Positions 1 to 64,000 of a stretch of DNA of 64,000 bases are shown here, piece by piece; within the stretch, counting starts at the first letter, position 1; each line of letters begins with the position of its first letter. The stretch comes from Kineococcus mangrovi (GTDB taxonomy: Bacteria; Actinomycetota; Actinomycetes; Actinomycetales; Kineococcaceae). The stretch covers positions 62,001 to 126,000 of the forward strand of contig NZ_JBGGTQ010000003.1 of the NCBI RefSeq assembly GCF_041320705.1. Reading direction: 5' to 3'. A program made the translations under genes and the position numbers. The notes under the pieces are model-generated. The model was not told the DNA's origin. It searched no databases and was given only the letters and a program-made list of their open reading frames with translations.

Positions 1-1
1 G

Positions 2-541
2 TGGTCCGGTGACGGGAAGGGGGCCGCGAAGACGTGGCTGCGCACGGTCCGCGTCCCGCTCGACGCGTTCCCCGGCGTGGACCTCGCGACGCTCGCCTCG
101 GTCTCCTTCACCCCGCTCAAGCCCACGGCGAACGTGTTCCTGTCCGACGTCGCCCTCGACTCGCCCGCGGCCGGGACGGGGGCCGTCACGACCCTGCCGG
201 CCGTGAGCGTCGGGGACGTGCAGGCGGTGGAGGCCGACGGCACCCAGCAGGTCCGGATGCCGCTGACGCTCTCGCACCGCTCGAAGGTCCCCGTCACGGT
301 GGACGTCGACACCACCGGCGCCGCCTTCGACGGCCGGGTCCCCGCCGCCTCGACGCGGGTCACCATCCCCGCCGGCAGGCTCACGGGCTCCGTCACCGTC
401 CCGCTCACCGGGGACGACGTGCCCGAGGAACCGCAGGCCCGGTTCACCGTCACGATCGCGACGCCGCGCGAGGCCGTCGTCGGTGACGGGTTCGGCCTGC
501 TGACGGTCTTCGACGACGACGCGGGGGCCGGGCAGGGCTGA
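2..541 (+). CDS. C-terminal part of a secreted Calx-beta-type protein (5' partial)
   Basis: The reading frame is open from the window edge, so only the last 179 residues are visible. An aromatic, beta-rich stretch (WSGDGKGAAKTW, then VSFTPL and NVFLSDVAL) resembles the end of a carbohydrate-binding or beta-sandwich domain. It is followed by a Calx-beta-like module: alternating strands (QVRMPLTLS, VPVTVDVDT), a threonine-rich middle, GSVTVPLTGDD, VPEE and a final LLTVFDDDA. Such modules end extracellular enzymes such as polysaccharide hydrolases. Which enzyme lies upstream cannot be told. The gene stops about 50 bp before the convergent HelD gene. Confidence 0.6.
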   Translation, partial: WSGDGKGAAKTWLRTVRVPLDAFPGVDLATLASVSFTPLKPTANVFLSDVALDSPAAGTGAVTTLPAVSVGDVQAVEADGTQQVRMPLTLSHRSKVPVTVDVDTTGAAFDGRVPAASTRVTIPAGRLTGSVTVPLTGDDVPEEPQARFTVTIATPREAVVGDGFGLLTVFDDDAGAGQG

Positions 542-547
542 CCCGCG

Positions 548-583
548 CCGGGCCCACGTCCGCCGGGGCCGGGAGGGGCCCGG
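548..583. terminator. Inverted repeat between convergent genes, probable bidirectional terminator
   Basis: Arms CCGGGCCC (548-555) and GGGCCCGG (576-583) pair perfectly across a 20-nt loop, in the 49-bp gap between two convergent genes. There is no T tract, as is common in actinobacteria. Confidence 0.4.
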
Positions 584-590
584 TGAGCGC

Positions 591-2870
591 TCAGGTCAGC
601 GAGTCCATGCCCGTCGGCAGCGGTTCGGCGTGCAGGACGTGCAGCTCCTGCGTCGCGCGGGTCAGCGCGACGTACAGGTCGTTCGCCCCGCGCGGGCGGC
701 GCAGCACCGCCGCGGGTTCGACGAGCACGACGACGTCGAACTCCAGGCCCTTGGCGCGGTGCACGTCGAGGACGGACACGGTGGCGTCCAGGTCGTCGGG
801 GGAGGCCGCGACCGACCCCGCGGGCAGGGCCGCGGTCACCGCGGCCCGCACCGCGTCCGACCCGACGGGGCCGTCCTCGTGCGCCGTCAGCACCGCGATG
901 CGGCCCTCCTCGAGGACGTCGAACCGCGACCGCACGAGGTCCACGACGGACTGCGCGCCCGCCAGCGGGACGGCGACCGGTTCGTGCTCGCCCTCGCGGA
1001 CGGGGGTCGGCGGGTTCGCGGCGATGCCCGCGGCGCGCAGCACGTCCGCGGCGACGCGGGAGATCTTGGCCGGGGTGCGGTAGTTGACGGTGAGCTCCTC
1101 CAGCCGCCACCGGTCGTCGACGACGGGTCGGAGCGCCTGCGCCCAGCTGCGCGCCCCGGCGGGGTTCGAGGTCTGCGCGACGTCCCCGACGAGCGTCATG
1201 GAGCGCGAGGGGCAGCGCCGCTCCACGAGGCGCCAGGCCATGGCCGACAGTTCCTGGGCCTCGTCGACGACGACGTGCCCGTAGGCCCAGGTGCGGTCCG
1301 CCGCAGCGCGTTCGGCGACCGTCCCGCTGGGGCCGCCGGTGGCGAACCGGTCGGCGAGCAGTTCGGGGGAGACGAGCGGGTTCCCCACCCCGGAGGCCTC
1401 GAAGTCCTCCAGGACCTTGCGCGCGTGGGCGACCTGCTCCTCGCGCTCGGCGGCCGCGCGCGCGTCCGACGACGTCTCCTCGAGCGGCCCCAGGAGTTCG
1501 GCCAGCTCGTCGAGCAGCGGGACGTCGGCCTCGCTCCACGCGGTCGGGTCCTCGCGGTGCAGGGCGTCGCGGTCGCGCTCGGACAGGCCGGGGGCGACCT
1601 CGGCCAGCAGCGCCGGGTTCCGGTAGAGGGCGGCGAGGACCTTCTGCGGGGTGAGCGGCATCCAGCACAGGTTCACCTCGCGGCGCACGTCGACGTTCTC
1701 CCGCAGCTCGGCGACGAGGTCGTCGCGCTCCTCGCCCAGGTCGACGCCGCGGGCGCGGGCCAGGGAGTTCACCAGGGAGTTCAGCACCTCGCGCACGAAG
1801 GTCACGCGCGCCAGGTTGTGGGGTTTGCGGCTGCGCCGGGCCCGCGTGCGCGCCGACGCGATCGCCTCGGGCCGCAGCTGGACGCGGGTGCCGTCCAGGT
1901 CGAAGCGGATCGGCCGGGCCGGCACGCGCTGGCGGGCCGCCACCGCCGCCTCGAGGACGTCGACCATCCGCAGCGACCCCTTGACGCGGGCGGCCGCGGG
2001 GGAGTCCTCGCCCCGGCCCACGACCCCGGGGTGCATCTCGCCGAGCGTGAGGGTGACCACGCCCGTCTCCCCGAGGGCGGGCAGCACCTGCTCGACGTAG
2101 CGCAGGAACACCGGGCTGGGGCCCAGGAGCAGGACGCCGCTGCGGGCCAGCCGGTCGCGGTGGGTGTAGAGCAGGTAGGCGGTGCGGTGCAGGGCCACGG
2201 CCGTCTTGCCCGTGCCCGGCCCGCCCTGGACGACGAGGACGCCGCGCTCGGAGGCGCGGATGACGCGGTCCTGCTCGGCCTGGATGGTCGCGACGATGTC
2301 GCCCATGCGGCCGGTGCGCGGGGCGGTGACGGCGGCCAGCAGCGCCGCGTCGCCCGTCGTGCGTCCCCCGTCGGCGGCCACGAGCACCTCGTCGTCCACG
2401 CCCGTGACGCGCCGCCCGGAGGTGAGCAGGTGCCGGCGCCGCACGACGTCGCGCGGGGAGGCCGCGGTGGCCTGGTAGAAGTCCTGCGCCGCGGGCGCCC
2501 GCCAGTCGACGAGGACCTGCGTGCCGCGTTCGTCGGCCAGGCCGAGCCGGCCGACGTAGCGGCGGGGGTCCTGGGTGCCCTCGCGCAGGTCCAGGCGGCC
2601 GAAGCAGAGCCGGTTCTCCACCGACCACAGCTGGGAGAGCCGGTCCTCGTAGAGGGTCGCGAACGCGTCCCGCTCGAAGCGGTTCTGGTGCGTGCCGGTC
2701 GCCTCGGTGCGGCGCACCTCGGCGAGCTGCTCGGCGGTCTGCGCTCGCAGCTGGTCCAGGCGGGCGTAGAGGGCGCCGACGTGGGCGTCCTCCGCGGCGA
2801 CGACCCGGGCGACCTCCTGCGCGTGCTCCTGCGCCGCGACGTCCGCGTCCGACTGCGTCGACTGGCTCAC
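591..2870 (-). CDS. helD: HelD-type superfamily 1 helicase (RNA polymerase-associated)
   Basis: This 759-residue protein is a UvrD/Rep-like superfamily 1 ATPase of the HelD group, which binds RNA polymerase and helps release it from stalled or nucleic-acid-bound states. The first about 90 residues are Ala/Glu/Arg-rich and likely form the N-terminal coiled coil that enters the polymerase secondary channel. Walker A is GGPGTGKT near residues 216-223, followed by HRTAYLLY. Walker B is VVVDEAQEL, and late motifs include VNYRTP, RAKGLEFDVVVL and YVALTRA. GTG at 2870 is chosen because GAGGAG lies 10 nt upstream and the coiled coil starts at once. The antisense reading extends further but that part has no helicase features. 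Actinobacterial HelD/HelR proteins can displace rifamycin from polymerase; an arr gene is also present in this window at 59 kb. Confidence 0.9.
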   Translation of the reverse strand: MSQSTQSDADVAAQEHAQEVARVVAAEDAHVGALYARLDQLRAQTAEQLAEVRRTEATGTHQNRFERDAFATLYEDRLSQLWSVENRLCFGRLDLREGTQDPRRYVGRLGLADERGTQVLVDWRAPAAQDFYQATAASPRDVVRRRHLLTSGRRVTGVDDEVLVAADGGRTTGDAALLAAVTAPRTGRMGDIVATIQAEQDRVIRASERGVLVVQGGPGTGKTAVALHRTAYLLYTHRDRLARSGVLLLGPSPVFLRYVEQVLPALGETGVVTLTLGEMHPGVVGRGEDSPAAARVKGSLRMVDVLEAAVAARQRVPARPIRFDLDGTRVQLRPEAIASARTRARRSRKPHNLARVTFVREVLNSLVNSLARARGVDLGEERDDLVAELRENVDVRREVNLCWMPLTPQKVLAALYRNPALLAEVAPGLSERDRDALHREDPTAWSEADVPLLDELAELLGPLEETSSDARAAAEREEQVAHARKVLEDFEASGVGNPLVSPELLADRFATGGPSGTVAERAAADRTWAYGHVVVDEAQELSAMAWRLVERRCPSRSMTLVGDVAQTSNPAGARSWAQALRPVVDDRWRLEELTVNYRTPAKISRVAADVLRAAGIAANPPTPVREGEHEPVAVPLAGAQSVVDLVRSRFDVLEEGRIAVLTAHEDGPVGSDAVRAAVTAALPAGSVAASPDDLDATVSVLDVHRAKGLEFDVVVLVEPAAVLRRPRGANDLYVALTRATQELHVLHAEPLPTGMDSLT

Positions 2871-3107
2871 TCGGGCGGCTCTCCTCGGGCGGGACGGCTC
2901 GGTCGTGCCGCGAACGGCACCGAAGAAGAGTAGACGGGGACGCCGGGGCACGAACGCGCGGACCGGTACGTTCCACCCCCGGAGAGCAACGCTGCGCGAG
3001 GTCGCAGTGCACGACCGCACCGCTGTGTCCTCCCACGGGTCCACCTCCCGGGCACCGCGCAGGACGGCCCCGCCGGGTCGTCCGCCACCCGCCCCGTGAG
3101 GAGTCCC

Positions 3108-4175
3108 GTGACGACCCTGCCCACCGCTGCCCGTCCACCGCGCCGCACGACGCCCTACGCGACGTTGACCGCCGCCGTCCAGGAGGCCGGGCTCATGCGC
3201 CGGCGCACCGGGTACTACTGGGCGCGCATCGCGGCCACGAGCGCCGCCTTCGCGGCCGTGGTGGCCGGGACGTACCTGTTGCGCGACTCCTGGCTGGTGC
3301 TGCTGACGGCGGCGCCGCTGGCGGTCGTCCTGACGCAGTTCGCCTTCCTCGGCCACGACGGCGCCCACCGGCAGATCTTCGCGACGCACCGCGGCAACGA
3401 GTGGGCCGCCCGCGTCTTCGCGGCCCTGCTGACGGGCCTGTCGTACGGGTGGTGGATGGGCAAGCACACCCGCCACCACCAGGCCCCGAACAAGCGCGGC
3501 ACCGACACCGACATCGAGTCCGACGTCGTGTCCTTCCACCCCGAGGCCGCGGCCGGCAGGCGCGGGCCGCTGCGGTGGGCCACGGCCAAGCAGGGCTGGT
3601 GGTTCTGGCCGCTGCTGCTGCTCGCGGGCCTGAACCTGCACGCCGACTCGGTGCGGACGATGGTGCGCGGCCGCGCCGGCAGGCGCCGCTGGATCGACAC
3701 GTCCTTCATCGTCGTGCACTGGGCCGTCTACGGCACCGCCCTCGTGCTGCTGCTCGGGCCCGGCCGGGGGGCCGCGTTCCTCGGCGTCCACGTGGCCGCC
3801 TTCGGCCTGGCCATGGGCGGGGCCTTCGCGCCCAACCACGTCGGCATGCCGATCGTGGCGCGGGAGGCGAAGGTCGACTACATCCGCCGCCAGGTGCTGA
3901 CGTCGCGCAACGTCACCGGCGGCTGGTTCGTCGACCTCGTCATGGGCGGGCTCAACCACCAGGTCGAGCACCACCTCTTCCCGAGCATGCCGCGGCCCAA
4001 CCTGCGCGCGGCGCGGCCCTTCGTGCAGCGCTTCTGCGCCGAGCACGGCATCGCGTACACGGAGACGTCGCTGCCCCGCGCGTTCGCCGACATCGTGCGC
4101 TACCTCAACGAGGTCGGACTGGCAGCGCGCGACCCGTTCCGCTGTCCGCTCGTGGCGCAACTGCGGACCGGCTGA
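3108..4175 (+). CDS. Membrane fatty-acid desaturase
   Basis: This 355-residue integral membrane protein is a di-iron acyl desaturase. It has the three histidine boxes of the family: HDGAH near residue 83, HTRHH near 120, and HQVEHH in the C-terminal third. Hydrophobic segments lie before and between the boxes. The last box has Q in front of VEHH, as in the linoleoyl/DesA3-like and front-end desaturases. It would introduce a double bond into membrane acyl chains using oxygen and an external electron donor; no ferredoxin or reductase gene is adjacent. GTG at 3108 is preferred over GTG at 3096 because TGAGGAG (3097-3103) covers the earlier codon and can serve as ribosome binding site for the later one. 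The divergent helD start is 237 bp away. Confidence 0.88.
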   Translation: MTTLPTAARPPRRTTPYATLTAAVQEAGLMRRRTGYYWARIAATSAAFAAVVAGTYLLRDSWLVLLTAAPLAVVLTQFAFLGHDGAHRQIFATHRGNEWAARVFAALLTGLSYGWWMGKHTRHHQAPNKRGTDTDIESDVVSFHPEAAAGRRGPLRWATAKQGWWFWPLLLLAGLNLHADSVRTMVRGRAGRRRWIDTSFIVVHWAVYGTALVLLLGPGRGAAFLGVHVAAFGLAMGGAFAPNHVGMPIVAREAKVDYIRRQVLTSRNVTGGWFVDLVMGGLNHQVEHHLFPSMPRPNLRAARPFVQRFCAEHGIAYTETSLPRAFADIVRYLNEVGLAARDPFRCPLVAQLRTG

Positions 4176-4343
4176 GACGTTCCTCGCGCGGGGGCGACCG
4201 TGCTACGTTGGGGGCTAGTCGCAGTTCTTCGACGTGCTCGTAGCGCCCCGGGGAATCACCGAGGGCCCAGTACGCTCACCATCCGGTCAGCACCCTCGGC
4301 GGCGAGCTCCACACGTGTGGGGCGCAAGACCCGAGGAGGCCTC

Positions 4344-4547
4344 ATGGCTCAGGGAACTGTCAAGTGGTTCAACGGCGAGAAGGGCTTCGGCTTCATCGCC
4401 CCCACCGACGGCGGTCCGGACGTCTTCGTCCACTACTCCGCGATCTCCGGTAGCGGCTACCGCAACCTCGAGGAGAACGACACCGTCGAGTTCGAGGTGA
4501 CCCAGGGCGCCAAGGGCCCCCAGGCCGCCAACGTCGTCCGTCTCTGA
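4344..4547 (+). CDS. cspA: Cold-shock protein, CspA family
   Basis: This 67-residue single cold-shock domain has both nucleic-acid-binding motifs, KGFGFI (RNP1) and VFVHY (RNP2), and the usual GTVKWFN start. It acts as an RNA chaperone. GAGGAGG (4333-4339) lies 4 nt before the ATG. The 168-bp gap after the desaturase gene leaves room for a long 5' leader, typical of cold-shock genes whose mRNA folding is temperature-sensitive. It ends just before a strong hairpin. Confidence 0.95.
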
Positions 4548-4560
4548 CGAACGCCTGAAC

Positions 4561-4588
4561 GACCCCCGTCCCCGCAGGGACGGGGGTC
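4561..4588. terminator. Strong bidirectional terminator
   Basis: Perfect 12-bp stem, GACCCCCGTCCC paired with GGGACGGGGGTC, with a CGCA loop, followed on the plus strand by GTTCT. It sits between the convergent cspA and DinB-like genes. Confidence 0.85.
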
Positions 4589-4597
4589 GTTCTGCGT

Positions 4598-5104
4598 CTA
4601 CCGGCGTTCCAGCACCCCGCGCAGGAACGCCGCCTGCGCGGCGTGCTCCAGGTCGTCGTCGGCGACGCTGACCAGGCGCGCCCCGAGCGTGACCGGCGGG
4701 TCCCACCGCTCGTCGACGACCCGGTCGAGGTCGGCGCCGGACAGGGTGCGCAGGTACGCCGTCGTCCGCGCCTGGACGGCGTCGAGGTACCCGGTCAGCA
4801 GCTCCGCGCTCGCGCGCACCTGGCCGACCTGCCCGGCGTCGAAGCCGTAGCCCGTCTCGCCGTCGTCGAAGGGCAGCCCGAAGCGGCCGGCCCAGCCGTC
4901 GGCCGTCCAGGTCTGCTCGTGGCCGGCGACCTCGCTGACGTGGTCGTCCTGGACCCGGGCGAGGTGCCATGCGAACCAGGCGACGGTGTTGGCCTCCGGG
5001 TCGAGCCGGGCGGCGAGCGCGTCCTCGTCCAGACCGTCGACGGCGGCGTGCACGGCGTCGGGGATCCGGCCGTAGAGGTCGAGGAGCAGGTCCTTGGCGT
5101 CCAT
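4598..5104 (-). CDS. DinB/DUF664-like mycothiol-dependent family protein
   Basis: This 168-residue all-alpha protein belongs to the DinB/DUF664 four-helix family, which in actinobacteria includes mycothiol-dependent enzymes. The family uses three His to bind a metal; candidates here are in WHLARVQDDH (residues about 46-55) and in DLEHAAQ near the C-terminus. NTVAWFAWHLARV is the typical first ligand helix. The substrate cannot be read from sequence. ATG at 5104 follows closely after a short leader. It converges with cspA, with the terminator between them. Confidence 0.75.
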   Translation of the reverse strand: MDAKDLLLDLYGRIPDAVHAAVDGLDEDALAARLDPEANTVAWFAWHLARVQDDHVSEVAGHEQTWTADGWAGRFGLPFDDGETGYGFDAGQVGQVRASAELLTGYLDAVQARTTAYLRTLSGADLDRVVDERWDPPVTLGARLVSVADDDLEHAAQAAFLRGVLERR

Positions 5105-5206
5105 GCCCCCACCCTTCCCTTCTCGGTCCCGCCCTGCACGTGGGCCCGCCTGCTCCGGACGGGCGACCTGTCGAAACGTGTGTCGTCACGCAGCGATGAA
5201 TCGTTC

Positions 5207-5446
5207 GTGACGCAACGCGAACTCCTCGAGCGGTGGTGGGGCTCCCTCGACGCCCCCGGACGCCGTGACGTCCTCGGCGTGGAGCCGGGCGACTTCCTCA
5301 GCGAAGCCCTCGCCCTGGACCTGCAGCTGTACGGCGTCCACGTCCCGGACGTGGCGGTGGCCTTCGACGTCGACGGGCTCCTGCAGCGCATCGTCGTGCA
5401 CGTCCAGCCCCGCGAGCTCACCGACTTCCTCACCGGCGTCCGCTGA
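5207..5446 (+). CDS. Small hypothetical protein
   Basis: This 79-residue reading frame has actinobacterial codon use, starting at GTG 5207. It begins with a helical region (RELLERWWGSL) and ends PRELTDFLTGVR, with a strand-rich centre. I recognise no family. It is divergent from the DinB-like gene and 72 bp before the methyltransferase gene. No clear ribosome binding site precedes the GTG, so the start is uncertain. The frame could also be part of a longer unrecognised gene, but upstream codons look non-coding. Confidence 0.45.
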   Translation: MTQRELLERWWGSLDAPGRRDVLGVEPGDFLSEALALDLQLYGVHVPDVAVAFDVDGLLQRIVVHVQPRELTDFLTGVR

Positions 5447-5518
5447 CGCCTCCCACCCACCCCGTCCCGCGCGGAAAAAGCGGGTGACGGCGGGTGGGGC
5501 GGTGAGCAGGATCGACGC

Positions 5519-6226
5519 GTGCCGGACCCGATCTTCGCCGACCCGCGGCTCGCGGTCGTCTACGACGCCTTCGAGGACCCGCTCCGGCCCGACCTCGATC
5601 CCTACCTCGCCCGGGCGCAGGCTGCCGGGACCCGTCGGGTGCTCGACGTGGGGTGCGGCACCGGGGTCCTCGCGGCGCGGCTCGCAGGTCTCGACCTGGA
5701 GGTCACGGGCGCGGACCCGGCCGCCGCGAGCCTCGACGTCGCCCGGGCCCGGTGCGACGCCGTCACCTGGCTGCACCTCGCCGCGGCCGACCTCCCGCCC
5801 CTGGACGCCGACCTCGCCGTCATGACGGGCAACGTCGCCCAGGTCTTCCTGACCGACGACGACCTCCTCGCCGCGTTCGAGGGGGTGGCGCGGGCGGTGC
5901 GCCCCGGAGGCCGGTTCGTGCTCGAGGCGCGACGGCCGCAGGCCCGGGCGTGGGAGACGTGGGTACCCGCCGTGGAGCACCGCGACGTGCCCGGCGTCGG
6001 CCGCGTGCGGCGGGACTTCGCCCTCCTCGACGTCACGCTCCCGTTCGTCAGCTTCCGGTACACCGTCCGCCTCGGGGACGAGGTCGTCGTCTCGGACTCG
6101 ACGCTCCGGTTCCGCGAGGTCGACGAGCTGGGCGAGGCGTTGCGCCGCAGCGGGTTCGTGCTGGAGTCGGTGGGACAGGCCCCGGACCGGCCGGGCCTGG
6201 AGCTCGTCGTGGAGGCGGTCCGGTGA
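5519..6226 (+). CDS. Class I SAM-dependent methyltransferase
   Basis: This 235-residue protein has a Rossmann methyltransferase fold. The SAM-binding motif VLDVGCGTGVLA lies near residues 41-52, the acidic loop VTGADPAAAS follows, and GNVAQVF and VARAVRPGGRFVLEAR match later core motifs. The substrate is unknown. The stop overlaps the GTG of the RidA-family gene by 4 bp, so the two are co-translated. Confidence 0.82.
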   Translation: MPDPIFADPRLAVVYDAFEDPLRPDLDPYLARAQAAGTRRVLDVGCGTGVLAARLAGLDLEVTGADPAAASLDVARARCDAVTWLHLAAADLPPLDADLAVMTGNVAQVFLTDDDLLAAFEGVARAVRPGGRFVLEARRPQARAWETWVPAVEHRDVPGVGRVRRDFALLDVTLPFVSFRYTVRLGDEVVVSDSTLRFREVDELGEALRRSGFVLESVGQAPDRPGLELVVEAVR

Positions 6227-6624
6227 CCGGGATCGACCTCGTCCGCTGCCCCGGCCTCGCGGCCGTCCCGTACGCCTACGGCGCGACCGTCCCCGCCGGT
6301 GCCCGGCTGGTGTTCCTCGCGGGCGCCTGCCCCCTCGACGGGGACGGCCGGACCGTCCACGTCGGGGACGTGGCCGGGCAGGCGGGTGCCGCCGTGGCGA
6401 ACCTGCGGGCGGTGCTGGCGGCCGTCGGCGCGCAGCTGACCGACGTGGTCAGCACGCGGGTGCTCGTCGCCACCACCCGGCGTGCGGACCTCGGCACCGC
6501 CTGGGACGTCGTGAGCGGCGCGTTCGGCGCGCACGACGTGCCCAGCACCCTGCTCGGGGTGACGGTGCTGGGCTGGCCCGGCCAGCTCGTCGAGGTGGAG
6601 GCCGTCGCGCTCGTACCGGGCTGA
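6223..6624 (+). CDS. RidA/YjgF family protein
   Basis: This 133-residue protein has the RidA fold: the start LVRCPGLAAVPYAYG, a central LVFLAGACPLD strand and a conserved end PGQLVEVEAVALV. RidA proteins hydrolyse reactive enamine/imine intermediates from PLP enzymes. The key arginine of active RidA is probably the one in STRVLVATT. Position 6223 overlaps the upstream methyltransferase stop (GTGA). A PLP aminotransferase lies 580 bp downstream on the other strand. Confidence 0.8.
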   Translation: MTGIDLVRCPGLAAVPYAYGATVPAGARLVFLAGACPLDGDGRTVHVGDVAGQAGAAVANLRAVLAAVGAQLTDVVSTRVLVATTRRADLGTAWDVVSGAFGAHDVPSTLLGVTVLGWPGQLVEVEAVALVPG

Positions 6625-6646
6625 CACCGGGCTGACACCGGGCTGG
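6615..6646 (+). repeat. Short tandem repeat at the end of the RidA gene
   Basis: The 11-nt unit ACCGGGCTGAC occurs twice and a third time as ACCGGGCTGG. The first copy contains the RidA stop codon, so the duplication lies at the gene end and does not alter the protein. Confidence 0.7.
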
Positions 6647-6697
6647 GCGGGCGGCTCCGGATCCGTGACCAGCCCGCGACCGGGAGGAGGTGTTCCC

Positions 6698-7206
6698 GTG
6701 CCCCGCCCCCGCTCCGCCGGTTCCTCGTCCCCTCCGCCGACCTGTGGTGGGGTCTGCAGGTCTCCTTCCTCGACCCCGCGCTCGCAGTCGTGCCGGCGCG
6801 GGTGACGGCGCTGCCGCCGGCCGTGGTGGCGCTCGTCGTCCTGGGGGTCCGGCGGGTGTGGGGCCTCGCTGCTGTTCGCTCACCTCGAGCACTCCGGGGC
6901 CGGAGTCGAGCAGGTGTGCGGACCCGAGCGGTGTTCTCGGCCCCCTGGATCGGTGGACCGCCCCTGGCGATCGTCCTGCTCGGGCACGGCGTGCCCTGGC
7001 TGCTGGCCGCCGTCGTCGCCGTCGCCGCGGCCGACGGCACCGCCGTCTCGGTCATGAGCCTGTTCGTCACCCCGCGCCTCGGGGACCTGCCGCTGGTCCT
7101 GTCCAGGTGCCTGGCCGGCACCGCCTGCTCCGCGGGGGTGGTGTTCCTGGCCGTCGTCCGGTGTCCCGGCGCGCGGTGCCGGAGCTGTCCGCCCGACCCG
7201 GCCGCG
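6698..7206 (+). pseudogene. Possible frameshifted small membrane-protein gene
   Basis: A good ribosome binding site (GGGAGGAGG, 6682-6690) precedes GTG 6698, but that frame stops within 36 codons. A hydrophobic, well-formed protein reads in the next frame: RRFLVPSADLWWGLQ and ALAVVPARVTALPP around 6725-6830, then LAIVLLGHGVPWLLAAVVAV and SVMSLFVTPRLGDLPL from 6963. A third frame looks better near 6865-6895. Restoring a continuous protein would need an indel in the C-run at 6701-6710 and two more near 6860-6930. I read this as a decayed gene for a small multi-pass membrane protein of unknown family. It may instead be non-coding DNA with chance hydrophobicity. Confidence 0.3.
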
Positions 7207-8418
7207 TCAGCCCCTGCGGGCGCCCAGGAACTCCCCGATCCGGCCGACGGCGTTCTCGAGGTCCTCCACGCGGGGGAGGGTCACGATCCGGAAGTGGTCC
7301 GGCGCCGGCCAGTTGAACCCGGTGCCCTGCACGACGAGGACGTGCTGTTCCTCCAGCAGGTCCACGATGAGCTGGTAGTCGTCCTCCACCGCGTGGACCT
7401 CGGGGTCCAGGCGCGGGAAGCAGTAGAGGGCACCGCGGGGTTTGACGCAGCTGACGCCGGGGATGGCGTTGAGCAGCTCCCACGTCCGGTGCGACTGCTC
7501 GGCCAGCCGGCCTCCGGGCAGCACGAGGTCGTTGATGGACTGGTGGCCCGACAGCGCCGCCTGCACGACGTGCTGCGCGGGGACGTTGGCGCACAGGCGC
7601 ATGTTGGCGAGCAGGTCGAGGCCCTCCACGAAACCCGCCGCGTGGGTCTTCGGGCCGGACAGGTACATCCACCCGGAGCGGAAACCCGCCACGCGGTACG
7701 CCTTGGACAACCCGTTGAACGTGATGCACAGCAGGTCCGGGGCGAGGGAGGCCGTCGACACGTGGACCGCGTCGTCGTAGAGGATCTTGTCGTAGATCTC
7801 GTCGGACAGGACGAGCAGGCCGTGCTCGCGCGCGACCTCGAGCATCCCCTCCAGGACGCGCGTCCCGTACACCGCGCCCGTCGGGTTGTTCGGGTTGATG
7901 ACGACCATCGCCTTGGTGCGCGGGGAGACCTGGGCGCGCAGGTGCTCCAGGTCCGGTTCCCAGTCCTGGGACTCGTCGCACAGGTAGTGCACGGCGCGCC
8001 CGCCCGCCAGGCTGACGGCCGCCGTCCACAACGGGTAGTCCGGCGCGGGGACGAGGACCTCGTCGCCGTCGTTGAGCAGGGCCTGCATCGCCATGACGAT
8101 GAGTTCGCTGACGCCGTTGCCCATGTACACGTCGGCGACGTCGACGTCGCGGACCCCCTTGAGCTGGCTGGACTGCACGACCGCGCGACGGGCCGAGGGG
8201 ATGCCCTTGCTGTCGCTGTACCCCTGGGCGAGCGGCAGGTTGGCCACCATGTCCTGCAGCAGTTCGTCGGGGGCCTCGAAACCGAACGGGGCCGGGTTGC
8301 CGATGTTGAGCTTCAGGACGCGCTGCCCCGCTTCCTCCAGCTGCTGCGCGCGTCGCAGGGCGGGGCCGCGGACGTCGTACAGGACGTTCGCGAGTTTGTC
8401 CGACTGCTCGAGGTTCAT
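7207..8418 (-). CDS. alaA: Pyridoxal-phosphate aminotransferase, AlaA-like
   Basis: This 403-residue fold-type I aminotransferase closely resembles AlaA-type alanine/valine-pyruvate aminotransferases. Features are LKLNIGNPAPFGF near the N-terminus, NGVSELI, VINPNNPTGAVY (cofactor pocket Asn), LLVLSDEIYDKILYD (Asp for the pyridine nitrogen), the catalytic Lys in FNGLSKAYRVAGFRSGW, and DHFRIVTLP (Arg for the substrate carboxylate). It would interconvert alanine and pyruvate with glutamate/2-oxoglutarate. ATG 8418 is used; GAGAAGG lies about 7 nt upstream. It is divergent from the YdcF-like gene, with a 12-bp palindrome in between. Confidence 0.88.
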   Translation of the reverse strand: MNLEQSDKLANVLYDVRGPALRRAQQLEEAGQRVLKLNIGNPAPFGFEAPDELLQDMVANLPLAQGYSDSKGIPSARRAVVQSSQLKGVRDVDVADVYMGNGVSELIVMAMQALLNDGDEVLVPAPDYPLWTAAVSLAGGRAVHYLCDESQDWEPDLEHLRAQVSPRTKAMVVINPNNPTGAVYGTRVLEGMLEVAREHGLLVLSDEIYDKILYDDAVHVSTASLAPDLLCITFNGLSKAYRVAGFRSGWMYLSGPKTHAAGFVEGLDLLANMRLCANVPAQHVVQAALSGHQSINDLVLPGGRLAEQSHRTWELLNAIPGVSCVKPRGALYCFPRLDPEVHAVEDDYQLIVDLLEEQHVLVVQGTGFNWPAPDHFRIVTLPRVEDLENAVGRIGEFLGARRG

Positions 8419-8518
8419 GGACCGGCCTTCTCGGGGGGTGCTGGGCCGGTCCAGCTTGGCACGGGAGAGTGGTGCGGCAGGGGCCAGGGCGAGGTGGTGG
8501 CGCTCCGGTGTGTCGTGC

Positions 8519-8530
8519 GGTAGCGCTACC
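8519..8530. promoter_or_regulatory. 12-bp palindrome resembling a LacI-family operator
   Basis: GGTAGCGCTACC is a perfect palindrome centred on a C-G step, the form typical of LacI-family operators. It lies in the divergent gap between the aminotransferase and the YdcF-like gene. A LacI-type regulator is encoded at 18.9 kb, but a link is only inference. Confidence 0.35.
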
Positions 8531-8593
8531 CCGTCGCTCTCCCCGGGGCGGCGCGTGGTTGCCGGGCGGGGAGGCGCGGGACACGCTGGGGAC

Positions 8594-9283
8594 GTGCGCA
8601 CGCCCCCAGAGCCCCGGCCGGAGGCGACGGCGCGGGTCCTCGGGGCGGTCCTCGGGGCGGTGGTGCTCGTCGGGATCTCGGTCGAGGCCGTCCACGCCCT
8701 CGCCGCCGGGCGCGGGTTCTCCGGCGGCCGCCGGGCCCTGGCCCCGGACGTCGTCGTCGTCCTCGGCTGCCCGCCGCGTCCGGACGGGACGGTGAGCGGG
8801 ATGCAGCGCTGGCGCACCGAGATCGCCGCCCGGACACCGGGGGAGCCGGTCCTGGTCTTCTCCGGATACGCCCGGCCGGGGTCGCCGAGCGAGGCGGCCG
8901 TCATGGCGGCGCACGCGCGCGACGTCCTCGGCGTCGACCCGGCCCGGCTGCGGACGGAGGAGACGGCGACCACCACGTGGGAGAACGTGACCCGGACCCT
9001 GCACGACCTGGAGGGCGCCCGGTACGTGGCCCTGGCGTCCTCCCCGGTGCACGCGCTGCGCGCCCGGCGCTACCTCGCCCGCCTGCGCCCGGACCTCGCC
9101 GCCCGGCTCGTCCCGGCCGCCGACTACCGCTTCGGGGAGCGGTGGGGGTGGAAGGTCATGACGGCCGGCTACGACCTGGCCCGCTCCGTCGGTCTGCGCC
9201 TCCCCCAGACGTCCGATGTCTTTGAGGCTTCGGCCGTGCGAACGCGCTTCTCGTGGTCGACCGAGGGGGTAGACATCCGATGA
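8594..9283 (+). CDS. YdcF-like DUF218 protein
   Basis: This 229-residue protein has one N-terminal membrane segment (ATARVLGAVLGAVVLVGISV) and then a DUF218 domain: PDVVVVLGCPPRPDG, PVLVFSGYARPG, SEAAVMAAHARDVLG and TTTWENVTRTL. DUF218/YdcF and SanA proteins are linked to envelope maintenance, and some bind SAM; their activity is not firmly known. GTG 8594 places the membrane segment at the N-terminus. The last 25 residues overlap two palindromes that look like operators of the next operon, so this tail may be under DNA-binding-site constraint. Confidence 0.75.
   Translation: MRTPPEPRPEATARVLGAVLGAVVLVGISVEAVHALAAGRGFSGGRRALAPDVVVVLGCPPRPDGTVSGMQRWRTEIAARTPGEPVLVFSGYARPGSPSEAAVMAAHARDVLGVDPARLRTEETATTTWENVTRTLHDLEGARYVALASSPVHALRARRYLARLRPDLAARLVPAADYRFGERWGWKVMTAGYDLARSVGLRLPQTSDVFEASAVRTRFSWSTEGVDIR
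9208..9220. promoter_or_regulatory. Candidate FadR/GntR operator, copy 1
   Basis: GACGTCCGATGTC is a near-palindrome matching the second copy at 9272-9284 in 11 of 13 positions. It lies in the end of the YdcF-like gene, upstream of the fucose operon. The likely binder is the GntR-family regulator at 15.5 kb. Confidence 0.45.
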
Positions 9284-9284
9284 C
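9272..9284. promoter_or_regulatory. Candidate FadR/GntR operator, copy 2
   Basis: GACATCCGATGAC has the perfect core CATC-C-GATG. It starts 64 bp (about six helical turns) after copy 1 and 64 bp before the first start codon of the fucose operon. A TAGACA hexamer (9270-9275) that could be a -10 element overlaps it, so binding would block transcription. Confidence 0.5.
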
Positions 9285-9335
9285 CGGGGGCGTTGGATGG
9301 GCCCCGAAGAGTCCACCACCGCGACCGGAGGAACC

Positions 9336-10178
9336 GTGAGATTGATGCGCATCGGCCAGCCAGGCGCCGAGCGACCCGTGGCGCTGCGCGAGGACGGCAC
9401 CCACGCCGACCTGTCCGGCGTCCTGGACCCGGAGAGGGCCTGGAGCTTCGAGGACCTCGAGCGGGCGCGCGCCGCGCTGGCCGACGCCCCGGCGGTCGAC
9501 GTCGGGGACGAACGCGTCGGCAGTCCGCTGCCGCGGCCGGGGATCGTGGTGTGCATCGGGCTGAACTACCGCGACCACGCCGCCGAGACGAACGCCCAGG
9601 TGCCGTCCGAACCGGTCCTGTTCCTCAAGATGCCCTCGACCGTCGTCGGCCCCTTCGACGAGGTCCTCGTCCCGCGCGGGTCGGAGAAGACCGACTACGA
9701 GGTCGAGCTGGGCGTCGTCCTGGGGCGGCGGGCGCGGTACCTGGAGTCCGCCGAGGAGGGCCTGGCCGCGGTCGCCGGCTACGTCGTCTCCCACGACGTG
9801 TCCGAGCGCGAGTTCCAGATCGAGCGCGGCGGCACCTGGGACAAGGGCAAGAACTGCGAGACGTTCAACCCCCTCGGGCCGTGGTTCGTCACGGCCGACG
9901 AGGTGCCCGACCCGACGTCGCTGGCGCTGCGGTGCTGGGTGGACGGGGAGCTGCGGCAGGACGGCACGACGGCCGACATGGTGTTCGGCGTCGGCGAGCT
10001 CGTGCACTACCTCAGCCGGTTCATGGTGCTGGAGGCCGGGGACGTCGTGAACACCGGGACGCCGGCCGGGGTCGCCCTGGGGCAGCCGGACCCCAAGCCC
10101 TACCTGCGGGCGGGTCAGGTCGTGGAGTGCGAGATCGAGGGGCTGGGGCGGATGCGCCAGCGGACGGGGGCGGCGTGA
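9336..10178 (+). CDS. FAH-family hydrolase, likely 2,4-diketo-3-deoxy-L-fuconate hydrolase
   Basis: This 280-residue protein is a fumarylacetoacetate-hydrolase-family enzyme. The core motif [12 protein letters not shown] is followed by [14 protein letters not shown], the metal-binding [13 protein letters not shown], and [27 protein letters not shown] is the C-terminal signature. In the non-phosphorylative L-fucose pathway a member of this family cleaves 2,4-diketo-3-deoxy-L-fuconate to pyruvate and L-lactate, and the neighbours supply every other step. GTG 9336 is chosen because [10 protein letters not shown] aligns with the usual family N-terminus; its ribosome binding site GGAGGA is only 3 nt away, so ATG 9345 is possible. 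It is the first gene of the operon and its stop overlaps the next start. Confidence 0.85.
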
Positions 10179-11524
10179 TGAGCAGGTTCACGGGGTTCAC
10201 CACCCACGACGTGCGGTTCCCGACGTCCCGCGACCTCGACGGGTCCGACGCGATGAACCCCGACCCCGACTACTCCGCGGCGTACCTCGTCGTCGGCACC
10301 GACGACCCGGACGGGCTGGAGGGGCACGGGTTCGCGTTCACCATCGGCCGCGGCAACGACGTCCAGGTGGCCGCCATCGACGCCCTCGCCGGGCACTTGC
10401 TCGGCCGCGACGTCGAGGAGGTCCTGGCGGACATGGGCGCCACGTCGAAGACCTTCGTCGACGACTCCCAGCTGCGCTGGCTGGGGCCGGAGAAGGGCGT
10501 CATGCACATGGCGATCTCCGCCGTCGTCAACGCCCTGTGGGACCTCAAGGCCAAGCGCGCCGGACTGCCGCTGTGGGACCTGCTCTCGCAGATGAGTCCC
10601 GAGCAGCTCGTCGACCTCGTCGACTTCCGCTACCTCACCGACGCCCTGACCCGCGAGGAGGCGCTGGAGATCCTGCGCCGCGCCGAACCGGGCCGGGCCG
10701 CACGCCGCGAGGAACTGCTGCAGCACGGGTTCCCCGCCTACACGACGACACCGGGCTGGCTGGGCTACTCCGACGACAAGCTCGTCCGGCTCGCGCACGA
10801 GGCGGTCGCCGAGGGGTTCTCCCAGATCAAGCTCAAGGTCGGGGCCGACGTCGAGGACGACGTGCGGCGCCTGCGGCTGGCCCGCGAGGCCGTCGGCCCG
10901 GACGTCCGGATCGCGGTCGACGCCAACCAGCGGTGGGACGTCGGCGTCGCGATCGACTGGATCGACCGGCTCGCCCCGTACGACCCCTGGTGGATCGAGG
11001 AACCCACGAGCCCCGACGACGTCCTGGGTCACGCGACGATCCGGCGCGCGGTGAGCCCCGTGAAGGTCGCGACGGGTGAGCACGTGCAGAACCGCATCGT
11101 GTTCAAGCAGCTGCTCCAGGCGCAGTCGCTGGACGTCCTGCAGATCGACGCGGCCCGCGTCGGCGGCGTCAACGAGAACGTCGCGATCCTGCTGCTGGCC
11201 GCCAAGTTCGGGGTCCCCGTCTGCCCGCACGCGGGCGGGGTGGGGCTGTGCGAACTCGTGCAGCACCTGTCGATGTTCGACGCCGTCGCCGTCGCGGGCA
11301 CGACGCAGGACCGGGTCATCGAGTTCGTCGACCACCTGCACGAGCACTTCACCGACCCCGTCGTCGTGACCGGTGGTGCCTACCGGGCCCCGACGACCCC
11401 CGGGTTCAGCGCGCAGGTGCGGCCCGAGACCCTGGCGCGCTTCGCGTTCCCGGGCGGAGCCGAGTGGCGCCCCGTCCCCACCGGTGGACACGTCCACCTG
11501 CACACCCGGGAGGTCCCCGCGTGA
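10178..11524 (+). CDS. L-fuconate dehydratase (enolase superfamily)
   Basis: This 448-residue enolase-superfamily enzyme has the capping domain at both ends and the barrel in the middle. Catalytic features of acid-sugar dehydratases are present: the KxK motif in [10 protein letters not shown], metal ligands in [21 protein letters not shown] and ATGEHVQNR, and the late His in [12 protein letters not shown]. The start ([28 protein letters not shown]) is characteristic of L-fuconate dehydratases. It removes water from L-fuconate to give 2-keto-3-deoxy-L-fuconate. GTG 10175 directly precedes ATG 10178; either could be used. The ATG overlaps the last base of the upstream stop. Confidence 0.92.
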
Positions 11525-12300
11525 GGGCGGGACCGCTGGACGGGCTGGCCGTCCTCGTCACCGGCGGCGCCTCGGGCATCGGGGCGGCCACCGCCGACCG
11601 GTTCGTGGCCGAGGGGGCACGGGTCGTCGTCCTCGACCGCGACACCTCCCAGGAGCACCACGCCGTCCGGGCCGACCTGTCCGACGACGCCTCCGTCCGC
11701 GCCGCCGTCGCCGCCGCCGTGGACCACCTCGGTGCGCTCGACGTCCTGGTCAACAACGCGGGGGTGGGTGCCGTCGGGGACGTGGCCGCCAACGACGACG
11801 ACGAGTGGCACCGCGTCTACGACGTCAACGTCGTGGGTCTGGTCCGCACCACGCGCGCGGCGCTGCCGCACCTGCGCCGCGCCGCGGCCGAGCGGGGCAC
11901 CGCGGCCGTCGTCAACACGTGCTCGATCGCCGCGTGGACGGGCCTGCCGCAGCGGGCGCTCTACTCGGCGACGAAGGGCGCCGTGCAGGCCCTCACCCTG
12001 GCGATGGCCGCCGACCACCTCGCCGACGGCATCCGCGTCAACTGCGTCAACCCGGGGACGGCCGACACCCCGTGGGTGCAGCGGCTGCTCGACGCCAGCG
12101 ACGACCCGGCCGCCGAACGCGCCGCGCTGCAGGCCCGGCAGCCCACCGGCCGCCTCGTGACCCCCGAGGAGGTCGCCCACGCGGTCGTCCACCTGGCCGA
12201 CCCCCGCTCCGGGGCCACCACGGGGACCGTGCTGGCCGTCGACGGCGGGATGCACGCGCTGCGGGTGCCGGCTCGGCCGCGGACGGGAGGGGACTCGTGA
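11521..12300 (+). CDS. Short-chain dehydrogenase, likely 2-keto-3-deoxy-L-fuconate dehydrogenase
   Basis: This 259-residue classical SDR has the cofactor motif TGGASGIG near residues 14-21, VVLDRDT (an acidic residue after the second strand, favouring NAD), the structural NNAGVG, the catalytic Ser in [10 protein letters not shown], and YSATKGA with the catalytic Tyr and Lys. In the operon context it most likely oxidises 2-keto-3-deoxy-L-fuconate to the 2,4-diketo acid consumed by the FAH-family hydrolase. An alternative is that it oxidises L-fucose and the aldo-keto reductase has another role. GTG 11521 overlaps the dehydratase stop by 4 bp. Confidence 0.85.
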
Positions 12301-13265
12301 TCGAGCTCCCGCGGTGGGGCCTGGGCGCGGCGGCCCTCGGCAACCTCTTCACCGTCGTCCCCGACGAGACCGCCCGCGCGACCGTCGACGCCTGCTGGGA
12401 CGCGGGGGTCCGCTACGTCGACACGGCCCCGCACTACGGCGCGGGCCTGAGCGAGGAACGCGTCGGTGCCGCCCTGCGCCACCGGCCGCGCGGGGAGTTC
12501 GTGCTCCAGACGAAGGTCGGCCGGCTCCTCGTCCCCGGGCCCGGCTCGGGCCGCGACACCGAGGGTTTCGACGTCCCCGACACCCGGGTGCGGGAGTGGG
12601 ACTTCTCCGCCGCGGGGGTGCGCCGCTCCGTGGAGGACAGCCTGCAGCGGCTGGGCCTGGACCGGATCGACGTCGCCCTCGTCCACGACCCCGACGACCA
12701 CCTCGACGACGCGCGGGCCGGGGCCTTCCCCGAACTGCTGCGGATGCGCGAGGAGGGCGTCGTCCGGGCCGTCGGGGCCGGGATGAACGAGACGGCCCCG
12801 CTGACGGCGTTCGTCGAGGAGTTCGACCTCGACGTCGTCCTCGTCGCGGGCCGGTACCACCTGCTCGACGCCTCCGCGGCCGACGGGTTGTTCCCCGCGG
12901 CGCGGCGGGCCGGCACGGCCGTCGTCCTCGGCGGGGTGTTCGCCTCGGGTCTGCTGGCCCGCGAGGAACCCCCGCAGGACGCGACGTACCGGTACGCGCA
13001 GGCGCCACCGGCCCTCCTGGGCCGGGCCCGGCGCATCGCCGCCCTCGCCCGCGAGCACGGCACGACCCTGCCCGCCCTGGCGGTGCAGGCGGCCGGGGCG
13101 CACCCGGCCGTCGCCTCGGTGCTGCTCGGGATGCGGTCCCCGCAGGAGGTGCGGCACGACGCGGCCCTGTTCGCGCAGGAGGTGCCGGCCGCGGTGTGGG
13201 AGGCCCTGCGGCGCGAGGACCTGCTGCCCTCGGGTCTCGTCGTGCCGGGGGAGGTGGCGTCGTGA
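12297..13265 (+). CDS. Aldo-keto reductase, likely L-fucose dehydrogenase
   Basis: This 322-residue barrel enzyme has the AKR catalytic set: Asp and Tyr in YVDTAPHYGAG, Lys in LQTKVGRLL, and His in VALVHDPDDH. It belongs to the L-fucose/D-threo-aldose 1-dehydrogenase branch (GLGAAALGNLF at the start, GMNETAPL in the middle). It would oxidise L-fucose to L-fucono-1,5-lactone, the first step of the pathway. The frame starts at GTG 12297, overlapping the SDR stop by 4 bp. Confidence 0.87.
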   Translation: MIELPRWGLGAAALGNLFTVVPDETARATVDACWDAGVRYVDTAPHYGAGLSEERVGAALRHRPRGEFVLQTKVGRLLVPGPGSGRDTEGFDVPDTRVREWDFSAAGVRRSVEDSLQRLGLDRIDVALVHDPDDHLDDARAGAFPELLRMREEGVVRAVGAGMNETAPLTAFVEEFDLDVVLVAGRYHLLDASAADGLFPAARRAGTAVVLGGVFASGLLAREEPPQDATYRYAQAPPALLGRARRIAALAREHGTTLPALAVQAAGAHPAVASVLLGMRSPQEVRHDAALFAQEVPAAVWEALRREDLLPSGLVVPGEVAS

Positions 13266-14059
13266 TCGTCGACGCCCACCACCACCTGTGGGACCCGGCG
13301 ACCCGCGATCACCCGTGGATGCCGCCGGAGCTCGCGACCCCGTTCACCTCGCAGGACCTGCGGCGGGAGACGGCACTGGCCGGGGTGGACCGGACGGTGC
13401 TCGTCCAGACCGTCTCCTCGACCGCCGAGACCGCCGAGTTCTGCGCCACGGCGGCCGCCTCCGACGGGCTGATCGCCGGGGTCGTGGGCTGGGCCGACCA
13501 CACCCGCGACATCCCCTCCCAGTTCGAGGACCTGGCGCACGCGCAGTTCCTGCGGGGCGTCCGGCACCAGGTCGAGGACGAACCGGACCCCGACTGGCTG
13601 CGCCGGCCCGAGGTGGTCGCCGCGGTCCGCTCCGCGCGCGGGCTGGTCGTGGACCTGCTCGTCCGGTTCGACCAGCTGCCCGCGGCCACGGCCCTCCTCG
13701 ACGCCGTCCCGGACGGTGAGTTCGTGCTGGACCACGGGGCCAAACCACCGGTGGGTGCCGACGGCTACGCGGCGTGGTGCACGGGAACGGCGGAGCTGGC
13801 CCGGCGCGAGAACGTCGTCTGCAAGTTGTCCGGGTTGTTCACGCTCGAGCACGCCGAACTCCTCGGGCCGGCCGTGGACCACCTGTTCTCGGTGTTCGGG
13901 CCGGACCGCCTCGTCTTCGGCACGGACTGGCCCGTCAGCACCCTCGCGCTCGACTACCCGGCCGTCGTGGCCCGGACGCGGTCCCTGCTGGCCCCCTTCT
14001 CGGCGGACGAACGCGCCGCCGTCCTGGCCGGGAACGCCGTGCGCACCTACCGCCTCTGA
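13262..14059 (+). CDS. L-fuconolactonase (amidohydrolase family)
   Basis: This 265-residue amidohydrolase of the COG3618 type starts VIVDAHHHLWDP, with the HxH metal ligands, and carries RGVRHQVEDEPD, FVLDHGAKPP, NVVCKLSGL and VFGTDWPVST, the last providing the catalytic Asp. Family members include L-fuconolactonase and related sugar lactonases. It opens L-fuconolactone to L-fuconate, the dehydratase substrate. GTG 13262 overlaps the AKR stop by 4 bp, continuing the strictly coupled series. Confidence 0.88.
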   Translation: MIVDAHHHLWDPATRDHPWMPPELATPFTSQDLRRETALAGVDRTVLVQTVSSTAETAEFCATAAASDGLIAGVVGWADHTRDIPSQFEDLAHAQFLRGVRHQVEDEPDPDWLRRPEVVAAVRSARGLVVDLLVRFDQLPAATALLDAVPDGEFVLDHGAKPPVGADGYAAWCTGTAELARRENVVCKLSGLFTLEHAELLGPAVDHLFSVFGPDRLVFGTDWPVSTLALDYPAVVARTRSLLAPFSADERAAVLAGNAVRTYRL

Positions 14060-14060
14060 C

Positions 14061-14096
14061 CGCCCCACCCGACGACACCGCCCCACCCGACGACAC
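14061..14096 (+). repeat. 18-nt tandem duplication before the fucosidase gene
   Basis: CGCCCCACCCGACGACAC occurs twice in a row between the lactonase stop and the fucosidase ribosome binding site. It increases the spacing between genes that are otherwise overlapping. Confidence 0.75.
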
Positions 14097-14118
14097 CGCC
14101 GTCCCAGGAGGAACCAGC

Positions 14119-15468
14119 GTGGCCATGTTCTCCGAAGCCCCCGAGCGTCCCGAGCTCTACCGGAAGTTCCAGCGCGAGGTGCCGCAGTGGTACCGGGACG
14201 CCAAGTTCGGCGTCTTCATCCACTGGGGCGCGTACTCCGTCCCCGCCTGGGCCGAACCCACCGGCGAGCTCGGCACCGTCGAGCGTCACGAGTGGATGAA
14301 GCACAACCCGTACGCGGAGTGGTACTTCAACACCATCCGCATCGACGGCAGCCCCGCCCAGGAGCACCACCGCACCGTTCACGGGGGTGCGCCCTACGAC
14401 GAGTTCCTCGACCGGTGGACGGCCTCGGCGTTCGACCCCGACGACATGGCCGACCTGTTCCGGCGTGCCGGGGCGGGGTACGTGGTGCCCACCACCAAGC
14501 ACCACGACGGGATCGCCCTCTGGGACGCACCCGGGACGGGGGAGCGCAACACCGTCCACCGGGGCCCCCGGCGCGACCTGGTCGCCGAGCTGGCGGCCGC
14601 GACCCGCCGGGCCGGGTTGCGCTTCGGCACCTACTACTCCGGCGGGCTGGACTGGCACTTCGCCGACCTCGGCCCGCACACCGGTGAGCCCCTGGAGGAG
14701 AACCGCCCCGTCGACGAGGCCTACAACGAGTACGCCTTCGCCCACGTCGTCGACCTCGTCGACCGGTACCGCCCCGACGTGCTGTGGGGCGACATCGAGT
14801 GGCCCGACGCGGGCAAACCGGACGGGCCGAGGTCCTTCGCGCGCATCCTGGAGCGCTACTACGCAGCCGTTCCCGACGGGGTCGTCAACGACCGTTGGGG
14901 CCTGACGCACTGGGACTTCCGCACCAGCGAGTACCAGGCCGGCAAGGAGTCCGAGAGTTCCGGGGCGTGGGAGAACTGCCGGGGGGTGGGTCTGTCCTTC
15001 GGGTACAACCAGGTCGAGGACGCCACCCAGTACCTCGACGGACCCGGAGCCGTCCGGCACCTGCTCGACGTCGTCTCCCGCGGCGGGAACTTCCTGCTCA
15101 ACGTCGGGCCCGACGAGGCCGGGCGCATCCCCGAGCTGCAGCGGCGCTGCCTGGAGGGGATCGCCGACTGGATGGCCGTCAACGCCTCCGCCGTCCACGG
15201 GACCGCACCCGTCGACGGGGCGAGTCCCTCGGACGCGCCCTGGGTGCGGTTCACCCGGACCGGTGGCGTGGTCCACGCCGTCGTCGACGCCGCCGGGGAG
15301 GTGGTGCTGGACCTGCCGGGTGCCGACCCCGCGTCGGCGCGGTTGCCGGACGGCACCCCGGTGACCGCCCGCACCGAGGGTGAGCGGGTCGTCGTCGACG
15401 TCCCGGCCGCCGCCGTCCCCGGCCCCCGGGTCGTCGACCTCGACGTGACCGGAGGGGGACAGGTCTGA
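14119..15468 (+). CDS. GH29 alpha-L-fucosidase, predicted cytoplasmic
   Basis: This 449-residue glycoside hydrolase family 29 enzyme starts directly with the catalytic barrel (WYRDAKFGVFIHWG near residue 22) and has VVPTTKHHDGIALWD, DVLWGDIEWPD (the likely nucleophile Asp in WGD), and SRGGNFLLNVGPDEAG. A small C-terminal beta domain follows. No signal peptide is present, so it should act inside the cell on imported fucosides and release L-fucose for the enzymes encoded upstream. AGGAGGA (14106-14112) lies 6 nt before GTG 14119. It is the last plus-strand gene of the locus. Confidence 0.93.
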   Translation: MAMFSEAPERPELYRKFQREVPQWYRDAKFGVFIHWGAYSVPAWAEPTGELGTVERHEWMKHNPYAEWYFNTIRIDGSPAQEHHRTVHGGAPYDEFLDRWTASAFDPDDMADLFRRAGAGYVVPTTKHHDGIALWDAPGTGERNTVHRGPRRDLVAELAAATRRAGLRFGTYYSGGLDWHFADLGPHTGEPLEENRPVDEAYNEYAFAHVVDLVDRYRPDVLWGDIEWPDAGKPDGPRSFARILERYYAAVPDGVVNDRWGLTHWDFRTSEYQAGKESESSGAWENCRGVGLSFGYNQVEDATQYLDGPGAVRHLLDVVSRGGNFLLNVGPDEAGRIPELQRRCLEGIADWMAVNASAVHGTAPVDGASPSDAPWVRFTRTGGVVHAVVDAAGEVVLDLPGADPASARLPDGTPVTARTEGERVVVDVPAAAVPGPRVVDLDVTGGGQV

Positions 15469-15495
15469 CCCGTCCCGTCGGCGCGGCCGCGCGGG

Positions 15496-16209
15496 TCACC
15501 CCGCGGGCGCGTCCGGCGGTGCCCCGGCGCGACGGGCCGCACTGACCGACCGCAACCACTGCTCCACGCCCGCGACGTGGACCTGCGCCCAGGCGCGGGC
15601 CACGTCGTGCTGGCGGGCGGCCATCGCCTGCTGGATGGCGCGGTGCTCGTCCAGGGTCCGCCTCGTGGCGGCCTCCTGGGTGAGACCGCGCCACACGCGC
15701 GCCCGGTGCAGCGGGCCGGACAGGCTCTCGATGAGCGAGGCCAGGACGGAGTTCCCCGCGCCGAGGGCGATCCTGCGGTGGAACTCCTGGTCGTTCGCGA
15801 CGAGGTCCTCCACGCTGGGGTCGGGTCCGAGCTCGTCGAGCAGGCGGGCCAGTGCGGAGATCTCGGCGTCGCTCATCCGCAGGGTCGCCATCGACGTCGC
15901 CGCGGGTTCCAGGAGCCGGCGCACCTCGAAGAACTCCAGCAGCGAGTCGTCCCGCTGGACGTCGACGACGAACGTCATCGCGTCGAGCATGACACCCGGT
16001 TCCAGGCTGGACACGTAGGTGCCGTCGCCGTGGCGGACGTCGAGGACGTTGATGAGGGCCAGGGCGCGCACGGCCTCGCGCAGGGAGTTGCGCGACAACC
16101 CCAGCGCCGCGGACAGCTCGGCCTCCCGGGGCAGGCGGTCACCGGGGCGCAGTTCACCGCCCAGGATCATCCCCTTGATGCGCTCGATCGCGTCGTCGGT
16201 GACCGCCAT
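15496..16209 (-). CDS. FadR-type GntR-family regulator of the fucose locus
   Basis: This 237-residue regulator has an N-terminal winged helix (RIKGMILGGELRPGDRLP, then SRNSLREAVRAL) and a C-terminal all-helical FCD domain (EFFEVRRLLEP, NDQEFHRRIA, LDEHRAIQQAM) that binds an acidic ligand and often a metal via Asp/His residues. In sugar-acid operons such regulators are released from DNA by a pathway acid. The two 13-bp palindromes before the fucose operon (9208 and 9272) are the best candidate targets. The mutarotase gene lies 5 bp upstream, so they share a transcript. Confidence 0.85.
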   Translation of the reverse strand: MAVTDDAIERIKGMILGGELRPGDRLPREAELSAALGLSRNSLREAVRALALINVLDVRHGDGTYVSSLEPGVMLDAMTFVVDVQRDDSLLEFFEVRRLLEPAATSMATLRMSDAEISALARLLDELGPDPSVEDLVANDQEFHRRIALGAGNSVLASLIESLSGPLHRARVWRGLTQEAATRRTLDEHRAIQQAMAARQHDVARAWAQVHVAGVEQWLRSVSAARRAGAPPDAPAG

Positions 16210-16214
16210 GCCGG

Positions 16215-16550
16215 TCAGTCCTGCTGCGCCGCAGCGCGTTGCTGCCGAAAGCTCCAGACGGTCGGGAGGCCGTCGTCGTCCCCGGAGTAGTCGTCGGGGG
16301 TCGACTGCAGCGGCGTGACGCGGGCCTGCCAGGCGGTGTTCGCGGGGTGGTCGCGCAGGTGCTCGCGCATCGCCTGGTAGTCCTCGACGTCGAGCCAGTG
16401 GAACACGTCGCGGCCGCTGCGCCAGATCCGCCAGTCCCGGACGCCGGCGTCGGCGAGGGCTTGCAGCAGGTCGGCCGGGACCTCGGCGTGCAGGGCGTCG
16501 TAGGCCTCCAGGGCGTCCGCGTGCAGGCGCGTGTGCAGGGTCCTCTCCAT
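16215..16550 (-). CDS. L-rhamnose/L-fucose mutarotase family protein (DUF718)
   Basis: This 111-residue dimeric ferredoxin-fold protein belongs to the RhaM/DUF718 mutarotase family: HTRLHADALEAYDALHAEV at the start, DWRIWRSGRDVFHWLDVED, and TAWQARVTPLQ near the end. The family interconverts anomers of 6-deoxy sugars. In this locus the natural substrate should be L-fucose released by GH29, feeding the dehydrogenase that acts on one anomer. It is co-transcribed with the GntR regulator, 5 bp apart. Confidence 0.82.
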   Translation of the reverse strand: MERTLHTRLHADALEAYDALHAEVPADLLQALADAGVRDWRIWRSGRDVFHWLDVEDYQAMREHLRDHPANTAWQARVTPLQSTPDDYSGDDDGLPTVWSFRQQRAAAQQD

Positions 16551-16562
16551 GTCCCGACGATA

Positions 16563-16581
16563 CCGCCGGGACCCCCGGCGG
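16563..16581 (-). terminator. Terminator after pdxH
   Basis: An 8-bp perfect stem, CCGCCGGG with CCCGGCGG and a 3-nt loop, lies between the pdxH stop and the mutarotase start. It separates pdxH from the fucose regulatory genes downstream. Confidence 0.6.
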
Positions 16582-16583
16582 GT

Positions 16584-17264
16584 TCAGGGTTGGCGGCGGC
16601 CGACCGACCAGTCCCCCGCGACGTCGAGGTCGCCGCCCGTGCCGGTCGCGGTGAACACGAGGCGGTCGTGCAACCGGGAGGTCCGGCCCTGCCAGAACTC
16701 CACCTCGTGGGCGCGCACGAGGAAACCGCCCCAGTGCGGCGGGGTGGGCACGTCCGCGACGGAACCGGTGTCCGGCCAGCGTTCGCGCAACTGCGCGGCG
16801 CGCTCGTCGAGCGTCGTCGCGGCGTCGACGGGCGCGGACTGCTCGCTCGCCCAGGCGCCGATCCGGGAACCGTACGGGCGGGACGCGAAGTACGTCTCCG
16901 TCTCCTCCCGCGGCACCTCCTGCGCGCGACCGCGGACGCAGACCTGCCGCTGCACCCCGAACCACCCGAAGACCAGGGACACCCGCGGGTCGTGCCCGAT
17001 CCCGCGGGCCTTGCGCGAGCGCAGGTTCGTGTAGAGGACGAAACCCCGCGCGTCGACGCCCTTGAGGAGCACGGTCCGCGCCGACACGCCCTCCGCGTCG
17101 ACCGTCGACAACGTCATCGCGTTGGGTTCGGGCACCACCGCCGCGCCCGCCGCCACGGCCTCGGAGTACCACCGCTCGAACTGCGCGAGCGGGGTCGGCG
17201 CGAGGTCGGCCTCCACGAGGTGCCGCTGCCCGTAGTCCACCCGTCGTCCTGCCGGATCCTCCAC
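16584..17264 (-). CDS. pdxH: Pyridoxamine 5'-phosphate oxidase
   Basis: This 226-residue FMN enzyme makes pyridoxal 5'-phosphate from pyridoxamine or pyridoxine phosphate. Typical motifs are NAMTLSTVDAEGVSARTVLLKG (FMN binding), FVLYTNLRSRKARGIG, VSLVFGWFGVQRQV, YFASRPYGSRIGAWAS and the C-terminal HDRLVF. It ends GDWSVGRRQP; the family end is usually RLAP, so the last residues are slightly unusual. The start codon is ATG 17264, divergent from the GDSL hydrolase gene. Confidence 0.93.
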   Translation of the reverse strand: MEDPAGRRVDYGQRHLVEADLAPTPLAQFERWYSEAVAAGAAVVPEPNAMTLSTVDAEGVSARTVLLKGVDARGFVLYTNLRSRKARGIGHDPRVSLVFGWFGVQRQVCVRGRAQEVPREETETYFASRPYGSRIGAWASEQSAPVDAATTLDERAAQLRERWPDTGSVADVPTPPHWGGFLVRAHEVEFWQGRTSRLHDRLVFTATGTGGDLDVAGDWSVGRRQP

Positions 17265-17320
17265 GGCGCCAGCGTAGGGCCGCGGGCGCGGGGCGACCCG
17301 CGGGAGGGCACACTGCGCGC

Positions 17321-18772
17321 GTGCCGACCGCCGCGTCCGACCTCGGTCTGACCCTGACGACGGCGGTCCGCCCGCCCGTCGAGGACCCCACCCTGGGGAT
17401 CGACGTCCCCACCCCTCCCGCTCGGCCCCGCGCCCACCGGTTCGCGGCGGTGGGGGACTCGCTGACCCAGGGGTTCAAGCACTACGCCGTGCACGACCGG
17501 GCCCTGTCCTGGCCCGCCCTCGTGACCGACCTCCTCGGCGTGCCGTTCGCCCGCCCGCACGACCACGGCCCCGGCGGGTACCCGCTGAACCTGGAGTTCC
17601 TGGCCCGCCGCGCCCTCGGCCGCCCCGTGCTGCCGGGCCTGGTCGCCGGGTTCCGGTACGCCCTGGAGGTCCGGCGCGCCTACGAGCACCCACCGGGTCC
17701 GCGGGGTGGCCCCCGGTACGAGGACCTCGCGGTGTGGGGCTGGGACCTGCGCGACCACCTCGTCCGCACGGCGGACACCGAGCGCGCCCGCCTGCGCCCC
17801 GGACCGCCGACGAGGCTGGACCCGCGGGTGCGGGCACCGAACGCGCGCGCCGCCGTCGAGGTGCTCGACGGGTCCCGCACGGCGTCGGGGGAGGCCCTGA
17901 CGTCGCTGCGGGCCGTGCGCGACCTCGACGGCGGCGTGGAGACCCTCTGCGTGTGGCTGGGGTCGAACAACGTCCTGCGCAGCGTCGTGGAGCTGCGGGT
18001 CGTGGCGAGCGGGCCGCGGTTCCGCGAGGTCGGCGCCAAGGACGCCTACACGGTGTGGACCGTGCCGGACTTCACCGCCGAGCTGGCCGAGGTGGCGCGG
18101 GCCGTGGCCGCCGTCGACGCCGACCGCGTCCTGTGGGGGACCGTCCCGCACGTGACGATCCCGCCGATCGCCCGCGGCCTGGGCGGCCCGCTGCCCGAGT
18201 GCGGGCGCTACTTCCGCTTCTACGCCCGCCCGTGGGCGAGCGAGGAGACGTTCGACCCCGACCGCGACCGCCACCTCACGGGGTTCGACGCGTGGGCGGT
18301 GGACCAGGCGGTCGACGGGTACAACCGGGCCCTGCTCGACGTCGTCGGCGCCGCCCGGGACCGCGGCCGCGACTGGCGGGTCGTGGACGTGGCGGCTATG
18401 CTCGACCGGCTCGCCGTGCGCCGCAACGAGGAGCTGGGCGCACGGCCGCCGGGGTTCGCGCCCTACCCGCTGCCAGCGGCCCTGGAGGGGCTGGACACCC
18501 GCTTCCCCGCCACCGACGACGCCGGCCGGTTGCGGGCCGGCGGTCTCATCGGGCTGGACGGCCTGCACCCGACGACGTGCGGGTACGGCCTCGTCGCGCA
18601 GGAGTTCGCCACCGTGCTCGCCGGCGCCGGGGTCGAGTTCCCCGGCGGTCACCGGGTCGACTTCGGGGCGCTGCGGCGGCGGGACACGTTCGTGTCCGAC
18701 CCACCGGCCGGGGTGGGCACCGCCCTGCGCCGGATCGGCCGCCTGGACCGGTGGACGCGCCCGCTGCGGTGA
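17321..18772 (+). CDS. SGNH/GDSL-family hydrolase
   Basis: This 483-residue protein has the GDSL motif FAAVGDSLTQG near residues 41-51 (catalytic Ser), an Asn-containing block VWLGSNNVL, and a C-terminal LDGLHPTTCGYG supplying the Asp-x-x-His pair. It has no signal peptide or membrane segment. At 483 residues it is longer than most SGNH esterases (about 200-250), with an inserted region between the catalytic blocks. It may be an esterase or lipase acting in the cytoplasm; the substrate is unknown. A 7-bp hairpin follows the stop. Confidence 0.8.
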   Translation: MPTAASDLGLTLTTAVRPPVEDPTLGIDVPTPPARPRAHRFAAVGDSLTQGFKHYAVHDRALSWPALVTDLLGVPFARPHDHGPGGYPLNLEFLARRALGRPVLPGLVAGFRYALEVRRAYEHPPGPRGGPRYEDLAVWGWDLRDHLVRTADTERARLRPGPPTRLDPRVRAPNARAAVEVLDGSRTASGEALTSLRAVRDLDGGVETLCVWLGSNNVLRSVVELRVVASGPRFREVGAKDAYTVWTVPDFTAELAEVARAVAAVDADRVLWGTVPHVTIPPIARGLGGPLPECGRYFRFYARPWASEETFDPDRDRHLTGFDAWAVDQAVDGYNRALLDVVGAARDRGRDWRVVDVAAMLDRLAVRRNEELGARPPGFAPYPLPAALEGLDTRFPATDDAGRLRAGGLIGLDGLHPTTCGYGLVAQEFATVLAGAGVEFPGGHRVDFGALRRRDTFVSDPPAGVGTALRRIGRLDRWTRPLR

Positions 18773-18780
18773 CGGCCCGT

Positions 18781-18797
18781 CGCCGGGACGCCCGGCG
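18781..18797 (+). terminator. Hairpin after the GDSL hydrolase gene
   Basis: CGCCGGG and CCCGGCG form a 7-bp stem with an ACG loop, 8 bp after the stop. TAGCCT a few bases later could be the -10 of the LacI-type gene. Confidence 0.5.
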
Positions 18798-18877
18798 GGT
18801 CGTCTAGCCTCGCCCGACGACGTTCGCCGGCGGTCGCCGGCACGTCCCGACGACGAGGAGGCCGACGTGGACACGGC

Positions 18878-19888
18878 GTGGGGCAGGGCCGGCCCCCCAC
18901 GATGCGGGACGTCGCCGAGCACGCCGGGGTCAGCGTCTCGACGGTCTCGCGCGTGGTGAACGCCGAGAAGTACGTCGACCCCGCCACCCGCGCGACGGTC
19001 GAGGCGTCGGTGGCGGCTCTGGGCTTCCTGCGCAACGAGAGCGCCCGCACCCTGCGGCCGGGGCAGCGCACGGCGACGATCGCCCTCGTCGTGGAGGACC
19101 TCACCAACCCGTTCTCGGCCGAGCTCGCCCACGGCGTCGAGATCGTCGCCGCGGGCGCCGGGTACGTCGTCCTGCTGCTCTCGACCGGCCGGGACGCCCG
19201 CGGTGACCGCGACCGGGTGCGGGAGGACGAGATCGTCGGTGAGTTGCTGCGCCGCCGCGTCGACGGGGTCCTCATGGTGCCCGGTGCCGAGGACCGCGAG
19301 GGCCGGTACGCGGCGCTGGCCGAGCGGGCGCCGGTCGTCTTCGTCGACCGGTTGCCCCGGGGGGTGCGCGGCGACGTCGTGCTCCTGGACAACACCGGGG
19401 GGAGCCGGCGGCTCACCCAGCTGCTCCTGGACCGCGGGCACCGCCGCATCGGCTACGTCGGCGGCGACCGGGGGTCGGGCCCGGGCGCCAGGCGCCACGC
19501 GGGTTTCCGGGCCGCCCTGCGTGCCGCGGGAGTGCGTGAGGAACGGGAGCTGCTGCGGTTCAACCAGCACAGCAGCGACGAGGCCCGCACGGCCACCGAG
19601 GACCTGCTGGCCCTGGCCCACCCGCCCACCGCGGTCTTCTGCGACAACAACCGGATGACCGTCGGCGCGCTCCTGGCCGTGCACCGCGCCGGCGCCGACG
19701 TCGTCATCGGCGGGTTCGACGCCGTCGAGCTCGCCGAGGTGCTCGTCGACCGCGTCGCCCTGGCCACCTACGACCCCGTGGACGTCGGCCGGCAGGCGGC
19801 GCGGCTGCTCGTCGAGCGGATGGGCGGGTCGCAGGCCGCGCCGCGGCGCACGACGGTGCCGGTGGTGCTGGCGGAGTTCGGGACCTGA
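18878..19888 (+). CDS. LacI-family transcriptional regulator
   Basis: This 336-residue LacI/GalR repressor has the DNA-binding helix-turn-helix TMRDVAEHAGVSVSTVSRVV at the N-terminus, then a periplasmic-binding-like domain: TIALVVEDLTNPFSAELAHGV, VDGVLMVPGAED, PVVFVDRLP, HRRIGYVGGDRGS, PTAVFCDNN and VVIGGFDAVELAEVL. The ligand is probably a sugar. GTG 18878 gives an N-terminus of usual length, but the only good ribosome binding site (GAGGAG, 18855-18860) is spaced for GTG 18867, which is out of frame unless the C6 run at 18894-18899 were one base longer. ATG 18902 is another option. The target genes are not evident nearby. Confidence 0.87.
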   Translation: MGQGRPPTMRDVAEHAGVSVSTVSRVVNAEKYVDPATRATVEASVAALGFLRNESARTLRPGQRTATIALVVEDLTNPFSAELAHGVEIVAAGAGYVVLLLSTGRDARGDRDRVREDEIVGELLRRRVDGVLMVPGAEDREGRYAALAERAPVVFVDRLPRGVRGDVVLLDNTGGSRRLTQLLLDRGHRRIGYVGGDRGSGPGARRHAGFRAALRAAGVREERELLRFNQHSSDEARTATEDLLALAHPPTAVFCDNNRMTVGALLAVHRAGADVVIGGFDAVELAEVLVDRVALATYDPVDVGRQAARLLVERMGGSQAAPRRTTVPVVLAEFGT

Positions 19889-19895
19889 CGCGCCC

Positions 19896-19919
19896 GCGTC
19901 CGGTCCCGCGTCCGGTCCC
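19896..19919 (+). repeat. 12-nt tandem duplication
   Basis: GCGTCCGGTCCC is repeated exactly twice, just after the LacI gene stop, in the short gap before the convergent yeiH gene. Confidence 0.7.
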
Positions 19920-19963
19920 GCGTGGGTGCAGCCGCGGGGCGGCGGTGGGTGCGGGCCCGGGGC

Positions 19964-20977
19964 TCAGGTGCCGACGTGCAGCAGGTGCACCCCCGCGAGC
20001 GCCACGCCCGCGACGAGCACCCAGGAGCTGAGGCCCAGCACCAGCGAGCGTCCCACGGTGCGCAGCAGGTGCGGCAGGTCGATGCCCGTCCCGAGGGCGA
20101 ACAGGGCGGCCACGAGGAGGACGGACTGCACGTGCTGCACGCCGTCGAGCGCGGCCGCCGGCACGAGCCCGGTGGCGCGCACGAGGACCGCGACGACGAA
20201 GGCGGCGACGAAGAACGGCAGGACCGGGGGACGGGCGGCGGACCCGGACGCCGGCACCGTCCGGCGGCGGTGCAGCACGACCAGGGCGACGAGCGGGGCC
20301 AGCAGCAGCACGCGGGACAGCTTGACGACGACGGCCGTCTCCAGCGCCCCCGGAACGCGGTCACCGGTCGCGACGACCTGGCCGACGTCGTGCACGCTCG
20401 CCCCCGCCCAGACGCCGAACGCGTGCACGTCGAGCCCGAACGGGCCGCGCAGCAACGGAAGCAGCACGATGGCCAGCGATCCGCAGAGCGTCACGAGGGC
20501 GATGGACGTCGCGACGTCCTCCTCGTCGGCGTCGGTGGCCGGTCGCACCGCGGCGATGGCCGACGCCCCGCAGATCGAGAACCCGGTGGCGACGAGCAGC
20601 GACCGGTCCCGGCCGAGCCCGAGCGCCCGGCCCAGGAGCTGGGTGCCGAGGAACGTCACGGTGACGACCCCGACGACGAGGACGACGCCGCCCCAGCCGA
20701 GGTCGCGGACCTGCGACAGCGGCAGTTGCAGGCCGAGCAGGACGACCGCGGTGCGCAGGACCCGCTTGGAGGCGAACCCCGTCGCGGGTTTCCACGACGC
20801 TCGGAAGAGCCCCGTGGAGCGGACGAGGGCGCCGAGGGCGACGGCCACGGTCGAGGCGGTGAGGACGTGCGTCAGTCGTTCCAGGCCGAGGGCGAGCACG
20901 GTCGCGAGGGTGACGACGAGCAGGCCGGGCAGGAGCGCGGTGACGGGGGAGGTGGGGCGGGTGAGCACGCGGGGCAC
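19964..20977 (-). CDS. YeiH/UPF0324 family membrane transporter
   Basis: This 337-residue protein has about ten hydrophobic segments and the family signatures VLRTAVVLLGLQLPL, GFSICGASAIAAV and VKLSRVLLLAPLV, with FALGTGIDLPHLLR near the end. UPF0324 members are predicted anion transporters; some are proposed sulfate or sulfonate exporters, but function is weakly established. ATG 20977 is used. The gene converges with the LacI-type gene and is divergent from the TIM-barrel epimerase gene. Confidence 0.87.
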   Translation of the reverse strand: MPRVLTRPTSPVTALLPGLLVVTLATVLALGLERLTHVLTASTVAVALGALVRSTGLFRASWKPATGFASKRVLRTAVVLLGLQLPLSQVRDLGWGGVVLVVGVVTVTFLGTQLLGRALGLGRDRSLLVATGFSICGASAIAAVRPATDADEEDVATSIALVTLCGSLAIVLLPLLRGPFGLDVHAFGVWAGASVHDVGQVVATGDRVPGALETAVVVKLSRVLLLAPLVALVVLHRRRTVPASGSAARPPVLPFFVAAFVVAVLVRATGLVPAAALDGVQHVQSVLLVAALFALGTGIDLPHLLRTVGRSLVLGLSSWVLVAGVALAGVHLLHVGT

Positions 20978-21045
20978 GGTCCCAGCCTGCGTCCCGGGTC
21001 CACGGTGCGGAACCGCCCGTCCGCCGTGGGGTCACAGGCCCAGGC

Positions 21046-21073
21046 GGTGACCAGGCGGCGGTGACCAGGCGGC
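21046..21073 (+). repeat. 14-nt tandem duplication upstream of the epimerase-like gene
   Basis: GGTGACCAGGCGGC occurs twice in direct succession, with a third degenerate part (GTTGACC) that supplies the probable -35 element of the downstream promoter. Confidence 0.7.
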
Positions 21074-21074
21074 G

Positions 21075-21103
21075 TTGACCGCGGAGGTGCCCTGTGCCAA
21101 GGT
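21075..21103 (+). promoter_or_regulatory. Probable promoter of the epimerase-like gene
   Basis: TTGACC (21075-21080), a 17-nt spacer and CAAGGT (21098-21103) fit a vegetative sigma factor promoter. The start codon is 44 bp downstream. Confidence 0.45.
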
Positions 21104-21146
21104 GCCGGAAAGCGCATTCCAGACGACGACGACGACGGAGTGGACC

Positions 21147-21962
21147 ATGGACGCCGGGCGGCTGAGCCTCAACCAGATCACCCTCAACTCCCTCGACCTG
21201 CCCGCGGCCGTCGCGGCCTGCGAACGGCACGAGATCGGGTCGATCGCCGTGTGGCGGGACAAGATCGCGGCGGTCGGCCTGAACCGCGCCGCGGCGCTGG
21301 TGCGCTCGGCCGGGCTGCGCGTCAGCTCCGTGTGCCGCGGCGGGATGTTCACCGACCCCGCCGCCGACCCCGCCGCGGTCCGCGACGACAACCGCCGCGC
21401 CGTCGAGGAGGCCGCGGCGCTGGAGGCGGACGCGCTCGTCCTCGTCTGCGGGCCCCTGCTGGACCGCGACCTCGCCGGCGCCCGCGCCCGGGTGCGCGAC
21501 GGCATCGCCGACCTGCTCCCGCACGCCCGCGCCGCCGGGGTCCGCCTGGCGGTCGAACCGCTGCACCCGATGATGATCGGCGTCCGGTCGGTCGTCAGCA
21601 CGCTCGCTCAGGCCCTCGACCTGTCCGACGAGCTCGGCGGCGGCCCCGGCGAGGAGGTGGGCGTGATCGTCGACGCGTACCACGTGTGGTGGGACCCCGA
21701 CCTGGCGGCGCAGATCGCCCGCGCGGGCACGCGCGTCGCCGGGTACCACGTCTCGGACTGGCTGCCCGAGACCTCCGACCTGCTGCTGGACCGCGGGATG
21801 ATGGGCGACGGCCTCATCGACCTGCCCCACCTGTCCGGGCTCGTCGCCGACGCCGGGTTCGCCGGCCCCGTCGAGGTGGAGATCCTGTCCGAGCGCTGGT
21901 GGGCCGAGGACCCCGACGACGTCGCGCGCCTGCTGCGCAAGCGCTTCGAGGAGTTCGTCTAG
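21147..21962 (+). CDS. Sugar phosphate isomerase/epimerase (xylose-isomerase-like TIM barrel)
   Basis: This 271-residue protein belongs to the AP endonuclease family 2/xylose isomerase-like barrel superfamily. Visible motifs are LSLNQITLNSLDL, VSSVCRGGMFT, LEADALVLVCGP, VRLAVEPLHPMM (first metal Glu), VGVIVDAYHVWWDPD (Asp and His) and GPVEVEILSERWW (last Glu). It would bind a divalent metal and isomerise or epimerise a small sugar or keto-acid; the precise substrate is not deducible. GGAG (21137-21140) is 6 nt before ATG 21147, which is preferred over an in-frame upstream start at 21075 lying inside the promoter. Confidence 0.82.
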   Translation: MDAGRLSLNQITLNSLDLPAAVAACERHEIGSIAVWRDKIAAVGLNRAAALVRSAGLRVSSVCRGGMFTDPAADPAAVRDDNRRAVEEAAALEADALVLVCGPLLDRDLAGARARVRDGIADLLPHARAAGVRLAVEPLHPMMIGVRSVVSTLAQALDLSDELGGGPGEEVGVIVDAYHVWWDPDLAAQIARAGTRVAGYHVSDWLPETSDLLLDRGMMGDGLIDLPHLSGLVADAGFAGPVEVEILSERWWAEDPDDVARLLRKRFEEFV

Positions 21963-22029
21963 GCGGACCCGGCCCGGGGGCATGGCGCCAGGTGCCACGG
22001 CCCCGTGCGGGGCGGCGGACGGGGACCGC

Positions 22030-23668
<1,639 letters not shown>

Positions 23669-23687
23669 CCTGCATTCTCGCCCGTAC

Positions 23688-23719
23688 CCAGGAAAGGCAT
23701 TCCTGGCTAGCCGTACGGC
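23688..23719. promoter_or_regulatory. Two adjacent palindromes before the DUF1540 gene
   Basis: CCAGGAA-AGGCA-TTCCTGG (23688-23706) is a perfect 7-bp inverted repeat, followed 3 bp later by GCCGTACGGC (23710-23719), a perfect 10-bp palindrome. The first may end serC transcription; the second looks like an operator. They lie in an unusually AT-richer 74-bp gap. Confidence 0.4.
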
Positions 23720-23742
23720 ATTTCCCTGGTTACTTTCGATCC

Positions 23743-24042
23743 ATGGCGACCGTGAACCTGGACCTGACCCCGATCCACCAGTGCTCCGCCGAAGGCTGCA
23801 CCTTCAACGCCTCGACGTCCTGCCACGCCCCGGCCATCACCGTCGGCGACCACGGCGCGAACCACTGCGCCACGTTCCTGGGCATCCCGACGAAGCACTC
23901 CCCGACGAGCGACGGCCACGTGGGCGCCTGCCAGCTCTCCGACTGCTCGCACAACTCCGACCTCACGTGCACGGCCGCGAGCGTCGAGGTCGGGACGTCC
24001 GCCGGCGGCGGGACGGAGTGCCTGACCTACAGCGCGGCCTGA
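23743..24042 (+). CDS. DUF1540 cysteine-rich protein
   Basis: This 99-residue protein has two DUF1540-type cysteine modules: IHQCSAEGCTFNASTSCHAPA with a later HCATF, and GACQLSDCSHNSDLTCTAAS. The spaced Cys residues suggest metal binding. No function is established. No clear ribosome binding site precedes ATG 23743, so it may be translated from a short-leader mRNA. It overlaps the convergent methyltransferase gene by 16 bp at the 3' ends. Confidence 0.75.
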   Translation: MATVNLDLTPIHQCSAEGCTFNASTSCHAPAITVGDHGANHCATFLGIPTKHSPTSDGHVGACQLSDCSHNSDLTCTAASVEVGTSAGGGTECLTYSAA

Positions 24043-25253
24043 GCTGCCTCCCCGGTCGCGGTCCGCACCGCGGCCAGCTCCGGTTCCAGCATCCGGGCCA
24101 GGGCCGGTGACACGCCCCACGTGCGCGTGAGGTCGTCGAGCTCGGCCAGCAGCTCCGCGCGAGCGGCGGGACGGGGGCCCGAACCGGTCCGGACGGCGCG
24201 GATCATCGCGTTCCGCGGGGTGTGGGCGGAGTCGATGAACTCCACGACTTCCACGCGGTAGCCGAGCAGCTGCAGCACCAGCGAGCGCAGCGTGTCCGTC
24301 AGGACGTCCGCGAACCGCTCGCGCAGGATCGCGTGCCGCACGAGCGGGGCGCGGTTGCCGTGCAGCTGCCGCTGCACGTCCCGGTGGCAGCAGGGAGCGG
24401 CCAGGACGAGGGGAGCGCCCCACCGGACCGCCCGCGCGAGCGCTTCGTCGGTCGCGGTGTCGCACGCGTGCAACGCCATGACCACGTCCGGTGCGCTGCC
24501 CGCGTGCCCGGCCCCGAACGGTTCGGCGTCCGCGATCGAGCCCACCGCGAACTCCAGCCCCACCAGCCCCGCCTCGGCCGCCGCGCGCCGGCCGGTCGCC
24601 ACGACGTCCTCGCGCACGTCGACGCCCACGGTCGTCAGGGCCTTGCCCCGGGCCTGCGCCGCGTCCCCGAGCCAGCGGTGCGCCGCGAACGTCAGGTAGG
24701 CGTTCCCGCAGCCGAGGTCCACCGCCCGCAGCCGGTCCCCGGGGCGGGACAGCACGGTGCCGGTCAGCGGGGCGAGCTGGCGGACGAACGCCTCCACCTG
24801 CCGCCGCTTGTCGCCGCCGGCGCCGAGGACGCGGAACATCGGGTCGCCGGGGTCGACGATCCGGTTCTTCGCCTTGTCGTGGCCCACCGGGCCCGCCTCG
24901 TGCCGGGCGGCGGCGCGGTGGACCTGCGCGTCGCCCTTCTTCGTCACGCGGACCTGCACGACCTCCGTCGCCGTCTCGACGTGCAGGTTGCCGTAGGGCT
25001 CGGCGAGCAGGTCGTCGACCGCCGCGCCCGCCGCGTCCACCGGCACGTTCCGGGTGGAGACCACCGGGCCGGTGCGGGCGGTGAACTGCAGGTGCGGACC
25101 GGCCTTGAGCAGCACCGGCCGCACCTCGACCCGTTCGGCGGCGGGCGCCTCGGTGCCCTTGCGCCGCCCGGCCGCGACCGCCCGGGCCAGGTGCGGGGTG
25201 TCCAGCAGCAGGGTCCGGACGTCGGCCAGGGCGGAGGTCAGGTCGGTGGGCAC
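24027..25253 (-). CDS. SAM-dependent methyltransferase, METTL25/PF13679-like
   Basis: This 408-residue protein has a long N-terminal domain with RVTKKGDAQVHRA and HDKAKNRIVDPGDP, then a SAM-binding Rossmann fold: LRAVDLGCGNAYLTFAAHRWL, TTVGVDVREDVV and VVMALHACDTATDEAL. LAAPCCHRDVQRQL, with its paired Cys, is typical of the PF13679 group. The substrate (RNA or protein) is not deducible. It lies 33 bp from the MFS gene stop, on the same strand. Confidence 0.78.
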   Translation of the reverse strand: MPTDLTSALADVRTLLLDTPHLARAVAAGRRKGTEAPAAERVEVRPVLLKAGPHLQFTARTGPVVSTRNVPVDAAGAAVDDLLAEPYGNLHVETATEVVQVRVTKKGDAQVHRAAARHEAGPVGHDKAKNRIVDPGDPMFRVLGAGGDKRRQVEAFVRQLAPLTGTVLSRPGDRLRAVDLGCGNAYLTFAAHRWLGDAAQARGKALTTVGVDVREDVVATGRRAAAEAGLVGLEFAVGSIADAEPFGAGHAGSAPDVVMALHACDTATDEALARAVRWGAPLVLAAPCCHRDVQRQLHGNRAPLVRHAILRERFADVLTDTLRSLVLQLLGYRVEVVEFIDSAHTPRNAMIRAVRTGSGPRPAARAELLAELDDLTRTWGVSPALARMLEPELAAVRTATGEAAQAAL

Positions 25254-25286
25254 GTCACCATTGTCCGCCCGCCCGGGAGTCGCGGA

Positions 25287-26573
25287 CTACGCCGCGGCGG
25301 TGTCCCGCTCGTCGTCGCGTGCCGGGACCAGCCGCACGTGCGGGGACCCCCGCCAGGAGTACGTCACCCGGACCCGGGCCCGGCGCAGGAGGTAGGCCCC
25401 GACGAGGACGGCCACGACGACCGAGGGGATCGAGCCGACGAGGATCGACCACGACGGGCCGAACCGGGTGCCCATCCACCCGACGAAGGGCCCGCCGACG
25501 ACGGTGCCGCCCTGCATGAGCGACATGTAGATGGCCATGACCCGTCCGCGCATGGCCGGTTCGGTGCTCAGCTGGACGGTCGCGTTCGCGGCCGTCATGA
25601 GGGTCAGCGACGCCAGACCCATGAACGGCAGCACGAGCAGGTACAGCGCGTAGGTCGGCATGAGGGCCGCGAGCGAGGCCAGCACCCCGAAGGCGGCGGC
25701 GGCGCCGACGACGAGGCGGTACCGCGGGCGTTCCCGGCGGGCCGCGACGAGAGCCCCGGCCAGCGACCCGACCGCGAGCACCGTCCCGGCCAGCCCGAAC
25801 CCGGCGGAGTCGGTGCCGAACTTCACGCTCGTCATGAGCGCGCTGGTGAGCTGGAAGTTCAGCCCGAAGGTCCCGACGACGCCGACGAGGGCCAGGACCG
25901 CGATCAGGTCCGGCCGGGCCCGCACGTAGGCCAGGCCCTCGCGCACGCCGCCCATGCCCCCGGCCGGCTTCACCCGTGGCGCGGGCTGCGCCGGGCGCAT
26001 GAGGTGGAGCATCACCAGGGGGGCCACGAACGAGGCGGCGTTGACGAGGAACACGGGGCCGGTGCCCACCCAGGCGATGAGGACGCCGGCGAGGGCCGGG
26101 CCGATGAGTCGCGCCGAGTTGAAGGACGCCGAGTTCAGGCCGATGGCGTTGGGCAGGTCCTCGCGGGGGACCAGTTGCCCGACGAACGTCTGGCGCACCG
26201 GGCCGTCGATGGCCGAGGCGCACCCGAGCAGGACGGCGAGCACGTAGACGTGCCACAGCTGCGCGGTCCCGCTCATCACGAGGACCCCGAGGACGAGCCC
26301 GAGGAACCCCATGACGGCCTGGGTGACCATGAGCGTGCGGCGCTGGTCGAAGCGGTCGGCGATGGTCCCGGCGACGGGGGCCAGCAGCAGGATGGGACCG
26401 AACTGCAGACCGGTCGTGATGCCGCCGGCCGTCCCGGACCCCTGGGTGAGCACCTGGATGACGAGCCAGTCCTGCGCCACGCGCTGCATCCAGGTGCCGA
26501 TGTTCGACACGACGGAGCCACTGACCCACAGCCGGTAGTCGCGGTGCCGCAGGGAGCGGAAGGTCTGGTTCAC
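25287..26573 (-). CDS. MFS transporter (DHA3/EntS-like)
   Basis: This 428-residue protein has twelve predicted membrane segments. It begins NQTFRSLRHRDYRLWVSG, with GTWMQRVAQDWLV and the loop motif GTIADRFDQRRTLM typical of drug/siderophore exporters. It would export a hydrophobic compound by proton exchange. GTG 26573 overlaps the MarR stop by 4 bp, so expression is controlled by the upstream repressor. Confidence 0.87.
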   Translation of the reverse strand: MNQTFRSLRHRDYRLWVSGSVVSNIGTWMQRVAQDWLVIQVLTQGSGTAGGITTGLQFGPILLLAPVAGTIADRFDQRRTLMVTQAVMGFLGLVLGVLVMSGTAQLWHVYVLAVLLGCASAIDGPVRQTFVGQLVPREDLPNAIGLNSASFNSARLIGPALAGVLIAWVGTGPVFLVNAASFVAPLVMLHLMRPAQPAPRVKPAGGMGGVREGLAYVRARPDLIAVLALVGVVGTFGLNFQLTSALMTSVKFGTDSAGFGLAGTVLAVGSLAGALVAARRERPRYRLVVGAAAAFGVLASLAALMPTYALYLLVLPFMGLASLTLMTAANATVQLSTEPAMRGRVMAIYMSLMQGGTVVGGPFVGWMGTRFGPSWSILVGSIPSVVVAVLVGAYLLRRARVRVTYSWRGSPHVRLVPARDDERDTAAA

Positions 26574-27064
26574 TCGCTGATCACCCGCGTCAGGAGGGTG
26601 GCGGCCTCGGCCAGGGTGGCCCGCTCGGCGGGGCTGAGGCCCTCCAGGCGACGGCGCAGCCACGCCGCCCGGCGGGCCCGGGTCTCCAGGACGACGCCGC
26701 GGCCGGTGTCGGTCACGGCCACGAGGACCTGACGGCCGTCGTGGGGGTGCTCGGTGCGCGAGACCAGGCCGGCCTCGGCGAGGGAGGCGATGGTCCGGGT
26801 CATCGAGGGGGGCTGGACGTGCTCGGCCTCGGCGAGCTCGCGGGGGGTGCGCGGGCCGCTGTTGACGAGGTGGGCCAGGACGGAGAACTGCCCGTCGGTG
26901 AGGTCGTCGAGGCTCTTCTGGGCCCGCAGGCGCCGGGCGGTGCGCAGGAGCGACATGCGCAGGTCGACGGCGAGGCGGTCCAGGGGGGCGTCGTCGTCGA
27001 CCGGGGGGTCGGGGGTGCGCACGGTGCCCGGTCCCCGGGCGCCGGGGACGGGGGGTGGTGGCAT
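26570..27064 (-). CDS. MarR-family regulator
   Basis: This protein (164 residues from ATG 27064) has the winged-helix MarR fold: DGQFSVLAHLVNSGPRTPREL, VQPPSMTRTIASLAEAGLV, and the wing RTEHPHDGRQVLVAVT. It likely represses its own operon with the downstream MFS exporter and is released by an exported compound. A GTG at 27100 would add 12 residues (MVISESNDYGVL) and may be used from a leaderless mRNA. An inverted repeat GTCGTT-N22-AACGAC (27077-27110) spans this start region. Confidence 0.85.
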   Translation of the reverse strand: MPPPPVPGARGPGTVRTPDPPVDDDAPLDRLAVDLRMSLLRTARRLRAQKSLDDLTDGQFSVLAHLVNSGPRTPRELAEAEHVQPPSMTRTIASLAEAGLVSRTEHPHDGRQVLVAVTDTGRGVVLETRARRAAWLRRRLEGLSPAERATLAEAATLLTRVISE

Positions 27065-27131
27065 GAGGACACCATAGTCGTTGCTCTCGCTAATTACCAC
27101 TGCGAACGACCGTTGAGCAGGCGCGATGAGG

Positions 27132-27160
27132 TTCCAGAATCATGTACTCCGCGTTAGAGT
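27132..27160 (+). promoter_or_regulatory. Probable promoter of the GGDEF-EAL gene
   Basis: TTCCAG (27132-27137), 17 nt, TAGAGT (27155-27160). This places the ATG at 27142 inside the promoter and supports the later GTG as the true start. Confidence 0.4.
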
Positions 27161-27181
27161 TGGTGACGTTGTGTGATGTTC

Positions 27182-27200
27182 GGCGGACGACTCGTCCGCC
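27182..27200. promoter_or_regulatory. Perfect 19-bp palindrome before the GGDEF-EAL gene
   Basis: GGCGGACGA and TCGTCCGCC flank a single central C. It lies just after the likely transcription start and 22 bp before the start codon, so it could be a repressor site or a 5'-leader hairpin. Confidence 0.5.
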
Positions 27201-27222
27201 CGGCGGAGGGTGGGACCGGGCA

Positions 27223-29445
27223 GTGAGCGGATTGCCAGCGACGTCGGCCACCCTGCGGGCGCGACGGGCCCTCGAACGCGCTGCCGCCGCCGTCGTGCCC
27301 AGCGGAGGCCCGCACGAGCGCATCGACCTCTCCGGGGACGGTCCGCTCACCCCACCCACCGACCTCGGGGTCGCTCTGCTGCGCGCTCAGCGCCGCTTCG
27401 GCGAGTGCGCCGACCGCGCCGCGCTCGCCGAGGAGCTCGTGGCCGAGGTGCACGCGACCTGCTGCGCGCGGGTCCTGCTGCTGGAGACCGTGGCGAGGTC
27501 CCGGCACCGCGAGCTGGAGGTGCTGGCCGTCCGCGGCGACCCGGCGCTCGTCCCGGGCCGCAGGCTGACCGGGGCCGACCTCACCCGGATGTGCCCCTCC
27601 GCCGTCCTCGAGCTCGTCCCCGGCCACCCCCGCGCCCCGCGGCTCGCGGTGTGGGGCGCCGGTGAGGACGGCGCCGCCGGGCCGTCCCCGCGGCTGGAGG
27701 TCCTCACCGCCTCGGCCGGGGCCGCCTGGCGCACCCTCGTGGCGACCGCGGAGGCCGCCCGCGCCGACCGCGAGTCCGCCGGAGCCCGGCTGCTGCTGTC
27801 CGGGGCGCTGCGCCTGGCGGGCCTGGGGTCCTGGTCGTGGGACCCCGCCAGCGGCGTCGTGACCCTCGACGACCGGCTGCGGGAGATGCTCGGCCTGCCC
27901 GCCGCCGAGCCCGACCCCGACCTGCAGGCGTGGCGCTCGCGCATCCACCCCGACGACCGCGGACCCTTCACCGGCGTGGAGGACCCCACCGCCCACGTCG
28001 GCACGTCGGCCCCCTACCCGTTCCGCGTCACGTCGGCCGACGGCCGCGAGCGCACCTTCCTCGGGATGAGCGTCCCGCTGGCCACGACGAGCTCCAGCGT
28101 CGTGCAGGGCCTCGTGCTCGACGTCTCGGCGGGGGAGAAGTCCACCGGCGAACTCGTCCGCCTCGCCCAGTGCGACTCCCTCACCGGCCTGGCCAACCGC
28201 TCCGTCCTCGACCTCCGCCTCGCCGAGGCGCTGCAGAGCGCGACCGCGCAGGACGCCGTGGCGCTCGTGCTGCTCGACCTCGACCGGTTCAAGCTCGTCA
28301 ACGACACCCTGGGCCACCAGATCGGCGACGCGCTGCTGCGCCAGGTCGCCGTCCGCCTGCAGGACGCGGCACCCCCCGGGGCCGTCCTGGCCCGGCTCGG
28401 CGGCGACGAGTTCGTCGTCATGGTGCCCGGGGTGGGTCGCGTGGAGGCCGCCTCGATCATGGCCCGCGACGTCCTGCGCCGGCTGCGCGCGCCCATGCTG
28501 CTGCCCGGGCTGCCCGAACCGTTCGTCTGCACCTCCAGCGCCGGCATCGCGATGGGTCACGACGGCACGGCCGACGACCTGTTCCGCAGCGCCGACATGG
28601 CGCTGTACCGGGCCAAGGACGGCGGTCGCGACCGCGTCGCCGTCTACGACTCGGCGATGCGCGAGGAGGCGCAGGCCCGCCACGTCGCCGAGCACCGCGT
28701 CCGCCGGGCCCTGCGCACGGAGGGGCTGCGCGTCGTGTGGCAACCCATCGTCGACCTGCGCACGTCCGAGCTCGTCGCCGCCGAGGCGCTCGTGCGGCTC
28801 GACGACCCCGTCGAGGGGATCCTCGAACCCAAGCACTTCGTCGACACCGCCGAGGACACCGGGCTCATCGTCGACGTCGACACGTGGGTCCTCGGTGAGG
28901 TCCTGCGGCAACTGCGGGAGTGGCGCCGCGACGGCGTCGGGTTGCAGGTGTCCTTCAACGTCTCGGGCAAGACGCTGGAACACCCCGCCTTCGCGCACCG
29001 CCTCGCCCACAGCGTGGAGTCGACCGGGGTGGCGGGCAGTTCCCTGCTCGCCGAGGTCACCGAACGCACGCTCATCGACCTGTCGACCTCCACCCGGGCC
29101 AGCCTGGGGGAACTGCGCAGCATCGGGGCCCGCGTCGGCCTCGACGACTTCGGGACGGGGTACTCCTCGTTGTCCTACCTCGACAAGTTCCCGCTGAGCT
29201 TCCTCAAGATCGACATGAGCTTCGTGCGCCCGCTCGGCTCCTCCGACCGGGCCGAGGCCGTGGTGCGGGCGCTCATCAGCCTCGCCCACGCCCACGGGAT
29301 GGTCGTCACCGCCGAGGGCGTGGAGACCGAGCAGCAGGCGAGGATGCTGCGGGACATGGGCTGCGACCGTGCGCAGGGCTGGTTGTTCGGCCGCCCGGTG
29401 GACGCCGCGCGGCTGCCCACCGGACCGTCGGCCTCACGCCTGTAG
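27223..29445 (+). CDS. Bifunctional GGDEF-EAL cyclic di-GMP protein with GAF/PAS region
   Basis: This 740-residue cytoplasmic signalling protein has a GAF-like N-terminus (about residues 45-180, LAEELVAEVHATCC), a PAS domain (about 200-305, LRLAGLGSWSWDPASG, RIHPDD), a GGDEF domain with intact GGDEF near residue 393 and DLDRFKLVNDTLGHQIGD, and an EAL domain with EALVRL near 521, DDFGTGYSSLSYL and TAEGVETE. Both catalytic motifs look intact, so it could make or degrade cyclic di-GMP; the RxxD inhibitory site before GGDEF is absent. No membrane segment is seen. GTG 27223 is preferred over ATG 27142, which lies in a probable promoter; GGAGGG is 12 nt upstream. Confidence 0.9.
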   Translation: MSGLPATSATLRARRALERAAAAVVPSGGPHERIDLSGDGPLTPPTDLGVALLRAQRRFGECADRAALAEELVAEVHATCCARVLLLETVARSRHRELEVLAVRGDPALVPGRRLTGADLTRMCPSAVLELVPGHPRAPRLAVWGAGEDGAAGPSPRLEVLTASAGAAWRTLVATAEAARADRESAGARLLLSGALRLAGLGSWSWDPASGVVTLDDRLREMLGLPAAEPDPDLQAWRSRIHPDDRGPFTGVEDPTAHVGTSAPYPFRVTSADGRERTFLGMSVPLATTSSSVVQGLVLDVSAGEKSTGELVRLAQCDSLTGLANRSVLDLRLAEALQSATAQDAVALVLLDLDRFKLVNDTLGHQIGDALLRQVAVRLQDAAPPGAVLARLGGDEFVVMVPGVGRVEAASIMARDVLRRLRAPMLLPGLPEPFVCTSSAGIAMGHDGTADDLFRSADMALYRAKDGGRDRVAVYDSAMREEAQARHVAEHRVRRALRTEGLRVVWQPIVDLRTSELVAAEALVRLDDPVEGILEPKHFVDTAEDTGLIVDVDTWVLGEVLRQLREWRRDGVGLQVSFNVSGKTLEHPAFAHRLAHSVESTGVAGSSLLAEVTERTLIDLSTSTRASLGELRSIGARVGLDDFGTGYSSLSYLDKFPLSFLKIDMSFVRPLGSSDRAEAVVRALISLAHAHGMVVTAEGVETEQQARMLRDMGCDRAQGWLFGRPVDAARLPTGPSASRL

Positions 29446-30366
29446 CGTCCGGCCCAGCCGGGAGACCCCCTCGGCGGTGCGGTCGGGGGAGTGCGTCGTG
29501 AACGACAGGCGCAGGGTGGAGCGGTCGGGTTCGCCGGCGTGGAACGCCTCCCCGGGCACGAACGCGACGCCGTGCCGCAGCGCCGCCGGCAGGAGCCCCG
29601 CGGTGTCGACGTCCCCCGGCAGGCGGACCCACGTGAACATCCCGCCGTCGGGTCGCGACCAGGTGCTGCCCACGGCGACCGCGGTCCGCAGTTCCCGCGG
29701 CAACCGCGCCCACCCCGGCCGCAATCCCGGCGCGCCGATCTTCGAGAAACTGCCGAGGTGCAGGACGTGTTGCGCCGCAGCCGGTTGCGCCGCCAGGGCG
29801 GGCACCGGGACCCCGCGTAGCGCAGTTCTCCGTACGGGTCGTCCTCGACGACCCACACGCCGTGCTCGACGGCGAGCTCGGCGGTCCGCGCCCGGCGTTC
29901 GGCCGCCAGGGTGCGGCCGGTGGGGTTGGTGAAGTTCGGGACGAGGTGGAGGACGGCGGGGCGACGGGTTCGGAACACCTCCTCGACGGCCTCGGGCAGC
30001 GCGCCGTCGTCGTCGACCGCGACACCCACGAGTTCCGCGCCCGCCAGGGAGAACGACTGCAGCGCGGCGAGGTAGCTGGGGTCCTCCACCGCGACGACCG
30101 CGCCGGGTCAACCGGTGCGCCACGAGCCCCCGCAACCGCGGGTCGCCCTCCGTCGCGGCGTACTGCAGGTTCCGGCACGTCCCGGGGCCGGACAGGGCGC
30201 GGTCGTCGGCGGCGCGCAGCCCGTCCACGTCGAACGGTTCCGGCGCGGGCAGGCCACCGGCGAAGGAGATGACGTCCTCCACACCCGTCAGCGCCAGCAG
30301 GTCGCGGACGGGGGAGGAACGGACCCCGGACAGGCGGGGGTTCAGCGAGGGCGCGGGAACGACGGG
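29434..30366 (-). pseudogene. Broken MocR/LysN-type aminotransferase gene
   Basis: A PLP fold-type I aminotransferase (2-aminoadipate/MocR catalytic-domain type) is readable in three pieces. The N-terminal piece has VEDVISFAGGLPAP and YAATEGDPRLRGLVAHRL. Then the frame changes at about 30110 to PGAVVAVEDPSYLAAL, VLHLVPNFTNPTGRT and VVEDDPYGELRYAG, and changes back near 29810 to LHLGSFSKIGAPGLRPGW and a normal C-terminus. At the first break about 30 residues that normally hold the TSGSQQALDL-type cofactor motif are missing, so this is a deletion as well as a frameshift. The second break is at a G-run. The gene follows the SDR gene by 20 bp and overlaps the end of the GGDEF-EAL gene. The protein start is uncertain. 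Confidence 0.7.
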
Positions 30367-30495
30367 CTCCCCGGGAGGCGGCGTGCGGCGGAACCGTCCG
30401 GAGCGGGCGGTGGTGACGCCGGCGGGGGGACGGTGGGACGCGACCGGGGTGCGGAACGCTGCCCGCGGTCCCACGCCCGCCGGGGAACCGAGGGG

Positions 30496-31269
30496 TCAGG
30501 CGCGGTGCACGTGCGCCGCGTCGGCCTGCGCGATCGGCCGGAGCACGACCTTGTCGAGGTCGACGTGCGGCGGGCGCGTCACGGCGAACGCGATGACGTC
30601 CGCGACGTCCTGCGCGCTCAGCGGGACGAGGCCGTCGTAGACCTTGTCGGCCGCCTCCTGGGAACCGAGGCGGACGAGCGAGAACTCCGTCTCGACCATG
30701 CCGGGCGCGATCTCGGTGACGCGGACGGGTTCTCCGAGCAGTTCCTGGCGCAACGTCCGGACGAGGGCGTTCACCCCGTGCTTGACGGCGGTGTACCCGC
30801 CCCCACCGGGGTACACCTCGAACCCCGCGATCGAACCGAGGACGACGACGTGTGCGTTGCCCCCGCGGCGCATCCCCGGCAGCAGGGCCTGGTGGACGCG
30901 CAGGACGCCGACGACGTTGACGTCGTACATCCGCTTCCACCCCTCGGGGTCGCCGTCCTCGACGCGGTCGCTGCCAAACGCGCCACCGGCGGAGTGCACG
31001 ACCACGTCGACGTCCCCGACCTGCGCGGCCATCGCGGCGACCGACGCCGGGTCCGTCACGTCGAGGGCCACGGCCTGGCCGCCCACCTCCTGCGCCAGGG
31101 CCTGCAACCGGTCCACCCGCCGGGCGGCCGCGATCGTCGAGAACCCCGCCGCGGCCAGCGCCCGCACCGTCGCGGCACCGATGCCGCTGCTCGCGCCGGT
31201 CACCAGGGCCGTGCGGCCGGGGACGTTCTCGGCGTGCGGGGGGAACGGGGCAGCGTCGGAAGAGGCCAT
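30496..31269 (-). CDS. SDR-family oxidoreductase
   Basis: This 257-residue classical short-chain dehydrogenase has TGASSGIGAAT (cofactor loop), AAARRVDRL after the second strand (favouring NADP), LDVTDP, HSAGGAFG, VLGSIAGFE (catalytic Ser) and YTAVKHGV (Tyr, Lys). The C-terminal PPHVDLDKVVLRPIAQ resembles the YdfG/serine dehydrogenase-like branch. The substrate is unknown. ATG 31269 is chosen. Confidence 0.85.
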   Translation of the reverse strand: MASSDAAPFPPHAENVPGRTALVTGASSGIGAATVRALAAAGFSTIAAARRVDRLQALAQEVGGQAVALDVTDPASVAAMAAQVGDVDVVVHSAGGAFGSDRVEDGDPEGWKRMYDVNVVGVLRVHQALLPGMRRGGNAHVVVLGSIAGFEVYPGGGGYTAVKHGVNALVRTLRQELLGEPVRVTEIAPGMVETEFSLVRLGSQEAADKVYDGLVPLSAQDVADVIAFAVTRPPHVDLDKVVLRPIAQADAAHVHRA

Positions 31270-31323
31270 GGGCCCATCCCAGCAGACCCCCCAGCAGTCC
31301 CGACGGTGGGGGAGACTGGGCGG

Positions 31324-31563
31324 GTGCCCCTGTTCCTGCCGCCGTCGAAGGCGAAACCGTCCCCGCCGCCGCTGAAGACCGACGACCGCCGTGCCGTCCT
31401 GGTCGGGCTGGGGGTCTGGGCGCTGCTGCTCGTCGTCGCGCTCGTCGTGCCGGAGGTGCGGACGACGGGGGAGGGGCGCTGGCTCGGCTCGTGCGTCGCC
31501 GGGCTCGTGCTCGGGCTGATCGCGCTGGCGCACGTGCACCGCCGCGAGCGCCGCTCGCGCTGA
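31324..31563 (+). CDS. DUF2530 small membrane protein
   Basis: This 79-residue protein has two membrane segments (AVLVGLGVWALLLVVALVV and WLGSCVAGLVLGLIALAHV) after a proline-rich, lysine-bearing N-terminus and ends with an Arg-rich tail. The layout LKTDDRRAVLVGLGVWA is typical of actinobacterial DUF2530. Its role is unknown. It is divergent from the SDR gene by 54 bp. Confidence 0.8.
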   Translation: MPLFLPPSKAKPSPPPLKTDDRRAVLVGLGVWALLLVVALVVPEVRTTGEGRWLGSCVAGLVLGLIALAHVHRRERRSR

Positions 31564-31593
31564 CGGGTTCCCGGCGCGACGGGCCCACCCGGT

Positions 31594-31623
31594 GACGTGC
31601 CGCTCGGCGCGGGGCGGCACGTC
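31594..31623. terminator. Terminator between convergent genes
   Basis: A 10-bp perfect stem (GACGTGCCGC with GCGGCACGTC) and a 10-nt loop lie between the DUF2530 gene and the convergent membrane-protein gene. Confidence 0.6.
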
Positions 31624-31703
31624 CGCGCGTCGAGCACCGCCCGAGAGGCCGCAGCGCGGGCGGGCAGGTCCTCGGGGTGCGTGGGCGGACGACCGCTGCG
31701 GGG

Positions 31704-32312
31704 TCAGCGGGCGAGCGCCGACCGGGAGAGCAGGCCCGAGGCCAGCCGCGTGAAGTACGCGCCGTAGGTGCCGGTGGTGAGCGCCGCACCGCAGGCCACG
31801 AGACCCCGCACGGTGTCGCGGTCGGCGCCGGTGAGCAGCAGCGTCAGCAGCCCCGCCAGTCCGACCGCGCTCAGCGCGGTGGCGAGCCAGGTGTCGATGC
31901 GCCGCCGGAAGATCCGCGCCATCGGGTAGAAGTGCAGCCCCACGACCAGAGCGATGGCGGGCAGCACGAGGTCGGGGCGGTCGATGGCGCTCAGCACGTT
32001 GGCAGCGGCCACGACGAGCACGGCCTCGACGGCGAAGACCACTCCGAAAGCCGTCCCGCTGCGCTTCTGCCAGCGCTCCTGCTCGGGCGTCACCACCGTG
32101 CTCGCGAGCCTGCGGGTGCGGACCAGCCGCACCGCGGTGACCACGAACCAGGCGCCGGCCAGCACGCCCACCGCGGTGATGACCGTGCCCGCGGCACCGG
32201 GCCAGGTCCCGAGGGTGTTGGCGCTCCAGGCGGTGGTGAAGACGGCCATGAGCACCAGACCGACGACCACGCCGTCCAGCAGGCCACGAGGCACGGGGCG
32301 GTCTTCCAGCAC
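31704..32312 (-). CDS. Multi-pass membrane protein of unknown family
   Basis: This 202-residue protein has about six hydrophobic segments, among them GLLDGVVVGLVLMAVFTTAW, VITAVGVLAGAWFVVTAV, FAVEAVLVVAAANVL, LVLPAIALVVGLHFYPMARIF and LATALSAVGLAGLLTLLLT. HFYPMARIFRRRIDTW is a distinctive cytoplasmic loop. I do not recognise a named family with confidence. Start GTG 32312 lies 92 bp after the sacsin-like gene stop on the same strand. Confidence 0.65.
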   Translation of the reverse strand: MLEDRPVPRGLLDGVVVGLVLMAVFTTAWSANTLGTWPGAAGTVITAVGVLAGAWFVVTAVRLVRTRRLASTVVTPEQERWQKRSGTAFGVVFAVEAVLVVAAANVLSAIDRPDLVLPAIALVVGLHFYPMARIFRRRIDTWLATALSAVGLAGLLTLLLTGADRDTVRGLVACGAALTTGTYGAYFTRLASGLLSRSALAR

Positions 32313-32404
32313 CCGTCAACGCTAGCGGCGCCGGGAGTGATCACGCGGGCAGTCCCCACCCGACCCGCCCGCACCGCCACCGGCGGCGCTGCAGCGTGAG
32401 CGGT

Positions 32405-35400
32405 TCAGCCCAGCCCGGGCAGTTCCTCGGCCAGCACCCGCGCGGCCAGGTCGGCGTCGTCGCCGAGGAGCGCGGCCAGCGCGGTCCGCGCCCACCACGC
32501 GCCCGCCGCCAGGGCCAACCCCCGCGCCGCGTCCACGGTCGACGTGGCCACGACGGCGCCGTCCACCGGCCAGAACCCCACGGGGACGCCGTCGCACGTC
32601 AGCTCCGCCACCTCGGTCCACGTCCGCGCCACCGCGGGCACCAGCGCGGACGCCGCGGCGGGGACGGTCCGCTCCGCGCCCGCGGGGTGCGCCACGACCC
32701 CGTCGGCGCGGTCGGAGGCGAGGTCGAGGTCGAGGAGGTCGGCGACCCGGACGGCGTGCGCCGCCGGGACGAGCAGGCGGGGGCCGAGGTCGGTCCGCTG
32801 GGCCCACGCGGCGTCGTCGGGGACGACGACGGCGCCCGCGTCGGCGGCGACGACCGACCCGTCCGCGGCCAGGGCGGCCAGGTGCGGGACGTCCAGGTCC
32901 GGCAGGTCGGCGCAGGCGCGCCCGAGGGCGCCCCACAGGGCCGGCAGGTCCGCGGCGGTGGGCCCGTCCGCCGTGCCGACCGCGCGGGCGCTGCGCCGCA
33001 GGAGACCGGCCAGGTCGGCGGTCCCCGCTCCCGCGAGGTCGTCGAGGACACCCAGCGACCGGCGGACCGGAGCGGGCAGCGCGGCGAGCCAGTCGGGCGC
33101 GGCCGCCAGCCAGGCGGGGGCCGACCCCGCCCGCTCGCGCACCACGTCGGTGCACGGGCCGTGCCGGCGCAGCCACCAGGCCGTGTACCCGGTGCGGCGG
33201 TGCCCGCCGAGGACCCAGTCCGCCGTCAGGGCCTGCGTCCCCACCGGGTCGGCGGCCAGCGCGGCGATCAGCTCCGGCCAGGCCCCGACGACGAGGTCGA
33301 GGTCGCGGACGGCGACGACGTCCTCGACCGCGGTGCCGTCCAGGGCGTCGTCGACGACGTCCGCCCAGACCTCCGCGACGTACTCCGCGACGTCCGCGAG
33401 CCCCCGCTCGGCGGTCTCCTCGAGGGCTGCGGGGTCGGCCAGGTCCAGCGCCGGGAGGGCCACGAGCGCCGGGCCGGTGAGGACGCCCACGGCGCACAGG
33501 ACGTCGGAGCCCCACTCCCGCAGCAGGTCCGGGTGCACCGGGGCGACCTCGGCGGGGTCGAACGCCCGCGCGGCGAGCGTTCCCGGCACGACGAGCGAGC
33601 CGGCGGGGGCGAGGTCGTCGGCCTCGTCGGGCAGCGCGAGGTCCGCCAGCCAGGGCAGCTCGCGCGCCACCCGGTCCACCGCAGCCGTATCGGCCGCCCC
33701 CGCTCCCAGCGGGCGTACGACGGCCTCGACGACGGACAGCACCGCTTCGGCCACGGCGTCCGGGTCCTCGGCGTCGGGGGAGGCCGCGACCGCCGCGCGG
33801 ACGGCGGGGTCGGTGAGCAGCGCCCAGGGGCCGCCCTCGCGGGCACCGAGCCGCACGAGCAGGTCGCGGGCGGGACCGTCGGCCACGGCCGGGTCGACGA
33901 CCCGCAGGCCGTGCTGCCCCAGCAGCTCGGCGGCGTCCGGGGGCAGGACGGTGCCGCCGTCGAGGAGCACCAGCCCCCGCACCCCGTGCACTCGGCGGCC
34001 GTCCAGCAGGGGGACCGGCAGACCGCTCATCGCCTCCCGGGCGACGGGGTCGGCCGCGGCCAGGGGGGCGAGCGCGGCGAACAGGGCGCGACCGCTCGCG
34101 GTGTCCCGACCGGGCAGCACGTCCAGCACCTCGGCCAGTCCCATCCGCACGACACCGAGGTCGGTGAGCAGCCGGTCCACGCCGCGGGGGGCGGCCACGA
34201 GACCGGCGAGCGCCGGGGCGAGAGCGGCGAGCAGGGCGGGGTCGTCGGCGCCCGGCCCCGTGAGCGCGACGGCCGTCGACGGCCGGACCGGCAGGGGGGC
34301 GCCGTCGACGGTCTCCACGCACAGCAGCAGCGGCACGTCGCGGGCGCGGTCCAGGACCCGCCGCCGCAGCTCGGCGTCGACCCGGCCGGCGGCGGCGCCG
34401 TACGGGACCAGCGCCAGCGCGTCACCGCCGTCGGCGGCGACCTGCGCGAGCAGGTCGCCGTAGGCGTCGGCGGCCGCGTCGAGCAGGACGTCGGTGGCCC
34501 GGCCCGGGGCGAGCCGGCGCCGGTCCGGGCCCAGCGGGAAGGTGGCGACGAGCAGGGCCTCCCACGGCAGGTCCTCGTCGGTGGGGGTGGGGGAGCACAG
34601 CACGCCCGGGGACCGGACGGGCTCGGCGAGGGGCAGCGCCCACGTGAGCTGCCACCCCGGGCGACGCCGGTCCTCCACGCCGCGGTCGGCGACGTCGGCC
34701 GGGTCGAACCGGCCCGTGCGGCGCAGCACGCGCCAGCGGTCGGTGACGTCGGCGATCCGCACGCGCGCCGCGCCGGGGCGCTCGACGACGACCTCGGACA
34801 GCCCCGGCAGCGCGAGCAGCAGCACGTCACCGCCACCGCCCACGAGCTCGTCGAGCTGGGACTCCACAAGGGCGCGGGCGGCGCCGTCGCGCAGCGGCAG
34901 CTCCACGACCGTGTCGTGGCCGGCCGGGACGGCGGCGGCGTCCGGGGCGGGGAACGGCATCCGCAGCGCGGCGACGTGACCGTCGCGGGTGGCGAGCTCG
35001 GCGGCGGCCCCGGGTCCGCCCAGCCGTCGGACGAGGTCGGCGGAGTCGTCGCGGGAGAACCGCACCGCGCCGTCGCGCGAGCGCAGCGCGGGGGAGTCGG
35101 TGACCGTCAGGACGGCGGCGAACCCCACGCCGAAGCGACCCACCGTCCCGTCCCCACCCCGGTCCGCGCTCGCTCCGGCGCTCGCCTTGGCGCTCGCGCG
35201 CAGGGTGGACAGCCCCTCCACCCCGGCCGCGGTCAGCGGGGCGCCGGTGTTGGCGGCGAGCAACGTCCCGGGACCGCCGGCGGGGTCGTCGACCAGGCGC
35301 AGGACGAGGCGGCCGGGGACGTCGCCCGCGGTCGCGGCGTCGGCCGCGTTCTGGGCCAGCTCGACGACGAGCCGGTCGCGGTAGGCGCCGAGCGCCGCGT

Positions 35401-35509
35401 CCTCCTCGGTGTTCGCGTCCTCCCGCAACCGCGCGGGGGAGGCGCTCCAGGCGGTCAGGACGCGTTCGCGCAGCGCCGCCGTGCCGAAGGGGTCGGGGAG
35501 CGCGGCCAC
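32405..35509 (-). CDS. Large sacsin-N-terminal-like ATPase
   Basis: This 1,034-residue protein begins with a GHKL (Hsp90-like) ATP-binding region: RDRLVVELAQNAADAATAGD (the N-box Asn) and TVGRFGVGFAAVLTVTD (the G-box), as in the sacsin N-terminal ATPase domain. The remainder is Ala/Leu/Asp-rich with repeated short helical blocks and no recognised domain. Such proteins may be chaperone-like; the actinobacterial version is uncharacterised. GTG 35509 begins 5 bp after the DUF3027 stop, so they are one operon with the cold-shock-domain gene. No membrane segment is seen. Confidence 0.78.
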   Translation of the reverse strand: MAALPDPFGTAALRERVLTAWSASPARLREDANTEEDAALGAYRDRLVVELAQNAADAATAGDVPGRLVLRLVDDPAGGPGTLLAANTGAPLTAAGVEGLSTLRASAKASAGASADRGGDGTVGRFGVGFAAVLTVTDSPALRSRDGAVRFSRDDSADLVRRLGGPGAAAELATRDGHVAALRMPFPAPDAAAVPAGHDTVVELPLRDGAARALVESQLDELVGGGGDVLLLALPGLSEVVVERPGAARVRIADVTDRWRVLRRTGRFDPADVADRGVEDRRRPGWQLTWALPLAEPVRSPGVLCSPTPTDEDLPWEALLVATFPLGPDRRRLAPGRATDVLLDAAADAYGDLLAQVAADGGDALALVPYGAAAGRVDAELRRRVLDRARDVPLLLCVETVDGAPLPVRPSTAVALTGPGADDPALLAALAPALAGLVAAPRGVDRLLTDLGVVRMGLAEVLDVLPGRDTASGRALFAALAPLAAADPVAREAMSGLPVPLLDGRRVHGVRGLVLLDGGTVLPPDAAELLGQHGLRVVDPAVADGPARDLLVRLGAREGGPWALLTDPAVRAAVAASPDAEDPDAVAEAVLSVVEAVVRPLGAGAADTAAVDRVARELPWLADLALPDEADDLAPAGSLVVPGTLAARAFDPAEVAPVHPDLLREWGSDVLCAVGVLTGPALVALPALDLADPAALEETAERGLADVAEYVAEVWADVVDDALDGTAVEDVVAVRDLDLVVGAWPELIAALAADPVGTQALTADWVLGGHRRTGYTAWWLRRHGPCTDVVRERAGSAPAWLAAAPDWLAALPAPVRRSLGVLDDLAGAGTADLAGLLRRSARAVGTADGPTAADLPALWGALGRACADLPDLDVPHLAALAADGSVVAADAGAVVVPDDAAWAQRTDLGPRLLVPAAHAVRVADLLDLDLASDRADGVVAHPAGAERTVPAAASALVPAVARTWTEVAELTCDGVPVGFWPVDGAVVATSTVDAARGLALAAGAWWARTALAALLGDDADLAARVLAEELPGLG

Positions 35510-35514
35510 CCCGC

Positions 35515-36405
35515 TCAGCTGGTCGCCTCGACCGCGTCCTCGTCGGTGTCCCCGTCCGCGTCCTCGCCGGCGGGGGTCTGCCCGGCCACGAGCGCCGCGG
35601 TCTCCACGACGTCGAGGGCGTCGGGGGACAGGTCGTCGACGACCCTCGTGGCCGGTTCGTCCGGGGTCACCTCGACGTCGGTCTCGCTGTGCGCGCCGCA
35701 GCCGTGGTCGGCGCTCACGACGCGACCGTCCTCGGGCGACCACTCGCTCGCGCAGGCCCCGAACACCTGGCGCAGCGAGCCGGCGAGGGGGAGGAAGAAC
35801 CCGCACGTGGAGCACTGCCCCTTGGCGTTCTCGGCGATCTCGGTGCGGGGCCCGCGGTCGCCCTCGTACCAGCGCGTCGCGGCCTCGTCCCGGCCCAGCG
35901 CGGACAGCACGCGCTCGCGGCCCAGGCCGAGTTCGTGCAGGGCGACGCGGTCGAGGTCCTCGTCCCCGGTCTCCTCGAAGCCCGGTTCCAGCAGCGGGTC
36001 GTCCGCCTTGCGCGGCAGCGTGTCCTGCGGACCGACGTCGCCGGGGGCGAGGCGTTCGGCCCACGGCAGCCACGCCGGCGGCTGCAGCGCGTCGTCACCG
36101 GGCAGGAGGCAGACCTCGTTGACGGTGACGTTGCGGGCGCGGGAGGCGCGGGTGACGGTGACCGTCCAGCGCCAGCCGCGGTACCCCGGCAGCAGGCACG
36201 CGAAGGTGTGGCTGACGACGCGGTCGCCCTCGGGGACGGCGCCGAGGTGCTCCCCGACGGTGCCGGTGTCGGCGACCTCCTCGGCCGCGGCGCGGGCCAG
36301 GTCCACGGCGCCCGCGGCGGCGGCGTCGAGGGTGGGCTTGCGCGGCCGGCGGGCCCGCTTGGCGGCGGGGGTGGTGGCCTCGTCCTCGACGGCGTTCCCG
36401 CTCAC
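35515..36405 (-). CDS. DUF3027 family protein
   Basis: This 296-residue actinobacterial protein has a basic N-terminus (AAKRARRPRKPT), then HTFACLLPGYRGWRWTVTV and VNEVCLLPGDDALQPPAWLPW, hallmarks of DUF3027. A probable zinc site follows, CSTCGF with a later FGACASEW and HGCGAH. The last about 45 residues are acidic. Its function is not known. GTG 36405 overlaps the stop of the cold-shock-domain gene by 4 bp. Confidence 0.85.
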   Translation of the reverse strand: MSGNAVEDEATTPAAKRARRPRKPTLDAAAAGAVDLARAAAEEVADTGTVGEHLGAVPEGDRVVSHTFACLLPGYRGWRWTVTVTRASRARNVTVNEVCLLPGDDALQPPAWLPWAERLAPGDVGPQDTLPRKADDPLLEPGFEETGDEDLDRVALHELGLGRERVLSALGRDEAATRWYEGDRGPRTEIAENAKGQCSTCGFFLPLAGSLRQVFGACASEWSPEDGRVVSADHGCGAHSETDVEVTPDEPATRVVDDLSPDALDVVETAALVAGQTPAGEDADGDTDEDAVEATS

Positions 36406-36791
36406 GCTCCCGCCTCGAGGTCGTCGGCGACGGCCCGCAGCACGGCGGCGGTCTTGCGCGCACCGGAGGCGTCGGGGTAGCGGCCCCGCCGCAGCGACCC
36501 GGAGACGCCCTCGAGCAGCTTGATGAGGTCCTCGACGATCGGGACCACGTCCTCGGGCTTCTTGCGGGTGGCGCGGCTCACCGAGTGCACCGGGTCCAGG
36601 ACGCGCACGGACAGCGCCTGGTTGCCGTTCTTGCCCTGCACGACGCCGAACTCGACGCGCGTGCCCTTCGAGAGGGTCGCGGTGCCCGCGGGCAGCGCCG
36701 AGGCGTGCACGAAGACCTCCTCACCGCCCTCGGCGGCGAGGAAGCCGAACCCCTTGTCGGCGTCGAACCACTTGACCTTGCCAGTCGGCAC
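36402..36791 (-). CDS. Cold-shock-domain protein with C-terminal helical extension
   Basis: This 129-residue protein has an N-terminal cold-shock domain (GKVKWFDADKGFGFL, EVFVHASAL) of about 68 residues and a second, helical part (RKKPEDVVPIVEDLIKLLEGV, GARKTAAVLRAVADDLEAG) absent from small Csp proteins. It may bind RNA while the extension mediates an interaction. GTG 36791 is supported by GGAG 6 nt upstream. It is the first gene of the three-gene overlapping unit with DUF3027 and the sacsin-like ATPase. Confidence 0.85.
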   Translation of the reverse strand: MPTGKVKWFDADKGFGFLAAEGGEEVFVHASALPAGTATLSKGTRVEFGVVQGKNGNQALSVRVLDPVHSVSRATRKKPEDVVPIVEDLIKLLEGVSGSLRRGRYPDASGARKTAAVLRAVADDLEAGA

Positions 36792-36920
36792 GAACTTCTC
36801 CAGCCTGCGGTGCCGGGCGCAGCGGGGGGCCGCGCGCACCGGCGGGTGCGTCCAGTGTCTGAGCGGGCCCGGCGACCGGCCGACCACGGGGGTCGGCGGT
36901 GCGCGGACCGTCGTACCAGG

Positions 36921-37679
36921 TTAACCGGGCAGCGGTGCCGCCCGCTCACCCTCGCCCCGGGCGGTCGCCGGGGACGGGTCCGTGCGCAGGTCCTCGACGT
37001 GCGTGGCCAGCCAGCCGGGGAAGTCCTCCAGGCTGGTCAGCACGACGTCCGCGCCGGCCTCCAGGAGCGCTGCGGCGTCGTGCGAGCCCGTGGTGACCGC
37101 CACCGCGACGGCCCCGGCCACGGCGGCCGCCCGCACGTCGCCGGGGTGGTCCCCGACGTAGGCGGTCGCGCCGAGCTGCGCGAGCCGGGTCCCCTTGTCC
37201 TCGGCGAAGAGGTCGCCGGTCACGTCGGCCTCGGCGACGGCACCGGCCAGGCCGGTCGCGGACAGGACGCGGTGGACGTTCGGCGTGTGCTTGGCGCTGA
37301 CGACGACGCTGCGCCCGCCGTGGGCCGCGGGTGCCGCGAGGGCCGCGGCGGCACCGGGGTAGGCGCGGACGGAGGCGACGCCGAGGGAGGGGTAGAGGTG
37401 CCGGTAGCGCGCCCGCAGGACCTCGAGCTGCCCGGCCGGGGTGCCCGGGGCGAGCCCGGCCAGGATCAGCTCCAGCGGCATCCCCGCGTACGGCCAGGTG
37501 TCGGCCGCCGTCACCGTCACGCCGACCTCGGCCAGGACCGCCCGCAGCGTGGCGGTGATGCCGGCGCTGGAGTCGACGAGGGTCATGTCGAGGTCGAAGC
37601 CGACCACCGGTGCGCGCGGGGCGGGGGCCGGGGAGCCGGCGGCGCGGGGCTCGGGCGCTGGGTCCGGCGCGGGCGTCAT
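36921..37679 (-). CDS. HAD-superfamily phosphatase, phosphoglycolate phosphatase-like
   Basis: This 252-residue haloacid-dehalogenase-like hydrolase has motif I FDLDMTLVDSS near residues 28-38, a cap domain, motif II VVVSAKH, motif III in FAEDKGTRLA, and motif IV YVGDHPGDVRAA. The second nucleophile-motif residue is Asp-Leu-Asp-Met-Thr, consistent with phosphatase activity. The first 20 residues are Pro/Ala-rich. The substrate is unknown. It is upstream of the cold-shock-domain gene on the same strand (129 bp). Confidence 0.85.
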   Translation of the reverse strand: MTPAPDPAPEPRAAGSPAPAPRAPVVGFDLDMTLVDSSAGITATLRAVLAEVGVTVTAADTWPYAGMPLELILAGLAPGTPAGQLEVLRARYRHLYPSLGVASVRAYPGAAAALAAPAAHGGRSVVVSAKHTPNVHRVLSATGLAGAVAEADVTGDLFAEDKGTRLAQLGATAYVGDHPGDVRAAAVAGAVAVAVTTGSHDAAALLEAGADVVLTSLEDFPGWLATHVEDLRTDPSPATARGEGERAAPLPG

Positions 37680-37866
37680 GGGGGGACCCTACGTGGCGCC
37701 CCGGGCGCGGGACCCCGGGCGTGGAGGCGTGATCAAGCGGTGAGAGGGTGGCGGACGCCGGTTGCGCACCCCCGGGAGCTGCGCGAAGGTCACGGGTGCG
37801 AGGCGGTGTCGAGCGGACGCGAACCGCCGCCCGCCCCGCGCCGACGATCGCTGACGAGGAGAAGGC

Positions 37867-38490
37867 ATGGCTGAGTACACCCTTCCGGATCTGCCCTACG
37901 ACTACTCCGCGCTCGAGCCCCACATCTCCGGGGCGATCATGGAGCTGCACCACGACAAGCACCACGCCACCTACGTGAGCGGTGTCAACACCGCCCTGGA
38001 GAAGCTGGCCGAGGCCCGCTCCAAGGACGACCTGGCCACGGTCAACCTGCACGAGAAGAACCTGGCCTTCAACCTCGGCGGCCACGTCAACCACTCGGTG
38101 TTCTGGCCCAACCTGTCCCCCGAGGGCGGGGACAAGCCCACCGGTGAGCTGGCCGCGGCCATCGACGCCGACTTCGGCTCCTTCGACGGCTTCCAGAAGC
38201 ACTTCGCCGCCACCGCCTTGGGCATCCAGGGCTCGGGCTGGTCGATCCTGGCCTGGGACTCCATCGGGCAGAAGCTGATCAACGTCCAGCTGTACGACCA
38301 GCAGGGCAACCTGGCCCTGGGCCTGGTCCCGATCGTCGTGCTGGACATGTGGGAGCACGCGTTCTACCTGGACTACAAGAACGTCAAGCCCGACTACGTC
38401 AAGGCGTGGTGGAACGTGGTGAACTGGGCCGACGCCCAGCAGCGTTTCGAGCGCGCCCGCACTCAGACCAACGGCCTCATCGTCCCCTGA
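37867..38490 (+). CDS. sodA: Superoxide dismutase, Mn/Fe type
   Basis: This 207-residue cytoplasmic enzyme dismutates superoxide to hydrogen peroxide and oxygen. Metal ligands lie in [21 protein letters not shown], and [13 protein letters not shown]. The sequence closely follows mycobacterial/streptomycete Fe/Mn SODs ([27 protein letters not shown]). GAGGAGAA sits 5 nt before ATG 37867. A very strong terminator follows, so the gene is monocistronic. Confidence 0.96.
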
Positions 38491-38528
38491 CCGGACGCGG
38501 CCCGGGACGCACCGCCGGTCGGTGCTGA

Positions 38529-38564
38529 GGGAGGGGCAGGACCCGGGCGGGTCCTGCCCCTCCC
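38529..38564. terminator. Strong terminator after sodA
   Basis: A 16-bp perfect stem (38529-38544 with 38549-38564) with a GGGC loop follows the sodA stop by 38 bp. It also lies downstream of the convergent LysR gene. Confidence 0.9.
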
Positions 38565-38653
38565 TGCGTCCACGGGGTCGGCCCGACACCGGCACCCGCG
38601 CCGGACCGGACGCGGGAACACCCGGGGGTGTCCCGGTGGGGGCGTCGCGCCGC

Positions 38654-39553
38654 TCACCCCCGCGCCGGCGCCGGGTCCGCGGGCAGGTGCCGGTCGAGCT
38701 CGGCGAGGAAGGCGCGCGCCGCCGCCGACGCCCCGTCCCCGGCGTGCAGGACCGCGCTGCGCCGCGCCGGGCCGTCCACGACCGCCACCGTGCGCAGGCC
38801 GGCGAGGTCGGGCACCGAGGAGGCGGTCAGCAGCGCCGTCCCCACGCCCCGGCGGACCAGGTCCAGCAGCAGGGCGACGTCGTCGGACTCCACGACGACG
38901 TCCCGCACGAGGCTGGCGGCCGCGAAGGCGGCGTCGGTCTGGCGCCGCCCGCCGGTGCCGGCGGGGAAGTCCACGCACGGGCGGGTGGCGACGTCGCGCA
39001 GCCGCACGCGGCGCCGGGCGCGCCAGGGGTCGTCGGCCGCGACGACGGCGACGTGGCGCTCGACCGCCAGGAGCCGGCGCTCCACCCCGGCGGGCGGTTC
39101 GGACAGCGCCAGCCCGACGAACCCCACGTCCAGGGACCCGTCCGCGACCGCGGCCAGCGTGGTGTCGCTGCCCTGCACCGCGACGGAGGCGCGGACGGCG
39201 GGGTGGCGGCGGTGCAGCTCCGCGAGGACGTCGGCCAGCCGCACCTCGGGCAGGGTGGGGACGGCCCCGATGCGCAGGCGGCCGGCGACCGCGCCACCGG
39301 CGGCGACGACGTCGGTGCGCAGCCGGTCCAGCTCGGCGAGCACCGCCCGGGCGCGGGGCAGCAGCGCGGTCCCGGCGGCCGTCAGCCGGACGCGGCGGCT
39401 GGTCCGCTCGAACAGCCTCGTCCCCAGCTCGGCCTCCAGGGCGGCGACCTGGTGGCTCAGCGCGGACTGCGCGATCCCGAGGTGCGCCGCGGCGCGCGTG
39501 AAGTGCAGGTCCTCGGCGACCGCGAGGACGCACCGGAGCTGCAACGGCGTCAC
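38654..39553 (-). CDS. LysR-family regulator
   Basis: This 299-residue LTTR has the N-terminal winged helix (LRCVLAVAEDLHFTRAAAHL, QSALSHQVAALEAELG, LFERTSRRVRLTAAG) and a two-lobed ligand domain (LRIGAVPTLPEV, LDVGFVGLAL, VGTALLTASSVP). It is divergent from the MFS gene at 39654 and probably controls it through the T-N11-A palindrome in the gap. GTG 39553 is the likely start. The ligand is unknown. Confidence 0.88.
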   Translation of the reverse strand: MTPLQLRCVLAVAEDLHFTRAAAHLGIAQSALSHQVAALEAELGTRLFERTSRRVRLTAAGTALLPRARAVLAELDRLRTDVVAAGGAVAGRLRIGAVPTLPEVRLADVLAELHRRHPAVRASVAVQGSDTTLAAVADGSLDVGFVGLALSEPPAGVERRLLAVERHVAVVAADDPWRARRRVRLRDVATRPCVDFPAGTGGRRQTDAAFAAASLVRDVVVESDDVALLLDLVRRGVGTALLTASSVPDLAGLRTVAVVDGPARRSAVLHAGDGASAAARAFLAELDRHLPADPAPARG

Positions 39554-39589
39554 GGGGGTCAGTCTCGGCGGTGCCGGCCCGGGGTGTCG

Positions 39590-39604
39590 ATCGCGGATCG
39601 CGAT
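39590..39604. promoter_or_regulatory. LysR-type operator (T-N11-A)
   Basis: ATCGCG-GAT-CGCGAT is a perfect interrupted palindrome containing T-N11-A, the LysR recognition form. A second inverted repeat, CCGATC-N12-GATCGG (39618-39641), lies closer to the MFS gene and may be the activation site. Confidence 0.6.
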
Positions 39605-39653
39605 CGGTGGGCACCGTCCGATCGCTTGGACACCGGATCGGGCGGGGCGCACG

Positions 39654-40871
39654 ATGACCCCCGTGCTCACCCGCCCGCTGCTGCTGCTCATGGCCGTCAC
39701 GACCGGCCTGACGGTCGGCGGCAACTACGTCAACCAGCCGCTGCTCGACACCATCGCCTCCGACCTCGGCGTCGGGGACGGCCCGGCGGCCGCCCTCGTC
39801 ACCGTCGCGCAGGTCTCCTACGGGGTGGGGCTCCTGCTCGTGGTCCCGCTCGGCGACCTGCTCGAACGACGCCGGCTGCTCGTGACCCTCGCGCTGCTGG
39901 CCGCGGCCGGGCACGCCGTCTGCGCGCTCGCGCCGTCCTACGCGGTGCTCGTGGTGGGCACCGCCGTGGCGGGTGTGTTCTCGGTCGCGGCGCAGGTGCT
40001 GGTCCCGTTCGCCGCGGAACTGGCCGAACCCGGCCGGGAGGGCCGCGCCGTCGGCACGGTGATGAGCGGGTTGCTCGTGGGGGCCCTGCTGGCGCGCAGC
40101 GTGTCGGGCGCGCTCGCCGAGGTCGGCGGCTGGCACGCCCCCTACGCGCTCGTCGCGGTGGGGCTGGTCGTCATCGCGGTCCTGTTGCGCCGCAGGCTGC
40201 CGCGCAGCGTCCCGACGTCGTCCGGGGGGTACCTGGCCACGCTCGCCTCGGCCGCGCGGCTCGTCGCCGAGCTGCCGCGGCTGCGCACGCGCGCCCTGCT
40301 CGGGGGCCTGGGTTTCGCCGGGGTCTCCGTGCTGTTCGCCACGACGACGTTCCTGCTGGCCGGGCCGCGCTTCGGGTTGTCGGAGCTGCAGATCGGGCTC
40401 GTCGGGCTCGCCGGGGTGGCCGGTGCCTCGATGGCCTCGGTCGCCGGGCGGATGGCCGACGCCGGTCGCGGTCAGTGGGCCACGGGGATCGGCGCCGTCG
40501 GGCTCGTCGCGACGTGGGGTCTGCTGGGGCTGTCCAGCTCGGTGTGGCTGACGTCGCTGCTGCTGTTCGTCCTCGGGTTCGGCCTGGCGGACATGTTCCT
40601 GCAGGCGGTGCACGTCTCGAACCAGAACGTCGTCTACCCGTTGCGGCCGGACGCGCGGGCGCGGCTGAACTCGGTCTACATGACGACGTACTTCGCCGGG
40701 GGTGCGCTGGGGTCGGCCGTGGGGTCGCTGGCGTGGAGCGCGGGGGGCTGGCCGCTCGTGAGCGCCGTGGGGGCGGGTTTCGGCGTCCTCGTGGTCCTCG
40801 TCTGGTTCCTCGACCTGCGCCTGGAGCGGACGGGGCGGGTCCTCAGCGCTGCCGGCGCCGGTAGCCGATGA
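39654..40871 (+). CDS. MFS transporter (DHA1-like)
   Basis: This 405-residue protein has twelve membrane segments, with LVVPLGDLLERRRLLVTLALL as the loop 2-3 motif and FAAELAEPGREGRAVGTVMSG after the fourth or fifth segment, resembling AraJ/YdhP-type exporters. It likely exports a small molecule. ATG 39654 is used; a GTG three codons on is possible. Its 3' end overlaps the convergent CopC-like gene by 29 bp. Confidence 0.85.
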   Translation: MTPVLTRPLLLLMAVTTGLTVGGNYVNQPLLDTIASDLGVGDGPAAALVTVAQVSYGVGLLLVVPLGDLLERRRLLVTLALLAAAGHAVCALAPSYAVLVVGTAVAGVFSVAAQVLVPFAAELAEPGREGRAVGTVMSGLLVGALLARSVSGALAEVGGWHAPYALVAVGLVVIAVLLRRRLPRSVPTSSGGYLATLASAARLVAELPRLRTRALLGGLGFAGVSVLFATTTFLLAGPRFGLSELQIGLVGLAGVAGASMASVAGRMADAGRGQWATGIGAVGLVATWGLLGLSSSVWLTSLLLFVLGFGLADMFLQAVHVSNQNVVYPLRPDARARLNSVYMTTYFAGGALGSAVGSLAWSAGGWPLVSAVGAGFGVLVVLVWFLDLRLERTGRVLSAAGAGSR

Positions 40872-41484
40872 ACCCGCCGATGCCGCCGACGACCACGACG
40901 GCGGCGATCCCGGCGACGATGAGGCCACCGTTCCCGTCGGAGGCGACGGGGTTGGAGGGGTCGACGACGGCCGGGCTGGAGGAACCGGGGGAGTCCCCCG
41001 CGGCGGGGGACGTCGTGGACGGGGCGGGGCTGGCGGGGGACGTCTCCGCGCTGCCCGCGGCACCGGTCGCGGTGAACGAGAACGTCCCGGACACGGGGTG
41101 CCCGTCGGAGGACGTGATCCGCCAGTCCACCTGGTAGGTGCCGGCGGGCCGGGGACCGGTGAGGGGTTCGCTGACGTCGGTGTCGACGATCTGCGGGTCC
41201 CCGCCGGAGACGACGGTGCCGTCGGGCCCGGTGACCCGGACGAGGGTGCCCAGCGCGAGGGGCGGGGACGACATCGTGAGGACGACGGCGTCCGGGGCCG
41301 TCGCGACGGTGGTGCCGTCGGCGGGGTTCGTGGACTCCAGGCGGTCGTGGGCCGCGGCCGGACCGGCGCCGAGCAGTCCGCCGCCGAGCGCGAGCCCTGC
41401 GGCCGCCGTCGCCAGCAGTGCCCGACGGGCGCCTCCGCGGGGCGGGGCGGGAGCGGTGGACCGGTGGGTGGCGGTGGTCGGCAC
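40843..41484 (-). CDS. CopC-domain protein with C-terminal membrane anchor
   Basis: This 213-residue secreted protein has a signal peptide (RRALLATAAAGLALGGGLLG, cleavage near PAAAHDRLES) that leaves an N-terminal His, the Cu(II) ligand of CopC, and a second His in SSDGHPVSG. The domain ends about residue 135 and is followed by a Ser/Pro/Thr-rich linker and one membrane segment (GLIVAGIAAVVVVGGIGGFIGY) with an RRRQR tail. It may bind copper at the cell surface. No CopD gene is adjacent. Confidence 0.85.
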   Translation of the reverse strand: MPTTATHRSTAPAPPRGGARRALLATAAAGLALGGGLLGAGPAAAHDRLESTNPADGTTVATAPDAVVLTMSSPPLALGTLVRVTGPDGTVVSGGDPQIVDTDVSEPLTGPRPAGTYQVDWRITSSDGHPVSGTFSFTATGAAGSAETSPASPAPSTTSPAAGDSPGSSSPAVVDPSNPVASDGNGGLIVAGIAAVVVVGGIGGFIGYRRRQR

Positions 41485-41551
41485 GAGCCGAGACTACTCA
41501 GCGTCGTAGACGGGCGGGTTCCGGGCCTTCGGTCCGAAACTACTGCCGGCC

Positions 41552-41580
41552 TTGACGGTTCGCCCGGTACCCGGTTTGCT
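41552..41580 (+). promoter_or_regulatory. Possible promoter of the secreted subtilase gene
   Basis: TTGACG (41552-41557), 17 nt, TTTGCT (41575-41580), about 80 bp before the start codon. The -10 match is weak. Confidence 0.35.
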
Positions 41581-41659
41581 GCCCCGCGTCACGTCTTCAC
41601 CGACTGTCACTTGATGCACACTTCTAGTCATCCTTCACCCAGTCCCGCTGGAGGACACC

Positions 41660-44600
41660 GTGGTCGCCCGTCGTCCGCTCACCACCTCGGCGCTCGCGGT
41701 GGGGGTGGGGATCTGCCTGGCCTTCGCTCCCGCCCTGCCCGCCACGGCCGCCCCACCGCCGGGTCCCCCGCCGGCCTCCCTCTCGGCCGGCGCCTTCGCC
41801 GACGGGAACTACGTCGTCACGCTCGCCCAGGACCCCATCGCCGGCTACGACGGTTCCCTGCCGGGGATCCCGCGGCTGAAGTCGGCCGGGGGCCACCTCG
41901 ACCTCACGCAGTCCACGACCCGCCGCTACCGGGACCTGCTGCTGTCGGCGCAGGCCGAGGTCGCCGACGTCGTCGGGGCCGTCCCGCAGCAGCGGTACAC
42001 CGTGGCGCTCAACGGGTTCAGCGCCCACCTCACCGGCGCGCAGGCCAAGGAGCTCGCCGGGACCACCGGGGTCGTCTCCGTCGCCCCCGACGTCACCCGG
42101 CACCTCACCGGCACGAGCACCGGGGTCGAGCGCCGGACCCGGCCGCTGGGCGCCACGACGACCCTCGCGACGAACGCACCCGCGCGGACCACCGCCGACT
42201 ACCTCGGCCTCACCGGGCAGGGCGGGGTGTGGGACCGGCTCGGCGGGGTCGCCCAGGCTGGCCGCGGCGTCGTCGTCGCCGACCTCGACACCGGCCTGTG
42301 GCCCGAGCACCCCTCGGTCGCCGGGTCGGACCTGCCGACCCGGGCCCCCGCGGACGACCCCCACGGCGCGTACCGCAGCGGGTCGGCGATCCGCGTGGAC
42401 AAGGCCGACGGCGGCACCTACACCGGCGTCTGCGAGACCGGTCAGGGCTGGACCGCCGACGACTGCTCGACCAAGGTCGTCGGCGCCCGCTCGTTCAACG
42501 ACGGTTTCCTCGACGCCCACGACCTCTCCGCGCAGGAGTTCGACTCCGCGCGCGACAGCGACGGGCACGGGACGCACACGGCCACGACCGCCGTCGGGGA
42601 CAACGGCGTGCCCGCCACCGTCCAGGGCGACTCCTACGGGAAGGTCACCGGCATCGCGCCCGCCGCGGCCCTGGCCGTCTACAAGGTGTGCTGGACCAGC
42701 GACGAGGGTGACAACGGCTGCCAGACCTCCGACCTGGTCGCCGCGATCGACCAGGCCGTCGCCGACAACGTCGACGTCATCAACTACTCGATCGGGTCCG
42801 ACCCCTCGCCCGACCCGGCCGACCCGGTCGAGACGGCGTTCCTCGTCGCCGCCTCCGCCGGGATCTTCGTCTCGGCCTCGGCCGGGAACTCCGGCCCGGG
42901 CGCCTCGACCGTCGACCACCAGAGCCCCTGGGTGACGACGGTCGCCGCGGCCACGTCCGTCCTGCGCGAGGGCACGGTCGTCCTGGGCGACGGGACGAAG
43001 CTCGTCGGGGCCCGCCTGCAGCAGAAACCGTTGGCGTCCGCCCCGCTCGTCCTGGGCTCGGCCGTGAAGATCCGCAGGGCACCGGCCGACGACGCCGACA
43101 AGTGCCTGGACGGCTCCCTCGACCCGGCCAGGGCCAAGGGCAAGATCGTCGTCTGCGAACGGGCCATCACCGCCCGGGTGGCGAAGTCCGCCGAGGTCGC
43201 CCGCGCCGGCGGGGTCGGGATGATCCTCTACAACCCCACCCCGAACTCCCTCGAACCCGACACCCACTCCGTCCCCACGGTCCACCTCGACACCGCCGCC
43301 GGTGAGCGGGTGGTGGCCTACGTCCGGGGCACCCGGAACCCGACCGCCTCGTTCCAGGCCGGCAACACCACCGGAACCGCGACGCCCACCCCGCAGATCT
43401 CGGCGTTCTCCTCCCGCGGACCCGCGCTCGTCGACGACGGGGACGTCCTCAAACCCGACGTCACCGCGCCCGGGTCCGGGATCATCGCCGGGTACTCCCC
43501 GGTCGCCGCGGAGAACGGCGAGGACCTGTTCGCCCCCGAGTCGGGGACGTCGATGTCGGCCCCGCACGTCACCGGTCTCGCGGCCCTCTACCTGGCGGCG
43601 CACCCGGAGTTCACACCGATGATGGTGAAGTCCGCCCTCATGACGACGGCCCGCGACCTCGTCGGCGCGGACGGGGGACCCGTCCAGGACGTCCTGTCCG
43701 CCGGGGCCGGTTTCGTCGACCCGGCGAGGATGCTCTCGCCCGGCCTGGTCTACGACTCCACCCCGGTCGACTGGCTGCGCTGGCTCGAGGGGTCCGGCGT
43801 CGAGACGGGTACGGGACTGGAGGCCGTCGACCCCAGCGACCTGAACCAGGCCTCGATCGCGGTCGGCGACCTCGTCGGCACCCGGACCGTGACGCGGTCG
43901 GTCACGGCCGTCACGGGCGGGTTCTACTACGCGCAGGCCGCCGTCCCCGGGTTCGACGTCAGCGTGCAGCCCAGCGTGCTGAACCTGCAGCCGGGGCAGA
44001 CCGGGCGGTTCCGGGTGACGTTCACCCGCACCACCGCCCCCGCCGACCAGTGGACCACCGGGTCCCTCACGTGGACCGGCGGGGACCGGCTCACCGTCCG
44101 TTCGCCCGTGGCGCTCAAGGCGCTGACGCTCGGCGGGGTCCCGGCCGACCTCACCGCCCCCGCCTCCCGGTCCGGGTCGGTCAGCGCGACCGTGCTGCCG
44201 GGCACGACCGGCTCGCTCGACCTGACGACCACCGGGCTCGTGGCCGGGACCACGCGCAGCGGCCGCGTGGGCGTCGGTGCCGTCCGCGAGTTCCCCGTGA
44301 CGATCCCGGAGGGGGCGACGTTCACCCGGTTCGACCTCGTCGGCCAGGTGGGTTCGGACGTCGACCTCTACCTCTACACCGACGGTGGGACCCTCGTGGC
44401 GCAGTCGGCCACGACCGCCGCGGACGAGCGGATCGACGGGTTCACCGAACCGGGCCGGTACGTGCTGCAGGTCTCCGGCTACACCGGCGCCGACGGCGCT
44501 CCCGACGCGGGGTACGCGCTCACCTCGTACGTGCTCGGGGCGGGCGGCGGCCAGGGCCGGTTCCGGGTCACCCCCGACCCGCTGCCTCTCGTCCAGGGAC

Positions 44601-44710
44601 GCCCGACGACTCTCACGGCGTCGTGGAAGGGGCTCGACCCGGCCAAGCGCTACCTCGGGACGATCACCTACGGGCAGACCCCCCTGCGGACGGTCGTCGC
44701 CGTCGGCTGA
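41660..44710 (+). CDS. Secreted subtilisin-like serine protease (S8)
   Basis: This 1,016-residue protein has a signal peptide (TTSALAVGVGICLAFAPALP, then ATAAPPP), an inhibitor-I9 propeptide (NYVVTLAQDP, RYTVALNGFSAHL), and an S8 domain with catalytic Asp near 210 (ADLDTGLWPEHPS), His near 303 (DGHGTHTAT) and Ser near 631 (SGTSMSAPHVTG). A protease-associated domain is inserted between His and Ser (LDPARAKGKIVVCERA, AGGVGMILYNPT), as in plant-type and actinobacterial subtilases. C-terminal beta domains (LQPGQTGRFRVTFTRT, FDLVGQVGSDVDLYLYTDGG) follow. GTG 41660 follows GGAGGA by 5 nt. The protein would degrade extracellular polypeptides. A strong terminator ends the gene. Confidence 0.94.
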   Translation: MVARRPLTTSALAVGVGICLAFAPALPATAAPPPGPPPASLSAGAFADGNYVVTLAQDPIAGYDGSLPGIPRLKSAGGHLDLTQSTTRRYRDLLLSAQAEVADVVGAVPQQRYTVALNGFSAHLTGAQAKELAGTTGVVSVAPDVTRHLTGTSTGVERRTRPLGATTTLATNAPARTTADYLGLTGQGGVWDRLGGVAQAGRGVVVADLDTGLWPEHPSVAGSDLPTRAPADDPHGAYRSGSAIRVDKADGGTYTGVCETGQGWTADDCSTKVVGARSFNDGFLDAHDLSAQEFDSARDSDGHGTHTATTAVGDNGVPATVQGDSYGKVTGIAPAAALAVYKVCWTSDEGDNGCQTSDLVAAIDQAVADNVDVINYSIGSDPSPDPADPVETAFLVAASAGIFVSASAGNSGPGASTVDHQSPWVTTVAAATSVLREGTVVLGDGTKLVGARLQQKPLASAPLVLGSAVKIRRAPADDADKCLDGSLDPARAKGKIVVCERAITARVAKSAEVARAGGVGMILYNPTPNSLEPDTHSVPTVHLDTAAGERVVAYVRGTRNPTASFQAGNTTGTATPTPQISAFSSRGPALVDDGDVLKPDVTAPGSGIIAGYSPVAAENGEDLFAPESGTSMSAPHVTGLAALYLAAHPEFTPMMVKSALMTTARDLVGADGGPVQDVLSAGAGFVDPARMLSPGLVYDSTPVDWLRWLEGSGVETGTGLEAVDPSDLNQASIAVGDLVGTRTVTRSVTAVTGGFYYAQAAVPGFDVSVQPSVLNLQPGQTGRFRVTFTRTTAPADQWTTGSLTWTGGDRLTVRSPVALKALTLGGVPADLTAPASRSGSVSATVLPGTTGSLDLTTTGLVAGTTRSGRVGVGAVREFPVTIPEGATFTRFDLVGQVGSDVDLYLYTDGGTLVAQSATTAADERIDGFTEPGRYVLQVSGYTGADGAPDAGYALTSYVLGAGGGQGRFRVTPDPLPLVQGRPTTLTASWKGLDPAKRYLGTITYGQTPLRTVVAVG

Positions 44711-44740
44711 CCCGCAGCGGGCAGCGCGCCCCCCGGACCA

Positions 44741-44773
44741 CGGCCCGGTCACCTCGCGGAGGTGACCGGGCCG
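44741..44773. terminator. Strong terminator after the subtilase gene
   Basis: A 14-bp perfect stem (44741-44754 with 44760-44773) around a CGCGG loop, 30 bp after the subtilase stop. Confidence 0.88.
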
Positions 44774-44828
44774 TGCCGCGCCCGGACGGGGTCGGGCGCG
44801 GGTGGCCCAGGGCTGGCACAGTGGTCCG

Positions 44829-45110
44829 GTGCAGCAGCCAGGGACCCCCCGGGGGACTCAGCCCACCGACCAGCCCGCGCAGCCCACGAACACGGGGGCC
44901 GTCGCGGGGATCGTCGCCTCCGTCGCCGGACTGGTCGTCTCCCTCGTCATCGCCCCGCTGTCGATCGTCATGGGTCTGGTCGTCGTCGGCTTCGGCGTGC
45001 GGGCCCTGCGCACCGGGCACCCCGACCGCGGCTGGTGGACCGCCGCCCTCGCCCTGGCCGTCGTGTGCGTCGTCGTCGGGGTGGCGGCGACGGCCGTCGT
45101 GCTCGCGTGA
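44829..45110 (+). CDS. DUF4190-like small membrane protein
   Basis: This protein (93 residues from GTG 44829) has a Pro/Gln/Thr-rich N-terminus and two membrane segments, AVAGIVASVAGLVVSLVIAP and WTAALALAVVCVVVGVAATAV, with the FGVRALRTGHPDRG loop typical of DUF4190. Start is uncertain; a GTG at 44802 would add 9 residues. The stop overlaps the next GTG by 4 bp. Confidence 0.7.
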   Translation: MQQPGTPRGTQPTDQPAQPTNTGAVAGIVASVAGLVVSLVIAPLSIVMGLVVVGFGVRALRTGHPDRGWWTAALALAVVCVVVGVAATAVVLA

Positions 45111-45604
45111 ACCCGCTCATCGTCGCCGCCGAGGTCGACGAGTCGACCCAGGAGACGTTCGACCGGCTGCGGCGCACGCACTTCCCGCCCGAACGGAACC
45201 GGCTCGCGGCGCACGTGACCCTGTTCCACGCCCTGCCGGGCGACGCGCTCGGCGACGTCCTCGACGCGGTCCGGCGCGCCTGCGCGCGGCCCGCGCCGAC
45301 CGCGGAGGTCACGGGGGTCCGCTCGCTGGGGCGCGGCGCGGCCCTCGTCGTGGCGAGCCCGGGGCTGAGCGCGGCGCGCTCGGCCGTGGCCGGGGACTTC
45401 ACCGGACGGTTGACCCGCCAGGACGCGCACGGGTTCTCCCCGCACGTCACGGTGCAGAACTTCGTGGAGCCGGCCGTGGCGCGCGCCACCGTCGAACGGC
45501 TCACGGCGGAGGTGGCGCCGTGGGGGTTCACCGTCACCGGCCTGTCCGTGCACCGCTACGCCGGCGGCCCCTGGGACCACGTCGAGACGGTCCCGTTCGA
45601 CTAG
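45107..45604 (+). CDS. 2'-5' RNA ligase/2H phosphoesterase family protein
   Basis: This 165-residue protein has the two H-x-T motifs of the 2H superfamily, HVTLFHALPG and HVTVQNFVEP, separated by about 80 residues. The family includes tRNA 2'-5' RNA ligases and cyclic phosphodiesterases. The exact substrate cannot be told. It is translationally coupled to the DUF4190-like gene. Confidence 0.83.
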   Translation: MNPLIVAAEVDESTQETFDRLRRTHFPPERNRLAAHVTLFHALPGDALGDVLDAVRRACARPAPTAEVTGVRSLGRGAALVVASPGLSAARSAVAGDFTGRLTRQDAHGFSPHVTVQNFVEPAVARATVERLTAEVAPWGFTVTGLSVHRYAGGPWDHVETVPFD

Positions 45605-45706
45605 GACTTGTTCCGCGGAGCACGGACGGCCGGAGGTCTCCCGGCGCTGCTCGGGAACGTGCCGCACCGCGGAGGTGGTGCGTTGCCACCCGTTCGCCAC
45701 GAGGAA

Positions 45707-45725
45707 GCGGCACGGAACGTGCCGC
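45707..45725. terminator. Inverted repeat between convergent genes
   Basis: GCGGCACG-GAA-CGTGCCGC, an 8-bp perfect stem with a 3-nt loop. GGAACGTGCCGC also occurs at 45653-45664. It may terminate the RNA-ligase gene or the convergent cysteine desulfurase gene. Confidence 0.4.
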
Positions 45726-45802
45726 TCCAGCGGCGCCCCGCTCGTCGCCGGGAGCGGACGGGTCGGGGCGCCCGCCGCGATCCGCGGGGTGGGCTCCGGG
45801 CG

Positions 45803-46957
45803 TCAGGTCCGCAGCGCACCCGCCGCCCGGACGGCGTCCGGCAGCGCGGCGAGCACCCGGTCGACGTCCTCGCCGGTCGAGCCGTTCCCCAGCGTGAACC
45901 GCACGGCCGTGCGCGCCAGGTCCGCGGACAGCCCAGTCGCGAGCAGGACGTGGGAGGCGTCGTCCGAGCCCGCGGCGCAGGCGGAGCCGCTGGAGCAGAC
46001 GATCCCGGCGGACTCCAGCTCGGCGAGCACCGTCTCCCCGCCCACGCCCTCGAAGCAGAACGAGGCGTGGCCGGGCAGCCGGTGGGTGCGCGAGCCCGTG
46101 AGCAGAGCCCCCGGGACCGTGGCGAGCACGCCGTCGACGAGGCGGTCGCGCAGCGCCGTCAGGCGGGGGACCTCGACGTCGCGGGCGGACGCCGCCAGGT
46201 GCAGCGCGACGGCGGTGCCGACGGCGGAGGCGACGTCGCTCGTCCCGGAGCGGCGGCCGAGCTCCTGCCCGCCGCCGTGCAGGACGGGGGCCAGCGGCAC
46301 CGACCCGCGCACCCAGCAGAACCCCGCCCCGCGCAGCCCGCCGAACTTGTGCGCCGACGCCGACAGGGCGTCCACGCCGAGCCGGTCGACGTCGAGGTCG
46401 AGGTGCCCGGCGGCCTGGACGGCGTCGGTGTGCAGCGGGACCCCGAGCGGGCGGCAGCGCGCGGCGATCTCCGCGAGCGGTTGGACCGTGCCGATCTCGT
46501 TGTTGGCGTGCATGACCGACACGAGGGTGGTGTCCGGGCGCAGCACCGCCTCGAGCCCGTCGAGGTCGAGCCGCCCCTCGGCGTCGACGCCCACGACGTC
46601 GACGGTGAACCCGTGGCCGCGCAGGGCGAACGCGGTCTCCAGGACGGCCGGGTGCTCGATCGCGGAGACGACGACGTGCCGGCCCCGCGGGTTCGCGGTG
46701 GCGATGCCGGTGACGGCGAGGTTGTCCGCCTCGGTGCCCCCGGCGGTGAACACGACCTCCCCGGGCCGGGCGCCGAGGACGTCGGCGACGGCGGCGCGGG
46801 CCGCGTCGAGACCGGCCTTGGCCGCCCGCCCCGCCGCGTGCGCGCTCGACGGGTTGCCGGTCACGCTCGTGAGGTAGGGCCAGACCGCTTCGAGCACCTC
46901 GCGCCGCGGCGGGGACGTCGCGGCGTGGTCCAGGTAGGCCACGGTCTGCTCGGGCAC
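45803..46957 (-). CDS. Cysteine desulfurase of the NAD operon
   Basis: This 384-residue PLP enzyme is of the NifS/IscS group. It has YLDHAATSPPR, NPSSAHAAGR, FTAGGTEADNLAV, SAIEHPAVLE, VMHANNEIGTVQPL, HTDAVQAAGH, SAHKFGGLRG (catalytic Lys) and CSSGSACAAGS (catalytic Cys on a short loop). It is the last gene of the nad operon and probably supplies sulfur for the NadA iron-sulfur cluster. Confidence 0.9.
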   Translation of the reverse strand: MPEQTVAYLDHAATSPPRREVLEAVWPYLTSVTGNPSSAHAAGRAAKAGLDAARAAVADVLGARPGEVVFTAGGTEADNLAVTGIATANPRGRHVVVSAIEHPAVLETAFALRGHGFTVDVVGVDAEGRLDLDGLEAVLRPDTTLVSVMHANNEIGTVQPLAEIAARCRPLGVPLHTDAVQAAGHLDLDVDRLGVDALSASAHKFGGLRGAGFCWVRGSVPLAPVLHGGGQELGRRSGTSDVASAVGTAVALHLAASARDVEVPRLTALRDRLVDGVLATVPGALLTGSRTHRLPGHASFCFEGVGGETVLAELESAGIVCSSGSACAAGSDDASHVLLATGLSADLARTAVRFTLGNGSTGEDVDRVLAALPDAVRAAGALRT

Positions 46958-46961
46958 GTCC

Positions 46962-47843
46962 TCAGCCCTCCACGGTCGTGTCGAGCCCGAGGTCGAGCGT
47001 GCGGGCGTTCTGCGTCAGCGCCCCCACCGAGACCAGGTCCACGCCCTGCTCGGCGATGCCCCGCACGGTGTCCAGGGTGACGCCGCCGCTGGCCTCGACG
47101 AGCGCGCGGGAGCGGGACCGGACGAGGGCGACGCCCGCGGCGAGGTCGGGCAGGGGGAAGTTGTCGAGCAGCACGACGTCGACGTCGGCGGCGAGCACCG
47201 CCTCGAGCTGGTCGAGCCGGTCCACCTCGACCTCGATCGTCGTCGTGTGCGACACGTCCTGCCGCACGGACTTCAGCGCCGTCGTCACGTCGAGACCGCT
47301 CGCCAGCAGCACCGCGAGGTGGTTGTCCTTGACGAGGACCGCGTCCGAGAGCGACCAGCGGTGGTTGTGCCCACCGCCGGCGCGGACCGCGGCGCGTTCC
47401 AGCGCGCGCAGCCCGGGCGTCGTCTTGCGGGTGTCGACGATGCGGGCGTCGGTGCCGGCCACGGCCTCGACGAACGCCGCGGTGAGGGTCGCCACGCCCG
47501 ACAGGTGCTGCAGCAGGTTCAGGGCGATCCGCTCGGCGCGCAGGACGGCGCGCGCGGTGCCGCGGACCCGGCCCAGGACGTCACCGGCCGCGAAGCGGGT
47601 GCCGTCGCCGGCCAGCTCCAGGACGTCCAGCGTCCCGCCCGTGAGGGCGGCGGCCTGGGTGAACGCCTCCCGGGCCGCGGTGGCCCCGGCGAGGACGCCG
47701 GGTTCGCGGGCCACGAGCTGGGCGTCGGCGACCGCGTCGGCGGGCAGCAGCGCCTCGCTCGTCACGTCGCCCCAGGGAGCGTCCTCGGCGAGGGCGAGCG
47801 CGACGACGGCGCCGGTCGAAGTGGGTGGGGTGGGTGTGGTCAC
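46962..47843 (-). CDS. nadC: Quinolinate phosphoribosyltransferase
   Basis: This 293-residue enzyme joins quinolinate and PRPP to give nicotinate mononucleotide. Motifs include LALAEDAPWGDVTSEALL, RAERIALNLLQHLSGVAT, VDTRKTTPGLR, RAGGGHNHRWSLSDAVLVKDNH and LLDNFPLPDL. GTG 47843 overlaps the nadB stop by 4 bp. It ends 5 bp before the cysteine desulfurase start. Confidence 0.93.
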   Translation of the reverse strand: MTTPTPPTSTGAVVALALAEDAPWGDVTSEALLPADAVADAQLVAREPGVLAGATAAREAFTQAAALTGGTLDVLELAGDGTRFAAGDVLGRVRGTARAVLRAERIALNLLQHLSGVATLTAAFVEAVAGTDARIVDTRKTTPGLRALERAAVRAGGGHNHRWSLSDAVLVKDNHLAVLLASGLDVTTALKSVRQDVSHTTTIEVEVDRLDQLEAVLAADVDVVLLDNFPLPDLAAGVALVRSRSRALVEASGGVTLDTVRGIAEQGVDLVSVGALTQNARTLDLGLDTTVEG

Positions 47844-49435
47844 GGGGTCCTCCGGAGGCTGCGGCGGCGGGGCCGCGCGGGAGCGGTGGGGTGGTCGGAG
47901 CGGAAGTGGGCGCCGAGGCTCTCCTCGCGCGCCGTGGCGGCCGCGACGAGGAGCCGGCCGGCCAGCAGCAGGTTGGCGTCCTCCCACGTCGAGCGGGGCA
48001 CGTCGAGGTCGTCCGCGTCGAGCTCGACGGGCGCCTCCTGCGGGGTGAGCAGCTTCGTCGCCACGGCGAGCCCGGCGGCCTCGCGGACGAGGCCGGCGTG
48101 CTCCCACAGCGCGGCCTGCAGGTCCAGGCGGCCGACGTGGGCGGCGACGGGACGGGTCGATGCCGTGACCTCGGTGACCGCGTCGTCCGGGAACGGGGCC
48201 GCACCGGGGCCGGCCGCGATGTCGGCCACGACGGCACCGCCCACGACGAGCGCCTCCAGCAGGGAGTTCGACGCGAGCCGGTTCGCGCCGTGCACGCCGG
48301 TGCAGGCGACCTCCCCGGCGGCCCACAACCCCGGCAGCGAGGTGCGGCCGGCGGCGTCGGTGCGGATCCCGCCCATCCAGTAGTGCGCGGCCGGGGTGAC
48401 CGGCAGCGGGTCGCGCTCGGGGTCCAGCCCGGCCCGCGCGCACAGCGCGGCGATCCCGGGGAACCGGTCGGCGAACGGGCGCCCCAGCGCCGCGGCGACG
48501 CCGGTCGCGTCGAGCAGGACCGGGGTCCCGCCCTGGCCGGACATGGCGGTCGCGATGGCCCGGGCCACGACGTCGCGGGGGGCCAGTTCGCCGCGGGGGT
48601 CGGCGTCGAGGGCGAACCGCCGCCCGGTGCCGTCGCGCAGGACGGCGCCCTCGCCGCGGACGGCCTCGGAGACGAGGAACGGTGCCTGCACGGCGGCCAC
48701 GGTCGGGTGGAACTGGAAGAACTCCAGGTCGGCGACGAGCGCACCCGCGCGGAACGCGGCCGCGAGCCCGTCGGCCGTGGCGACGGCGGGGTTCGTCGTG
48801 CGGCTGAACAGCTGCCCCGCGCCGCCGGTCGCGAGCACGACGGCGTCGGCGTGGACCCGCAGGACGGTGCGGGTGCCGCCGCGGGCCGGGCCGACGGCGA
48901 ACTCGGCGCCGGTGACCCGGCCCCCCGTCGTCACCAGCCCCAGTAGGAAGGCGTCCTCGCGGACCTCGACGTCGCTGCGGCGCACCGCGTCCGCCAGGGC
49001 ACCGGAGACGGCGGCACCCGTCCGGTCGCCGCCGGCGTGCAGGATGCGCGGTGTCGAGTGCGCGGCCTCCAGCCCCAGGGCCCAGCCGCCGTCGTCGTGC
49101 CGGCTGCGGTCGAAGGCGACACCGCGCTCGGCCAGGACCCGCACCGCGGCCGGCCCGGCCGCGCACAGCGCCCGCACCGCGGCGGGGGAGGACAACCCGG
49201 CGCCGGCGGCGAGGGTGTCGGCGACGTGCGCGGCGACGTCGTCCGGTCCCGTCGCGGCCGCGATCCCGCCCTGCGCGTAGGCGGTGCTGCCCTCGCCCAG
49301 GGTCGTCTTGGTCGCCAGCACGACGCGGCCGCCGCGGGCCGCCTCGAGCGCGGCGGTCAGGCCGGCGACGCCCGCACCCACGACGAGGACGTCGGCACGC
49401 ACCTCGTGGACGGCCGTCCCCGACCGCCTCGTCAC
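47840..49435 (-). CDS. nadB: L-aspartate oxidase
   Basis: This 531-residue FAD enzyme makes iminoaspartate from aspartate. It has the dinucleotide fold VLVVGAGVAGLTAALEAA, STAYAQGGIAAA, HAGGDRTGAAV, VLATGGAGQLFSRTTNP, FFQFHPTVAAV, HYWMGGIRTDAAG, and LWAAGEVACTGVHGANRLAS. The C-terminal helical domain includes RSTWEDANLLLAGRLL. GTG 49435 overlaps the nadA stop. Confidence 0.94.
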   Translation of the reverse strand: MTRRSGTAVHEVRADVLVVGAGVAGLTAALEAARGGRVVLATKTTLGEGSTAYAQGGIAAATGPDDVAAHVADTLAAGAGLSSPAAVRALCAAGPAAVRVLAERGVAFDRSRHDDGGWALGLEAAHSTPRILHAGGDRTGAAVSGALADAVRRSDVEVREDAFLLGLVTTGGRVTGAEFAVGPARGGTRTVLRVHADAVVLATGGAGQLFSRTTNPAVATADGLAAAFRAGALVADLEFFQFHPTVAAVQAPFLVSEAVRGEGAVLRDGTGRRFALDADPRGELAPRDVVARAIATAMSGQGGTPVLLDATGVAAALGRPFADRFPGIAALCARAGLDPERDPLPVTPAAHYWMGGIRTDAAGRTSLPGLWAAGEVACTGVHGANRLASNSLLEALVVGGAVVADIAAGPGAAPFPDDAVTEVTASTRPVAAHVGRLDLQAALWEHAGLVREAAGLAVATKLLTPQEAPVELDADDLDVPRSTWEDANLLLAGRLLVAAATAREESLGAHFRSDHPTAPARPRRRSLRRTP

Positions 49436-50724
49436 GCGCCGACCGCCAGCATCCGCTCCACCGCCGTGCGCGCGTTCGCCGCGACCTCGGCGCCGACGCT
49501 GACCTGGTTCACGACGCGGCCCTCGACGAGGGACTCCAGGACCCAGGCCAGGTAGGCCGGGTGGATGCGGTACATCGTCGAGCACGGGCACACGACGGGG
49601 TCGAGGCACTCGATCGTCAGGTCGGGGCGGGTGTCGGCGAGCCGGCGCACCATGTTGATCTCGGTGCCGATCGCGAACGCCGTGCCGGCCGGGGCGGCGT
49701 CGACCGCGAGCTGGATGTAGCGCGTCGAGCCCGCCTCGTCGGCGGCGTCGACGACCTCCACCGGGCACTCGGGGTGGACGATCACGCGGACGTCGGGGTT
49801 CTTCGCGCGGGCCTGCGCGATCTGGTCGACGGTGAACCGCTGGTGCACCGAGCACCACCCCCGCCACAGGACGACGCGGGCGTCGAGGAGGTCCTGCTCG
49901 CCGTTCCCGCCGCGGGGTTTGCGCGGGTCCCACAGCGGCATGTCCTCGACCGGGACGCCCATGGCCTTCGCGGTGTTCCGCCCCAGGTGCTGGTCGGGGA
50001 AGAACAGCACCCGCTGCCCCCGCTCGAACGCCCACTCCAGCACCTCGCGGGCGTTGGAGCTCGTGCAGACGATCCCGCCGTGGGCACCGCAGAAACCCTT
50101 GAGCGCGGCGGCGGAGTTCATGTACGTGACCGGGACGACGGGAACTCTGCCGTCCGCGTCCGGCGCGGTGCCGTACAGCGCGGCGAGCTGGTCCCAGCAG
50201 GCCTGGACCGCGTCGATGTCGGCCATGTCGGCCATCGAGCAGCCGGCGGCGAGGTTCGGCAGGATCACGGGCTGGTCGTCGGTGGTCAGCAGGTCGGCCG
50301 TCTCGGCCATGAAGTGGACGCCGCAGAACACGACGAACTCGGCTTCGGGGTGCTTCTGCGACTGCTGGGCGAGCTGGAAGGAGTCGCCCACGAAGTCGGC
50401 GTACCGGACGATCTCGTCGCGCTGGTAGGCGTGCCCGAGGATCGTCACGCGGGAACCCAGTTCCTCCTTCGCCGCCAGGATGCGGCGGTCCAGCTCCTCG
50501 GCGGCCAGCAACCGGTACTGCGCCGGGATCTGCTGCTGCACGGGGGAGCCGGCGGGGGCGGGGTCCTGGCGGGACGCGCCGGCGCCGTACGTGGGCGACG
50601 GCAGGGGCCGGCCGGGCACCGCGTCGAACTGCCAGGGCGCGGTGGGCAGGTCGGGGTCGCAGGTGCTGTCCGCGCCGCCCGGGGTGCGGGTGAGCAGGGC
50701 GATCTGCGTGGGGACGGACGCCAT
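49432..50724 (-). CDS. nadA: Quinolinate synthase
   Basis: This 430-residue enzyme condenses iminoaspartate with dihydroxyacetone phosphate into quinolinate. The three Cys for the [4Fe-4S] cluster lie in NLAAGCSMADM, HPECPVEVV and CPCSTMYRIHP. HAYQRDEIVRYADFVGDSF, FCGVHFMAETA, VTYMNSAAALKGFCG and FFPDQHLGRNTA are typical. The first about 60 residues are an extra Pro-rich extension seen in actinobacterial NadA. ATG 50724 is used, 77 bp after nrtR. Confidence 0.94.
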   Translation of the reverse strand: MASVPTQIALLTRTPGGADSTCDPDLPTAPWQFDAVPGRPLPSPTYGAGASRQDPAPAGSPVQQQIPAQYRLLAAEELDRRILAAKEELGSRVTILGHAYQRDEIVRYADFVGDSFQLAQQSQKHPEAEFVVFCGVHFMAETADLLTTDDQPVILPNLAAGCSMADMADIDAVQACWDQLAALYGTAPDADGRVPVVPVTYMNSAAALKGFCGAHGGIVCTSSNAREVLEWAFERGQRVLFFPDQHLGRNTAKAMGVPVEDMPLWDPRKPRGGNGEQDLLDARVVLWRGWCSVHQRFTVDQIAQARAKNPDVRVIVHPECPVEVVDAADEAGSTRYIQLAVDAAPAGTAFAIGTEINMVRRLADTRPDLTIECLDPVVCPCSTMYRIHPAYLAWVLESLVEGRVVNQVSVGAEVAANARTAVERMLAVGA

Positions 50725-50801
50725 CGTGCTGCCTTCTCTCGGAGTTCCTGCGCACGACCGCGCAGGGGGTTCGTGGGGGTTCGCGGAGGTTCTGCAGACG
50801 G

Positions 50802-51494
50802 TCAGGCCAGGGGGCCGGCGGTCCGCAGCGGGCCGGAGGACCCGTCGGGGACGACGGCCCGGTAGAGCTTGGGCGGGCGGTGCCGTCCACCCGTCTGCCG
50901 TTCGCCGGTCTCGACGACCGTGCCCGACGCCTCGACCTGGCGCCGGAAGTTCGCGGGGTCCAGCGACCGCTGGAGCACCGCCTCGTGCACCCCGCGCAAC
51001 TGCGCGAGGGAGAACCGCTCGTCGAGGAAGTGCTGGGCCACGTGCGCGAACTGCACCTTCGTGCGCAGCCGCCACAGCGCGTACAGGACGACCTCGTCGT
51101 GGTCGAAGGCCAGCCCGGTGCAGTCGTCGGCCGACGTCCAGCGGACGTTCTCGCCCTCCACCGCCGCGGCGGCCTCGTGGTTGCGCACGAGCGCGGAGTA
51201 GACGACGGACACGACGCGCTGGTCGGGGGCGCGGTCGGGGCGGCCGAACGTGTAGAGCTGCTCCAGGTAGCTCGGCCGCAGCCCCGTGGTCTCGGCCAGC
51301 GTGCGCCGGCCGGCGTCGGACAGGCTCTCCGCCTGCCGCACCCACCCGCCCGGCAGGGCCCACTGGCCGTCGAAGGGGTCGCGCGTGCGGCGCACCAGGG
51401 GCAGGTGCACGCGCACGTTCCCGCGACGGTCGGGCAGCAGGGCGAAGATCACCGTCGAGACCGCGACGAGGATCGCCTGCTGTGACGCGCTCAT
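50802..51494 (-). CDS. nrtR: NrtR-family NUDIX-linked transcriptional regulator of NAD genes
   Basis: This 230-residue protein joins an N-terminal NUDIX domain to a C-terminal winged helix (FSLAQLRGVHEAVLQR, LDPANFRRQVEAS). The NUDIX box reads GGWVRQAESLSDAGRRTLAETTGL, where the REUXEE core is changed to RTLAET, as expected for a ligand-sensing rather than hydrolysing domain; NrtR proteins sense ADP-ribose. Direct adjacency to nadABC makes the assignment likely. ATG 51494 lacks a clear ribosome binding site. Confidence 0.85.
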   Translation of the reverse strand: MSASQQAILVAVSTVIFALLPDRRGNVRVHLPLVRRTRDPFDGQWALPGGWVRQAESLSDAGRRTLAETTGLRPSYLEQLYTFGRPDRAPDQRVVSVVYSALVRNHEAAAAVEGENVRWTSADDCTGLAFDHDEVVLYALWRLRTKVQFAHVAQHFLDERFSLAQLRGVHEAVLQRSLDPANFRRQVEASGTVVETGERQTGGRHRPPKLYRAVVPDGSSGPLRTAGPLA

Positions 51495-51513
51495 GAGGAG
51501 GCCGGACCCCGGA

Positions 51514-51532
51514 TCAGTAAGGGTGGTTCTGA
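51514..51532. promoter_or_regulatory. Candidate NrtR operator in the nrtR leader
   Basis: An imperfect inverted repeat, TCAG-T-A ... T-CTGA, spans the nrtR 5' leader 20-38 bp upstream of the start codon. It could allow autoregulation of the NAD operon. Symmetry is only partial. Confidence 0.3.
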
Positions 51533-51552
51533 CAAAAACTCGGACGTCGAGC

Positions 51553-51582
51553 ACTGTAGGCCCCTGCGTCCCCCCTCGACAA
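51553..51582 (-). promoter_or_regulatory. Promoter of nrtR-nad operon
   Basis: On the minus strand, TTGTCG (complement of 51577-51582), 18 nt, TACAGT (complement of 51553-51558). This is about 60 bp upstream of the nrtR start. Confidence 0.5.
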
Positions 51583-51647
51583 GCCGCGCGCCCGGACGCG
51601 GGTCGCAGCGCCCGGCGGCCGGTGGGACGCGCCGGCGGGAATACGGG

Positions 51648-51677
51648 GTGACAACTCCGGGGGAGCAGTCGTACCGT
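51648..51677 (+). promoter_or_regulatory. Promoter of the short leader ORF
   Basis: GTGACA (51648-51653), 18 nt, TACCGT (51672-51677). The start point would lie near 51684, a few bases before the Shine-Dalgarno sequence. Confidence 0.5.
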
Positions 51678-51709
51678 CGAGGTACACGGGAAGGAGGTGG
51701 TCCGAACAC

Positions 51710-51748
51710 ATGGTTTCTCATCGGACGCGTGAGGTGGCTGCCCGCTAG
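51710..51748 (+). CDS. 12-codon leader ORF with a perfect Shine-Dalgarno
   Basis: AAGGAGGT (51691-51698) is an exact 8-nt match to the anti-Shine-Dalgarno end of 16S rRNA, far stronger than that of nearly all other genes here. ATG 51710 follows after 11 nt and encodes MVSHRTREVAAR before TAG 51746. The peptide has three Arg and two adjacent Ala, and no runs of one amino acid. It may be a regulatory leader peptide or merely a small translated peptide. The 200 bp that follow hold a possible hairpin (51848-51876) and end in the MFS gene at 51953, but that gene seems to have its own promoter. Confidence 0.45.
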   Translation: MVSHRTREVAAR

Positions 51749-51952
51749 CAGCTGCGTGCAGGACGCGGACCGCTCTGGTCGCCCCGCGCAGCGCGGCGAA
51801 TCCACGGCAGTCACCGGGTCCCCGGGCGCCGGGTTGTCCACCGGCCCACCGCGACGGTCTCCTGACCGTGGTGGCGGAAGTGCCCGGGGGCTTTCTCCTG
51901 TCCGGGGGCCTGGTGCGGGAGGTTGTCCCGGACAACCACCTATCCTCGGGTC
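51749..51952. other. Gene-free leader region downstream of the short ORF
   Basis: These 204 bp hold no credible gene. Seen here: CCACC-GCG-ACGGTC-TCCT-GACCGT-GGTGG (51848-51876), an 11-bp stem with a 3-nt bulge, and G-rich blocks CCCGGGGGCT and CCGGGGGCC around 51885-51910. An RNA element continuing from the short ORF is possible. Confidence 0.4.
51921..51946 (+). promoter_or_regulatory. Palindromic operator and -10 box of the MFS gene
   Basis: GGTTGTCC-C-GGACAACC (51921-51937) is a perfect 8-bp palindrome directly before TATCCT (51941-51946), a good -10 hexamer. Transcription would begin at or next to GTG 51953, giving a leaderless mRNA controlled by a repressor at the palindrome. Confidence 0.5.
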
Positions 51953-53242
51953 GTGAGCTCACCACCCGCCGCCCCGCGGCGGCGCCTGCTGGCCGACACC
52001 ACCCCGCTGCGCGAGGTCCCCGCCTTCCGGTGGCTCTGGATCGGGCAGTCCCTGGCCGGGATCGGCACCCAGCTGACCGTCGTCACCGTCGGCCTGCAGG
52101 TCTTCGCCCTCACCTCCTCCACCTTCGCCGTCGGCCTCGTGGGCGTCGTCGCCCTCGTCCCCCTCGTCGGGCTCGGCCTGTACGGCGGCTCCCTCGTCGA
52201 CGCCCACGACCGGCGCAAGGTCGCCCTGCTCGCCTCGTGCGTCCTGTGGGTGCTCTCGATCGCGATCGCCGCCCAGGCCTGGTGGCACGTGGAGTCCGTC
52301 GGCCTGCTGTACGCGCTCGTCGCGCTGCAGAGCGCGGCCTTCGCCGTCAACAACCCGGCCCGCTCGGCCATCGTCCCCGGCATCGTCCCGCGCGAGCTGC
52401 TGCCGGCCGCCAACGCCCTGTCGGGGACGACGAACGCCATCGCGCTCACCCTCGGGCCGCTGCTGGCCGGGTTCCTCGTCGCGACGTGGGGGTTCCAGGC
52501 CGCCTACACCGTCGACGCCGTGACGTTCGTCGCCGCCCTCGTCGGCGTCCACCGGCTGCCGCCCATGCGTCCGCAGGTGGCGGCCGGCAGCCACCGGCCC
52601 GGGTTGCGGTCGGTCCTGGAGGGGGTCCGGTTCCTCGCCACCCGGCCCAACGTGCGGGCCACCTTCCTCGCGGACCTGTGCGCCATGGTGTTCGCCATGC
52701 CCCGCGTGCTCTACCCGGCCCTCGGCGCGGCCGAGCTCGGCGGGGGAGCGCGGACCGTCGGGCTGCTCGGCGCGGGGTTCGCCGTGGGCTCCGTCCTCGC
52801 CGGGCTGCTGTCCGGGCCGCTCGGCGGCGTCCGCCGCCAGGGGGCGTTCGTCGTCGGCTGCGTCGCCGTCTACGGCGCCTCGATCGCCGCGTTCGGCGTC
52901 GTCCTCGTCGCCGCGCCCGACGGGACGGGCGGCAAGCTGTGGGCCTGCGTCGGGCTGCTCGCCGTGTCGGGCGCCGCCGACGCCGTCAGCTCCGTCTTCC
53001 GCGGCACGATCCTGCAGGTCGCGACCCCCGACGCGCTGCGCGGCCGGCTGCAGGGGGTGTTCATCGTCGTCGTCGCCGGGGGCCCGCGCCTGGGCGACCT
53101 CGTCCTGGGGTCGGCCGCGACCGGCGTGGGGGAGGGGTTCGCCGCGCTCGCGGGCGGCGCCGCGTGCGTCGTGGCCGTCCTGGCGCTCGCGGGCGCGCAG
53201 CGGGGGTTCCTCCGCTACGACGCCCGGCACCCCGTGCCCTGA
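51953..53242 (+). CDS. MFS exporter, EntS-like
   Basis: This 429-residue protein has twelve membrane segments, with EVPAFRWLWIGQSLAGIGTQL near the start and the loop YGGSLVDAHDRRKVALL. The C-terminal half contains DAVSSVFRGTILQVATPDALRGRLQG, typical of enterobactin-exporter-like MFS proteins. It may export a siderophore or drug; an iron regulator is encoded 3 kb away but no siderophore genes are seen. GTG 51953 fits a leaderless mRNA; TTG 51923 is an in-frame alternative lying inside the palindrome. Confidence 0.85.
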   Translation: MSSPPAAPRRRLLADTTPLREVPAFRWLWIGQSLAGIGTQLTVVTVGLQVFALTSSTFAVGLVGVVALVPLVGLGLYGGSLVDAHDRRKVALLASCVLWVLSIAIAAQAWWHVESVGLLYALVALQSAAFAVNNPARSAIVPGIVPRELLPAANALSGTTNAIALTLGPLLAGFLVATWGFQAAYTVDAVTFVAALVGVHRLPPMRPQVAAGSHRPGLRSVLEGVRFLATRPNVRATFLADLCAMVFAMPRVLYPALGAAELGGGARTVGLLGAGFAVGSVLAGLLSGPLGGVRRQGAFVVGCVAVYGASIAAFGVVLVAAPDGTGGKLWACVGLLAVSGAADAVSSVFRGTILQVATPDALRGRLQGVFIVVVAGGPRLGDLVLGSAATGVGEGFAALAGGAACVVAVLALAGAQRGFLRYDARHPVP

Positions 53243-53333
53243 CGGTTCACCGGAGGGGCCCGGGCCGGCCGGTTGACTCGTGTAGATTCCGGTGTCGTCC
53301 ATCGTCGCGTCCCCGGCTCGCAGGAGAGTCCCC

Positions 53334-54539
53334 GTGAAGATCGCTGTCATCGGCACCGGCCAGTTCGCCCGCAGCTTCATCGCCCTGTGGCAGCTGCACC
53401 CCGACGTGGAGGAGGTGTGGGTCACCGACCTCGTGCCCGAACGCGCCCGGCAGCACGTGGAGTCCCACGGCCTCGCCGGGGCCTTCGACAGCTTCGAGGA
53501 CGCGCTGGCCTCCGACGTGGACGCCGTCGCGATCATGACCCAGCGCTGGTCGCACGGCCCCCTGGTGCTGCAGGCGCTCGAGGCCGGCAAGCACGTCTAC
53601 TCCGCCGTGCCGATGGCGAGCGCCGTCGACGAGGTCGAGGCGATCGTGGCGAAGGTCCGCGAGAGCGGGCTCGTCTACATGATGGGCGAGACCAGCTACT
53701 ACAACCCCGCGACCGTCTGGGCCCGCGAGCACATCGCCGCCGGGGAGTTCGGCCGGGTGTTCTACGGCGAGGGCGACTACGTCCACGACATGGACAACGG
53801 GTTCTACGCCGCCTACCGGTACAGCGGCGGGGAGGACTGGAAGGCGACGGCCAGCTACCCGCCCATGCTCTACCCGACCCACGCCATCGGCGGGGTGCTG
53901 GGCGCCTGGCCGACGCACGTCGTCAGCGTCAGCTGCACCGGCATCAGCGACACCCGCGGCGACGGGGTGTTCGACAAGGCCGTCTCCCGCTGGGACAACG
54001 ACTTCTCCAACATGTCCGCGCTGTTCGAGCTCGCCGACGGCGGGGTCGTGCGGACCAACGAGTTCCGCCGGGTCGGCTACTGGAGCGGGCCGGAGTCGCG
54101 GTTCCGCTTCTACGGCACCGAGCAGGTGATGGAGCAGTCCGTCACCAGCACCGTCGTCACGGTCAAGACCGAGGGCGAGGACTACCGCAAGGGCGCGACC
54201 CTGGACATCACCGACGAGCTGCGCGCCGGTGAGCACGGCGACGTCTCCGAGGACCTGGCCGACATCGACCCGGCGCTGCTGAGCAGCTTCCGCTCCGGCA
54301 CCGCGAAGGTGCACGACCGCAGCCGGCTGCCGGTGGAGTTCGAGGGGGCCCCGAACGGGCACGAGGGGGCGCACCACTTCCTGGCCGACGACTTCGTCGT
54401 CGCGGTGCGCGACCGCGTCCTCCCGCCGGTCAACGCCTGGGTCGCGGCCCGGTTCACCCTCCCGGGCATCGTCGCCGACGAGTCGGCCCGCCGGGGTGGG
54501 GTGCGGCTGCCCGTCCCGGACCTCGGCGACCCGGCCTGA
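53334..54539 (+). CDS. Gfo/Idh/MocA-family oxidoreductase
   Basis: This 401-residue protein begins with an NAD(P)-binding Rossmann motif, VKIAVIGTGQFARSF, followed by VTDLVPERARQHVESHG and the second-half DAVAIMTQRWSH, LEAGKHVYSAVPMA. In most members the catalytic site is EKP; here the loop reads YSAVPMAS, without the usual Glu-Lys-Pro. YPTHAIGGVLG contains a His that may act in catalysis. It likely oxidises or reduces a sugar or inositol derivative. AGGAGA lies 6 nt before GTG 53334. The gene stands alone. Confidence 0.85.
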   Translation: MKIAVIGTGQFARSFIALWQLHPDVEEVWVTDLVPERARQHVESHGLAGAFDSFEDALASDVDAVAIMTQRWSHGPLVLQALEAGKHVYSAVPMASAVDEVEAIVAKVRESGLVYMMGETSYYNPATVWAREHIAAGEFGRVFYGEGDYVHDMDNGFYAAYRYSGGEDWKATASYPPMLYPTHAIGGVLGAWPTHVVSVSCTGISDTRGDGVFDKAVSRWDNDFSNMSALFELADGGVVRTNEFRRVGYWSGPESRFRFYGTEQVMEQSVTSTVVTVKTEGEDYRKGATLDITDELRAGEHGDVSEDLADIDPALLSSFRSGTAKVHDRSRLPVEFEGAPNGHEGAHHFLADDFVVAVRDRVLPPVNAWVAARFTLPGIVADESARRGGVRLPVPDLGDPA

Positions 54540-54545
54540 GGAGCG

Positions 54546-54575
54546 CACCCACCCGGGCGGGCGCCCGGGTGGGTG
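54546..54575. terminator. Strong terminator between convergent genes
   Basis: A 13-bp perfect stem (CACCCACCCGGGC with GCCCGGGTGGGTG) and a GGGC loop just after the oxidoreductase stop. Confidence 0.85.
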
Positions 54576-54583
54576 GGGCGTCC

Positions 54584-55963
54584 TCAGCCCTTGACGCGGG
54601 CGTAGTCGTCGAGGGCGACGCGCCGCTCGTGGGCGTGGTCGACGATCCGCTCGGGGTAGCCGTGCTCGTACCCGTCCTCGACCTCCCACGGCGTGTGGAC
54701 CGCCCCGCCCGGCACGTGCCGCAGCTCGGGCACGTACCGGCGCACGTAGTCGCCCTGCGGGTCGAACTTGCGCCCCTGCGTCACGGGGTTGAACACGCGG
54801 AAGAACGGGGAGGCGTCGGTGCCGGAGCCGGCGACCCACTGCCACCCGTGGTTGTTGCTGGCCAGGTCGCCGTCGCGCAGCCAGCGCAGGAACTCCCGCG
54901 CCCCGTGGCGCCACTCCACGTGCAGGTCCTTGACGAGGAAGCTCGCCACGATCATCCGGACGCGGTTGTGCACCCACCCGACCGAGCGCAGCTGCCGCAT
55001 CCCGGCGTCGACGACCGGGTACCCCGTGCGCCCCTGCGCCCACGCGGTGAAGGCCTCGCCGGGGTCGTCGTAGCGCAGGCCGGCGAGCTGCGGCTTGTAG
55101 TACTCCCGCGCGCTGTCGGGCCGGTTCCACAGGACGTCGGCGTAGAAGTCGCGCCAGCACAGCTCGGTCCGGTACGTCTGCGCCCCGTCGGACCGCTTTC
55201 GGCGCAGGTCGGCCAGCAGCGTCCGCGGGTGCAGCTCGCCCCACTTCAGGGCGTGCGAGAGCTGGGAGGTGCCGTCGTGGTCGGGGCGCTCGCGCTCGTG
55301 GCCGTAGTCGGCCAGGCCGTGCTCGAGGAACTCGTGCCACCGGTCGTGGGCGGCCTCCTCGCCCGCCTCCGGCAGCGTGAGGTCGCCCAGGTCGGGCTCG
55401 CCGGGCCAGTGCCGGCCGTCGACGCCCTCGCCGTCGCGGATCCAGCGGACGTCGTCGGGCAGCTGCGCCGGTGCGGGCCAGCCGTGCTCGGCCCAGGCGC
55501 GGGAGAAGGGCGTGAAGACCTGGAACGGCTTGCCGGAGCCGTTGAGGATCGTGCCCGGCCCGACGGCGTAGGGGGTCCCGGTGCGCACGAGCTCGCGCTC
55601 GTCGTCGGCCAGGGCGGAGGCGACGTCGTCGTCGCGCCGCCGGCCGTAGGGGCCGGCGTCGGCGCTGGCGTGGACCCGGCCGGCACCGACCCGGCGCGCG
55701 ACCCGGCGGACGACCTCGGCGGGGTCCCCGCGCTCGACGACGAGGCGGCCCCCGAGGTCGGCGTCCAGGGCGCGCAGCGACCGCAGCAGGTAGGCGCGGC
55801 GGACGTCGCCGGAGGGCCCCCACAGGGCCGGGTCGAGCACGAAGAGCGGCAGCACCTCCCCGTCGCGGGCGGCCGCCAGCAGCGCGGGGTGGTCGTGCAG
55901 GCGCAGGTCCCGCCGGAACCACAGGACGCTGGTGCTCTCGCGGGAACTCGCCGGGGCCGCCAC
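54584..55963 (-). CDS. phr: Deoxyribodipyrimidine photolyase
   Basis: This 459-residue FAD photolyase repairs UV-induced cyclobutane pyrimidine dimers. VLWFRRDLRLHDHPAL is the N-terminal antenna-domain start; the FAD-binding half has TSQLSHALKWGELHPR, ELCWRDFYADVLW, TGYPVVDAGMRQL, GWVHNRVRMIVASFLVKDL, and SNNHGWQWVAGSGTDASPFFRVFNP. GTG 55963 is preferred, as the reading upstream is Pro/Arg-rich without photolyase features. It is divergent from ideR. Confidence 0.93.
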   Translation of the reverse strand: MAAPASSRESTSVLWFRRDLRLHDHPALLAAARDGEVLPLFVLDPALWGPSGDVRRAYLLRSLRALDADLGGRLVVERGDPAEVVRRVARRVGAGRVHASADAGPYGRRRDDDVASALADDERELVRTGTPYAVGPGTILNGSGKPFQVFTPFSRAWAEHGWPAPAQLPDDVRWIRDGEGVDGRHWPGEPDLGDLTLPEAGEEAAHDRWHEFLEHGLADYGHERERPDHDGTSQLSHALKWGELHPRTLLADLRRKRSDGAQTYRTELCWRDFYADVLWNRPDSAREYYKPQLAGLRYDDPGEAFTAWAQGRTGYPVVDAGMRQLRSVGWVHNRVRMIVASFLVKDLHVEWRHGAREFLRWLRDGDLASNNHGWQWVAGSGTDASPFFRVFNPVTQGRKFDPQGDYVRRYVPELRHVPGGAVHTPWEVEDGYEHGYPERIVDHAHERRVALDDYARVKG

Positions 55964-56094
55964 GGGCGCCGACGCTAGCCGTGGCGGGGCGGGACCGCTA
56001 TCGGGGCGCGCGGGCAGGTCCGCCGGCCGGGCGCGACCCGCGGGCGGTGCGGACAGGGGTGCGACCACCGGTGCCGATACCGGATGATGACCCG

Positions 56095-56778
56095 GTGAGC
56101 GATCTCATCGACACCACCGAGATGTACCTCAAGACGGTCTTCGAACTGGAAGAGGAAGGCCTCGTGCCGATGCGCGCTCGCATCGCCGAGCGGCTGCACC
56201 ACTCCGGACCCACCGTGTCCCAGACCGTGGCCCGCATGGAGCGCGACGGACTGCTGCACGTCGGCACCGACCGCCGCCTGCAGCTGACCGAGGCGGGCAA
56301 CGCCAAGGCCATGCGCGTCATGCGCAAGCACCGGCTGACCGAGCGGTTGCTCACCGACGTCATCGGCCTGGAGTGGAGCCTGGTCCACGAGGAGGCCTGC
56401 CGCTGGGAGCACGTGGTGTCCGAGGAGGTCGAGAAGCGGCTCGTCGCGATCCTGGACCACCCGCACTTCGACCCCTACGGCAACCCGATCCCGGGCCTGC
56501 AGGAGCTGGGCGAGGGGGAGGTCTCCGAGGGGTTCCGCGTCGGGGTCAAGCCGCTGACGTCCCCCGACGTCGAGGGTCGCGCGGTCGTCGTCCGCCGCCT
56601 CGGCGAGCCCCTCCAGACCGACGTGCCGCTCCTGGCCAAGTTCAAGGACGCCGGTCTCGTGCCCGGGGTGGAGGTCGTGGCCAAGTCCTCCGGCACCGGG
56701 GTCGAGGTCACCGTCGGTGGCGCCGTGGTCGATCTCACACCCGCCGAGGCGGGCCACATCTTCGTCGCCGTCGGCTGA
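56095..56778 (+). CDS. ideR: Iron-dependent repressor, DtxR/IdeR
   Basis: This 227-residue regulator is numbered like DtxR/IdeR and keeps all metal ligands: Met10, His79, Glu83, His98, Cys102, Glu105, His106. The helix-turn-helix includes VPMRARIAERLHHSGPTVSQTVARM. A dimer domain and a C-terminal SH3-like domain (VVVAK and TVGGAVVDLTPAEAGHIFV region) follow. With Fe(II) it would repress iron uptake and siderophore genes and activate storage. GTG 56095 is the only start that fits the ligand numbering. The adjacent MFS exporter may be a target. Confidence 0.94.
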   Translation: MSDLIDTTEMYLKTVFELEEEGLVPMRARIAERLHHSGPTVSQTVARMERDGLLHVGTDRRLQLTEAGNAKAMRVMRKHRLTERLLTDVIGLEWSLVHEEACRWEHVVSEEVEKRLVAILDHPHFDPYGNPIPGLQELGEGEVSEGFRVGVKPLTSPDVEGRAVVVRRLGEPLQTDVPLLAKFKDAGLVPGVEVVAKSSGTGVEVTVGGAVVDLTPAEAGHIFVAVG

Positions 56779-56831
56779 GCCCGGCCCCGGCGGCGCCGCG
56801 TCCCCCGCCGCACGTCCCGGGGCGTCCGGCG

Positions 56832-56859
56832 ACCGGGGACCACCCGGGCGGTCCCCGGT
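56832..56859 (+). terminator. Terminator after ideR
   Basis: ACCGGGGACC pairs with GGTCCCCGGT (10 bp) around ACCCGGGC. Confidence 0.75.
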
Positions 56860-57082
56860 GCAGGGCGTTGCGGCGCAGGCCGTCGCGCTCGGTGTGGCGA
56901 CGTCACTCCTCCCGTGGTCACGCAGATCGGCGTTCAGTGCGCCTTCGTGACTCACCGTCACCTGATGATCGACGGGACGTCACCAGCTCGGCACCTGCTC
57001 GTCACCGGGCCGTGACATCGCCGTCGTGGACGGGTTATGGTCCACCCGCATCCCCGACCACGTGCGTGGATGCCCTCCCGCG

Positions 57083-57266
57083 GACGCCGAGCCCTGCCAC
57101 CGCGACGAGGTCCCCCGAGACATCACATGGCAGGGGTGGGGGAACCAAGTTCTCCGGGCCAGGCCCGACCAGCAGGTCGGCCGAGCCCTAGGGGTGAAGC
57201 CGGTGCGAACCGGCCGGGCTACTCCCTGCCCGAACCCGACAGCTCACCTCGCAGGCGTCGGAGAGG
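57083..57266 (+). ncRNA. ydaO/yuaA-type cyclic di-AMP riboswitch
   Basis: The 184-bp region carries the conserved ydaO core: CAGGGGTGGGGGAACCAA, GGGGTGAAGCCGG, CCCTGCCCGAACCCGACAGC, and the 3' end CACCTCGCAGGCGTCGGAGAGG. The outer P1 helix pairs GACGCC (57083-57088) with GGCGTC (57254-57259). Such riboswitches sense cyclic di-AMP and often control cell-wall hydrolases in actinobacteria, matching the NlpC/P60 gene directly downstream. The 3' end includes the GGAGAGG that serves as ribosome binding site. The upstream 56860-57082 stretch holds only the promoter region and no gene. Confidence 0.9.
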
Positions 57267-57274
57267 CCCACACC

Positions 57275-58126
57275 TTGACGACTCGCGTCCAGGCGCGCCA
57301 CCGCGCTGCCGTCCGCCCCCTCACGCCCCTGACCGACCTGTCGGGCAGCCTCGCCCGCACCGCCGGCGGGGCCGCCCGCACCGGCGCCGTCGCCGCCGCT
57401 GCCGGTGGCCTGCTCGCCGCGGTCGCCCTCCCCGCCAGCGCGGCCCCGGCCGCCGCTCCCGCCGCGGTCGGCGCGAGCACCGCCTCCGCCGTCCCGGCCG
57501 CCTTCGGCGCCACGGCGCCCGGGGTCGTCTCCGCCCCGGCCACCGCCACCACGCTGGCCACCACCGCCACCTTCGCGGCGGCTCCGGCCCCGGCCCCGGT
57601 GGTCGTGGCCCCGGTCCTCGAGCGCGGCACCCGCACCGCCGGCCCCGCCCCGGCCATCGCCTCCAGCGTCGCCGAGAGCGCTGTCGCCCTGGCCCGCCCC
57701 GCCGCCGTCGAGGTCGCCGCCCCCGCTCCGGCCCCCGCGCCGGAGCCGGCTCCCGCCCCGGTCCCGCTGGGTCAGCAGATCCTGTCCATCGCCGACGACT
57801 ACGCCGGTGCGCCCTACGTCTACGGCGGCACCACGCCGTCCGGCTTCGACTGCTCGGGCTACACCAGCTACGTGTACCGCCAGGTCGGCGTGGACATCCC
57901 GCGCACCGCCAACGCCCAGAAGCAGGCCGCCGCGGGCATCTCCCGCGGCGACGCCGTCCCCGGCGACCTGGTGTTCTTCTCGAACTCCGGCGGCCGGGCG
58001 TACCACGTCGGCATCTACGCCGGCGACAACATGATGTGGGACGCCCCCCGGGCCGGGAAGCCCGTCCAGCTCCGCGCCATCTGGAGCAGCGCCGTGACCT
58101 TCGGCCGGCTGGCCCCCACCGTCTGA
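57275..58126 (+). CDS. Secreted NlpC/P60 peptidoglycan endopeptidase
   Basis: This 283-residue protein starts at TTG 57275, supported by GGAGAGG 8 nt upstream. It has a signal-peptide-like segment (AAAAGGLLAAVALPASAAP), a long Ala/Pro-rich linker, and a C-terminal NlpC/P60 domain: SIADDYAGAPYVYGGTTPSGFDCSGY with the catalytic Cys, RTANAQKQAAAGISRGDAVPGDLVFF, and YHVGIYAGDNMMWDAPR with the His. It would cut peptide cross-links in the cell wall. Expression is set by the cyclic di-AMP riboswitch before it. Confidence 0.92.
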   Translation: MTTRVQARHRAAVRPLTPLTDLSGSLARTAGGAARTGAVAAAAGGLLAAVALPASAAPAAAPAAVGASTASAVPAAFGATAPGVVSAPATATTLATTATFAAAPAPAPVVVAPVLERGTRTAGPAPAIASSVAESAVALARPAAVEVAAPAPAPAPEPAPAPVPLGQQILSIADDYAGAPYVYGGTTPSGFDCSGYTSYVYRQVGVDIPRTANAQKQAAAGISRGDAVPGDLVFFSNSGGRAYHVGIYAGDNMMWDAPRAGKPVQLRAIWSSAVTFGRLAPTV

Positions 58127-58140
58127 GCCGGGCCCCGTCC

Positions 58141-58175
58141 AGGAGGCGTGCACCGCGACGCGGTGCACGCCTCCT
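58141..58175 (+). terminator. Strong terminator after the NlpC/P60 gene
   Basis: A 16-bp perfect stem (58141-58156 with 58160-58175) around GAC, 15 bp after the stop. Confidence 0.9.
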
Positions 58176-58229
58176 GCGCGTCCGGGCCGGTGCCGGCGAG
58201 GACCCGCACGGGCGTTCACGGGAAAGTTG

Positions 58230-58258
58230 CTGACTCTTCCACCACCGCGACGTACGCT
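58230..58258 (+). promoter_or_regulatory. Probable promoter of the His-leader and HNH gene
   Basis: CTGACT (58230-58235), 17 nt, TACGCT (58253-58258). It would give a leader of about 228 nt before the HNH start, enough for the His-rich ORF and hairpin. Confidence 0.4.
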
Positions 58259-58304
58259 GCCGTCAACGACGACGGGTAGCAGCACCGACTCACGGGGAGG
58301 GCCG

Positions 58305-58511
58305 ATGACGACACCTCGCACGCACGCCGTCCCCGGCCGCACCGCGGGAGCCGGGACCGCGGTACCGCACGGGCCCACCGGGCAGCACGTCGTGGGGCAC
58401 CACCACGTGCACCACCACCATGCGGCCGTCGTCGCTCTCAGAGGCGCCTCCCCCGTCGGGGACGGCGCCTCTCGTCGTCTCAGGAGGTGGATGTGCGCAC
58501 GCTCGTGCTGA
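58305..58511 (+). CDS. His-rich leader peptide upstream of the HNH gene
   Basis: This 68-residue ORF starts at ATG 58305 behind GGGGAGG (58294-58300). It contains seven His codons in eight (58398-58421: three His, Val, four His), plus further His nearby. Its codons run into and through a hairpin (58440-58472) and end inside the HNH coding start (58511). Dense runs of one codon before a hairpin are the hallmark of translation-controlled attenuators; histidine would be the sensed amino acid. It may instead encode a metal-binding peptide. Translation is not demonstrated. Confidence 0.45.
   Translation: MTTPRTHAVPGRTAGAGTAVPHGPTGQHVVGHHHVHHHHAAVVALRGASPVGDGASRRLRRWMCARSC
58440..58472 (+). promoter_or_regulatory. 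Attenuator-like hairpin before the HNH gene
   Basis: AGAGGCGCC pairs with GGCGCCTCT, and inner TCCCC pairs with GGGGA, with a CGTC loop and one bulged C: 14 bp in all. The hairpin starts 18 nt after the last His codon and ends 9 nt before the HNH ribosome binding site. GCCGTC (58425-58430) can pair with GACGGC (58461-58466) instead, giving an alternative fold. Confidence 0.55.
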
Positions 58512-58987
58512 ACGCCGGCTACGAACCGCTCGCGGTCGTGTCCTTCCGGCGGGCCCTGGTCCTGGTGCTGGCGGGGAAGGCGTCGGTCGTCCTCGCCGAC
58601 GCCGATCCCGTCGTCGGTGCGACGGTGAGCCTGGAACGCCCGTCCGTCATCCTCCTGACCCGGTACGTCCGGGTGCCGCGCGGGCAGGTCGTGCCGGTGA
58701 GCCGGCGCGGGGTCCTGCGCCGGGACCACCAGCGCTGCGCCTACTGCCGCGGGCACGCCGCGACCGTCGACCACGTGCTGCCGCGCAGCCGCCGGGGCCC
58801 GGACAGCTGGGAGAACCTCGTGGCGTGCTGCGTGCGCTGCAACAACGCCAAGGGTGACCGGACACCGGAGGAGATGGGCTGGCACCTGCCCTTCCGGCCC
58901 GGGCCCCCGCGCGGGGCGTCCTGGGCGGTGCGCGGCGCCGACCAGGCCGACCCGCGGTGGGACTCCTTCCTGGCCACGGCGGCCTGA
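58493..58987 (+). CDS. HNH endonuclease
   Basis: This 164-residue protein has an HNH nuclease module in the second half: RCAYCRGHAATVDHVLPRS, then WENLVACCVRCNNAKGDRT, with two CxxC pairs for a zinc and the catalytic His. The N-terminal half VRTLVLNAGYEPLAVVSFRRALVLVLAGKASVV is typical of a conserved actinobacterial HNH group. The target is unknown. AGGAGG (58482-58487) is 5 nt before GTG 58493. It lies downstream of a possible His-codon attenuator. Confidence 0.87.
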   Translation: MRTLVLNAGYEPLAVVSFRRALVLVLAGKASVVLADADPVVGATVSLERPSVILLTRYVRVPRGQVVPVSRRGVLRRDHQRCAYCRGHAATVDHVLPRSRRGPDSWENLVACCVRCNNAKGDRTPEEMGWHLPFRPGPPRGASWAVRGADQADPRWDSFLATAA

Positions 58988-59006
58988 CGAGCGGGCGCCG
59001 GGGTCG

Positions 59007-59420
59007 TCAGTTGACGATCCCGGCGTCCGTCTCCCGCAGCACGATCAGCCGTTCCGTCCACTGCTGCACCGCCTCCGGCGTCAGCCGGGTCCCGCCGTGC
59101 ACCTCGCGCACGACTCGCAGCGGGTCCGTGCTGCGGAACGAACGCGTGGGGTTGCCCGGGAACTTCCTGTCCGTGACGTTCGGGTCGTCCTCGAAGGGGC
59201 CGGTGGGCTCGACCTCGTAGACGTGCGGGTCGCCGCCCCCGAGCAGCACGGCCATCTCGGCCGCCAGGCCGGCCCCGTCGCGCAGCGCCGTGAAGCAGAC
59301 GTGGTTCATGACGACCTCGGGACGGTAGTTCGACCGGCGCCCGGCCACGAGCAGGTCGCCGGGGGACACCGCGGCCCTCGTGCCGTGGAAGAAGGGGCCG
59401 GGTTCGTCCGGGAGGACCAC
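59007..59420 (-). CDS. arr: Rifamycin ADP-ribosyltransferase (Arr)
   Basis: This 137-residue protein matches the compact Arr family, which uses NAD to ADP-ribosylate rifampin: PFFHGTRAAVSPGDLLVAG with a substrate-facing His, SNYRPEVVMNHVCFTA, VYEVEPTGPFEDDPNVTDRK and FPGNPTRSFRSTDPLRVVREV. Its usual length is about 140 residues. GTG 59420 has no clear ribosome binding site. It stands alone on the minus strand, converging with the HNH gene. Intrinsic chromosomal arr genes are known in several actinobacteria. Confidence 0.9.
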   Translation of the reverse strand: MVLPDEPGPFFHGTRAAVSPGDLLVAGRRSNYRPEVVMNHVCFTALRDGAGLAAEMAVLLGGGDPHVYEVEPTGPFEDDPNVTDRKFPGNPTRSFRSTDPLRVVREVHGGTRLTPEAVQQWTERLIVLRETDAGIVN

Positions 59421-59521
59421 CGGGTCAGCTCACGGCGCACCGGCCGGGCCGACGGTGCGGTCGTGCGTCGGCGCACCGCGGGACGGGCGGGTGGGTGGAC
59501 CCCCGGCGCGTGGTGCTGCCG

Positions 59522-60110
59522 ATGACGGATGATCCTCAGGCGGTCGATGCCCCGTGGCTGGTGCGCGCACGGGTCCGTCACGAGCCCGACCGCTCCTGCG
59601 CGGTGCTCGTCGGGGGGCCCGACGGAGAGGTGCAGGTGGGCAACACCCGCCAGACCGGTCGCATCGGGCAGGTGGCCCGTGAGGGTGCGGACCGCCTGTG
59701 GGGCCGTCCGGCGGGGAGCACCACGTGGGCGAACCTGGAGCTGTCGATGCCTCGTCCGCCGTGCGGGCGCGATGGGCAGTGGGTGCGCGTCGTGGCTGTC
59801 GGCGAGGACGCTCTGCCCGATGACCTGCTCGAGGTGGGGCAGGTGGGTCTGGCGTACTGGTTCGGTGCGGAGTGGGCGTGGATGGTCAGCGGCCCCGGCC
59901 TGGGGGGATCTCCCCGGGTGAGCACCTGGACTTCGAGACGTCGTGTCAGCCGGGCCGGGCGGGAGAGGCGCGGCGCGGCGCGGGAGCTCGCCGGTCCGGG
60001 GTTCCGTCCAGGACGTGGTCAGGCACCTCGTGGTCGAGGTCGACCCGCGTGGTGTGCCAGTCCTCGTCGCCGTGTTCGTCGCCCCGAGGGACGTACCCGC
60101 GTGTCACTGA
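59522..60110 (+). pseudogene. Possible frameshifted gene of unknown function
   Basis: ATG 59522 opens a frame with coding-like composition (DAPWLVRARVRHEPDRSCAV, VGNTRQTGRIGQVAREGADRL, LLEVGQVGLAYWFGAEWAWMV) to about 59900. Good coding then moves to a second frame (GISPGEHLDFETS) and to a third (VQDVVRHLVVEVDPRGVPVL, VLVAVFVAPRDV) with a stop at 60108-60110. If this is one gene it has at least two frameshifts. I recognise no family. It may instead be one short gene ending in a changed tail (a stop at 60229). Confidence 0.35.
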
Positions 60111-60225
60111 GGTCGTCGGCAGTCGAGGAGACCGCACTCCGCGGGACGACCGCGAGGCCGGAACGGCGGTGCGGCTGGCCGCGGTACCGGCGCCGCCTCG
60201 TCCGCGACGAGAGTCAGGTCGTGGG

Positions 60226-60287
60226 GTGAGCCGTGGGTGTCCTCCGGACGTCGTCGGGGCGACCGCGACAGGACACCCACGGCTCAC
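60226..60287. terminator. 18-bp inverted repeat, terminator or REP-like element
   Basis: Arms GTGAGCCGTGGGTGTCCT (60226-60243) and AGGACACCCACGGCTCAC (60270-60287) match perfectly around a 26-nt loop. It is longer than a usual terminator stem and lies between the suspected broken gene and the convergent K+ channel gene. Confidence 0.55.
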
Positions 60288-60398
60288 TCCACGTGGTGAC
60301 ACCGATGGGTGCGACACCGCGGTCGCCAGGACAGCCGGGGGAAGTGGTTCCGGTACCCCCGCACCGCGGCGCCGTCACCACCCGGCGAGAACGTCCCT

Positions 60399-61178
60399 TC
60401 ACTCGTCGGGTGCCGGCGGGGCCGACCCGGCGGAGGCGTCCCGGGCCCGCAGCTCGGCCCGCAGCTGCCGCACCTCCCGGGCCAGGGCCTCCACGTCGGC
60501 GCGGGTCGCGGCGGCGCTCTCCTGCTGACCGTCGCTGACCCGGTCGATCAGCCACGACGCCAGCGACGCGGTCACGATCCCCAGCAGGGCGATGCCGGCC
60601 AGCATCAACCCGACGGCGACCAGGCGCCCCGTGCTGGTGACGGGGTGGAAGTCGCCGTAGCCGACGGTCGTGATCGTGGTCACGACCCACCAGGAGGCGT
60701 CGGCGAAGGTGGTGATGTTCGCCCCCGGGGCGCCGCGCTCGGCGTCCAGGACGGCCAGGGCTGCGCAGAAGCCCACCAGGACGGTGGCCGACCCCACGTA
60801 CAGGCCGACCCGCCCCCGCAGGGACGCGCCGCTGCTGCGGTTCAGGATCCGCAGGACCGTCAGCACCCGCAGCAACCGCAGCGGCCCGAGGGCCGGCAGG
60901 ACCAGCAGCGCCAGGTCGAGGGGGTGGGTCCACGCGAAGCGCAGCCGGTGCGGGGCCCGGAAGAGCCGCCACGCGTAGTCGACCCCGAACAGCACCCAGA
61001 CCGCGACCGAGACCAGCGCGCAGGCCGTGCGCGCGGCCGGCGGCAGGCCCGGCGCCAGGACGGGCAGGGCGTAGGCGACCAGCCAGAGCGCCGCGGCCAC
61101 CACGAGGACGTGGCCGGGCAGTTCGGCGTCCCCGGGGCGGGACCCCCGGTCGGCGGTGAGGGCGTCGGGCTGGGGCAC
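60399..61178 (-). CDS. Voltage-gated-type potassium channel
   Basis: This 259-residue membrane protein has six hydrophobic segments, including an Arg-rich S4-like stretch (LGPLRLLRVLTVLRILNR), a pore helix WWVVTTITTVGYGDFHPV with the TVGYGD selectivity filter, and a C-terminal coiled coil (ADVEALAREVRQLRAELRARD) for tetramer assembly. It conducts K+ across the membrane. No regulatory ligand-binding domain (RCK) is seen. Confidence 0.9.
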   Translation of the reverse strand: MPQPDALTADRGSRPGDAELPGHVLVVAAALWLVAYALPVLAPGLPPAARTACALVSVAVWVLFGVDYAWRLFRAPHRLRFAWTHPLDLALLVLPALGPLRLLRVLTVLRILNRSSGASLRGRVGLYVGSATVLVGFCAALAVLDAERGAPGANITTFADASWWVVTTITTVGYGDFHPVTSTGRLVAVGLMLAGIALLGIVTASLASWLIDRVSDGQQESAAATRADVEALAREVRQLRAELRARDASAGSAPPAPDE

Positions 61179-61342
61179 GGTGGCGCCTCCGGTGGTGCTC
61201 GCAGCGGCTGGGGGGACAGTAGCCCGTCGGTGGCCCGAAAACGGCGGGCCCCCGGGACGGTGCCCTCGCTAGCGTCCTGGACCAGCGCCACCGTCGCCCG
61301 CGGCGGCCACCGCGACGTGCCCCGCCCGAGAGGAACCACCCC

Positions 61343-64000
61343 GTGCCCGCGCCCACCCCGTCCTGGCGACGTCTGGCCGGCCGGCCGGCGACCCTCTCGG
61401 CGGTGCTGGGGGTCGCGGCCGCCGTCGCGGAGACGTTCAGCACGGTCGTCACGGGGCGGCTCGCGGCGGGACCGGCCGCGGGGCTGCTCGTCGTGCTCGG
61501 CGTCCTCGTCCTGACCGCGAGCGCCGGTGACACCCTCGGCCGGCTCTGCCTGGCCACCGCCGTCGGCCGCGCGGAGGGCGGTCTGCGGGCCGACCTGCTG
61601 GCCGCGGCGTTCGCCCAGCCCGTCCCGGCGCTGGGGGAGCAGGCCGTCGGGGAGGTCATCGACCGCGTCGACGACGACCCGCGCCAGCTGGCCCGGCTGG
61701 TCCGGGAGGCGTTGTGGGACCTGTGGCGCGGCGGCGTCCGCATCCTGCTGGGCTGGGTGGTCGCCGGGCTCGTCTGGTGGCCCGCGTGGATCGTGTTCCC
61801 CCTCGTCGCCGTCGTCGTCTGGTGCTGCGTGCGCCGCCTGACCGCCGTCCTGGTCGAGCGCAAGGTCGCCGAGGAGGTCGCCTGGACCGAGCACGCGGCC
61901 CAGCTCGAGGAGGCCGTGGCCGGGCGCGACGACATCCGCGCCAGCCTCGGCGCCCCGCACGTCGTGCGCCGCTACGCGGTCCTGGCGGCCGGGGTGCTGG
62001 ACCGCGTCCGCGCCACCACCGAGGTCTCGGCGGTCGTGGCCCGCCGCACGATCCTGGTCCTGTCGCTGCTGTGCTCTGCGCTCGTCGTCGGCGGGGTGGT
62101 CCTCGTCGGCGACGGCCGGCTCGGCCTCGCCCAGCTCGTCACGGTGTTCCTGCTCTGCTCCGGGTTCGCCGGCGACCTGAACCAGATCGCCGAACGGCTG
62201 CCCGAGGTCCAGGCCGGTCTGGGTGCCCTGCAACGCATCCGGGCGTTGCTGGGCTCGCCGTCCGAACCCGTCGGCGGCCTGCGGGCACCCGAGGGGGGCC
62301 TCGGGCTCGAGTTCCGCGGCGTCGACTTCGCCCACCCGGGCGGTTTCGCGCTGCACGACGTCTCGTTCACGGTCCCCGCCGGGACGACGTGCGCCCTCGT
62401 GGGACGCAGCGGGTCGGGCAAGTCCACGCTCGCGGCCCTGCTGTCCCGCGCGCTGGAACCGGCGCCGGGGCAGGCCCACCTCGGCGGCCTCGACGTCACG
62501 GCCCTGGACCTGCAGGAGCTGCGGCGCTGCGTCGGCGTCGTCACCCAGCGCACGGAACTCATCGCCGGGACGCTGGCGGACAACATCACGCTGGGGGCCG
62601 ACGTCGCCCCCGAGCGCGTCCGCTCGGCCGTGGAGTCCCTCGGACTGGGCGACTGGGTCGGGGGGCTGCCCGACGGTCTGCGGACCCGGCTCGGCCCCGG
62701 TGGCAGCACCCTGTCCGCCGGGGAGGAGCAGCTCGTCGCCTTCGCCCGCCTCCTCGTGCGCGACGTCCGCGTCGTCGTCCTCGACGAGGCGACCGCGCGG
62801 ATGGACCCCGTCACCGAGCACCGCGTCACCGCGGCCGCCGGGCGGCTGCTCGCCGGCCGCACCGGTCTGCTCATCGCCCACCGCCTGTCCACGACCGCCC
62901 GGGCCGACCACGTCGCCGTCCTCGACGGCGGCCGGCTCGCCCAGCACGGCCCGCGCGCCGAGCTCGCCGCCACCCCCGGCCCCTTCGCGGACCTGCTGCG
63001 CGCCGGGGGTGGTGCGGAGCTCGACCCCGTCCACCACGCCGGCGAGGTCCTCTCCAGCCGGCCCCGCCGGCCCCGCCCCGAACCACCGGCGCAGCCGCGT
63101 CCCCGGCTCGTGCGGGCCGTGGCGACCGCGATCACCCGCCACCGGCGGTGGGGGCTGCTCGGTGCCGTCCTGTTCGCCCTGTGCTCGGTCCTCGGCACCT
63201 ACGGCGCCGTCGCGGGCTGGCTGTGGGGCCTGGTCGTGCAGGGCCTGCAGACGGGCGCGCCGACCGCGCAGGTGTGGTGGCCGGCGGCCGGGCTCGTGAC
63301 GAGCCTGGTCTGCGTGCCGTTCCTGCTGGCCGCGGCCCTGCGGGTGTACCCGCTGTGGTGGAACGCGGTCACCCTCGGCGCGCGCCTGGCGGTGCTGCGC
63401 GGGCAGACCCGCCAGCACCGCCTCGCCCGCGTCCCCGCCGGGGAGGTCACGGCCCGCAGCCTGGACTCCGAGCGGTTCGTCCTCTACGTCGACCGCTGCG
63501 TCGACCTCGTCATCGGCGCCTTCGTCGTCGCCGTCACCTCCCTCGTCGCCGGTGACCTCACCGCGGGCGCGGTCGTCGCCCTCGTCATGGCGGGCTCGGC
63601 GCTCGTCTCGGTCGGCGGGGCCCCGGTGGCCGGCCGCCGGGGCCGTGAGGCCGGGGACGCCCGCGCCGTCTTCGGCCGCGACCTCGGCTCGGCCGTCGAC
63701 GCGGCCCGCACCGTCAAGCTCGCCGCGGCCGTGCCGGACGTCCTGCGGCACCTCGTCGAGGTCGACCGGCGGCGCGTGCTGGCCTCGGTGCGCGAGCTGC
63801 GCGTGCGCGCGCTGCTGGAGGGGGTGCCGGGCGTCCTCGTCCAGCTCGGCACCGTCGCGACCTGGGCGCTGCACCTGGCCGGCTGGTGGTCGCTGGCCGA
63901 CGCCCTCCTCGTCGCCACCGCCGTCGCGGGCGCCGCCTACTACGGCACCGTGTCGGGGGCCGTCATCACCGAGGCGCCCGTCGCGCGGGAGTGGCTGCGA
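61343..64000 (+). CDS. Large ABC exporter (3' partial)
   Basis: GTG 61343 opens a frame that runs to the window end (886 codons and incomplete). It holds a first transmembrane domain (about residues 15-290), a nucleotide-binding domain with Walker A GRSGSGKST near 354, LSAGEEQLVAF (signature), VVVLDEAT (Walker B) and LIAHRLST (switch His), and then a second transmembrane domain (from about 590) still open at 64000. One polypeptide with two membrane domains suggests a fused exporter that will end with a second ATPase domain. The substrate is unknown. Confidence 0.88.
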   Translation, partial: MPAPTPSWRRLAGRPATLSAVLGVAAAVAETFSTVVTGRLAAGPAAGLLVVLGVLVLTASAGDTLGRLCLATAVGRAEGGLRADLLAAAFAQPVPALGEQAVGEVIDRVDDDPRQLARLVREALWDLWRGGVRILLGWVVAGLVWWPAWIVFPLVAVVVWCCVRRLTAVLVERKVAEEVAWTEHAAQLEEAVAGRDDIRASLGAPHVVRRYAVLAAGVLDRVRATTEVSAVVARRTILVLSLLCSALVVGGVVLVGDGRLGLAQLVTVFLLCSGFAGDLNQIAERLPEVQAGLGALQRIRALLGSPSEPVGGLRAPEGGLGLEFRGVDFAHPGGFALHDVSFTVPAGTTCALVGRSGSGKSTLAALLSRALEPAPGQAHLGGLDVTALDLQELRRCVGVVTQRTELIAGTLADNITLGADVAPERVRSAVESLGLGDWVGGLPDGLRTRLGPGGSTLSAGEEQLVAFARLLVRDVRVVVLDEATARMDPVTEHRVTAAAGRLLAGRTGLLIAHRLSTTARADHVAVLDGGRLAQHGPRAELAATPGPFADLLRAGGGAELDPVHHAGEVLSSRPRRPRPEPPAQPRPRLVRAVATAITRHRRWGLLGAVLFALCSVLGTYGAVAGWLWGLVVQGLQTGAPTAQVWWPAAGLVTSLVCVPFLLAAALRVYPLWWNAVTLGARLAVLRGQTRQHRLARVPAGEVTARSLDSERFVLYVDRCVDLVIGAFVVAVTSLVAGDLTAGAVVALVMAGSALVSVGGAPVAGRRGREAGDARAVFGRDLGSAVDAARTVKLAAAVPDVLRHLVEVDRRRVLASVRELRVRALLEGVPGVLVQLGTVATWALHLAGWWSLADALLVATAVAGAAYYGTVSGAVITEAPVAREWLR

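Follow-up and report, generated by a model that had tools for sequence, protein, structure and literature searches.

The window, by which we mean the whole stretch of 64,000 nucleotides that was analysed, comes from the soil actinobacterium Kineococcus and carries on its forward strand, at 58493..58987, a gene for an HNH endonuclease of 164 residues. We set the start of this gene at the GTG at 58493 because the residues MRTLVLNA found there are common to 25 aligned relatives. The product scores above the cut-offs for the Pfam families HNH (PF01844), HNH_5 (PF14279) and HNH_4 (PF13395), confirming the original prediction that the gene behind the leader is a nuclease gene and not one for histidine synthesis; among named organisms, those closest by this protein are Kineococcus. 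Overlapping the first 19 nt of HNH is a leader open reading frame of 68 codons (58305..58511, forward strand), which runs from ATG to a TGA at 58509-58511 and is preceded by the Shine-Dalgarno sequence GGAGG at 58296..58300; a TTG-started version of the same frame, 58227-58511, stands in the window's list of open reading frames. Within the leader lies the tract CAC CAC CAC GTG CAC CAC CAC CAT (58398..58421), with seven histidine codons in eight, followed at 58440..58472 by a hairpin (14 pairs, one base bulged, a loop of 4 nt; -28.0 kcal/mol) whose U tail, CGUCGUCU, is weak, and then by the HNH Shine-Dalgarno sequence AGGAGG (58482..58487). The fold of 58380-58500 has z = -3.36, and none of 200 shuffles is as low. 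The leader with its Shine-Dalgarno, the histidine codons, the hairpin with the ribosome binding site behind it and the overlap with the HNH start had all been predicted, and all were found in place. In addition, a -10-like box, TACGCT at 58253..58258 (GACGTANNNT in relatives), stands 37-55 nt before the leader start in all 12 Kineococcaceae compared and is a possible promoter of the leader transcript; a sigma-70 consensus scan found no promoter.

The neighbouring genes have features of their own. A c-di-AMP riboswitch (RF00379, 56.2 bits) occupies 57103-57272 on the forward strand, at the start of the NlpC/P60 gene region that precedes HNH, and the same riboswitch is present in the HNH loci L009, L057, L112, L143 and L145. 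Directly after the NlpC/P60 stop codon a strong inverted repeat can be seen by eye (58140-58175), probably that gene's own terminator. On the other side, convergent with HNH, a reverse-strand open reading frame at 59007-59420 encodes a rifampin ADP-ribosyltransferase domain (Arr-ms, PF12120) that scores 136.6 bits.

Homologues of the nuclease were matched at E 1e-25 in 94 of 118 class-sample genomes and 123 of 297 order-sample genomes; at E 1e-30, a phylum sample gave matches in 41 of 60 genomes. Two of the matches (G425:C27 and G464:C5) each contain one in-frame stop codon. The nearest relatives of the HNH part of the product are the HNH domains of IscB and Cas9, which fall below the curated NCBIfam cut-offs and are also the nearest among solved structures, and a single PHROG HNH family covers residues 1-139. 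The AlphaFold model, with a mean pLDDT of 55.3 and residues 1-66 below 50, was set aside. We rejected a defence-system call for the gene, since the PADLOC matches are weak and confined to the HNH part (PtuB, PDC-M01B and Cas9; best E 1.6e-9).

We compared the leader of the window (L003) with ten leaders from the same genus (L004-L013) and one from another genus (L112), which together make up the 12 Kineococcaceae. In a table compiled for one frame only, every species has GGAGG and a start codon, ATG or GTG, from which the frame stays open for 58-71 codons, in eight different lengths, and every leader ends at the same TGA inside HNH. The start scan was later repeated in all frames: between -230 and -90 all 13 GGAGG-preceded ATG or GTG starts, spread over the 12 species, belong to the leader frame and meet no stop codon before the hairpin, while neither of the other frames has any such start, which supports translation of the leader. 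The overlap with HNH counts for little in this respect, because the TGA at +16 follows from the conserved HNH codons for VLNA. A second frame, too, is free of stops up to -20 in all 12 species. The hairpin too is present in every species, at -26 to -34 kcal/mol, followed by 2-4 T in 8 nt or 3-5 in 10 nt; a terminator scan found none in Kineococcus. The Kineococcus leader has no stop at the hairpin and reads through it into HNH. In five close Kineococcus pairs no peptide constraint was seen in the leader before the hairpin, where differences fall 29/27/20 by codon position and affect 12 codons synonymously and 45 nonsynonymously.

The histidine codons behave differently from the frame around them, and here the outcome of aligning relatives was divided: the hairpin and frame are kept in 12 of 12 species, whereas the number of His codons per leader varies (12, 12, 10, 9, 9, 8, 7, 7, 6, 5, 4 and 4) and runs are rare elsewhere. 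The two leaders with four, L005 and L007, have no run, and of the 103 loci listed from outside the Kineococcaceae, L057 alone has HHH, which is likewise missing from all 66 Microbacteriaceae leaders. At least seven His codons in eight are found at one place in the six frames of the window and nowhere in 25 first-order and 25 second-order Markov sequences of 64 kb. In the 4.36-Mb genome the pattern CAY3-N3-CAY3 occurs twice, in the leader tract and in a CAC repeat elsewhere, and a backward-read control, which also fits CAC repeats, matched equally often. Among the six Kineococcaceae that align without indels, identity is 0.86 in the tract block and 0.88 in the hairpin, and 0.48 in the stretch directly upstream; the final tract codon, CAT, accounts for none of the 77 His codons in eight window open reading frames taken as genes; and ACCACCAT is present in 10 of the 12 species. 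On these three grounds the tract looks to be held as nucleotides; the run of His codons looks specific to this lineage.

Two explanations of the tract have to be weighed at this point. The original prediction likened the region to the his-operon attenuator, in which scarce charged tRNA-His would stall a ribosome on the His run, an antiterminator would form and HNH would be expressed. The run is rare, lies 18 nt before a strong hairpin and is accompanied in the window by a perfect 6-bp alternative pairing (58425-58430 with 58461-58466), as had been proposed. That pairing, however, is complete in two species only, with 2 to 5 of the 6 pairs in the other ten Kineococcaceae. We also modelled stalling, with the A site at each His codon, 15 nt covered downstream, RNA upstream of the ribosome ignored and the RNA cut about 12 nt after the hairpin. 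In this folding model the hairpin, which forms with a probability of 0.88 to 0.98 in the 12 species when no ribosome is present, stays folded for a ribosome stalled at any His codon before it (P 0.96-1.0, 12 of 12 species), and the ribosome reaches it only once past about -68. A stalled ribosome would therefore leave the hairpin closed, a sign opposite to that of his attenuation. We therefore rejected histidine sensing through an antiterminator, and with a His count that falls to four, the lack of constraint on the peptide and a gene unrelated to histidine, we regard a his-like attenuator as very improbable and conclude that the His codons are probably not a histidine sensor. What survives of the likeness is a leader that appears translated and a hairpin that is kept, both of them attenuator-like. 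Alternatively, the CACCACC tract might act as an anti-Shine-Dalgarno strand for HNH, as in the LEU element, with leader translation freeing the Shine-Dalgarno sequence. As read from the sequence, 7 of 8 positions are complementary between CCACCACC and GGAGGUGG, folds of single species pair the Shine-Dalgarno with such tracts in several species, and conservation of the tract as nucleotides, with a CAT codon that the eight window open reading frames taken as genes do not use, would fit. Against this, the Shine-Dalgarno is no less accessible than in shuffled leaders in most species (between 1 and 39 of 40 shuffles are at least as closed; the sole clear case is L013, at 1 of 40, with L010 at 5 of 40), and the helix is absent from the alignment-wide fold of the 12 species. 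An apparent covariation in L012 and L013 (Shine-Dalgarno GGTGCC, leader GGCACC) was discarded, as L112 has GGCACC with the Shine-Dalgarno GGTGG. Overall, we find this second explanation of the tract improbable.

In other Actinomycetales, a hairpin similar in sequence, with a tail that is more or less U-rich, often stands before HNH. A motif scan matched 108 of 191 distinct HNH upstream regions and did not match the other 83, with a pattern that was written after the sequences had been viewed, that listed 5 of the 12 Kineococcaceae and missed 7, and for which at least one listed hairpin, that of L113, is doubtful. By position and resemblance, on which homology across families rests, the Kineococcus hairpin is probably related to the intrinsic-terminator hairpins of relatives. 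Many other HNH orthologues have no hairpin, and some have a different, structured-looking 5' region. By eye, ten loci (L117, L161, L167, L168, L170, L172, L173, L201, L203 and L205) show such a region upstream of HNH in place of the leader-terminator layout, several of them with an AGCC-type loop; nine of the ten (all but L203) were compared with Rfam, and none matched a family even at E 1. When the window from 57000 to 60000 and sets of 8 and 20 loci were searched against Rfam, no leader reached the gathering score of a family, the one match over the L041 leader being at chance level (RF02883, E 3, 19.6 bits against 40). The peptide looks constrained in one genus of Kineosporiaceae, a group label which, like Pseudokineococcus, we infer from upstream letters that named and unnamed loci have in common (L057/L154 and L101/L160). 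In six loci of this genus (L145, L146, L147, L149, L150 and L151), leader differences fall 29/29/83 by codon position, with 62 synonymous and 52 nonsynonymous codons, and the peptide around HIRDFLAARARAHTGLPG may possibly be an arrest peptide. Two further groups, at 64/56/83 and 45/42/69, show modest constraint.

In Microbacteriaceae the layout takes a clear form. These loci, 70 in all, were assigned by record name, HNH similarity or family label f5 (L036, L061, L087 and L106 are named otherwise); the set is restricted to loci with a scanned hairpin, which leaves aside, for example, several from Curtobacterium. Four have no leader by the peptide motif, and among the remaining 66 at least one pick (L073) is the wrong open reading frame. 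The leader stop codon is placed at the hairpin in 49 of the 66, 42 times inside it and 7 times within 6 nt before it; 16 leaders are called as ending downstream and one ends further upstream. When the other two frames were read from the same point as a control, 10 of the 132 first stops fell at the hairpin in the same sense (Fisher 5e-22, a value inflated by the relatedness of the sequences, whose counts are not independent events). The 49 hairpin-placed stops are distributed over all three frames (5, 21 and 23), make use of TAA, TAG and TGA, and lie at -3/-2 or at +10 to +14, counted from where the 5' arm begins. The same outcome in three frames would be hard to obtain by descent alone. Behind the hairpin there are on average 6.4 T in 10 nt (n=66), as against the 3-5 of Kineococcaceae. 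An alignment (A1) of 47 of the 66 leaders has three covarying helices, one inside the open reading frame, the terminator itself and an AAGCC-loop hairpin before the Shine-Dalgarno; pairing holds in 97.8% of cells, double changes occur at 12 of 22 pairs and none of 500 shuffles reaches this, a result that holds for that architecture only, the 16 downstream-ending leaders, two others and one near-identical row having been dropped. Comparison between loci shows the architecture, the leader frame, the placement of the stop and the covariation.

A recurring stretch of the Microbacteriaceae leader peptide, IRTMDALGRLVLRH, varies synonymously (Arg is CGC in 21 and CGA in 21 of 42 leaders), and the invariance of this Arg is by construction, because the codon table was aligned by an Arg-requiring motif that left out 8 of 50 leaders. 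Over 75 pairs the three codon positions differ 291, 380 and 505 times, and 306 codons change synonymously and 563 nonsynonymously; there is constraint, but it is modest and weaker than in the Kineosporiaceae genus. R1, our model of the AAGCC-loop hairpin, was run on 12 genomes and matched strongly once in every one of them, the next match being at E 0.118; these matches are mostly its own training sequences, and 150 of the 1,825-4,530 first-look candidates were scored per genome. One strong place per genome fits control of HNH alone. The AAGCC-loop hairpin was rejected as a part of the Kineococcus leader, since 36 loci from other families, the Kineococcaceae L003, L004 and L112 among them, yielded no R1 match with E below 0.1, and an ACCAU loop seemingly common to Kineococcus and Microbacteriaceae was dropped because local folds differ between species. 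The stop in or beside the terminator, as Microbacteriaceae have it, is not found in the Kineococcus leader.

Overall, we believe the stretch to be the leader of HNH's own transcript and an attenuator that depends on translation, HNH expression being permitted once a ribosome gets to the hairpin, a reading to which we assign a probability of about 0.5. Imagine the short leader being translated directly behind RNA polymerase. If no ribosome is at the hairpin, it would fold and stop transcription, or else bar access to the start of HNH; a ribosome that gets there would cover or melt the hairpin, and transcription would continue. The Kineococcus ribosome would melt the hairpin as it moves through, end inside the HNH start and be able to hand over to HNH. 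A ribosome at a leader stop of the Microbacteriaceae type would cover the terminator, and the simplest reading of these leaders is therefore that HNH is transcribed when the leader is translated to its end, and that transcription stops when it is not. Use of the promoter, leader translation, termination and readthrough are our inferences from this layout, as are the direction of the response and the coupling to HNH.

At the same time, several observations pull against this attenuator, and two further explanations draw on them. The U tail of the Kineococcaceae hairpins is poorer than that of Microbacteriaceae, the Kineococcus leader runs through the hairpin with no constraint on its peptide in the five close pairs, constraint is modest outside the one Kineosporiaceae genus, and there remain the 16 Microbacteriaceae leaders called as ending downstream and the 83 upstream regions that the scan did not match. 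The leader might instead simply feed ribosomes to the overlapping HNH start, with no termination involved, while the hairpin hides the start region or protects the RNA. Such translational coupling had also been raised in the original prediction; the weak U tail and a leader that ends inside HNH in 12 of 12 Kineococcaceae suit it, and PMC4833913 puts forward, for Actinobacteria, that ribosomes reinitiate after translating a leader gene close by. We nonetheless hold it to be unlikely, given that the hairpin resembles the U-tailed hairpins of relatives and that the position of the stop is dictated by the codons of HNH itself. Nor do we put much weight on chance, according to which an open frame would have arisen by drift over a CAC-rich stretch of a GC-rich genome and the hairpin would be a passive stabiliser or a relic. 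The unconstrained peptide of the close pairs and the second stop-free frame are what one would expect of it, yet it would have to accommodate 13 of 13 Shine-Dalgarno-preceded starts in one frame, a tract block conserved about as well as the hairpin and far above its flank, and a leader-plus-terminator architecture shared with relatives; we think this a very remote prospect.

Several known systems resemble the attenuator proposed here, each in part. Like the his and trp attenuators, it has a leader with a codon run and then a strong hairpin before the gene; unlike them, it lacks a conserved antiterminator, its hairpin survives a modelled stall, its run is lineage-specific and its gene encodes a nuclease. 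In the portions of PMC1262725 and PMC10272879 that we draw on, actinobacterial ilvB leaders contain open reading frames that overlap terminators (PMC1262725), the ilvB-II uORF (PMC10272879) is one such actinobacterial case, and the codon run matches the pathway, whereas HNH has no metabolic link and the feature kept in the Microbacteriaceae HNH leaders is the position of the stop codon. The LEU element before leuA, as given in that portion of PMC1262725, has a run of Leu codons that pairs with the Shine-Dalgarno; the codon run of our leader can likewise pair with the Shine-Dalgarno of the gene behind it, but the closure achieved is no better than in shuffled leaders. The toiL uORF of E. coli topAI, where according to the available part of PMC12121999 antibiotic stalling opens the ribosome binding site and Rho ends transcription, is similar to the proposed attenuator in sensing the state of translation and in controlling a non-metabolic gene; the present case differs by an intrinsic-type hairpin and by what would be the opposite sign. 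The accessible text of PMC9413887, which deals with His attenuators in Gram-positives, contains no mention of HNH or Kineococcus. We found no report joining HNH with a leader, attenuation or an RNA motif; outside this comparison stands a conference paper of 2015, cited in PMC4833913, which deals with leader peptides that contain His in Actinobacteria and may overlap with our subject. In the literature searched, we found no description of an attenuator of an HNH gene.

A more general scheme can be put forward tentatively, as one we consider possible and still doubtful. Across several Actinomycetales families, the HNH gene would be read only if a ribosome finishing the short leader sits on the terminator, with the stop codon held at the hairpin in any frame, so that translation would license the nuclease. 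In contrast to amino-acid attenuators, the signal would be the arrival of translation at the end and not a stalled ribosome, and failing translation would switch the nuclease off. The case is also a warning that, where a leader is GC-rich, a run of one codon need not sense the amino acid that it encodes. If the scheme is right, the frame-independent placement of a stop codon at a terminator would provide a comparative signature for which other leaders can be searched, and a nuclease that is widespread in Actinomycetota would be tied to the translation state of the cell.
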